Translations under genes and position numbers: made by a program
Notes under the pieces: generated by a model
Database searches by the model: none
What the model was told of the DNA's origin: nothing
What the model saw: only the letters and a program-made list of their open reading frames with translations
Part shown: piece by piece, positions 1-28,790 of the stretch
Position numbering within the stretch: the first letter of the stretch is position 1
How the letters are laid out: the number at the start of each line of letters is the position of its first letter
IMG/VR virus record: IMGVR_UViG_3300027320_000040
Span: 1 to 28,790 of that record
DNA from: a virus
Direction: 5' to 3' (one strand)
Length of the DNA: 28,790 nucleotides

Positions 1-807
1 TTTGGGTTTGCTTGGCGTGTACCCGCCTGCGGCCTGCGATCCGTAGTACCCGGCTTGGGAGATGTTGCTGAGTGCTGATCCGTAGCCTGCCATCAGAGTG
101 CCTTTGGATTGGGACATGCCTGCGCGTTGCTCGATGTCGGCTTGGCGGAGATTGATTCTGTAGCCTGCGCCTGCGGTTTCCTCTGCGAACTTCGCATCGT
201 CCAAGCTCAACTTCGCGGCCTTGGAACTCATTACCGAGGCAAAGGTATCAGCGTTGAAATTGAAGTCGCCGATGATGTCGTTGAGTCCGGCCTCGCGGCG
301 TTTCTTGTTCGTCTCCAGATTGGCGAGGAGTTTCGTGTCGTTGACCTGCATTTCGTAGAGGTTGGCGGTATCAGCCAAAACAGCAAGAGGCGAACCTTCC
401 GGGGTGACGCCGCCAGCGGCGAACTGACTGCGTTGGAGACCGAGGATGCGATCCTTCTCGGCGCGGATTCGGCCTGCTTGGTCGCGGGCTTGCGCGTCCT
501 GTGCGGTGGCCTGCGCTCGCAGTTGGTCACTCTGCTGACCGAGCATCTGGCGGTTCATCTGCGCCTGCTGACCCTGCGCGTCTGCGTTAAATCCTGCTAT
601 CTGTGCGTTAAATTGTTCGGCCTGCGCGGCACGTTCCCCGGCGAGGCGCTGCCAAGAGGCATTCTGCTCCGCAGCCATGCGGTTGTACTCGGCCATCGCG
701 GCTTGCGAGCGAGACTGCTCACTAGCCGAATAGATCGAGACGCCTGCGGAGGCGACTGCGGCGGCGGTGGCGGCGATAGCAAAATATGTTGATGTAAGGT
801 ATGCCAT
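1..807 (-). CDS. Internal virion protein (T7 gp14-like position), 3' end outside window
   Basis: Reading the minus strand from the ATG at 807 gives an open frame that runs through the left edge with no stop (268 codons visible). It opens with a hydrophobic segment (about residues 8-25, A/V/S/G-rich). A long Q/A/R-rich helical region follows (about 30-130, many AQAEQ, QQAQM-type repeats), then a mixed region with NFNADTF and a Gly/Tyr-rich stretch near the edge. One membrane-like N-terminal segment plus a long alpha-helical, Gln/Ala-rich body, directly downstream of the nozzle and gp13-like genes, is the arrangement of podovirus internal core (ejection) proteins such as T7 gp14. The function is inferred from context and composition; no catalytic motif is seen. 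It starts 1 nt after the stop of the GNAT-like gene. Residues coded at 367-381 include a one-mismatch copy of the late-gene motif. Confidence 0.75.
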   Translation of the reverse strand, partial: MAYLTSTYFAIAATAAAVASAGVSIYSASEQSRSQAAMAEYNRMAAEQNASWQRLAGERAAQAEQFNAQIAGFNADAQGQQAQMNRQMLGQQSDQLRAQATAQDAQARDQAGRIRAEKDRILGLQRSQFAAGGVTPEGSPLAVLADTANLYEMQVNDTKLLANLETNKKRREAGLNDIIGDFNFNADTFASVMSSKAAKLSLDDAKFAEETAGAGYRINLRQADIEQRAGMSQSKGTLMAGYGSALSNISQAGYYGSQAAGGYTPSKPK

Positions 808-808
808 T

Positions 809-1222
809 TTAATTCAAGAATTGAACTAAGTGAATCATATTTTCTTCGGTTCGTTTGAATCCCGTTTTTTCGTAAACCTTAGCGAGCGACTCCTGTTTGC
901 AAGTGGTCAGCATGATGGTGTATCCCATGTCCTTGGCTCGGTCTCGCAGGAATGAAACGACACACTTGATTGCCTTGTAGACCTTCTTTGGTGCGGCTTC
1001 TGGGTCTGCCACCATCCACTCTAAAATTGAAACTCCACAACTATTGTCGAGGTACACCCATCCCGATGCGACAGGTTTATCATTGAACAAAGCCATCACG
1101 CCAAGCTTTGGTAGAAATGCCTTATGCAAAGCTGGCCACCCATGCCCCTCCCACCATCCGGCTACGGTCTCGTAATCGGTTTCTGGGTCAAACATTTTGA
1201 GGGTAGGCACTATGTCATTCAT
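809..1222 (-). CDS. GNAT-fold protein, T7 gp13-like
   Basis: 137 residues from ATG 1222. The longer frame from 1312 only shadows the end of the upstream gene, so I use the ATG inside the ATGAATGA overlap with the stop of the nozzle gene. The sequence has the order of an acetyltransferase fold: an N-terminal D-x-x-T-V-A-G-W-W helix, a strand/turn PVASGWVYLD, a strand ILEWMVADP, a helix VYKAIKCVVSFLRDRAKDMG, strand IMLTTC and the typical GNAT end LAKVYEKTGFKR. The T7 gp13 internal virion protein belongs to a GNAT-like family and sits in the same place, between the nozzle and gp14. No clear R/Q-x-x-G-x-G/A acetyl-CoA loop is visible, so activity is doubtful. A structural or assembly role is more likely than catalysis. 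Confidence 0.7.
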   Translation of the reverse strand: MNDIVPTLKMFDPETDYETVAGWWEGHGWPALHKAFLPKLGVMALFNDKPVASGWVYLDNSCGVSILEWMVADPEAAPKKVYKAIKCVVSFLRDRAKDMGYTIMLTTCKQESLAKVYEKTGFKRTEENMIHLVQFLN

Positions 1223-4200
1223 TTCCGTAGGTGTCCCAGACAGGTTCGATGGCGAGAATACACATTGGGTATGGGTCACTTTGCTGGACAGAAACATCGG
1301 CGTCGAATCCAAACGTGCCTGCCGTCAAGATTTTTTGATCACCCGTAGTGAGGGTGCTGGCGAGGTCGTACCACTGCCCGGCATTGACCCGCACTTCGCC
1401 GCCTTGGCTTTTGAGCGTTCTGACGACGACCTTGTGGATGCGCTTCTTGCGGCCTTGCGATGACCCGTCTTCCAAGTCCATGTCGAGCTTCATCGGAGTG
1501 AGGGTCGAGATGTAGGGCAGGCCGACATAGCCTGCGGTGGTAGCGGGAACGGTGACCGCTCCTCCAGACACGACAGCAGTGCCGGTGAGTACTCCATTTT
1601 GCACAATGGTGACGCTCTTGCCATTGAGGTGCGATAGACCTGTCACGCTGCGGTTGGCAGCGCCAGAAGCAAATGCCACATGCCCGTCGAGGTAGCGGTA
1701 TGAGGCGGTCGTTTGGTCGTCGAAAGCGGTGCGCCACAGCAGCGGGAATCGCTCAATGGTGCGGTAGGTCGCCCCAGACACGGTGCGCTTCACGACCATC
1801 CAGACTTCGTCCTCTGTGCCGCTGCCGTAAATGGTGGCGACCGACTCGACATCAGCATTGTCGGCGATGGTGTGGCGATGCCAACCCACCACTTTCTGGT
1901 CGCGCTCGTAGGTCATGCCAATGAGCGTGCCATCACCTCTCACGCACCAGAGAATGGCGTCCGGCTGCTGCTGGTAGGCGACCTCGACGATCTCGCCGAC
2001 CGTGATGTGTTCCGCTAGGAGTGTCAGATCGGGTGCGACCCAACCGTCTTTGTTGAGTTCGTAGACGAGTTCGCGCACCTTGCGACCGTTGCGTTGGACG
2101 AAGAGAAGCACATCGTTGACCATCGCGGCTCGCATGTATTTGCTCCCGTAGCTGGCCTGCCTGCGGGTCTTGACGTTTGTGGCCGAGAGCGCCGAGGCGG
2201 AATCCGCTGCGCCAATAGTCCACTCGTCGCCGGATGTTCCGACGAGCATTTCACTTTGCGAGAACATCCAGTTGATGCGGTTGCCTTCCGAGGCGGCGAG
2301 CGTGAATTCCACGGCATCGCTGGCATTGACTCCGAGTTCAAAGTTCTCAAAGTCGCCAATGGCACTGCACCAAATCGTGTTCGGTTGCGCCTTGGTTCCG
2401 CCGAAACACAGACGTTGCTCATGCAAACAAACCGAGCGAGGGTATCCACTGGTTGCATTGAATGCCCCATACTGCCAGAACTTCGTCTTTGTGCCAGTGG
2501 CAGCGAGAGGTCCGAGCCACTTGTCCACGTTGATTTCCACCTCTTGTGCGATGGTCGCGACCCCGCCGATGATATTGGTTGAGCTATCGAGTCGGGCATT
2601 GGGAACCTGTTGCGTGGTGAATTTGTTGGTATCAATTTTATCGGCTGCGGGTAGGTCATACCTCGCCATAAAATACTTATCCGTGTTAGGCACTTGGACG
2701 TACATGCCTCCTAAAAAAGCCGAACTTGCTGTCCATTGATCGGCTTCAATTCGTTCCCAATAAAGCAACGCATTATTCAGTACTTGATTTTTTGGAACCG
2801 CTTGTTGCGCCCGCCACAATCTCCCTCTTGTTATGTTTATAGCGGAAGATGCATCAAGGACATAGTCGCCATATTCGTAAACTGAAGTAGTATCCCACAC
2901 TTTTAATCTGTTAATGGAACCTAATGGAACTTCATCGTCGCTGGTGATCTCCTTCCACTTCGTATTGTCATACAGATCGTTGGCGGCTTTATGCTCCAGC
3001 ATGCAATAATAGGTCTTGCCAGAATCGTAGACGAAGTCGCCGACTTTGTAGGGGGTTGACATTGCCCATGTGGTCGCGATCTTTTGCGCGTTGGTGATAA
3101 CGATTTTGAGGCCGCAGAGACTATCTTCCGTTCCACTTGTGATGATATTTTTGTCGTTGTCCACGATGTATTCGCGGACGATTTCCATTTGCGTGAGATT
3201 CTCTGGATAAACATTGCGGTAGCCAGTGAGCGTAGTCGCAGGAGAAATGTTGTATCGGTAGGTGTTCGTGGCAACGGTATGAATCGCAGCGTTTATTTGC
3301 TTGTAGTCGCCTTTAAATGACACCCGGTCATCGCTATCGTAACCGTGATTGGGTTGGTAGACCTCTATGGTCGTGGTGGAAACTGGGTACGCAAGGCCCG
3401 CTCTGACTCCTGCCTGCAAGACCTCGGCAGGCACGCGCAGGATTTGGATCGTTGCTCCCCATGTGCCAGAGGTCTCAAAGTCCCATGCCCCGTCCACAAG
3501 CAGGATGTCGCTTTCAAAGTTGCCGACAATTTCGATCTGCTTGTACAAATTGGAATTCTGCCATTTGAGTTCGATCTGCGAACCGACATACCCCTTTAAT
3601 GACTTGCTTGCCCAAAAAATTCCCACTTCGTTGGACGCCAATGGAAGCGACGAGAGATTCCCGGCTGCAATATCAGCTTTAAATGTGGTCGAGGTAAAAT
3701 CTTTTAGTGCTGTAAAAGTAGTGGTTGATGAAACCTCAGTCCATTTTGTCGCATCAAAAGTCAACCCAGAGGTATGGGCAACTTTGCATTTGTAAGATAG
3801 GACAGAGTTGTTGTTGTATACCCAATCACCTACAGCATAAGCAACTGAAGCAGTCCAATAAGGCGGTATAATCGATGCGTCTTTTAAATATTTATTTGCA
3901 GAAAAATAACTAAAATCATTAACACTTACACTCAACTTCGTCTGATTATCCGAGCTATCGAGAAGTGGTGGGTATTCAAATTTGACCTCCGCGAAAGTCC
4001 AGTGGGTATCCAACACCCGAGTGAGTTTGTATGGCGGGTAGTTCGCGTGCGCGAAATACATGATGTCGTTGACTTGGGCGATCTGGATTTCGCGCAGGTC
4101 ACCTATCAAAAACGGAAACACAGCATACGGAGTGGCGAGTTCCGTGCTGCCGCTAGAAATAGTCTGCAATGCCCCAGAGGGATTCCAGACGCGCAGGTAG

Positions 4201-4454
4201 CCCACGCCAAGCTCGATCACGAAGCGGGTCGTGGTCGAGAAGTTAAACCCTATCAACCGACTCTGCGTGGCCGAGGTTTTCGTCGTGCCAATGTACTGCG
4301 TGCCGGGTCGGCGGATGGCCCCTCCGTAGGGCATGATCACGAAGTTCTCCAACGTGCGGCAGGCCGAGCGATATTTATCCAATGACGTCCGGGCGTCCAC
4401 CATCGGCGAGACTTCACCGGCGTTGAAGGATGGATAAAAATCGAATTTCGGCAT
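1215..4454 (-). CDS. Tail tubular protein B / nozzle protein (T7 gp12-like) with inserted carbohydrate-binding-like modules
   Basis: 1079 residues. The N-terminus has the signature of podoviral nozzle proteins: FNAGEVSPMVDARTSLDKY, CRTLENFVIMPYGGA, RRPGTQYIG (residues 9-55). The C-terminal half has family features such as SVCLHEQRLCFGGT, NTIWCSAIGDFENF and the propeller-like R-Q-A-S-Y-G-S region near 780. T7 gp12 is about 800 residues, so this one is longer. The extra length includes four stretches with the pattern Y-x-V/Y-G-D-x-V ... Y-x-C/A ... W at about 200-241, 462-503, 520-569 and 573-605, which resemble small CBM5/12-type carbohydrate-binding modules. Expected role: a hexameric nozzle below the adaptor ring. 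The start 4454 follows a GAAAG-type ribosome site, 3 nt after the upstream stop. Confidence 0.88.
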   Translation of the reverse strand: MPKFDFYPSFNAGEVSPMVDARTSLDKYRSACRTLENFVIMPYGGAIRRPGTQYIGTTKTSATQSRLIGFNFSTTTRFVIELGVGYLRVWNPSGALQTISSGSTELATPYAVFPFLIGDLREIQIAQVNDIMYFAHANYPPYKLTRVLDTHWTFAEVKFEYPPLLDSSDNQTKLSVSVNDFSYFSANKYLKDASIIPPYWTASVAYAVGDWVYNNNSVLSYKCKVAHTSGLTFDATKWTEVSSTTTFTALKDFTSTTFKADIAAGNLSSLPLASNEVGIFWASKSLKGYVGSQIELKWQNSNLYKQIEIVGNFESDILLVDGAWDFETSGTWGATIQILRVPAEVLQAGVRAGLAYPVSTTTIEVYQPNHGYDSDDRVSFKGDYKQINAAIHTVATNTYRYNISPATTLTGYRNVYPENLTQMEIVREYIVDNDKNIITSGTEDSLCGLKIVITNAQKIATTWAMSTPYKVGDFVYDSGKTYYCMLEHKAANDLYDNTKWKEITSDDEVPLGSINRLKVWDTTSVYEYGDYVLDASSAINITRGRLWRAQQAVPKNQVLNNALLYWERIEADQWTASSAFLGGMYVQVPNTDKYFMARYDLPAADKIDTNKFTTQQVPNARLDSSTNIIGGVATIAQEVEINVDKWLGPLAATGTKTKFWQYGAFNATSGYPRSVCLHEQRLCFGGTKAQPNTIWCSAIGDFENFELGVNASDAVEFTLAASEGNRINWMFSQSEMLVGTSGDEWTIGAADSASALSATNVKTRRQASYGSKYMRAAMVNDVLLFVQRNGRKVRELVYELNKDGWVAPDLTLLAEHITVGEIVEVAYQQQPDAILWCVRGDGTLIGMTYERDQKVVGWHRHTIADNADVESVATIYGSGTEDEVWMVVKRTVSGATYRTIERFPLLWRTAFDDQTTASYRYLDGHVAFASGAANRSVTGLSHLNGKSVTIVQNGVLTGTAVVSGGAVTVPATTAGYVGLPYISTLTPMKLDMDLEDGSSQGRKKRIHKVVVRTLKSQGGEVRVNAGQWYDLASTLTTGDQKILTAGTFGFDADVSVQQSDPYPMCILAIEPVWDTYGNE

Positions 4455-4457
4455 GTT

Positions 4458-4640
4458 TTACTTTCGGAGGTCGCGGACGACTTTGACCAACGTGGCGAGG
4501 CCGACTGCGAGGCCGACCGTGACCGAGGCGAGGCGCATCCCCGCTTCCAAGTGCGGGAGCAGGGAGTACGCCGCAGCGCCAATGGAGGTCACGCTGCCGA
4601 TGAGGCCGCAGGCTGCGGTCTTGAAGTTCTCCATGCTCAT
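4458..4640 (-). CDS. Small two-helix membrane protein (holin-like), unknown role
   Basis: 60 residues from ATG 4640, which overlaps the TGA of the upstream fibre gene as ATGA; a longer frame from 4688 has no support. Two hydrophobic segments are visible: about residues 8-27 (CGLIGSVTSIGAAAYSLLP) and 37-54 (ASVTVGLAVGLATLVKVV), ending in a basic tail VRDLRK. This topology suits a small holin or another membrane protein. However, a second holin-like gene lies with the endolysin at 28087-28266, so this copy, between fibre and nozzle genes, may be a virion or ejection component. I cannot assign it to a named family. Confidence 0.6.
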   Translation of the reverse strand: MSMENFKTAACGLIGSVTSIGAAAYSLLPHLEAGMRLASVTVGLAVGLATLVKVVRDLRK

Positions 4641-5947
4641 GAGTTGGATTGAGCGATGAGTGACCCAACGATGCTCGTCGTGGCGCACTGGGCCAGCCTA
4701 TCGGTATTCAGCAGGTCTGTTTTCGCTTTGATGGCCGTGATGTTTGTGCTGACCGAGCTTGCAAGTCTGCTGGATACCGTCGTGTCCAGATTGGCGAGTT
4801 TGGTGCTGGCGCTGTCCATCTCTTGTCGGATTTGTACGGCTGACGGGGCGTTGCCTGCGCTGGATACGGCGGCATCAAGGCGGGCCAGCTCCACGGCTAA
4901 CTCGGTGCGGATCGCGGCGGCGGTTAGGACTGCTGTGCCAGTGCCGGACCCTACAGGGACTCCCAGCGCAACTGACCCTGCGTCTGGAACGGCGCATGTG
5001 CCTGTCAGATTTCCGCTCGCGTAGACCGTGCCGCTGCGGACATCGCTGGGGACGGCTTGGCCGAGCGAGTTGTCGGCGGTGAACATATCGACATAGGTTC
5101 CGCTTCCGTTTAGTGCGTATTGTGTTTTAGCAAGTGCCGGAGTGGCCAGCATGATGAATCTAACGGCATCGACAGGCAGATTGCCGTTACTCGACGATAT
5201 TAAGCTGCCGGATATCCGATTTGTTCCCGCGCGAGAGGCAATAGCCGCCGCCATATTTGTTGCGGTAATTGCCCCGCCAGTAACCGTCAGCGTTCCGGTT
5301 GAAGCATTGTTGATTCCGTAAGACGTAACACCACTGCTGACTCCACCTGTTATACTGCCTGTTAAAGTGATAGCCCCGGTTGTTACATTGTTGATTCCGT
5401 GCGGAGAGTTTGCACTGCCGGTGCCGCCGGTAGAGTTGCCTGTCACCGTGACAATGCCTGTGGAATTGTTGTTGATTCCATGAGCTAAAATTGATGATCC
5501 GCCGTTTACATTTCCGGTTACATTTACTGATCCCGTTCCCGTGTTGTTGAGGCCAAATGTGCTGTTATTGCTTCCGCCAATGATATTGCCTGTCACAATT
5601 AGAGTTCCAGAAGCAGAGTTATTGACGGCAACAGCACTAGCCGCAGTCCCGGCCGTGAGGTTTCCCACTATGGTTGCCGTGGCGGGTGAACCCGCAGAAA
5701 AAGTAAGGCAATTCACGGTGTTAGTCGCGCTCTTGTTAGTGACGTTTGCCGTAAGCGTGACGCCGTTGTTGAGAACGTATGTTCCAGTTCCCGCATTGCT
5801 CAACTCGGTGCAAGTCACGTTTGCCGTGATCGTAATAACGTGCGTGGTGGAAGCTCTCGCCTCGTCCGCTGCGCCCGGCACAACTCCCCCGACCCATGTC
5901 GCGCCAGCGTTAAAGTTGCCTGTTGCGGCAGATAGTATGAGGGCCAT
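4637..5947 (-). CDS. Tail fibre / adhesin with beta-helix-type repeats
   Basis: 436 residues, rich in T, G, N, S, A and V. From about residue 105 to 235 there are five units of 20-27 residues with the pattern G-I/L-N-N-x-x-T/S-G-x-x-x-V/L-T-G-x-x-x-G-G (for example GINNNSTGIVTVTGN), as expected for one turn each of a right-handed beta-helix. N-terminal to this lies GNFNAGATWVGGVVPGAADE, a pattern common at the start of phage and surface beta-helix proteins. The C-terminal part (about 340-436) becomes helical and coiled-coil-like (LAVELARLDAAVSSA, IRQEMDSASTKLANLDTTV), which could trimerise. It lies among other fibre genes. Receptor binding is inferred from repeats and position. No lyase or hydrolase motif is recognised. 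Confidence 0.72.
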   Translation of the reverse strand: MALILSAATGNFNAGATWVGGVVPGAADEARASTTHVITITANVTCTELSNAGTGTYVLNNGVTLTANVTNKSATNTVNCLTFSAGSPATATIVGNLTAGTAASAVAVNNSASGTLIVTGNIIGGSNNSTFGLNNTGTGSVNVTGNVNGGSSILAHGINNNSTGIVTVTGNSTGGTGSANSPHGINNVTTGAITLTGSITGGVSSGVTSYGINNASTGTLTVTGGAITATNMAAAIASRAGTNRISGSLISSSNGNLPVDAVRFIMLATPALAKTQYALNGSGTYVDMFTADNSLGQAVPSDVRSGTVYASGNLTGTCAVPDAGSVALGVPVGSGTGTAVLTAAAIRTELAVELARLDAAVSSAGNAPSAVQIRQEMDSASTKLANLDTTVSSRLASSVSTNITAIKAKTDLLNTDRLAQCATTSIVGSLIAQSNS

Positions 5948-5950
5948 GGC

Positions 5951-6232
5951 TTAGAGTCCTTTCGCTTGGAGGTAGGCTTGGAGTGCGGCTTGGATCGCGC
6001 CCACGGCTTGCTGGGTTGCTTCGTCGCTTCCTGCCAGTGATCCGAGAGCGATGCCGATGGCGGCAGAGTCGGCGGTGATGACTTCGCCGTCCTCGATGCG
6101 GGTCGGGATGAGGCGCATGGCGACATTTGCGTCACTGGAGCCATCACCGTTGTATTTGCCTGTGATGGCGAGGTTGATCGAGAATTTGTCGTAGGATTTG
6201 CCGTCGATTTGGAGTGGGTTGGTAGCGTTCAT
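5951..6232 (-). CDS. Small conserved-looking fibre-cluster protein, unknown function
   Basis: 93 residues from ATG 6232, 3 nt after the stop of the 122-residue gene. It begins NPLQIDGKSYDKFSINLAI, continues with a strand-rich NVAMRLIPTRIEDGEVITA and ends in an Ala/Gln-rich helix AVGAIQAALQAYLQAKG. No signal peptide, membrane segment or catalytic motif is visible. Genes of this shape occur next to fibre genes in podovirus-like phages and may be small structural or chaperone proteins; that is inference only. Confidence 0.6.
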   Translation of the reverse strand: MNATNPLQIDGKSYDKFSINLAITGKYNGDGSSDANVAMRLIPTRIEDGEVITADSAAIGIALGSLAGSDEATQQAVGAIQAALQAYLQAKGL

Positions 6233-6235
6233 AGG

Positions 6236-6604
6236 TTATGCGTAGGTGAGGTTTTGTTTGTTATTCCAAGCTCCGATGGCGGAGCTTTCGGAGACCACGT
6301 CTCCATTGTCATTGGTTGTTGTTTTGGTTATGTCCCAGAGAGCCACGTCATAGACGCTGCCCGTGGAAGGAAAGTCGGATGTGGAAATGCTGGCGAGGTA
6401 GACGGTATTGCCGCTCAAGGCGAAGGCCCAGAAGCGTTCGACCGCTGCGCTGCCTCCTCCGATGGCATACACCGCGCCTGTCCCCGGATGGCGGGAATAG
6501 AGGATGGCGTCAGCGTGATTAAGGCAAATCTCTCCGAGACCTAAATCACTGGTCGTCGGGACTTTACCTAATATTGTGGATTTTTTGGGAATGATGGTTG
6601 CCAT
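6236..6604 (-). CDS. Short fibre/tropism-type protein
   Basis: 122 residues. The N-terminus (IIPKKSTILGKVPTTSDLGL, GEICLNHADAILYSRHPG) is the short strand-turn repeat found at the N-terminus of many phage fibres and of the Bordetella phage Mtd protein (P-x-x-x-D-L-x-x-G-E-x-x-x-N-x-x-D-x-x-x-Y). The middle (ERFWAFALSGNTVYLASIS) is strand-rich. The last 28 residues (ITKTTTNDNGDVVSESSAIG ... W-N-N-K-Q-N-L-T-Y-A) resemble the C-terminus of the adaptor-fibre fusion ending at 7882 (ITKMMTNVSNGAIIL ... W-T-N-R-Q-T-A-T-Y-A). A tail-fibre tip or attachment subunit is likely. No reverse transcriptase or template repeat is visible, so a diversity-generating system is not supported. Confidence 0.65.
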   Translation of the reverse strand: MATIIPKKSTILGKVPTTSDLGLGEICLNHADAILYSRHPGTGAVYAIGGGSAAVERFWAFALSGNTVYLASISTSDFPSTGSVYDVALWDITKTTTNDNGDVVSESSAIGAWNNKQNLTYA

Positions 6605-6618
6605 TATGGAATGGGGTT

Positions 6619-6645
6619 GCCTCCGGGGGATCGAACCCCGGAGGC
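6619..6645 (-). terminator. Strong hairpin between fibre genes, T-arm-like loop
   Basis: In the 51-nt gap between two fibre genes, a perfect 10-bp stem (GCCTCCGGGG / CCCCGGAGGC) closes a 7-nt loop. On the coding strand the loop reads TTCGATC, which fits a tRNA T-loop. No U-tract follows in the minus direction, so this may be a processing or stability element, or a weak terminator. Confidence 0.6.
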
Positions 6646-6655
6646 GGTGGAAGGA

Positions 6656-7594
6656 CTAGTAAGTGCCTCCGTCGATGGTGCTTTCGAGGGCCGAAACACG
6701 GCTGCTCAATGCCGAATCCGCTGAAGTCCTTGCGGAAGCCTCTGAGAGGATGTCTGCCTCTGCGGCGGTAACCCGTGATGTGAGGGCTGTTGCAGCGGTC
6801 ACCACGTTGTCGATGCGAACTCCGAGCGCGGAATCGGCAGAAGTCCTCGCGGAAGCCTCTGAAGATACAGCACTTGTGCGGGCGCTTACCTCTGCGGCGA
6901 GGTCGCTTTCGAGGGTATTGATGTCCGACTCTGCGGTCGTTACTCTACCGGCGAGTGCCGTTGCGGCAGTCGTGAGGGTCGATTCCGCACCTGTCGCACG
7001 GGTCACTTCGGCTGCGAGGGCGCTCGAAGCGCTAGCGGCGAGGCTAGTGATCGCTCCGTTGATAGTGCCATCGGCGGCTTGGAAGGCGGCGACGACTTCG
7101 GTGAGGGAGTCGAGGGCTGCGCCATCAACATTGCTCAACACATTGTCGATGCGAGTTCCGAGTGCCACTTCTGCGGCGGACGCACGCGAAACTTCTGCAC
7201 TCACTGCCGAGGTGAGAGTGCCTTCAGCGGCCTGCGCCCGTGTGATTTCCGAATTCAGCGAGGATGTCACTGCGGACACTGCCGAGGTTCTATCACTGAT
7301 CTCTGTTGCCAAATTTGCAGAAACTACTCCTTCAGCGGCAGTTGCACGCGAAACCTCTGCTGAGACTGCCGAGGTGAGTGTCGAGTCCGCTGCGGAGCGA
7401 AGCGAGGCTTCTGCGCTGACCGCGGAATCTGCGTAAGTCTTTTTCGCAAAGACGTTTTCGCCACCAATCGCGAGAACGCCTTCTGCCGTTCCGATGAAAA
7501 GTGACTTGTTTAGTGTATCATAAGCCAACTCAGAGAGTTGCAAGGATGAGGGCTGACCACTGCCCCGTTTGATTTTGATGATTGGGTTCGCCAT
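6656..7594 (-). CDS. Coiled-coil tail fibre protein
   Basis: 312 residues. The N-terminus (KIKRGSGQPSSLQLSELAYD ... L-F-I-G-T-A-E-G-V-L-A-I-G, residues 6-45) is the same short head seen on many phage fibres (R-G-x-x-x-P-x-x-L-x-x-G/S-E-L-A-x-x). From about 55 to 308 the protein is a long Ala/Ser/Glu/Thr-rich array with near-repeats such as SAVSAEVSRATAAEG, RIDNVLSNVDGAALDSLTEV and ASARTSADSALG, typical of a trimeric coiled coil. The chain ends in STIDGGTY with no globular tip, so it may act as a shaft with the tip supplied by another gene. The repeats leave a long shadow frame on the opposite strand, which I reject. Upstream is a G-poor CA-rich leader with no Shine-Dalgarno. Confidence 0.78.
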   Translation of the reverse strand: MANPIIKIKRGSGQPSSLQLSELAYDTLNKSLFIGTAEGVLAIGGENVFAKKTYADSAVSAEASLRSAADSTLTSAVSAEVSRATAAEGVVSANLATEISDRTSAVSAVTSSLNSEITRAQAAEGTLTSAVSAEVSRASAAEVALGTRIDNVLSNVDGAALDSLTEVVAAFQAADGTINGAITSLAASASSALAAEVTRATGAESTLTTAATALAGRVTTAESDINTLESDLAAEVSARTSAVSSEASARTSADSALGVRIDNVVTAATALTSRVTAAEADILSEASARTSADSALSSRVSALESTIDGGTY

Positions 7595-7645
7595 TTGATT
7601 TATTGTGTTGGTTTTGTTGGGTTTGTGTTGTTGTTTTGGGGGTAA
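7595..7645 (-). promoter_or_regulatory. CA-rich, G-free leader before fibre gene
   Basis: Apart from its first base, the 51-nt gap upstream of the fibre start reads on the coding strand almost only as A and C (runs such as CCCCCAAAACAACAACAC and AACCAACACAATAAATC) and lacks any Shine-Dalgarno. It should be unstructured and may serve as a non-SD translation leader. A promoter is not evident. Confidence 0.4.
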
Positions 7646-7885
7646 CTAGAATTGTCCGCAGTCGATGGTTTCGAGCATGAGCCGGTAGGTATCGCTCTCC
7701 TCGTTCCAAAGCCATTGAACGTGAGTGTCCTGCGCGTGGTAGATGCGGGCGGTCTTTCCTGGAACTGGGAAATCGGCGTAGGTCGGGTAGATGACAATCT
7801 GCTTGATGCTGTCGTCCGGCAAAACAAGCGTGAACTGGGAGAGGTCCAGTTGCTGGGTGATGTTGGATTCGGTGATCGTCGTCAT
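7646..7885 (-). CDS. Small protein of fibre cluster, unknown function
   Basis: 79 residues; its ATG at 7885 overlaps the stop of the adaptor-fibre fusion gene as ATGA. It starts MTTITESNITQQLDLSQFTL, contains strand-rich segments (QIVIYPTYADFPVPGK, ARIYHAQDTHVQWLWN) and ends LMLETIDCGQF. It is probably a small beta-rich structural or chaperone protein. Similar small genes with Y-P-T-Y-A-D-F-P-x-P-G-x-x-x-x-I-Y occur with phage fibres, but I cannot name a family with certainty. Confidence 0.6.
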   Translation of the reverse strand: MTTITESNITQQLDLSQFTLVLPDDSIKQIVIYPTYADFPVPGKTARIYHAQDTHVQWLWNEESDTYRLMLETIDCGQF

Positions 7886-9663
7886 GCGTAGGTGGCGGTC
7901 TGCCGGTTAGTCCACGCGACATTGGTCGCCTTTGACGTTAAAATAATCGCTCCATTTGAAACGTTAGTCATCATTTTTGTGATTGTCCATTTTGCTACAC
8001 TGGAGGCTGATCCACTGGCAGGAATATCTGAGTTTAAGAGTTTTCCGTAGTAGTAAATATGGACTTGAGTTGCTCCGTAAGAGGAGAAACCAGACTGCAT
8101 TTCAAATGCGTGAATGTAGTTGCTTGGATCGCGCTGGGTGGATGGCGAGTAAAGGCCAAGGGCGACAACTACGATTTTCGACCCATTGGGTATGGCTACT
8201 GAAAACGTGATCGTGCCAGCGCCTTGGTTGACAAGGTAGTCGGTGGTGGGTTCTTGCGTGACTCCATTTATTGTCACAATGACATGGTTCGGATCGCTCG
8301 ACTTGAGGCCGGTGATTGTAAATGTCTTAGCGACCCCATTGCCCGCGAGTGTCGTCTTGGCGCTGGAAATTAACCCCGATTGCGGGAGGACAAAGCTGAG
8401 AGTCTGATTCGGTGATGTGCCGCTGATGGTGGCAGAAGCGACCCCCGTAGTGACCGTCCCGATGGAAAGCGTATTAGCTGGGCCTTGAATGCCTGTCGTT
8501 CCTGCCGTCCCTGCTGGGCCTTGAATGCCTTGGTCTCCCTTCGGGATGGTGAAGGAGAGGATACGGTTCTCTGGAGTTCCTGTCGTGGCAACATTAGCTT
8601 GTGTGCCAGCCGCCCCAGTAGTGGTCGTTCCGATGGCAACCGTTCCTGATGGGCCTTGAGGTAGACCGAAGTTGAGGACAGCGGTGTCGTTTGCGCCCGT
8701 GTTCGTGACCGTAGGGGGTGACCCCGATGGGAGGTTCGTGACCGTTCCCACGGTGACGAGGAGCGAGGGGTAGCTGACGCCACCAGCAGGACCACCACCC
8801 GAAGACTGCGAGGCATCGATGCCATCGCCGCCATTGCGGGAGGAGACAAGCTTGCTGCTCATCCAAGCGGGCTTGATTCGACCCTTGCGTTCGGTCGAGT
8901 CCCGGCGGATGGCTGGGCTTTTGGCAAGGGAATCGCTGTCTTTGGCAAGGAGGATCGCCTTGGCGGCATCGCCAGTGAGCGGAATGGCAAGCTTCGATGC
9001 GAGATTGGCCGTGAGCAGGTCAATGAATAACGAGTCAAACAATGTGACATCGGTGACCTTGCGGACGTATTCCAGCGTGATGGCCTTGCCTAACCAGACA
9101 TCCCAGTCGGTTGTCCATCCCGTGGTGACGCCGGGTTGTTTGGTCGTGCCTGCAACGAGGCAGCGGTAGACGACTCCGTTATTGGAGACGGCATTGCCGA
9201 CCTCGTAGGATCGGTCTACGACCCATGCAGGCGTGCCGGAATCGGCGTTGCTGAGAACGAAATTGCCAGCTACCTCCCATGAGGAATCGCCGGTGGAATA
9301 GTCGTAGTCGTTGACCCGGAAGACCCGCAGGCAGTCGGACGGGATCGCAAAGCGATAACTCCATTTGTACTCTGGTCGAGGCAGGGTCTCGATGACGGTC
9401 CCGCTCTTCATGGCCCACGTCCACGATCCGGCGAGGAGCATGGCATCGCGCACCTGTGGGTAGAGCGACTTCGCGAGGAGCATCGCCTGCGAGGAGGGAC
9501 CGAACTGCTCGGCAGTCCCGACCCGTAGGATCGCTTGGCGACAGAGTTCGTCCTCGGTGAGGATAGACGATGGACGCGAGGAGGCACGGGTCTCGACCGC
9601 ATTTTTCAATGCCGTCTTGCCCGCGAGGAACTGGAGTTCCTTGAATAACTCCTCGGACTTCAT
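7882..9663 (-). CDS. Tail tubular protein A domain fused to collagen-like fibre
   Basis: 593 residues in three parts. Residues 1-270 are an adaptor (T7 gp11-like) module: an N-terminal linker (MKSEELFKELQFL) identical to that of the upstream gene, then ELCRQAILRVGTAEQF, a W-T-W-A core, SYRFAIPSDCLRVFRVN and LASKLAIPLTGD. It also holds an insertion with Y-E-V-G-N-A-V ... V-Y-R-C-L ... W, like a small carbohydrate-binding module. Residues 290-430 hold three repeats of about 45 residues with the pattern V/I-G-T-V/T-T ... L-x-F-x-L/I-P-x-G, interspersed with collagen-like GPSG and GDQGIQGPAG. Residues 430-593 are a beta-rich tip ending W-T-N-R-Q-T-A-T-Y-A. The ATG follows the upstream TAA directly. 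A receptor-binding fibre covalently attached to the adaptor ring is the natural reading. The fusion is unusual, as T7 fibres are separate chains. Confidence 0.8.
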   Translation of the reverse strand: MKSEELFKELQFLAGKTALKNAVETRASSRPSSILTEDELCRQAILRVGTAEQFGPSSQAMLLAKSLYPQVRDAMLLAGSWTWAMKSGTVIETLPRPEYKWSYRFAIPSDCLRVFRVNDYDYSTGDSSWEVAGNFVLSNADSGTPAWVVDRSYEVGNAVSNNGVVYRCLVAGTTKQPGVTTGWTTDWDVWLGKAITLEYVRKVTDVTLFDSLFIDLLTANLASKLAIPLTGDAAKAILLAKDSDSLAKSPAIRRDSTERKGRIKPAWMSSKLVSSRNGGDGIDASQSSGGGPAGGVSYPSLLVTVGTVTNLPSGSPPTVTNTGANDTAVLNFGLPQGPSGTVAIGTTTTGAAGTQANVATTGTPENRILSFTIPKGDQGIQGPAGTAGTTGIQGPANTLSIGTVTTGVASATISGTSPNQTLSFVLPQSGLISSAKTTLAGNGVAKTFTITGLKSSDPNHVIVTINGVTQEPTTDYLVNQGAGTITFSVAIPNGSKIVVVALGLYSPSTQRDPSNYIHAFEMQSGFSSYGATQVHIYYYGKLLNSDIPASGSASSVAKWTITKMMTNVSNGAIILTSKATNVAWTNRQTATYA

Positions 9664-11310
9664 TTATTGGCGAGGCGCTGCGGTGGGTTGAGATTCCATG
9701 AGTTGGGAAAGCTTCATAGCCAAGGTGACCGTGAGCATGTTCGTGAATACCGGCGGGAACTTGGTCGCATCGGAAACGATGGCGGTGGATTCCAGTTGGA
9801 TGGTCGGAGTGAAGTTGGTGTGGATGTAGCCGGAAACGATTTCCCATTGGCCAAAGTTCTCGTCCTCATCGACGCCATTGACGCGAAGGACTTTGATAGT
9901 TGAGGCAGGAAGGGCATATCGCTTGGCGTAACCGAAGGCCGGAGGCGCGGCGTCTGCTGCCAAGGTTGTTTGCGAGCGTGCAAACTGCCAGTCGAAGTCG
10001 GCGAGGAGTTCATTGCGAGTCTGATCGAATAGCGATGTCGCGATAGACATCGGCTCGCCATACGGCTTGAAGACATCGGCACTTCCCACCCGGAGGATGG
10101 CTTGGCGGCAGATTTCCGAGACCGAGTTGGCCGAGGTGGTCAAGCGGGGTTTCGCGGATTTCTCGATCAGAATTTTCACGCTGGGGCGTTGCATGGTCTC
10201 CATTGCCACGGTCGTCATGGCGGCGACGAGATCACCACTGCCAGTCAGCGGTAGAGCTATCTTCGATGCGATGCGAGCGATGAGCGCCTCGATAAATGGC
10301 GCGGGAAATGCAGTCACGTCAGTGATATGAGCGGTGTAATCGATCACAATCGGAGCGCCGATATCCGTGTGGAGGAATCCCCCCATGATTTCCCATTGGC
10401 CAAAGTTCTCGGTGGTATCGATGTTGTTGACTCGGAGAACTTGAATCACATCGGTCGGCAGGGTGTATTTCTTCGTGTACCCTTGTGTTGGTGCGGTCCC
10501 AACGAGGAGCGTGACTTGTTTTTTCGCGAAGGCCCAAGGCGCATCGGAGAGGAGTTCTTCCAGCGTGTGATCGTAGAAAGAATTCGCAAAGACCATCGGT
10601 TGGCCTTTTAAAGTATCGATGGACCCAAGGCGCATGATGGCCTGCTTGCAAATCTGCGAGCGGTTCACAATGGTGTTCGTTGAGGAGGCGTCTGCGACAG
10701 AAGTGATTTCCCGTTGCAGTGCTGGACGAGCAATCAAGCTTTCCATCTCCTTCATTGCCGCTATCGCTTGATCGCCTGCGCCAAGTGCCATGGAGAGCTT
10801 GTAGGCGAGCCGCACCACGACCATTTCGATGAAGATCGCTGGGAAGGTGGTGTCGGCAGGAACTGCGATGTAATCCACCGAGATCGGGGAAACAAGATTG
10901 GTGTGGATGGAGGAACCGACCAGTTCCCATGTGCCGAAGTTCTCCGTGGAATCAATGCCATTGACGCGCAGAATCTTGATGGCCCCTGTTGGGCTTGCGT
11001 ATTTGAAATCGTACCCGAATGAAAGAGGGGTTGAAGTGATGCCCGATGCCTGCATGCGGGCGAAGCGCCAATCGTAGTCGGAAAGGATTTCGTTGACCGT
11101 CTGTCCGTAGAACTTGGCCGCGAAGACAAAGGGTTGCCCTTGCTGCTTGAATGTGTCGGCGCTGCCGACCCGCATGACCGCTTGCCGGATGATCTCCGCT
11201 GCGGTCGTGGTGAGAGTGCCAGAGTAGTTTGCGACTGCCTCGACTGCCTCAAGGAGAGCAGGCTTGGACATGAGGAATTGCAGTTCTTTGAAGAGTTCTT
11301 CGGATTTCAT
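9664..11310 (-). CDS. Triple-module tail tubular protein A
   Basis: 548 residues built from three tandem copies of a gp11-like adaptor module, starting near residues 38, 217 and 394. Each copy has the same order: I/E-I-x-R/K-Q-A-I/V-M/L-R-V/L-G-S, a F-A-x-x-F-Y/F helix, D-x-x-W-x-F-A-R/K, Y-x-x-K-Y-x-L/S-P-x-x-x-I-x-V/I-L-R-V-N-x-I/V-D, N-F-G-x-W-E-I/L, I/L-H-T-N/D, and a C-terminal L-A-x-K-L-S/A/P helix. The module linkers contain P-A/S-L/V ... like the N-terminal MKSEELFKELQFLMSKPAL, so the gene begins inside what was a linker. A single gp11 is about 200 residues and forms a 12-subunit ring below the portal. The ATG at 11310 overlaps the stop of the two-module gene as ATGA. Confidence 0.85.
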   Translation of the reverse strand: MKSEELFKELQFLMSKPALLEAVEAVANYSGTLTTTAAEIIRQAVMRVGSADTFKQQGQPFVFAAKFYGQTVNEILSDYDWRFARMQASGITSTPLSFGYDFKYASPTGAIKILRVNGIDSTENFGTWELVGSSIHTNLVSPISVDYIAVPADTTFPAIFIEMVVVRLAYKLSMALGAGDQAIAAMKEMESLIARPALQREITSVADASSTNTIVNRSQICKQAIMRLGSIDTLKGQPMVFANSFYDHTLEELLSDAPWAFAKKQVTLLVGTAPTQGYTKKYTLPTDVIQVLRVNNIDTTENFGQWEIMGGFLHTDIGAPIVIDYTAHITDVTAFPAPFIEALIARIASKIALPLTGSGDLVAAMTTVAMETMQRPSVKILIEKSAKPRLTTSANSVSEICRQAILRVGSADVFKPYGEPMSIATSLFDQTRNELLADFDWQFARSQTTLAADAAPPAFGYAKRYALPASTIKVLRVNGVDEDENFGQWEIVSGYIHTNFTPTIQLESTAIVSDATKFPPVFTNMLTVTLAMKLSQLMESQPTAAPRQ

Positions 11311-12323
11311 TGGGCAGGTGTGCTGTGCGTTTGGACTATGCTATTGAGTTTGATGGCGAGAGTGACGGTGAGGATGTGCGTGAAAATGGGTGGGAACTTG
11401 GAGGGGTCGGTGATTTTGCTGGTGTAGTCCAACGTGATCGGGGTCGTCAGATTGGTATGGATAAATGTTCCAACGACTTCCCATGTTGCCGAATTCTCGG
11501 AGTCATCGATGTTGTTGACCCGGATGATCTGCCCCGTCCCTGCGGGGATCGCGTAGCGGTAGAGGTAACCGGAGCCAGTTGCAGGAGGATTCCCATCTTT
11601 TGTAATTGGGAGTTGGGCGCGAGTGAACGACCACTGGAAGTCGGCGAGGAGTTCGTCGCGGGTGACCTCGTAGAACGACTGAGCGAGTGCCATGGGTTCG
11701 CCGAAGGGTTCAAACAGATTGGCACTGCCGACACGCAAGATCGCTTGCCTGCAAATCTCAGTCGCGGTCAGTGTGCCTGCGGTGATGCGTGCATTTTGCG
11801 TCTTCTCCGTGGCATTGGCGAAGGCAGGCTTGCCGAGCATGGCCATGTAGAGTTCCACGGTCTGCTTGAAGAGGTCTTTACTGCCGGTGAGTGGCATGGC
11901 AAGGACGCCTGCGAGCTTGACGGCAAGAAGCTCAGTGAAGATCGCAGGATACTTGCTGGCGTCCGTGATGTTGGCGATGTAGTCCAACGTTACTGGAGAA
12001 ACGAAATTGGTTTGGAGATAAGTGCCGAGGATTTCCCATTGTCCGAAATTTTCACTCTCGTCGATGTTCGCGACACGGAGTGAGCGGATGTAATCGCTGG
12101 GTAGAGCGTACTGGTAGGTGTAACCACCGAGCGGGGTCGTGGCGCTGGTGAGGTTGACCTGCTTGCGGCAGAACTGCCAATCGAACTCAGCTTGGAGTTC
12201 AGCGACCGTCTGCGTGTAGAAGAGCGTGCAATACTGCGCCTGCGCGGTCGCATCGGCGAGGGTGGTGATACGGGAATCACCTAGTCGAGCGAGAGCGAGG
12301 TTGCAGATGTGAACGTCCGTCAT
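11307..12323 (-). CDS. Double-module tail tubular protein A
   Basis: 338 residues. Module 1 (1-180) has the classic start of gp11-type adaptors (ICNLALARLGDSRITTLAD), followed by FDWQFCRKQ, YQYALPSDYIRSLRVANID, FGQWEILG and LAGVLAMPLTGS. A linker DLFKQTVELYMAMLGKPAF leads to module 2 (about 185-338; ICRQAILRVGSANLF, FQWSFTRAQ, YRYAIPAGTGQIIRVNNID, TWEVVGTFIHTN, LAIKLN). The linker matches the first residues of the two downstream genes. This is the first gene of the three-gene adaptor array. It follows the capsid gene and its terminator, so it may need its own promoter, or read-through. Confidence 0.86.
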   Translation of the reverse strand: MTDVHICNLALARLGDSRITTLADATAQAQYCTLFYTQTVAELQAEFDWQFCRKQVNLTSATTPLGGYTYQYALPSDYIRSLRVANIDESENFGQWEILGTYLQTNFVSPVTLDYIANITDASKYPAIFTELLAVKLAGVLAMPLTGSKDLFKQTVELYMAMLGKPAFANATEKTQNARITAGTLTATEICRQAILRVGSANLFEPFGEPMALAQSFYEVTRDELLADFQWSFTRAQLPITKDGNPPATGSGYLYRYAIPAGTGQIIRVNNIDDSENSATWEVVGTFIHTNLTTPITLDYTSKITDPSKFPPIFTHILTVTLAIKLNSIVQTHSTPAQ

Positions 12324-12343
12324 TGAAGCAGTTTGAGAGAGTT

Positions 12344-12378
12344 AAAAAAGTGGGTGGCAGACATTGTCCCGGTCTGCC
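12344..12378 (-). terminator. Rho-independent-type terminator after major capsid gene
   Basis: On the coding strand, 15 nt after the capsid stop, a 7-bp perfect stem (GGCAGAC / GTCTGCC) closes a 9-nt loop. A T6 run follows after a 6-nt gap. It lies between the capsid and the adaptor genes, where many podoviruses have a partial terminator that boosts capsid over tail genes. Confidence 0.75.
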
Positions 12379-12393
12379 AGCGGGGTGCTTGAA

Positions 12394-13299
12394 TTAAGCT
12401 TCGTCGCAAGCGATCTCGACGACCTTCTTCTCTTCCATGCGGACAGCGGCGAGGCTGGCAACGGAGCGGATTTGAAGGGAGTGCGAGAGGTCCGTGCGGA
12501 CGTCCATGTGAGTCTTCAGTCCACGCTCGGCCAAGATCACGCCCGACTTGACGTAGGCGTAGCAGGAACGAACGGTGGAGACTTTGCCGAGGAGTTGGCT
12601 GCGGCGGAATTTGAATCCCATGAAGGTATTCAAAGCCCCGTCCACCAAGGCGCGAACGCTGTTGTAGTCTTGGCTTGTGACTTCAATCGTGCGGAGCAGG
12701 TCTTGAAGTTGTTTGGCCGAGACCACAATGATGCGCTCCTCTTCCTCGTCAATTTCGTTGCTGTCGAAGAGGAACTTCGCAGCGCGGAGCTTGGCAATGG
12801 TGAGACCGCTGTTGGCAGCAGTGCCGGATTCCACATAGTTGACAGGGACCTTCTGGCCTGCTGGCAATGCGGTGGCCGTTGTGCCGGTCGTGCCTGTGAA
12901 GGCCGTGCCGCCGAGAGCGCCGATGATGATCGAGTCGCATGTACGAGCATAAGCTTGAGCGTGCGATTGGATGATCGGGGATGTCGGAAGGACAACCTCG
13001 CCGAGGAGTTGCTCATCCCATTCGTCTACGAGCTTGGCGCAGTCGTATTGTGTGGGGCGAATCCAACGCTTGGCCATCGCTTGATCGGAGATACGGGTGT
13101 CCTTAGAACGATCCGTGATCTGAGTCATCGAGGTTGCGTCGATTTGATTGTAGGATTTTTCCTTACCTTCGATTGAATCGATGGTGACGTATTCTTTCAG
13201 CTTGCTGTTCTTTTGCTGAACGAGGTGTTTCCAGTTGCTATCGAACTGGGTTGTGAAGTGATTTGGTACGTTCGTGAGAACGCCGTTTAAGTCGGCCAT
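12394..13299 (-). CDS. Major capsid protein
   Basis: 301 residues with the layout of a podoviral major capsid family: N-terminal HFTTQFDSNWKHLVQQKNSK and EYVTIDSIEGKEKSYNQID, then a conserved WIRPTQYDCAKLVDEWDE region, LPTSPIIQSHAQAYARTCDS, GGTAFTGTTGTTATALPAG, and a C-terminal half with LRAAKFLFDSNEIDEEEER and SCYAYVKSGVILAERG. The fold is expected to be HK97-like (family knowledge, not visible here). The gene sits downstream of scaffold and portal, has a good AAAGGA ribosome site, two copies of the 15-bp late motif and a tRNA in its leader region, and a terminator after it. All of this is consistent with a highly expressed unit. Confidence 0.88.
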   Translation of the reverse strand: MADLNGVLTNVPNHFTTQFDSNWKHLVQQKNSKLKEYVTIDSIEGKEKSYNQIDATSMTQITDRSKDTRISDQAMAKRWIRPTQYDCAKLVDEWDEQLLGEVVLPTSPIIQSHAQAYARTCDSIIIGALGGTAFTGTTGTTATALPAGQKVPVNYVESGTAANSGLTIAKLRAAKFLFDSNEIDEEEERIIVVSAKQLQDLLRTIEVTSQDYNSVRALVDGALNTFMGFKFRRSQLLGKVSTVRSCYAYVKSGVILAERGLKTHMDVRTDLSHSLQIRSVASLAAVRMEEKKVVEIACDEA

Positions 13300-13324
13300 T
13301 TTATTCCTTTAGTTGAGTTGGGTT

Positions 13325-13339
13325 GGTATCAGTCGAAAC
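13325..13339 (-). repeat. Late-gene motif copy, capsid leader
   Basis: Coding-strand GTTTCGACTGATACC, one base from consensus GTTTTGACTGATACC. It lies 25 nt before the capsid ATG; the capsid ribosome site lies between the motif and the start. Confidence 0.75.
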
Positions 13340-13352
13340 CGATGGATTTGTT

Positions 13353-13415
13353 CTGCTCCCTTCGCTCTCCGAGTGTCCCGTTTGGGGTCAGCGGCGGCGG
13401 GTAATTAGGGAGCAG
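13353..13415 (-). other. Inverted repeat in capsid leader
   Basis: The 9-bp arms CTGCTCCCT (13353-13361) and AGGGAGCAG (13407-13415) are perfect complements, 45 nt apart, between two copies of the 15-bp motif. The 195-nt stretch between capsid and tRNA holds no convincing gene. This could be a structured 5' leader or a small RNA. I see no U-tract. Confidence 0.45.
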
Positions 13416-13465
13416 GCTCAACAAGGAGGTGTCTGCTCTGACGCATTTACGTTTCAGCCCGATTT

Positions 13466-13480
13466 AGTATCAGTCAAAAC
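13466..13480 (-). repeat. Late-gene motif copy, downstream of the tRNA
   Basis: Coding-strand GTTTTGACTGATACT, one base from consensus. It begins 15 nt after the tRNA 3' end and is the only copy not close to a protein start (about 170 nt before capsid). Confidence 0.7.
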
Positions 13481-13495
13481 ATATTTTCAAAAATG

Positions 13496-13566
13496 TTGCG
13501 GGGCCGGGAGTCGAACCCGGAACTCAAGGGTATGGGCCTTGCAAGATACCTTTTCTCTACCCCGCG
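13496..13566 (-). tRNA. tRNA-Met(CAT), initiator-like, 71 nt
   Basis: A full cloverleaf folds on the minus strand: acceptor CGCGGGG/CCCCGCA, D arm GAGA-AAAGGTA-TCTT, anticodon arm CAAGG-CCCATAC-CCTTG, variable AGTT, T arm CCGGG-TTCGACT-CCCGG, discriminator A. Initiator hallmarks are seen: the unpaired C1.A72, the A11-U24 pair, and G30-C40 and G31-C39. Odd points: position 33 is C instead of the near-universal U, position 29 is A, the variable loop has 4 nt, and CCA is not encoded (AACAT follows). It starts 7 nt after the scaffold stop, in the middle of the head operon. Function as a translating tRNA is uncertain; it could also serve as an RNase P/Z processing point in the late mRNA. Confidence 0.85.
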
Positions 13567-13572
13567 AAATTG

Positions 13573-14439
13573 TTATCCCTGCTTGAGCAGTCCGGTCACC
13601 AGGGTCGCGGCCTCGCGGTCGCCCTCCATGTATCGCTTGTGCCAAGAGTTGTCGGGATTACTCATGATGTCCTTGGCGCGGGCCGAGCCGGTCATAAACT
13701 CTGAGCCACTCATCGAGCGCCCGACCTTGTCCTCGCTCATCATTTGCGCCATGCGAACGAATCCACGAACGACTTCGGGGTCCGCGAATCCTTGTGAGTT
13801 TGCATTGACTCCAGCGATCTTCGCGGCCTGCTTGGCGAGGCCGATGTTCTTGTCAAACTCCCCTCCCCACTCCTTCTTGAGGGTGTTCACTGCATCGACA
13901 TGCTGCTTTTCAATCTGCGCCTGCATGCCCTGCATTTTGAAATGCTCCATCCTTGCGTGTTCGGTCACTAGCGCCTTCATCGCGGAGGGCGGTATGTTGT
14001 GCTTGTGGGCGATCTCAGCGTAGTTTTTGACGTTGTTGTCATCCCACGTCATGCCCTCTGGGAGCGCATCGGGAGCGAATTTGTACTCGTCAATGGTATC
14101 GGGAACTCCGAGCGAACGACGAAATGCGGCGACCTCTTCGGGTGAGGATTTCTCATTCGGTACGCCAAGCTTTTTTCCAATCAGCGCATTCGCATTCGCC
14201 AGCGCCTTTGCCATGTCGGGAACGCTCTTGTATTTACTGAGCGTGTCTTTGTAGGCGGCGGAATCCTCCGGGAGGTTATTCGCCCAACCCTCGGCAAATG
14301 TGCCGTCCGGGTTGACGTAGCTTGTGGAGTGTTGCGTGGGTGCGGTGGATGTCTCCGTTGCGGCTGGCGCTTCGGCGTTGGTGGCGGCTCCTGTGTCGAG
14401 CAAACTCTGCTCGGAGGAGGTGTCGGTGGTGTCTTCCAT
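13573..14439 (-). CDS. Scaffold / capsid assembly protein
   Basis: 288 residues. The N-terminal 45 residues are disordered and acidic/Thr/Ala-rich, followed by DGTFAEGWANNLPEDSAAYK, the repeated pattern of podoviral scaffolds (fully G-x-F-x-x-x-W-x-x-x-L-P-E). Next come KSVPDMAKALANANALIGKK, VPDTIDEYKFAPDALPEGM and a long charged helix (about 165-205), then a C-terminal SGSEFMTGSARAKDIMSNPD ... HKRYMEGD segment. The high Ala/Glu/Lys content, absence of Cys and position between portal and capsid agree with a T7 gp9-type scaffold. The late motif lies just 4 nt upstream of the ATG, where a ribosome site would be expected; no Shine-Dalgarno is visible. Confidence 0.82.
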   Translation of the reverse strand: MEDTTDTSSEQSLLDTGAATNAEAPAATETSTAPTQHSTSYVNPDGTFAEGWANNLPEDSAAYKDTLSKYKSVPDMAKALANANALIGKKLGVPNEKSSPEEVAAFRRSLGVPDTIDEYKFAPDALPEGMTWDDNNVKNYAEIAHKHNIPPSAMKALVTEHARMEHFKMQGMQAQIEKQHVDAVNTLKKEWGGEFDKNIGLAKQAAKIAGVNANSQGFADPEVVRGFVRMAQMMSEDKVGRSMSGSEFMTGSARAKDIMSNPDNSWHKRYMEGDREAATLVTGLLKQG

Positions 14440-14443
14440 AAAT

Positions 14444-14458
14444 GGTATCAGTCAAAAC
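14444..14458 (-). repeat. Late-gene motif copy before scaffold gene
   Basis: Exact GTTTTGACTGATACC on the coding strand, between the stop of the 54-residue gene and the scaffold ATG (4 nt spacing). Confidence 0.85.
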
Positions 14459-14462
14459 AACC

Positions 14463-14627
14463 CTACTCTTCGGGGTGGTAGCCGAGATGGGTCTCGCGAC
14501 CGGCGTAGGTCTTTTGGAATTCCTCTGGGGCGTACTCGCGAAGCCACTCGACAAGCGCGATTGTCTTGTCTCCGAGCATGGGGTCCATATCGGGGCGGGG
14601 TGGGATGTCGGTGTTCTTCTTGCTCAT
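14463..14627 (-). CDS. 54-residue protein, unknown function
   Basis: A short frame from ATG 14627 to TAG 14463, starting MSKKNTDIPPRPDMDPMLGD and ending YAGRETHLGYHPEE, with a central amphipathic helix TIALVEWLREYAPEEFQK. Its ATG overlaps the TGA of the Bbp19-like gene as ATGA, which supports translation, and the late motif follows its stop. It is acidic, with no membrane segment. Probably a small head-region accessory protein; I do not recognise a family. Confidence 0.7.
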   Translation of the reverse strand: MSKKNTDIPPRPDMDPMLGDKTIALVEWLREYAPEEFQKTYAGRETHLGYHPEE

Positions 14628-14923
14628 CTTTTGATGACCTTGCGTTTGGGTGTTTCGATGTCGCCATCGGCAATGACAATGCGGCGAAGCATGGTCTCGA
14701 TGTGAATGAGAACTCCTCGCTGTCCATCGCGGAGTGCGGCGACCACGGGGTTGAAATCGTAGCCGGGTAGGAAGACCTGCGAGTCGGTCGCGAACTGATG
14801 CTTGATGTCAGCGATGATGAGAGCGCCATCTTTCGTGTTGAATACACGGTGGTAGGCATTGGTGAGGCGCTGGCGCTCACGCTCACGCTTGAGGGCGGCA
14901 GATTTGTCTTCGGGAGCCATCAT
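14624..14923 (-). CDS. Bbp19-like small protein downstream of portal
   Basis: 99 residues with a basic helix KRERERQRLTNAYHRVFNTK followed by DGALIIADIKHQF, then a loop and an amphipathic helix ALRDGQRGVLIHIETMLR. The order R-x-Y-x-R-V-F-x-T/S-x-x-G-x-x-I/V-L-x-D-L/I ... R-x-V-x-x-x-I is that of the small proteins named after Bordetella phage Bbp19, which typically lie next to the portal gene in podoviruses. The stop of the portal gene overlaps its start as ATGA. The role is unknown, presumably head assembly. Confidence 0.72.
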   Translation of the reverse strand: MMAPEDKSAALKRERERQRLTNAYHRVFNTKDGALIIADIKHQFATDSQVFLPGYDFNPVVAALRDGQRGVLIHIETMLRRIVIADGDIETPKRKVIKR

Positions 14924-16581
14924 GCCATACCGGGGATCATTTGAGCGATTGCTGAGTCTTGCTTCACGCCACCGACCTTGCCGATGGCTGCGGCTTGACG
15001 TTCCATCTGCTCGGCCTGCGCTTGGGCTTGTGCGGCCTGCGCTCGTTGTGCGCGGGTCTGTGCGACCATTTCCTCATCCATGAGCCAACGCGCAGGCAGG
15101 CCATCGTTTCTGGCCATGTCACGGGTGATCTCGTCAAAGTCAAAGTTGTCCAGCATCTCCGGGCGAAGATTGGCAAAGGGCAGGAGCATCTCACTGGTGC
15201 GGATGAAGGCGGCATTCTCAAGCGACTTGATCGCAAGTGCGATCCGCGAGTTGTAGGAGACCTCTGGATCGGGAACCATGCCGGTCATCTGGAAAGCTTC
15301 GGGAGGAGGCGGGAACTTGCCAGCACGCGCAAGGACCGCGAAGACCCGGCGAAGGAGCGGATTGAATAGCTCAGTCGTGAGACGAGCGAATGTGGGAGAA
15401 AATTGGATGAGCTTTTCGCTCGCACGCTCGGCGACTTCGCGAGCGGTCATCTGCTTCTGTAATTGAGCGAACATCTGGAAAAGGTCCACATGGAATGCCT
15501 CATTGATCGCCTTACGCTTTTGCTCGGCCCGCTCGACGCCGATGTCGTAGCGTCCACCGGTTCCCCATTCCTTCGGGGTCGCTCCGGGGTTGTTGGGATC
15601 GAAATACGTCACGCCTCCCGCACGCAGGTCGATGTCGCCATCGAACCCAGCAGGGATGAGGATGCGCGGGAAGGCGTGAATCTCTGCCAGAGAATCGAGT
15701 TGCTTCTCAAGGAAGTTGAGTTGCTTGCATTCGGGAAGAGCGGTCCAGCTTGGCGAGTAGCCGTAGCACTCGCTGTTCTTCCATTTCAAATAGCGGGTGA
15801 CAAAGAACGGTTGCTCATCAAATCCCGACTTGAGGAAAACATGCTTGGTCGCCTTCTCCACATAGACAGAGGCGTAGGGCTTGTTGGCCCCATCACGCTT
15901 GCCATCCTCGATCTCGCCCGGTCCGCGAGGAGATATGAGGTGGATGCAGGTGAATTTCTTGTTGGAGTTGGGCTTCTCCAAATCCTTCCTCATCGCCTCG
16001 GTGAGGGCTTCGATGCCGAACTTGAGCGCGGCCTGCCGAGCCGTGACTTCGTACTCGCGGGAGAGTGTATCTACATACCCCTCGTCATCTTCAGAGATCG
16101 CAAACGATCCCATGTCGAGCTTGGTAAAATTGAGTGAGTTGTTCTTGCCACCTTCGACAAGAATCGCAGCGGTCCCGAAGCATCCTCGGTCTAGGTAGAG
16201 TTCGTGAATCTCGGTGTAGAAATTGGATCGGCTCAGTTCAGCCTGCATGACCTCGGTACAACGCTTGAACCATTGCTCGACCTCGTCCTCAGACTCCATC
16301 GACTTCGGAGGTTCTAAGCTGAACCACCGGCTTTCGAGTGGGGTCATCCAACTCAGTTGGCCATTGGCCAAGATCATGTTTGCCCGCACCGCAGTCGCGT
16401 CGAATAACTGCGACTCATCTTCCGTGGTGGGCGATGTGTTCTGCGTGAACATGCCTGCCTTGCGAGGCATCACATACTTTGCAATGTCTTCCCAGAGCGA
16501 TTCCCAAGAGGCACGCTGATGGACCAACTCAGCATGACGCTGAATGACCTTGTCGGCGAGTTCGGGATTGTTGCCGTTCAT
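14920..16581 (-). CDS. Portal protein (podovirus head-tail connector type)
   Basis: 553 residues. Visible features of podoviral portals are the N-terminal RHAELVHQRASWESLWEDIA, YVMPRK, QLFDATAVRANMILANGQLS, WMTPLESRWFSLEP; the clip/stem region YGYSPSWTALPECKQLNFLE; GTGGRYDIGVERAEQKRKAI; MTAREVAERASEKLIQFSPT with FNPLLRRVFAVLARAGKFPP; and a long Gln/Ala helical C-terminus RAQRAQAAQAQAQAEQMERQ (the barrel). It should form the 12-subunit ring through which DNA passes. The ATG at 16581 is 2 nt after an exact copy of the late motif and has no Shine-Dalgarno. Confidence 0.92.
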   Translation of the reverse strand: MNGNNPELADKVIQRHAELVHQRASWESLWEDIAKYVMPRKAGMFTQNTSPTTEDESQLFDATAVRANMILANGQLSWMTPLESRWFSLEPPKSMESEDEVEQWFKRCTEVMQAELSRSNFYTEIHELYLDRGCFGTAAILVEGGKNNSLNFTKLDMGSFAISEDDEGYVDTLSREYEVTARQAALKFGIEALTEAMRKDLEKPNSNKKFTCIHLISPRGPGEIEDGKRDGANKPYASVYVEKATKHVFLKSGFDEQPFFVTRYLKWKNSECYGYSPSWTALPECKQLNFLEKQLDSLAEIHAFPRILIPAGFDGDIDLRAGGVTYFDPNNPGATPKEWGTGGRYDIGVERAEQKRKAINEAFHVDLFQMFAQLQKQMTAREVAERASEKLIQFSPTFARLTTELFNPLLRRVFAVLARAGKFPPPPEAFQMTGMVPDPEVSYNSRIALAIKSLENAAFIRTSEMLLPFANLRPEMLDNFDFDEITRDMARNDGLPARWLMDEEMVAQTRAQRAQAAQAQAQAEQMERQAAAIGKVGGVKQDSAIAQMIPGMA

Positions 16582-16583
16582 CG

Positions 16584-16598
16584 GGTATCAGTCAAAAC
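16584..16598 (-). repeat. Late-gene motif copy before portal gene
   Basis: Exact GTTTTGACTGATACC on the coding strand. Its first base is the last base of the TAG stop of the upstream gene, and it ends 2 nt before the portal ATG, so it fills the whole intergenic gap. Confidence 0.85.
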
Positions 16599-16972
16599 TA
16601 TCCGAGAGTGGAATGATATCCTTGGTTGGATTCACCGGCTAGGATGCTCTTTCGCATGCCCTGCCTGCGTCTGGCTGCGGCGGCTTGGTCGCCGGGAGCA
16701 TTCTGATCCACTTGAGCGCCGGGGGCGGCTTTGCTCGCCTCCATCTTGCCCATTGCGAGTTGACCATTGTACTTTTGGTTCGCTGCCGCCAACTCTTGAT
16801 CCCGCATCTGTTTTTGCATCATCGCTTGCTGCGCTTGAGCACGTTCTTCCGCTGCCTTCGTTTGCGCTGCGGCTTCGGCTTTTTCGGCTGCACTTGGACC
16901 CTTTGGTCCACCTCCGAACCAAGCTAGGACGGGAGAGAGGATGGGGTTGAGAGTGTGGTCAGTGAGTCGCAT
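16598..16972 (-). CDS. Small Ala/Gln-rich helical protein before portal
   Basis: 124 residues from ATG 16972, the start preferred because upstream codons look non-coding. The N-terminus (NPILSPVLAWFGGGPKGPSA) is short and hydrophobic. The middle is a long Ala/Gln/Glu/Lys helix (AEKAEAAAQTKAAEERAQAQ ... MMQKQMRDQELAAANQKYNG), and the C-terminus is basic (AARRRQGMRKSILAGES). This layout, with P-x-x-P-x-x-x-W-F-G-G-G at the start and a coiled coil after it, recurs in small proteins beside podoviral portals. The function is unknown. Its 5' part overlaps the tail of the preceding 131-codon frame by 49 nt. Confidence 0.65.
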   Translation of the reverse strand: MRLTDHTLNPILSPVLAWFGGGPKGPSAAEKAEAAAQTKAAEERAQAQQAMMQKQMRDQELAAANQKYNGQLAMGKMEASKAAPGAQVDQNAPGDQAAAARRRQGMRKSILAGESNQGYHSTLG

Positions 16973-17319
16973 CGTGGTTTTATTTTCGAGGTTTCGTAAA
17001 TTCGGAGCGGTCGATTCCGACGACTCCATGCGACTAACGGAAGGGTGTAAGGGGCGAAATGGCAAGGATTATTTTGACTGATACCACAATATATGGTGAT
17101 CAGCCAGCAGTTCTGGCACAACCTATGGTATGTGTAGGCGGCATCGCGCCACCGTTCCTCTGTGTCGCGGATATCCACCGGGCGGGCGAGCATGAAGAAG
17201 TCTTGGGTGTTGATGACGACTCCATTCCATGCGGTGAGTTCGACCTCTTCCGCGAAGGATCGCGTCTGCGGGTAGCGCCGGTAGAGATCGAGGATTTGGA
17301 GTTCCAGTTCGCGTTTCAT
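16924..17319 (-). CDS. Small protein after terminase; C-terminal half doubtful
   Basis: 131 codons from ATG 17319, which overlaps the terminase stop as ATGA. The first 75 residues look like a real protein (LQILDLYRRYPQTRSFAEEV, ELTAWNGVVINTQDFFMLAR, WRDAAYTYHRLCQNCWLIT). The remainder (CGISQNNPCHFAPYTLPLVA, then a basic S/T-rich tail) has the character of non-coding sequence. It contains, on the opposite strand, a copy of the late motif, and it runs 49 nt into the next gene. A frameshift or a lost stop near 17090 is possible. The function is unknown. Confidence 0.55.
   Translation of the reverse strand: MKRELELQILDLYRRYPQTRSFAEEVELTAWNGVVINTQDFFMLARPVDIRDTEERWRDAAYTYHRLCQNCWLITIYCGISQNNPCHFAPYTLPLVAWSRRNRPLRIYETSKIKPRCDSLTTLSTPSSLPS
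17071..17085 (+). repeat. Inverted copy of the late-gene motif
   Basis: Plus-strand ATTTTGACTGATACC, one base from consensus, and the only copy in the opposite orientation. It lies about 100 nt upstream of the 124-residue gene, inside the doubtful end of the preceding frame. Confidence 0.65.
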
Positions 17320-18641
17320 CGCCGGACCTTTCCGAATCCCCCCCCTCGGAATCCTGCCACCACTCTGGATGCTTCGCCCCGCTCGGCCTTCCGTGGGATC
17401 GCGCTGCGATCAACCACCATGCCTCTTTTAATCGCTTGGTGAGAGAGCGAGAACGCATCGGAGTAATGGCTCGACCAGTCATGCACCGGCACATCCTTGA
17501 TCGTGACCCCATCGCGCTCCTCCTTGGCGTGGTAGGCATCGAGCGCCTCTAGTCCCTCGGCGCATCCAGACTCATTGATTGAGATGCGCGGGAACGCATC
17601 GTTGGCAAGATTGATCCCATCCCATACCGATATCTGCCTCGGCACAGGACAGACGCCGGTCAACCCGCTGCGACCGAGCGCCTCTTGCCAGAGTCCTCCG
17701 ACTTCCGCTGCGGCGTCATGCGGGATGAAGTGACCACCGTAGCCATACTGGCGATCCTTGAGCCTCGCAGCCCAGTCTGCGGGCGTAGCGCACTCATCTG
17801 AACCAGAGAGCGCCTCGATGTAATTGATGCGGTCACCGACCATCTGCCAGACCCACACCTTCTGGTTGAGCGGAGCGCCAACATCCCATGAGGTGTAGAC
17901 CGGCAGTTCCTTGAACCAGAGGATGTCGTTGGTCACTCGTTTCTCAGCGCGGGCCTTTTCAAGTGACCGCACATAGATCGCCCCCGGACGTCCCACGTTG
18001 AAACTGCATTCGTATTCTTGCTGATAGGCATTCTCGGTCGTGCCTTTTCTAATGTCATCGAGTTCGGCAGCAGGAATGATCCCCGACTCGCTCGCACGTT
18101 GCATAAGCGAGAACCACTCGCTGTCCGCGCACGCCCTGTTCCACTGCTTCCAGAAGAGATTCCTGCCCTTCGGCGTTCCAACCCATGTCGCCCATCCATT
18201 GTAGTCGGTGAGCGTAGGTCGAATGACAGAATCCCATGCCGCTGGGTCAAGGTCGGCTGCTTCGTCCATAACCACGCCATCCAAATAAATTCCGCGCATG
18301 CGCTCGAAAGCTTCGCCAGAGTAGAGGCGAATCGTAGCTTGGTTGTGGAAGGTGATCGCGAGATCGGCCTTGTTAATGACCACGCCTGGTATCTGCGAGG
18401 TGAACTGGACAAGATATTTCCACGCGATGTCCTTGGCCTGCTCGCGGGTCGGAGCCACATAGGCATATCGGAGCGGTGGCCCGCTGCGCTTATGCTGTAG
18501 CGCCTTCACGATGAGGTCTTGGATGCACACGAAGCTCTTGCCAGCGCGGCGATGCAGGACCATCACGGCCCAGCGTTGCGTTCGGTGCAGATAGCTCGCC
18601 AACTGAGGGCGAGGCACAATGGCGATGTTAATTTTGGCCAC
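17316..18641 (-). CDS. Terminase large subunit (TerL)
   Basis: 441 residues from a GTG at 18641 (overlap of 14 nt with TerS); the extension to 18668 is only a shadow of TerS. It carries the ATPase with Walker A HRRAGKS (near residue 30), a coupling AYVAPTREQAKDIAWKYL, Walker B GVVMDEAADLDP, and motif III WATWVGTPKGRNLFW. The C-terminal nuclease region starts with YTSWDVGAPLNQKVWVWQMV (Asp of the RNase H-like site) and continues with GGHFIPHDA and HDWSSHYSDAFS (late acidic residue). It packages DNA into the prohead through the portal with TerS. Shorter than T7 gp19 but normal for P27/BPP-1-like large subunits. Confidence 0.92.
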   Translation of the reverse strand: MAKINIAIVPRPQLASYLHRTQRWAVMVLHRRAGKSFVCIQDLIVKALQHKRSGPPLRYAYVAPTREQAKDIAWKYLVQFTSQIPGVVINKADLAITFHNQATIRLYSGEAFERMRGIYLDGVVMDEAADLDPAAWDSVIRPTLTDYNGWATWVGTPKGRNLFWKQWNRACADSEWFSLMQRASESGIIPAAELDDIRKGTTENAYQQEYECSFNVGRPGAIYVRSLEKARAEKRVTNDILWFKELPVYTSWDVGAPLNQKVWVWQMVGDRINYIEALSGSDECATPADWAARLKDRQYGYGGHFIPHDAAAEVGGLWQEALGRSGLTGVCPVPRQISVWDGINLANDAFPRISINESGCAEGLEALDAYHAKEERDGVTIKDVPVHDWSSHYSDAFSLSHQAIKRGMVVDRSAIPRKAERGEASRVVAGFRGGGFGKVRR

Positions 18642-18996
18642 CGATGGTGAGGTTGATTTCCAACGCACCGACGATGTCGAGCTTCTCTGGTTCGTTCCAC
18701 CCCATCGCCTTCGCCAACATCTCGCCGTATTTCGCGCACGTTGAGGATTCTGGCGGCATTTCCATGAACCGCTCGCGGAGTGTTTCGAGGTAAGTCTCTC
18801 GCTTGTAGGTCATCTTCGATTCCACCTTGGCGCGGAGTTCTTCCACTCTCTTAGTGATGTCAGCATTTTTCAGTAATTTCTCACCGCTCTGTCCTGCTCC
18901 ATTTTCGGAGTAACCGGCTTTGACATAGGCTTGCGTGATTGAGAGACCGCTCGCATAGGCTTGGCAGAACGCTTCTTGTTTGGGGTTGATCTTCAT
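18628..18996 (-). CDS. Terminase small subunit (TerS)
   Basis: 122 residues with the classic small-terminase start: PKQEAFCQAYASGLSITQAY, VKAGYSENGAGQSGEKLLKN, DITKRVEELRAKVE. The segment is an HTH region that binds the packaging site, followed by a helix and a C-terminal KYGEMLAKAMGWNEPEKLD. It matches the TerS family with PF03592-type architecture. The ATG overlaps the stop of the RusA-like gene as ATGA. A copy of the late motif lies 8 nt upstream, inside the end of that gene. Confidence 0.9.
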   Translation of the reverse strand: MKINPKQEAFCQAYASGLSITQAYVKAGYSENGAGQSGEKLLKNADITKRVEELRAKVESKMTYKRETYLETLRERFMEMPPESSTCAKYGEMLAKAMGWNEPEKLDIVGALEINLTIGGQN

Positions 18997-19427
18997 ATTT
19001 GTTGGGTATCAGTCGAAACTTGTCTTGACAAGAACGGAGTTCCCCCTTTTATAATCCCCACAGCTTCGCGTATTTCAATGGTCGTCATTTCTTGCGCTTT
19101 CGTTTTGCACTTGGCTTGGCGGAACGTGATTTCGATGGTTTCCGGGTCGTCGTCTTCGATGAGGTGAGCGTAGCGGAGTTGGTCGATGAGAGGCTTGCAG
19201 CCGCCTGCATAATTATCGGCATCGAGGAGCCGCACGGCATGGCGCGTAATGATGAGAGTAGTGCGAGGCGTGCGCGTTTTTTCTCCTTTTGGAGGAGGGT
19301 CCAGTGCTGGCCGAGCAGGCGGTTGAGGCTTGGGGTTGTGTATCCCGGCAGTTGAAGAGTGAGAGTATGATCCATCTGGGTTGGGTCTGTATCCGAGCTT
19401 TTCGAGTTGGTCATGGGTCCAGTTCAC
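18993..19427 (-). CDS. RusA-like Holliday junction resolvase, catalytic part
   Basis: 144 residues from GTG 19427 (GTGA overlap with upstream stop). Residues 55-120 carry the RusA signature: RHAVRLLDADNYAGGCKPLI (D69, D71), DQLRYAHLIEDDDPETIEI (third Asp), FRQAKC ... TTIEI. Its own N-terminus (LGYRPNPDGSYS, then Pro-rich) is not the RusA N-terminus. That lies in the -1-related frame (19277-19375), and the two frames meet at an A6 run (19277-19282). Either this ORF is a complete RusA-like protein with a variable N-terminus, or it is expressed by frameshift. It resolves junctions during phage recombination. The last 11 codons contain a copy of the late motif. Confidence 0.72.
   Translation of the reverse strand: MNWTHDQLEKLGYRPNPDGSYSHSSTAGIHNPKPQPPARPALDPPPKGEKTRTPRTTLIITRHAVRLLDADNYAGGCKPLIDQLRYAHLIEDDDPETIEITFRQAKCKTKAQEMTTIEIREAVGIIKGGTPFLSRQVSTDTQQI
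19005..19019 (-). repeat. Late-gene motif copy before TerS
   Basis: Coding-strand GTTTCGACTGATACC, one base from consensus, inside the last codons of the RusA-like gene and 8 nt before the TerS ATG. Just upstream is a 6-bp dyad CTTGTCAAGACAAG. Confidence 0.75.
19277..19375 (-). CDS. RusA-like N-terminal part in alternative frame
   Basis: From ATG 19375 this frame reads LTLQLPGYTTPSLNRLLGQH, WTLLQKEKKRA, matching the usual N-terminus of RusA-type resolvases (P-x-S-x-N-x-x-x-x-x-H-W, then K-x-K-x-R). Past the A6 run at 19277-19282 it degenerates into a Ser/Thr/Lys-rich tail, ending at 19085. A -1 slip at the A6 run joins it to the catalytic part, giving about 127 residues, close to the 120 of E. 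coli RusA. It may be a programmed frameshift, a mutation or a sequencing error. The feature ends at the proposed shift site. Confidence 0.5.
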
Positions 19428-19651
19428 TGCGCCTCCTTTTTCAGCAGATCGAGGATCGCTTTAAGCAACCTCGCTTCCTCCCTCGCATCGTCGCGCTCGC
19501 CGCAGACCTTGTTGATTGAAAGCATATGCTTGGTGGCGAGGTTGTCGCATTGCTGCCGCAAAATGTCGCGCTGGCGCTCTAAACTCTGCGCCCACCCGGT
19601 TGGCACGACATGGTTGCCTCTGGCGATGTCATCTGTTTGTGGTGTCTTCAT
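19424..19651 (-). CDS. Small coiled-coil protein, unknown function
   Basis: 75 residues. An N-terminal PVPxGW-like segment (GNHVVPTGWAQSLERQRDIL) is followed by one long heptad-like helix (ATKHMLSINKVCGERDDARE, EARLLKAILDLLKKE). The stop overlaps the next start as GTGA. It resembles small coiled-coil proteins seen in phage replication operons, but no family can be named. A structural or regulatory accessory role is possible. Confidence 0.6.
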   Translation of the reverse strand: MKTPQTDDIARGNHVVPTGWAQSLERQRDILRQQCDNLATKHMLSINKVCGERDDAREEARLLKAILDLLKKEAQ

Positions 19652-19654
19652 AAT

Positions 19655-19855
19655 TTAAAATAAAAATTCTTGGCGGCGACGAGCGGCTTCGATTTTGCGG
19701 CGTTCCGGCGTGGCTTGCCAAAAGCGTTTGCAGGCGGCGTCAATGTCGCCCTCCAGCTTGGCCCACCACCTGTCCGCCCGGTCGGAGCCGCAGGATTCTG
19801 TCCCTGCGGCCCCTTGGCATACAATCTCGCGATTAGAACGAGATTTCTTCTTCAT
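19655..19855 (-). CDS. Small basic protein, unknown function
   Basis: 66 residues from ATG 19855. The longer frame back to 20161 only shadows the SSB-like gene. It begins MKKKSRSNREIVCQGAAGTE and has Cys at 13, 22 and 42. A tryptophan-containing helix ADRWWAKLEGDIDAACKRFW is followed by a strongly basic end RRKIEAARRRQEF. It overlaps the SSB-like gene by 23 nt. No known motif; the basic C-terminus would suit nucleic acid binding. Confidence 0.5.
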   Translation of the reverse strand: MKKKSRSNREIVCQGAAGTESCGSDRADRWWAKLEGDIDAACKRFWQATPERRKIEAARRRQEFLF

Positions 19856-20300
19856 TTCGGGCGATTTTGAGGCGTTCGTTGAGGTCGGCGATGCGGTCTG
19901 GAGCAAGGGTTTCCGCAGCACCTTCCAGCGGGTTGATCCACTTGATCTTGAATCTGGCCTCGCCGTTGTATTCCTCGGCCTCCACCGTGATTTTGCACCT
20001 CTGGTTGAGGAACGGCGATTTGCCAGAGGAGAGTGAGGCGATGTCCCACTCGCGGCCAAAAGCCTCGTCAAGGGTCTTCGCCGTCCGTGTTGCCGCCTTC
20101 TCCGATAGCCAGCCCTGCCAGACGATTTCGCGCCCATGCTGGTCGCTGGCCGGATCGTCAATGAGGAGCGGGAGACGGATGAAATCCGTGCCGGTCTTCG
20201 TCTTGCCGAGCCATCCGTTGCCGGGTTGCTTCACCTTGGCAATGAATTTGCCTGCCGAGGTGACGTATTTGGTTTGTTCTGCGAGTTCGTGTGTTGTCAT
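19833..20300 (-). CDS. Putative SSB-like recombination/replication protein (DUF669-like)
   Basis: 155 residues. A strand-rich core (GKFIAKVKQPGNGWLGKTKT, TDFIRLPLLIDDP, GREIVWQGWLSEKAATRTAK) is followed by EWDIASLSSGKSPFLNQRCK, ITVEAEEYNGEARFKIKWIN and an acidic C-terminal tail (NEEEISF). The fold pattern, with KVKWIN-P and an acidic tip, is that of phage single-strand-binding-like proteins found beside RecT and helicase loader genes. ssDNA binding is inferred from this context and not proven by motif. ATGA overlap with the helicase loader. Confidence 0.6.
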   Translation of the reverse strand: MTTHELAEQTKYVTSAGKFIAKVKQPGNGWLGKTKTGTDFIRLPLLIDDPASDQHGREIVWQGWLSEKAATRTAKTLDEAFGREWDIASLSSGKSPFLNQRCKITVEAEEYNGEARFKIKWINPLEGAAETLAPDRIADLNERLKIARNEEEISF

Positions 20301-20998
20301 TTTTCTGCGTTGATGATGTTTGTAAACTCCGATAACCGCCGGAGGATCGGCTCGCCCCTGTCGGACGAGAGCATTTTTCTGATTTCACCCTTGACGGCAT
20401 TCGCCGTCCAGATGATGGGCAGTTCGTGGGAGGATCGGTGTTCCAGCAGGTCGAAGAGTTCTAGCTCCGACCGCTCGGTCATCTTCTGCTTACCGAGGTC
20501 ATCGAGGAGCAGCACTTTGGTGCGGCGGCAGCGGGCGAGCGTGTCCTCGGCCAGCGCCTTGGATTGGTTGTCATCATGCCACTGGTCGGCGCAGGCTTTA
20601 GCGAATGCCGTTGAGGTTATCCCGAAGACCCGCAGTCCGCTGAAATGCAGTCGCTTGAGCAGTATCCATGCCGCTCTGGTCTTACCGCAGCCCGCTGGGC
20701 CAATGAGGCCCATTCCAACTGGGTTATACTGCCATGCCTCGCATTCGCGCAGGAAGGCGCTTGGAATGCGTCCGATGTCGCTTTGGCGGTAGAGTGGTGG
20801 ACATAGGGCATGGAATGCCTCCTGCCGCCTCTCCTGCTCCGCTGCGGCCTGCTCCTCGCGGAGCTTCTCGGAGTGCCGAGCGAGGCAGTCCTCGCACAGC
20901 ACTCGGAGGTTCGGGAAGTAGCGCGACACGTTTTCATCTGGTAGCGGGACCGACTCGAAACATTCCTCGCTCGCACAGGGTTGGTAGGTGGTCACCAT
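20297..20998 (-). CDS. DnaC-like helicase loader ATPase with N-terminal zinc-binding motif
   Basis: 233 residues from ATG 20998 (ATGGTGA overlap with the upstream gene). The N-terminal part has Cys pairs C-A-S-E-E-C and C-E-D-C-L-A-R-H (about residues 8-13 and 34-41), likely zinc-binding. A charged helix follows. The AAA+ core has Walker A GLIGPAGCGKTRAAW, Walker B KVLLLDDLGKQ, sensor 1 LPIIWTANAVKGE and an arginine-containing IRKMLSSDRGEPILRRLSEF. It should load the host replicative helicase at the phage origin, working with the DUF1376-type initiator just upstream. No phage helicase is seen in the window, so the host helicase is the presumed partner. Confidence 0.85.
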   Translation of the reverse strand: MVTTYQPCASEECFESVPLPDENVSRYFPNLRVLCEDCLARHSEKLREEQAAAEQERRQEAFHALCPPLYRQSDIGRIPSAFLRECEAWQYNPVGMGLIGPAGCGKTRAAWILLKRLHFSGLRVFGITSTAFAKACADQWHDDNQSKALAEDTLARCRRTKVLLLDDLGKQKMTERSELELFDLLEHRSSHELPIIWTANAVKGEIRKMLSSDRGEPILRRLSEFTNIINAEK

Positions 20999-21675
20999 TG
21001 CTCGACCTCCTCGACTTTGGCTGGGGCCAATGCCGGTTCCACCTTGTTGAGCCATCCGATGACAAACATCCGGGTCTTCTTGCGTCCGGGGCGGGCGAGA
21101 AGCCATGCATCCATTTTGCGAGACTCGGCCTCGACATCGACATTCGGGTAGTGCCTCCGCATTTCAGCCCAGAACTCCTCATCGAGAAGATAGGATTTTT
21201 TCGGAGCGCCTACTTCTACTTTAGTAGAAGTATTAGAAGATGAAGATGAAGATGAAGAAGAAGGGGTTGGCTTTTGCTTAACCTCGGTGGATAAGCAAAC
21301 GCCAACCTTCGGGTTATCCTTCAAGGTTGGGTTGCCACCGAGGTGACCACACGCAGCCCGCTTATTACGAAGCTCTTCGTCCCGAATCATCCGGCGCGAA
21401 AAGATCACACCCTCCTCGTCGGTCTCGAAAACGCCAGCCTCGGCGAGTTCTGCCAGACACCCTTCCGTTTCCTGCAAGGTTAGCCCGCACATACGAGCAA
21501 GGTTGGGTGCAAGGATAACCTTATGGTTAACCTTGAGGTAACCATAGGGTGAACCTTCATGCATGAAGCAAAGGATATCCATCCAGAGTCCGCGAGCCGC
21601 CGCGCTACAGGACCGCAGCCCTGTGTCGCGCAGCCAGTCGCCGGGGTAGAATTGAAATGCTGGGCGCTTAGTCAT
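20992..21675 (-). CDS. DUF1376-type replication initiator-like protein
   Basis: 227 residues from ATG 21675 (ATGA with the methyltransferase stop). The N-terminus RPAFQFYPGDWLRDTGLRSC, SAAARGLWMDILCFMHE is the DUF1376-like winged-helix start found in phage replication proteins. Next comes a helix pair with LARMCGLTLQETEGCLAELA, GVFETDEEGVIFSRRMIRDE, then a serine run (SSSSSSSSSNTSTK at about 142-155) as a flexible hinge. The C-terminal domain (DEEFWAEMRRHYPNVDVEAE ... LNKVEP) resembles a DnaD/DnaT-like tail. The serine run comes from an AGA/GAT repeat in the DNA, prone to length change. Its role is inferred from the neighbouring helicase loader. Confidence 0.75.
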   Translation of the reverse strand: MTKRPAFQFYPGDWLRDTGLRSCSAAARGLWMDILCFMHEGSPYGYLKVNHKVILAPNLARMCGLTLQETEGCLAELAEAGVFETDEEGVIFSRRMIRDEELRNKRAACGHLGGNPTLKDNPKVGVCLSTEVKQKPTPSSSSSSSSSNTSTKVEVGAPKKSYLLDEEFWAEMRRHYPNVDVEAESRKMDAWLLARPGRKKTRMFVIGWLNKVEPALAPAKVEEVEQW

Positions 21676-22417
21676 TTCCCACCTCCAAGAATTCTCCATG
21701 CTGTTGCAGCCACAAGTGGAACTTGTCCGTTGCCAATGGCTTTAATGCGCTTTGACCTATCGGCCACATCATCCTCTCTTCTTGCCAAGAGGGGTTTAAT
21801 GTCACCCTCTCTGCCATTGAATTGGATGTTAGCCAACTCTTGCAAAGAAATCTTGCTACCCGATCCCCCTTGTATAATTTTGCGAGAGATGCCGGTTTTG
21901 ACCATGTGTCTCTGCATTCGGAGGCTACTGGGGTAGGCCAAAATCCATATCCTTTTTCTGTAGTGGTTTGCTCCAACATTATTCGCTCCAATAACTCCCC
22001 ACGATGCATCATACCCCATTTCGGCAAGGTCACCGATAACCACGGCAAGACCTCGCTCCACAAGCAACGGTGAGTTTTCCATGAATGCGTATCGAGGTCG
22101 TATTTCACCAATGATTCTAGCCATTTGTTTCCATAGACCACTTCTTTCCCCATCAATTCCTGCCCCCCCTCCTGCGCTTGATATGTCTTGGCAAGGGAAT
22201 CCTCCGCAGACAACATCGACTTTTCCTCTCCACGGAGTTCCGTCGAAGGTGCAAACATCGTCCCAGATTGGGAACTTTGGAAGGATTCCATCCCGCTGCC
22301 TTTGCAGCAGGACTTTCTGGCAATAAGGTTCAATCTCGACAGCACACACTGGGGTATGTCCGAGAAGGATGCCGCCGAGGATTCCTCCCCCTGCTCCAGC
22401 AAATAAGTGTAGCTCAT
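21668..22417 (-). CDS. W-P-T-P protein fully overlapping the methyltransferase gene
   Basis: 249 codons in a second frame of the same strand, offset by 4 nt from the methyltransferase start. Its ATG (22417) overlaps the TGA of the winged-helix gene as ATGA, so it has the better start of the two. The protein has segments I recall from a protein family commonly encoded with phage C5 methyltransferases: NKWLESLVKYDLDTHSWKTH, RCLWSEVLPWLSVTLPKWGM, YGFWPTP, and LNPSWQEERMMWPIGQSALK followed by K-F-H-L-W-L-Q-Q-H-G. Recall was not checked. The function is unknown; a partner or inhibitor of the methyltransferase is possible. Both frames appear to be real, making this a dual-coding region. Confidence 0.7.
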   Translation of the reverse strand: MSYTYLLEQGEESSAASFSDIPQCVLSRLNLIARKSCCKGSGMESFQSSQSGTMFAPSTELRGEEKSMLSAEDSLAKTYQAQEGGQELMGKEVVYGNKWLESLVKYDLDTHSWKTHRCLWSEVLPWLSVTLPKWGMMHRGELLERIMLEQTTTEKGYGFWPTPVASECRDTWSKPASLAKLYKGDRVARFLCKSWLTSNSMAERVTLNPSWQEERMMWPIGQSALKPLATDKFHLWLQQHGEFLEVGND

Positions 22418-22421
22418 TCAC
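21672..22421 (-). CDS. dcm: DNA cytosine-5 methyltransferase
   Basis: 249 residues from GTG 22421, the only start before motif I. C5-methyltransferase motifs in order: I LFAGAGGG (6-13); IV GGFPCQDIS with catalytic Cys77; VI MENSP (114-118); VIII HYRKRIWILA (153-162); a short target-recognition region (about 165-225); and X IGNGQVPLVAA (229-239). It transfers methyl to cytosine, probably to protect phage DNA from host restriction; no partner nuclease is present. Codon use differs from neighbours (more AGA, AGG, ATA, GGA), as expected where a second frame constrains it. Stop couples to the DUF1376 gene (ATGA). The gene symbol is generic. Confidence 0.9.
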   Translation of the reverse strand: MNELHLFAGAGGGILGGILLGHTPVCAVEIEPYCQKVLLQRQRDGILPKFPIWDDVCTFDGTPWRGKVDVVCGGFPCQDISSAGGGAGIDGERSGLWKQMARIIGEIRPRYAFMENSPLLVERGLAVVIGDLAEMGYDASWGVIGANNVGANHYRKRIWILAYPSSLRMQRHMVKTGISRKIIQGGSGSKISLQELANIQFNGREGDIKPLLARREDDVADRSKRIKAIGNGQVPLVAATAWRILGGGK

Positions 22422-22659
22422 ATGCCCCCCCTACCAGCGAATACTCCGCGACCCGCTTGCCCGTGGTTGTCTTAATCTTGCGCTCAGTGATCGGCCAACC
22501 CGCCTTGCGAAGCTCGCAGACGCGAGCCGCCAGCCGGAAGCAACCGAATAGGTTCAGCGCATCAATCGGCGTCACCCGGTGACCGCCGCGCAGGTAGCCC
22601 AGTATCGCGTTCGCCTGCGTAGGGCGGGAGTGACCGAATTCTAGTTCTGGCTGGGTCAT
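22414..22659 (-). CDS. Small winged-helix DNA-binding protein
   Basis: 81 residues: TQANAILGYLRGGHRVTPID, ALNLFGCFRLAARVCELRKA, GWPITERKIKTTTGKRVAEY. This is the pattern of the small HTH proteins of phages (L-x-x-L-x-x-G-x-x-I/V-T-x-x-x-A-x-x-x-F/Y-x-x-x-R-L-x-x-R-I/V-x-x-L-R-x-x-G, then a wing strand). It is probably a DNA-binding accessory in the replication operon. It overlaps the nuclease stop (ATGA), and its own TGA overlaps the ATG of the W-P-T-P gene. Confidence 0.78.
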   Translation of the reverse strand: MTQPELEFGHSRPTQANAILGYLRGGHRVTPIDALNLFGCFRLAARVCELRKAGWPITERKIKTTTGKRVAEYSLVGGACE

Positions 22660-23675
22660 TTCACCCTCGCTTTCTTGTCCTCGACGAGTTTGACGATATC
22701 GGCCTTGCGTTGGGCATGCTGCTCCTTCACCGGCATTCCCATCTTCTCATGCCACTCTCGGTACGCCTTGCCACCCATGTCGTCGCCCATCGCCTTCACA
22801 AGGTCATCGAGGCCCGACTTCCCCGCCACCGCTGCCGAGACGATGGCGATCCTGTCGAAGTACTCGCTGCCGGTCTGGTGCTGTAGCTTCCATCCGGGTA
22901 GCGCCCCGCCATCGAGCAGGAGTTGCTTTGCCGCATCCTTGAGAGGCTTGAGAAACTCTTTCTCAAAAATCGATGCCGCCTTCAGCACCTTCGCCAAGCG
23001 AGTTGGATCGGCGAGGACGTTCTGCCGCACCTCGGCCAATGAGACCTCCGACTCCACTGCCGCCAGCGTCTGAACCACCGGCTCAACGACCTGTTGGCAT
23101 GTGTCCTTCTTAATACACCATGAGCAGTACTCATTCGCGCAGGGTTGCTTGTTTGGATCGTTCACCGTCTGAACTATTCCGTTCACCCAAGCATCCGCCT
23201 CATCGTAGGTGTAGCGGTAGTGGACAACCTCTTGCTGGTCGCAGAACAGCAACACGCACTCCCACTCATTCACGAATTCCCGCGCCATGTTGCCCAAGGC
23301 GTATGCCGCCTGCTGCTTATGATACGTTCGTGGCTGGCCCGACTTTAGGTCCATGGAAAGGCAAAGCGCCTCCACCCGCGCATCCTCCGTGCCGACATGG
23401 GAGAGGTGCGGGGTAACAACCTTGAGTTGCGACTCATCGCTGATGATCGGATGACCCTGCGCCAAATCCTTGGCAGTCGTGACCGCCCACATGACTGAGT
23501 CCTGCTCCAAGTCGGAGAGCGCCAAAAATGGCTGGCGCTCGCCCATGAGAAGACCCCGGAAGGCCAAATCCATCCGAGTCCCACGCTCTGCCGCAGGGCC
23601 AGAGACGGGGTTGCTTTCAAAACAAGGACACAGGTCGAGCTTGTCGAGAGCGGAGTGGCGGATCGTCGCGCTCAT
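22656..23675 (-). CDS. DUF2800-like Cas4/RecB-type Fe-S nuclease
   Basis: 339 residues. The N-terminus IRHSALDKLDLCPCFE with ERGTRMDLAFRG matches the phage DUF2800 family. PD-(D/E)XK core residues are visible: TEDARVEALCLSMDLKSGQP (E/D-x-K), then RTYHKQQAAYALGN and a helix. A Cys cluster near 181-195 (C-A-N-E-Y-C-S-W-C ... D-T-C) with Cys15/17 suits a 4Fe-4S site as in Cas4/AddB. The C-terminal part is a charged helix domain. Likely a 5'-3' exonuclease that makes ssDNA for the RecT-like protein encoded two genes upstream, giving a Red-like recombination pair. Confidence 0.8.
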   Translation of the reverse strand: MSATIRHSALDKLDLCPCFESNPVSGPAAERGTRMDLAFRGLLMGERQPFLALSDLEQDSVMWAVTTAKDLAQGHPIISDESQLKVVTPHLSHVGTEDARVEALCLSMDLKSGQPRTYHKQQAAYALGNMAREFVNEWECVLLFCDQQEVVHYRYTYDEADAWVNGIVQTVNDPNKQPCANEYCSWCIKKDTCQQVVEPVVQTLAAVESEVSLAEVRQNVLADPTRLAKVLKAASIFEKEFLKPLKDAAKQLLLDGGALPGWKLQHQTGSEYFDRIAIVSAAVAGKSGLDDLVKAMGDDMGGKAYREWHEKMGMPVKEQHAQRKADIVKLVEDKKARVK

Positions 23676-23860
23676 CTTTGCACCTCCGATTCCTTTTCAA
23701 TGCGCTCAATGTCTTCTGCCCGGTATTTGGCATCACGACCCAGCTTGTAAACTGGAAGGATGCCAGCGGCCTCGCGGCGTTTTAGTGTGGAAATTGATAC
23801 CTCCCAACGCATCGCTAATTCCCTTCGCGTTACAAAAATCTTTGGAATTGTTTGGATCAT
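23672..23860 (-). CDS. Excisionase/MerR-type small HTH protein
   Basis: 62 residues: FVTRRELAMRWEVSISTLKR, REAAGILPVYKLGRDAKYRA, EDIERIEKE. This is a helix-turn-helix of the MerR/AlpA/excisionase type, with a wing (L-G-R-D-A-K-Y-R) and a D-I-E-R/x-I-E helix. It lies between recT and the nuclease with ATGA overlaps on both sides, so it is co-translated with them. It could regulate the recombination operon or serve as directionality factor. A second HTH protein of the same class lies nearer the integrase. Confidence 0.75.
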   Translation of the reverse strand: MIQTIPKIFVTRRELAMRWEVSISTLKRREAAGILPVYKLGRDAKYRAEDIERIEKESEVQR

Positions 23861-24666
23861 GCGACCTCCTTCAGCACGGCTTCCAAGAATCGTGGCGTGT
23901 TCGACAGCACCCGGTTGCGGTAGCCCTCATCCGAAATGTCGCGGAAGGTCTGCCCCTCGGCGATCTGGCCTTTGGCAATGAGAAATGCGTTGACCTGCTT
24001 CTCATGCTCGAAAATGCGCTTCTCCAACTCGTCCGCCCATGAGGTATCATTTGATACCACCTCGGCCTCGATGACAGGTGTCGCAGGAACTGCAACAGGC
24101 TCGACCACCACCACCGGCGCTTCGATGACCTGCTCGACCTTCACTGAGCGTGGCGCTGTTCTAGGCGCATCAAACTCGCCAACCTCTTCCGGGGTGTACA
24201 TCCCGTTGAGTACCGCAGGGAATGTCGCACGGACCCCCTCGCTGATCACCCTCGCCCGCAGCATTTGCCGTGGATACGAGCGCCAGTTGTCTTTGCCGCC
24301 CAGCCCCGCCGCCTTGGCCCGCGCCATGTCCCAGTCGATGCGGAGCGATCCGCCCGCAGGGTGGCTGAATGTCGCCGCCACCTTCTCGTTGGTATGGTCG
24401 TGCCACTCCACCCGCCCGCCGCTCTGCTGGAATCTCGCCAGCATTGAGTCGCTCTTGAGCGATGCGCGGCCTTGGATAATATGGTAGTCGCTCGCCACCG
24501 ATCCGGGGTGACGCCCCTCGGCAGTCGCCACGATCATCAAGGCGAGTGCTTGATCCGCTGTCTTCATGCCGAAGAGGCCCGATTTCACGATGGCGTTGGC
24601 CATCACCTGCATGTCGCCCAAGGCGACTTGTGTGTTGACTTGTTGTGTCAGTTGTGTATTACTCAT
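23857..24666 (-). CDS. RecT-like ssDNA annealing protein
   Basis: 269 residues. Conserved RecT-type segments: MVIANAIV-like MQVMANAIVKSGLFGMKTAD (18-37), ALMIVATAEGRHPGSVASDY (43-62), a strand-rich H-I-I-Q-G-R-A-S-L-K-S-D-S-M-L-A-R-F, EWHDHTNEKVAATFSHPAGG, and NWRSYPRQMLRARVISEGVR ... MYTPEEVGEF (127-167), the most diagnostic part. The C-terminal 90 residues are a Val/Pro/Glu-rich linker and a charged helical tail. It anneals complementary single strands and, with the nuclease downstream, would drive phage recombination. No Shine-Dalgarno before the ATG; the leader holds a repeat and hairpin. Confidence 0.85.
   Translation of the reverse strand: MSNTQLTQQVNTQVALGDMQVMANAIVKSGLFGMKTADQALALMIVATAEGRHPGSVASDYHIIQGRASLKSDSMLARFQQSGGRVEWHDHTNEKVAATFSHPAGGSLRIDWDMARAKAAGLGGKDNWRSYPRQMLRARVISEGVRATFPAVLNGMYTPEEVGEFDAPRTAPRSVKVEQVIEAPVVVVEPVAVPATPVIEAEVVSNDTSWADELEKRIFEHEKQVNAFLIAKGQIAEGQTFRDISDEGYRNRVLSNTPRFLEAVLKEVA
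24043..24058. other. Perfect palindrome GGTATCA-TT-TGATACC
   Basis: A 7+2+7 inverted repeat inside the recT gene (codons for V-S-N-D-T). The half-site GGTATCA equals one end of the late motif read on the plus strand. It may be chance or a binding site. Confidence 0.4.
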
Positions 24667-24749
24667 TTTGTTATTACTGCTTTTCTTGTGGTTTAACTTG
24701 CCCCGTTGGATTGCCGTCCTTCGGGGCGCTTTTCTTGTGTTGAGGACAA
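24667..24749 (-). promoter_or_regulatory. recT leader: 12-bp direct repeat and hairpin
   Basis: The plus-strand sequence GCTTTTCTTGTG occurs at 24679-24690 and 24728-24739 (49 bp apart). Between them GCCCCG (24700-24705) and CGGGGC (24722-24727) form a 6-bp stem with a 16-nt loop. No clear -35/-10 pair is seen. It may be an operator or attenuator upstream of recT. Confidence 0.4.
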
Positions 24750-24902
24750 TCAGTCCTCGAAATCTTCAAATTCACGCCACCGGCGCCGGCGCTCGGCGTG
24801 GCGGCGATACCTCGCGAGAATGTCTGCCTGTCCCAAGCGATAGCTGGCATAGCAGGAGCCGAGGGTCAGTACCGCGAGAGCGAGGCCAAACGTGGCGCTC
24901 AT
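24750..24902 (-). CDS. 50-residue membrane-anchored protein
   Basis: From ATG 24902 to TGA 24750: a hydrophobic N-terminal segment (ATFGLALAVLTLGSCYASY; a Cys at 17), then a very basic and charged tail (ARYRRHAERRRRWREFEDF). It looks like a signal-anchored or lipoprotein-like peptide with a cytoplasmic or nucleic-acid-contacting tail. Its ATG overlaps the stop of the 36-residue gene as ATGA, which supports translation. No family recognised; possible roles include superinfection exclusion. Confidence 0.6.
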   Translation of the reverse strand: MSATFGLALAVLTLGSCYASYRLGQADILARYRRHAERRRRWREFEDFED

Positions 24903-25009
24903 TTCGACACCCTCCATGCGACCGCGACCAATGCGAGTGCCGGTCCCACGGCAAAAAGGAAATCAAGGAAGTATCCGATGGATCGGCAGACGTAGGCGGG
25001 GTCGCTCAC
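24899..25009 (-). CDS. 36-residue transmembrane protein
   Basis: From GTG 25009 to TGA 24899, starting SDPAYVCRSIGYF and continuing with one transmembrane helix DFLFAVGPALALVAVAWRV, ending in Ser-Lys. Start overlaps the stop of the HTH gene as GTGA; stop overlaps the next ATG as ATGA. The double coupling argues that it is real despite its size. The function is unknown; a small membrane protein in the early operon. Confidence 0.58.
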   Translation of the reverse strand: MSDPAYVCRSIGYFLDFLFAVGPALALVAVAWRVSK

Positions 25010-25212
25010 TTAGCCCTCCTGTTCGTGGTCGAGATTTTGCGGCGGCGATACCAGTTCTCCAGCACGGCCCTCGAAATGCGGTGACCGACTCGGTTTCCGA
25101 ATGGTTTCGACGCCTCAATGTCGCCCGATTCTAGCAGGCGGTAGATCGTCTTTTTCGATACCCCCATGAGGATCGCCGCCTCCGTTGTCGTTATCTCGTC
25201 ATTTGTTGTCAT
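25006..25212 (-). CDS. Excisionase-like HTH protein
   Basis: 68 residues: TTTEAAILMGVSKKTIYRLL, ESGDIEASKPFGNRVGHRIS, RAVLENWYRRRK. The order T-x-E-A-A-x-x-x-G-V-S-x-x-T-I-Y-R-L-x-E-x-G-x-I is the HTH_17/excisionase class; the wing has R-I-S. Located three genes from the integrase with an RHH operator (25223-25235) immediately before its ATG. It may be the recombination directionality factor or an early regulator. Confidence 0.8.
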   Translation of the reverse strand: MTTNDEITTTEAAILMGVSKKTIYRLLESGDIEASKPFGNRVGHRISRAVLENWYRRRKISTTNRRAK

Positions 25213-25222
25213 ATTGTATATG

Positions 25223-25235
25223 GGTTACTAAAACC
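25223..25235. promoter_or_regulatory. RHH operator site 1 (GGTTACTAAAACC)
   Basis: A 13-bp partial dyad 11 nt upstream of the excisionase-like gene start. It is part of a longer direct repeat (25223-25251 and 25286-25314: 13 identical bases, 6 variable, then AAAAAAAACT). Confidence 0.65.
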
Positions 25236-25249
25236 TTTGGTAAAAAAAA

Positions 25250-25405
25250 CTAAAGACATAGACATGTAAGTGCAGCATTGACAGAGGTTACTAAAACCGC
25301 TTCCAAAAAAAACTCAACTTGGCGACTAACTGGTCTTTTGCTTTTTGATGCCACCACCCGAACTCGCTCGACTAACTCCCTTGGAAGTCTGACGCTGAAC
25401 TGCAT
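25250..25405 (-). CDS. Ribbon-helix-helix protein 2
   Basis: 51 residues from ATG 25405: QFSVRLPRELVERVRVVASK, SKRPVSRQVEFFLEAVLV, then a short tail. The strand QFSVRLP, the helix ELVERVRVVASKS and the helix VSRQVEFFLEAVL form a standard RHH (MetJ/Arc) DNA-binding unit. It overlaps the 3' 80 nt of the other RHH gene in a different frame. The frame extends to 25486 but conserved sequence begins at 25405. No Shine-Dalgarno; translation may be coupled to the upstream gene. An operator copy lies within its 3' end. Confidence 0.65.
   Translation of the reverse strand: MQFSVRLPRELVERVRVVASKSKRPVSRQVEFFLEAVLVTSVNAALTCLCL
25286..25298. promoter_or_regulatory. RHH operator site 2 (GGTTACTAAAACC)
   Basis: Second exact copy of the 13-bp site, inside the 3' end of RHH gene 2, 63 bp (about six helical turns) from site 1. 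Confidence 0.6.
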
Positions 25406-25601
25406 CTTTTGTTGCTTGCGCGATTGCGATGTAGTCGTCTGGCGTGAGTTCTGTGTTGCGTGTGGCATGAGTAAGAATTTCTTCAATGAAAGCGGTTATC
25501 GTCAAACCACGCGATTTCGCGGCTTTGCGAACCCGACGAGCAAGCGTTCTCGGAATATAGAATCCGATCACTTCTTTATCAGCGGCGTGTTGGTTTGGCA
25601 T
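25326..25601 (-). CDS. Ribbon-helix-helix protein 1
   Basis: 91 residues. The strand VIGFYIPRTLARRVRKAAKS and helix GLTITAFIEEILTHATRN form an RHH DNA-binding domain (about 11-48). A second helix DDYIAIAQATKDAVQRQ and a flexible basic Ser/Gly tail follow. It starts 22 nt downstream of operator 3. Autoregulation through this site is a natural reading. With its neighbour it is the best candidate for phage repressor, as no CI-type HTH repressor is seen in the window. Confidence 0.78.
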   Translation of the reverse strand: MPNQHAADKEVIGFYIPRTLARRVRKAAKSRGLTITAFIEEILTHATRNTELTPDDYIAIAQATKDAVQRQTSKGVSRASSGGGIKKQKTS

Positions 25602-25622
25602 GACGAGAAAATTTCTACTCTA

Positions 25623-25635
25623 GGTTACTATAACC
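25623..25635. promoter_or_regulatory. RHH operator site 3 (GGTTACTATAACC), RHH1 promoter region
   Basis: Perfect dyad GGTTA-CTA-TAACC located 22-34 nt upstream of the RHH1 ATG. On the coding strand it contains TATAGT, which could be a -10 element; the -35 is not clear. Confidence 0.7.
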
Positions 25636-25719
25636 TCACAACAATTATTTTTAATGGGGTGATCACCTACCCAATTAAAACTATTGACATCCGCATAAAT
25701 ACTACCTCTGCGGGCGAAA
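25636..25719. promoter_or_regulatory. Control gap upstream of RHH1, with palindrome
   Basis: 84 nt of AT-rich sequence between two genes. It contains a perfect 10-bp palindrome GGTGATCACC at 25658-25667 and a small hairpin CCGCA/TGCGG just after the stop of the 59-residue gene. No gene is seen. Confidence 0.45.
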
Positions 25720-25899
25720 TTATTTTTTCACCTTTGCTCTGTTCTCAAGCACTTTTGCAATGAGACGCTCCCGATTTTTTTGATACCAATCTGATTTGCG
25801 TTTCGCCTCGGCGTTCTTGAAAGCGAGGTCGGCGGCGTACTTCGTCCTGTACTGCCGAGCCATGAATTTCTTCTGAATTTTCTTGTCTTGGTATGGCAT
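25720..25899 (-). CDS. 59-residue basic protein downstream of integrase
   Basis: From ATG 25899: PYQDKKIQKKFMARQYRTKY, AADLAFKNAEAKRKSDWYQK, NRERLIAKVLENRAKVKK. It is very rich in Lys and Arg and wholly helical. The start is decided by a strong GGAGG ribosome site that lies in the last codons of the integrase gene, 7 nt upstream; the longer frame to 25956 overlaps the integrase. It resembles small phage or host proteins with Y-Q-x-N/R-R-E-R-x-x-x-K-x-x-x-x-R-K, some with HNH neighbours, but no Zn ligands are seen. Unknown; perhaps a DNA-binding accessory of integration. Confidence 0.68.
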   Translation of the reverse strand: MPYQDKKIQKKFMARQYRTKYAADLAFKNAEAKRKSDWYQKNRERLIAKVLENRAKVKK

Positions 25900-25900
25900 A

Positions 25901-26893
25901 TTAAATCCTCCACCACGCCTTCTCATCCGCTCTGGCAGCAGGAACAGCGTAGACACGTTGCACCATCGCCGAGTTGGAATGCCCCATCTGGAAGGCAGTC
26001 AGATTTGGACTCTTGCACTTCGCCAAGTGATAAGTCGCGAACGAATGCCGCAACGAATTCTCTGGGAACCCATCCCAGCCTAGTTGCGCGGCCAACCGTC
26101 TGCGCTCCTCGTAGAATGCACGCGCACTACCCGGAACAATGCGCCCCTTCTTTCCAATGAAAAATTTCTTTCGCTTATTCATCGGTTCCGTGAAATCCAC
26201 GATACGGTCCATCATGCCGTCATGCTGCTTGGAGACCTCCGGGCGAACATAAACCTGCCCCGCCTTCACATCGATGTCCTCCCAGTTCATGCGTTGAACC
26301 TCAATCGAGCGCAGGCCCGCGAACCCGCCCAACAAAATCGATGCCCGCATCAAGTCACTCATCTCCGCATCCAACAGCGCTCGCATTTCCTCAGCATTGA
26401 GGATGCCCTTCCGCGACCTCGGCTTTGGGCAGTCCACCGCACGAAACGGCGACTTGTCCAGCAGGTCCATCTTCACGCACCAGTTGAAGAATAGCCGCAC
26501 ATACCGATACACCGTGGCCCGCTGCGTGTCCGACCCCTTGAGTTTGCCGAACCACTCCACCATCATCATCGGAGTCACCGCCTTCAGCGGGCAGCGTAAA
26601 TCTCGCGACAACCAACCGCACACTTTCTCCACCTTCTCGCGATGGGATTTCGATTTGTTGAGGAAAAGCGGCATGAAGATTTTCGCAGCACCGGCCAGCG
26701 ATGGCCCGTCCTTTTCCTCCAGCGAATCGAGACCTCCCTTTTGTAGTTGCTTTAAAATGCGAGGTGCGTCAGACCATGCCTGTCCTTCGGTCTGATAAAA
26801 GTACCGCAACCGCCGCCCAGCCACCTTTGCTGGGATATCAAGTTTCCACGGTGAGGTGCGGCGAGTCTTATCGAACGTAACTTGATGAGTCAT
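25901..26893 (-). CDS. int: Tyrosine recombinase integrase
   Basis: 330 residues from ATG 26893 (AAGGTG upstream; the frame extends to a TTG at 26932). N-terminal arm-binding region (PWKLDIPAKVAGRRLRYFYQ) and SAM-like core-binding domain (about 60-160) precede the catalytic domain. Catalytic residues: GGFAGLRSIEV (Arg of box I), K in GQVYVRPEVSKQHDG, N-S-L-R-H-S-F (box II, where the usual His is Asn), MGHSNSAMVQ and nucleophile Tyr in QRVYAVP. The C-terminus (ARADEKAWW) is like integrases of Verrucomicrobia/Planctomycetes (recall). It recombines attP with a tRNA-Leu gene; the attP core lies 144 nt upstream. Confidence 0.92.
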   Translation of the reverse strand: MTHQVTFDKTRRTSPWKLDIPAKVAGRRLRYFYQTEGQAWSDAPRILKQLQKGGLDSLEEKDGPSLAGAAKIFMPLFLNKSKSHREKVEKVCGWLSRDLRCPLKAVTPMMMVEWFGKLKGSDTQRATVYRYVRLFFNWCVKMDLLDKSPFRAVDCPKPRSRKGILNAEEMRALLDAEMSDLMRASILLGGFAGLRSIEVQRMNWEDIDVKAGQVYVRPEVSKQHDGMMDRIVDFTEPMNKRKKFFIGKKGRIVPGSARAFYEERRRLAAQLGWDGFPENSLRHSFATYHLAKCKSPNLTAFQMGHSNSAMVQRVYAVPAARADEKAWWRI

Positions 26894-26905
26894 AACTGGA
26901 CACAC

Positions 26906-26922
26906 CTTGTGCCACTTGTGCC
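26906..26922 (+). repeat. Integrase arm-type repeat pair, left
   Basis: CTTGTGCC twice (26906-26913 and 26915-26922), 9 bp apart, just upstream of the integrase start. The same word is repeated on the other side of the att core. Confidence 0.65.
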
Positions 26923-26985
26923 CAATCTTCAACCTTTATTTGTCCAAACAAGTAAAAAGGAGTCTCACGGAGTCCAGACACAAGA

Positions 26986-27022
26986 AACCCGCAGAGTCTG
27001 TATTAGAGAGCTTCTGCGGGTT
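26986..27022. terminator. Hairpin next to the att core
   Basis: A perfect 10-bp stem AACCCGCAGA / TCTGCGGGTT with a 17-nt loop, 14 nt from the tRNA 3' end. It may be the transcription terminator of the lysis operon, or the tRNA downstream terminator carried with attP. There is no strong U-tract. Confidence 0.6.
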
Positions 27023-27036
27023 CATCTTTAAGAGAT

Positions 27037-27086
27037 TACCGGCGGTCGGGATCGAACCGACACTCATTGCTGAACGAGATTTTGAG
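27037..27086 (-). other. attP core: 3' part of tRNA-Leu(CAA) gene
   Basis: On the minus strand the sequence reads as the anticodon loop CTCAAAA, the 3' anticodon stem, a long class-II variable arm, T arm GTCGG-TTCGATC-CCGAC, and acceptor strand CGCCGGT plus A. The D arm, 5' acceptor and most of the 5' anticodon stem are absent. This is a tRNA 3' fragment, as used by integrases to rebuild the host tRNA on insertion. It lies between the endolysin and integrase, so this is attP. Boundaries are approximate. Confidence 0.85.
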
Positions 27087-27124
27087 TCGCGTTGGGTGCG
27101 TTGTTTTGCAGTTGTTTAGATTTA

Positions 27125-27142
27125 CTTGTGCCAGCTTGTGCC
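27125..27142 (+). repeat. Integrase arm-type repeat pair, right
   Basis: CTTGTGCC twice (27125-27132 and 27135-27142), 10 bp apart, in the same orientation as the left pair. Confidence 0.65.
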
Positions 27143-27147
27143 AAGCC

Positions 27148-27178
27148 TTTTGTAAGTTTTTGATGCTTTTTTGTAAGT
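27148..27178 (+). repeat. TTTTGTAAGT direct repeats
   Basis: The 10-bp word occurs at 27148-27157 and 27169-27178 (21 bp apart, two helical turns) in the AT-rich right arm of attP. Possible sites for an accessory factor or excisionase. The rest of 27179-27229 holds no gene; the word CGCGTTCC occurs twice on the minus strand. Confidence 0.55.
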
Positions 27179-27229
27179 AATTGATCAACGACTTACGGAA
27201 CGCGATTCTCGCTCTCTGCGGGAACGCGA

Positions 27230-27745
27230 CTATCTAACAACAGGGCGGATGCGGATGAAGTTTCGGGCGATGCTTTTTTGCCGCACTTTCCGCCAAACTC
27301 CATCTCCAGCGTCTGAGTCACGCTCGCCTTTGCCATTCGTGTTGCCCTCGATGGTGATGATCTGGTGGCCGGAATCGCTTTCCACTATGCCGACATGACT
27401 GAAATCGAAGACGACGATGTCGCCCGGCTTCGCCCACTCGCGGTCGTGCAGGACGATGGTGGTCTTTGGGCGAGCTTTGGCCCAGTTCAGCATGCCGTAG
27501 GCGAGAGCGGTCTTTGGTCGCCATTCCTCCGGCGTGGATACTTTGAGGTTGAGCCACTCGCGGACGCCGGGCTTGTCGAGCCACTCGCGGACGCACCAAT
27601 CCACGAATGCCGCGCACCACGGCCAATCATCGGGCGTGAGGTTGGTCGCTTTTTGAAAGTTGCGGATCGCTGCGCCGTTGTTGTTGCCGCCCACTTCACG
27701 GACTCCGACTTGCGATGCGGCGATTTCTGCGAGGAGTAGGTTCAT
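27230..27745 (-). CDS. CHAP-type endolysin (peptidoglycan hydrolase)
   Basis: 171 residues from ATG 27745 (AAAGGA ribosome site, ATGA overlap with the 23-residue gene). The active-site Cys lies in DDWPWCAAFVDWCV, the His in VFDFSHVGIVES and the acidic/Asn residue in IEGNTNG, in the order of CHAP-like amidase/peptidase domains. The N-terminal GVREVGGNNNGAAIRNFQKA is typical of phage and bacterial TIGR02594-type hydrolases. No signal peptide, so release needs the holin. It cleaves cell-wall peptides to end the lytic cycle. Last gene before attP. Confidence 0.88.
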   Translation of the reverse strand: MNLLLAEIAASQVGVREVGGNNNGAAIRNFQKATNLTPDDWPWCAAFVDWCVREWLDKPGVREWLNLKVSTPEEWRPKTALAYGMLNWAKARPKTTIVLHDREWAKPGDIVVFDFSHVGIVESDSGHQIITIEGNTNGKGERDSDAGDGVWRKVRQKSIARNFIRIRPVVR

Positions 27746-27813
27746 TCCATGTCCTTTCGTGCGTCCCAAATAAAATAACCGACAAGCAGTATTGGAATTA
27801 TTGCAAAGATCAT
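27742..27813 (-). CDS. 23-residue transmembrane peptide in lysis cassette
   Basis: From ATG 27813 to TGA 27742. One hydrophobic helix (MIFAIIPILLVGYFIW) and a charged end (DARKDME). Both ends overlap neighbours as ATGA (lipoprotein stop and endolysin start). The position between lipoprotein and endolysin suits an inner-membrane spanin-like, pinholin-like or holin-modulating peptide. Too short for routine annotation. Confidence 0.6.
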   Translation of the reverse strand: MIFAIIPILLVGYFIWDARKDME

Positions 27814-28058
27814 TTGTCCTTGAGGGCTTTGGCTTCGCCGAATTTCTGCCACGCGAAAGCGAGGTTGGCGTCTCCGGGTCGCTCTGGTTGAGTCACTGGA
27901 AGGTATTTCACTCCCAGCGAAAATTGCAGACTGCCGAGTTCACCCACGCGATCCCCGAATGGCGGGACTGGAACGCTGACGCAGGAAGTGAGAAACGCCA
28001 TCGCCAGACAGGCAAAGGCGAAGAGGATCATTGCGGTGGCGATCCAGCGTGGTGTCAT
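27810..28058 (-). CDS. Small lipoprotein of the lysis cassette
   Basis: 82 residues from ATG 28058, chosen because it overlaps the upstream peptide stop as TGATG. N-terminal signal (RWIATAMILFAFACLAMAFL) ends in the lipobox L-T-S-C (Cys about residue 26). The mature part is Pro/Gly-rich (VSVPVPPFGDRVGELGSLQF, then VKYLPVTQPERPGDANLAFA). By position and lipobox it could be an outer-membrane spanin (Rz1-like); the host is then a diderm. It lacks the strongly Pro-rich Rz1 pattern, so this is inference. Confidence 0.7.
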   Translation of the reverse strand: MTPRWIATAMILFAFACLAMAFLTSCVSVPVPPFGDRVGELGSLQFSLGVKYLPVTQPERPGDANLAFAWQKFGEAKALKDK

Positions 28059-28090
28059 CACCGTTCCCATGGAAAATTGCGGTTGGTCAT
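28058..28090 (-). CDS. 10-codon coupling peptide
   Basis: Reads MTNRNFPWER from ATG 28090, with an AAAGGA-like ribosome site 6 nt upstream. It overlaps the holin stop (ATGA) and ends TGATG on the lipoprotein start. A translation-coupling mini-gene is likely; the peptide itself may have no function. Confidence 0.5.
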   Translation of the reverse strand: MTNRNFPWER

Positions 28091-28266
28091 CGTCCTTTTC
28101 GTAGCACGTTTATTAATCCCGTTAATCCTAGCCCGGTCGCCACGATTTGGTTCTGGATGTCTGGCGAGAGGTGAACCCCAGCCGCAGTGGCCAGCAAAAT
28201 TAAACCCCTCCACGTCGAGTTCTCCGAGAGACGATCCAATATGTAGAGTAGTGCTTTCATAGTCAT
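28087..28266 (-). CDS. Holin-like small membrane protein
   Basis: 59 residues from ATG 28266 (or 57 from ATG 28260); the longer frame is a shadow of the upstream gene. Sequence MKALLYILDRLSENSTWRG, a hydrophobic LILLATAAGVHLSP, then NQIVATGLGLTGLINVLR and a basic end RKGR. The pattern S-x-x-T-W-R-G-L-x-x-L-x-T-A-x-G ... I-x-x-x-G-L-x-L-x-G-L-I-x-V is that of a common small phage holin-like family. It lies upstream of lipoprotein and endolysin. It would permeabilise the membrane for the endolysin. An exact copy of the late motif abuts its ATG. Confidence 0.78.
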   Translation of the reverse strand: MTMKALLYILDRLSENSTWRGLILLATAAGVHLSPDIQNQIVATGLGLTGLINVLRKGR

Positions 28267-28281
28267 GGTATCAGTCAAAAC
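28267..28281 (-). repeat. Late-gene motif copy before lysis cassette
   Basis: Exact GTTTTGACTGATACC on the coding strand, directly before the holin ATG (0 nt). This copy alone also has TTGACA 16 bp upstream of its TGATAC (28290-28295). Confidence 0.85.
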
Positions 28282-28291
28282 AGACAAGCTG

Positions 28292-28790
28292 TCAATCTTC
28301 GGTTGTGGCGTTCTTTGCCACACCGAAGAAGTCGGAGGCAATGTGAGTGAGCGATGCGGCTGCGGCTGCGCTCTGGTTGAACATTCCCATGAGAGAAACC
28401 ATGCCGTCGATGTCCTTGAGGACACCTTCCATGTCACGTTCGCCATCGAGGATGTCGGGGATGTGCTTGATGGCCCGGACACCACGCTCAAAGTTGATGA
28501 GGTCGGAGCTTTGGTGGTATTGGCCGAGTGCGGCGTTGATGCCCTTCTCGATGTAGTCGCCTAGATAGGGAATGCCCTGCAATGGTTCCGTGAGCATTGC
28601 CACGCCGATTCGCTTCCAGTTCCATGTTTTGTCGTCGAAGAGTTCATCATCATCGTCGTCTTTCATGTCCTTCCATGCATTGCGGATGAAGGCTCCCATG
28701 GCCAAGTTGAATAGAACGAAACCAAGTGCTGCTGTTCTATACTGACCTTTTGACCGGTTGGCTTTTGTATACGCGAGTAAGGCGAGATTC
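28292..28790 (-). CDS. C-terminal end of a very large virion-type protein (5' part outside window)
   Basis: The frame is open from the right edge to TGA 28292; a start at 28705 is not needed, and the codons upstream of it continue the protein (ANRSKGQYRTAALGFVLFNL). Visible: a hydrophobic ALGFVLFNLAMGAFIRNAW, an acidic run DMKDDDDDELFDD, WKRIGVAMLTEPLQGIPYLG, and an Ala/Ser-rich end. This is the typical end of the giant polyvalent/ejection proteins of podoviruses (often over 1000 residues, next to lysis genes). Its N-terminus would lie past the right edge and, on a circular genome, downstream of the internal virion gene at the left edge. Confidence 0.7.
   Translation of the reverse strand, partial: NLALLAYTKANRSKGQYRTAALGFVLFNLAMGAFIRNAWKDMKDDDDDELFDDKTWNWKRIGVAMLTEPLQGIPYLGDYIEKGINAALGQYHQSSDLINFERGVRAIKHIPDILDGERDMEGVLKDIDGMVSLMGMFNQSAAAAASLTHIASDFFGVAKNATTED

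Follow-up and report, generated by a model that had tools for sequence, protein, structure and literature searches.

M.EcoHK31I and M.EaeI are C5-methyltransferases for YGGCCR that consist of two polypeptides. In M.EcoHK31I, a β subunit of ~176 aa lies inside an α subunit of ~309 aa, and Lee, Kam and Shaw are said to have reported in 1995 (NAR 23:103) that the coding sequence of the small subunit is nested in that of the large one, in another frame. Activity of the enzyme requires both polypeptides. The large subunit of this enzyme contains motifs I-VIII, motif X and the TRD, and the small one contains motif IX (PMC3404938). It has also been used as a "naturally split" methyltransferase (PMC3439449). 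M.AquI, likewise a C5 enzyme split over two polypeptides, is divided by chain order, with motifs I-VIII in one subunit and motifs IX-X in the other (PMC3404938). The other known "hidden frame" case is an HNH endonuclease hidden inside a methylase (PMC11855218).

The window analysed here comprises the 28,790 bases of an IMG/VR virus record. Its minus strand contains two ORFs of 249 aa each, α (22421..21672, GTG start) and β (22417..21668, ATG start), and β lies in the +1 frame of α. These coordinates bear out the sequence-only reading, in which two 249-codon frames of one strand overlapped by 746 nt. The starts are clustered at 22414..22421, with the α GTG at 22421-22419, the β ATG at 22417-22415 and the TGA of the upstream gene at 22416-22414. 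The proposed ATGA coupling of the β start was thus correct, as the β ATG overlaps the stop codon of a winged helix-turn-helix gene (PF14090 by Pfam, 22414..22659, minus strand). A Shine-Dalgarno-like sequence, AGGGGGGG, is located at 22432-22425 on the same strand, 3 nt before the α GTG and 7 nt before the β ATG, and may serve both starts. On the other side, the pair is flanked by a replisome-organizer-like gene (20992..21699, minus strand), and the surrounding replication/recombination module also holds a RecT-like protein, a DnaC-like loader, an SSB-like protein and a RusA-like protein. With the listed start of the downstream gene at 21699, the final 30 nt of α and β would be coding in three forward frames (21668-21699). 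The alternative ATG at 21675, which overlaps the α stop TGA (ATGA), is more likely to be its start.

All five motifs that had been read in frame 1 (FAGAGG, GGFPCQ, ENS, RKRIW and GNGQVP) are present in α. The catalytic cysteine lies in motif IV, GGFPCQ (22188..22205), which is invariant in 87 relatives. Motif VIII, RKRIWILA, occupies 21936..21959, and motif X, GNGQVP, which is conserved in relatives, occupies 21717..21734. The WPTP motif of β (21929..21940) lies on the DNA of α motif VIII, as had been noticed from the letters. PF00145 matched α with an E value of 1.1e-31, only over residues 3-174, and the match ended at profile position 169, whereas full-length canonical enzymes reach position ~322. 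The whole of α was covered by phrog_363 (6.2e-63). The AlphaFold model of α (pLDDT 80, pTM 0.76) could be superimposed on M.HhaI with a Z score of 22.9 over 217 residues, and residues 178-223 were unstructured in the model. With motifs I, IV (PCQ), VI (EN), VIII and X and an AdoMet methyltransferase fold, α has the features of a C5-cytosine DNA methyltransferase. Motifs I-VIII and X are conserved among the 87 relatives, and motif IX (RxLTxREaaRLmGFP) is absent from the consensus of these sequences. Full-length canonical enzymes from some of the same bacterial genomes do contain motif IX, of the RPLTPREAARLMGFP type. Because motif IX is missing from its chain, α by itself is predicted to be an incomplete C5 methyltransferase, like the large subunit of M.EcoHK31I. 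The odd codon choice in frame 1 was real, with a GC3 of 0.45 in α versus 0.59-0.74 in five neighbouring genes, and the GC content around the α/β region falls to 0.51. The low GC3 of α reflects the two-frame constraint within the window.

We searched for homologues of β in phages, plasmids and bacterial genomes. The tblastn matches came from phages of Pseudomonas, Acinetobacter, Salmonella, Vibrio, Stenotrophomonas, Microcystis, Bacteroides and Porphyromonas, and a more central β query added phages of Klebsiella, Paenibacillus and Mycobacterium as well as plasmids of Leptospira, Acinetobacter and Bacteroides. The β searches gave 198 matches at 195 loci, 197 of which overlap α in the same +1 register; the remaining match, on a truncated contig, has the same register. 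Since these loci had been collected with β queries, the search was repeated with the α profile only, with no reference to β, and β was present in 80 of 80 α genes. The β start is exactly 4 nt past the α start in most relatives, typically as ATGAATGAG. Ten distant Enterobacteriaceae pairs with larger α proteins showed the same +1 register, and E. coli prophage copies with a 306-aa α showed the same layout. Searches of viral contigs, phages, plasmids and bacterial genomes, and of 295 Enterobacteriaceae genomes, turned up no stand-alone β among the loci classified, which represent part of the database matches listed; the search for frame-2 homologues outside methyltransferase overlaps that the sequence-only reading had proposed thus returned none in any locus examined, an outcome which that reading had named among those that would speak against a partner gene. 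At one locus (L082:386-1569), α is interrupted between motif VIII and motif X by ~540 nt, which could represent an intron, a homing element or a long variable region. In Vibrio phage 1.091.O, the dual-coded pair is followed ~1 kb downstream by another C5-methyltransferase gene that is separate from it (L042:3652-4563).

Selection on the two frames was evaluated with synonymous shuffles that hold the α protein and the codon counts fixed. In 178 of 179 α genes, the open part of the +1 frame covers at least 80% of α, and the frame has 1.6 stops compared to a mean of 5.5 in the shuffles. For pairs at 38-71% α identity, with the α protein fixed, the β similarity exceeded that of the shuffles by z of 3.3 to 12.4. 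In 76 random pairs, the mean z was 5.9 in the +1 frame and 1.4-3.9 in the other four alternative frames. The column-wise conservation of β in 58 genes of at most ~70% identity reached an overall z of ~72, although these shuffle z values assume independent sequences and are therefore inflated by relatedness. The contrasts between blocks and between frames are sounder evidence than the absolute values. The strongest β blocks were residues 105-149 (z of 18-27) and 210-239 (z of 37-47), and the N-terminus with its start ATG and MSW/MSY was also conserved (z of 16). Residues 180-194 in the variable region had a z of only 1.8, which controls internally for shared ancestry. Synonymous variation in frame 1, which the earlier reading had put forward as a test, is accordingly not normal but clearly suppressed. 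This suppression, together with the universal co-occurrence in a single register and the conserved frame-2 residues, supports the dual coding that had been suspected for an overprinted partner gene.

None of the models in Pfam, NCBIfam and PADLOC matched β; the Pfam and NCBIfam scans of two relatives (L233 and L052), which had covered the α frame, are left out of this result. Its matches in PHROGs were phrog_1008, phrog_26627 and phrog_35493; the first is labelled DNA methyltransferase, apparently by association, and the other two carry no function. AlphaFold2 prediction of β alone from 94 sequences gave a pLDDT of 57 and a pTM of 0.24, a Foldseek search with this model gave no match, and comparison of the β profile with PDB sequences also found nothing. 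The first hundred residues were the least ordered part. A largely unstructured β, as predicted here for the isolated chain, fits a subunit that depends on its partner, without proving such dependence. The most constrained block of β (z of 47), LNPSWQEERMMWPIGQ at 21752..21799 on the minus strand, has the family consensus LNPxWxEWLMGWPxGW and resembles motif IX of M.HhaI, KLHPRECARVMGYPDSY; the window's own β has MMWPIGQ compared to LMGWPxGW in the family. The best local profile alignment of β to the canonical enzymes falls exactly on motif IX, with a weak P value of 0.077 that is not significant alone. The DNA of this block lies directly upstream of α motif X, which is the place of motif IX in a one-chain enzyme.

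Several other explanations of the second frame were considered. Long open alternative frames are common in GC-rich genes, and the second frame might be an untranslated shadow that is kept free of stops by composition and by the constraint on the methyltransferase protein. The failure to find a stand-alone β homologue would agree with such a shadow, but an obligate subunit pair explains this absence better than an artefact does. Moreover, the shuffles preserve both codon usage and the α protein and still reject the shadow, the start ATG and the MSW/MSY N-terminus are conserved, and the constraint differs sharply along the gene; a shadow frame can practically be set aside. Synonymous sites could also be constrained by an element within the methyltransferase gene that acts as RNA or DNA, with no second protein involved, and the excess seen in the other frames (mean z up to 3.9) is expected from any synonymous constraint. 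However, the excess peaks in the open +1 frame, covers almost all of the gene and is centred on Trp, Pro and Gly of that frame, and the start and stop codons of β are present throughout, which makes such an element very improbable. Two further candidates were ruled out: programmed frameshifting as the main route to β, as β has its own conserved start, and a hidden HNH-endonuclease insertion, as β spans all of α and contains no HNH.

The protein encoded by the second frame could instead be real and overprinted, yet have a separate role, such as inhibiting host restriction or regulating α, and be no subunit of the methyltransferase. The lack of any Pfam, NCBIfam or PADLOC model, the weak similarity to motif IX and the poor model of β leave room for this. 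Nevertheless, β never occurred without α, nor the α family without β, in the loci examined. Furthermore, constraint on β is highest in its motif IX-like block, whose DNA directly precedes that of motif X, and motif IX is precisely what α has lost. We therefore consider a separate role unlikely.

The explanation that we favour, with a probability of about 0.8, is a two-subunit C5-methyltransferase of the M.EcoHK31I kind, whose catalytic α and motif IX-carrying β are encoded by one stretch of DNA in two frames. Dual coding and its conservation, the α fold and the loss of motif IX from α are computational observations, and we infer beyond them that β is produced, binds α, supplies motif IX and is needed for activity. 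A single ribosome-binding region would serve the translation of both proteins, whose starts, separated by 4 nt, would be coupled to the upstream stop. The α chain in frame 0 would provide motifs I-VIII, which make up the domain for AdoMet binding and catalysis, as well as motif X, and β in the +1 frame would contribute the motif IX-like element and probably complete the small DNA-binding domain in trans, so that only the α-β complex would methylate. The phage probably uses the methyltransferase to shield its own DNA from host restriction; we consider this protective role probable because no restriction gene was recognised among the searched neighbours of the pair. As for the origin of β, a frameshift may have restricted the reading of the motif IX DNA to the +1 frame, and the upstream part of this frame would then have adapted. 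Such an origin is plausible given that the searches made found no β homologue elsewhere, that the N-terminal hundred residues are the least ordered and that the motif IX-like block is collinear with the canonical position.

Three relatives (L012, L014 and L025) are nearly identical to a fourth (L007) over the first 160 codons and then have unrelated variable regions. In the window, the variable region of both proteins is at 21786..21926 on the minus strand, is disordered in the α model and represents a putative target-recognition cassette. Its mean identity is 0.14 in α and 0.17 in β, compared to 0.71 and 0.41 in the respective cores. In the four relatives, recombination appears to exchange the cassette of both frames in a single event.

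A tract of 7 G, within both frames, is located at 22163..22169 on the minus strand, at α codon ~83. Many relatives (L007-L034, L070, L079, L109, L127 and L130) have 9-14 G at this place. Of 167 distinct genes, 24 have 9-14 G near codon 83, in most cases at one and the same position, compared to 2.9 in the synonymous shuffles, although part of this enrichment comes from one clade. Four of 239 distinct α genes are frame-broken (L010, L034, L093 and L174), and all of them break exactly at tracts of 9-11 G. With 9 G, α of L010 continues into the β frame; with 11 G, β of L034 continues into the α frame. These breaks fit slippage that would alter both subunits together, and the G-tract may be a phase-variation switch acting on both; homopolymer sequencing error is an alternative explanation of the breaks. 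More tentatively, and as a proposal that we would not yet prefer over its opposite, the pair may belong to a large and old obligate dual-coded family in which one poly-G slippage breaks or swaps the ends of both subunits and one cassette exchange changes both recognition segments.

Hundreds of loci share the arrangement, and they range from Pseudomonas, Acinetobacter and Leptospira to Akkermansia, phages of Bacteroides and mycobacteriophages. Annotation pipelines retain one of the two frames; at the β-match loci, nearly always one ORF was annotated, usually the methyltransferase, with phage Lily as an exception. In databases, many of the proteins listed as "orphan DNA cytosine methyltransferases" probably represent one half of an enzyme, and if this is true, α cloned alone would yield an inactive protein. 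We found no description of this dual-coded family in the open-access literature. To our knowledge, long same-strand overlaps with both products full-length and under selection are rare among well-supported bacterial and phage cases.

Comparison with the known systems showed both shared and distinct features. Like the large subunit of M.EcoHK31I, α has motifs I-VIII and X and lacks motif IX, and like the small subunit of that enzyme, β is encoded inside α in another frame. In contrast to M.EcoHK31I, to which the pair is likened by motif layout, β here is as long as α (249 and 249 codons, of which 746 nt are shared), its start lies 4 nt downstream of the α start, and no restriction gene was recognised among the searched neighbours. 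The pair also differs from M.AquI in that motif X stays in α and only the motif IX-like block is in β, on the same DNA. In Paenibacillus phage Lily (NC_028841), which was matched by the β query, gp62/gp63 are a C5-methyltransferase and an annotated "g62 internal gene" in the +1 frame; its β has 163 aa and starts ~60 codons inside α, as opposed to the 249-aa β of the window. The principle of an α without motif IX and a β with it is already known from M.EcoHK31I. As far as could be found, the apparently new features are a congruent overlap that is almost complete, with the two starts separated by 4 nt, the universal occurrence of this arrangement in a large family from phages and prophages, the selection measured on two frames, and the G-tract.
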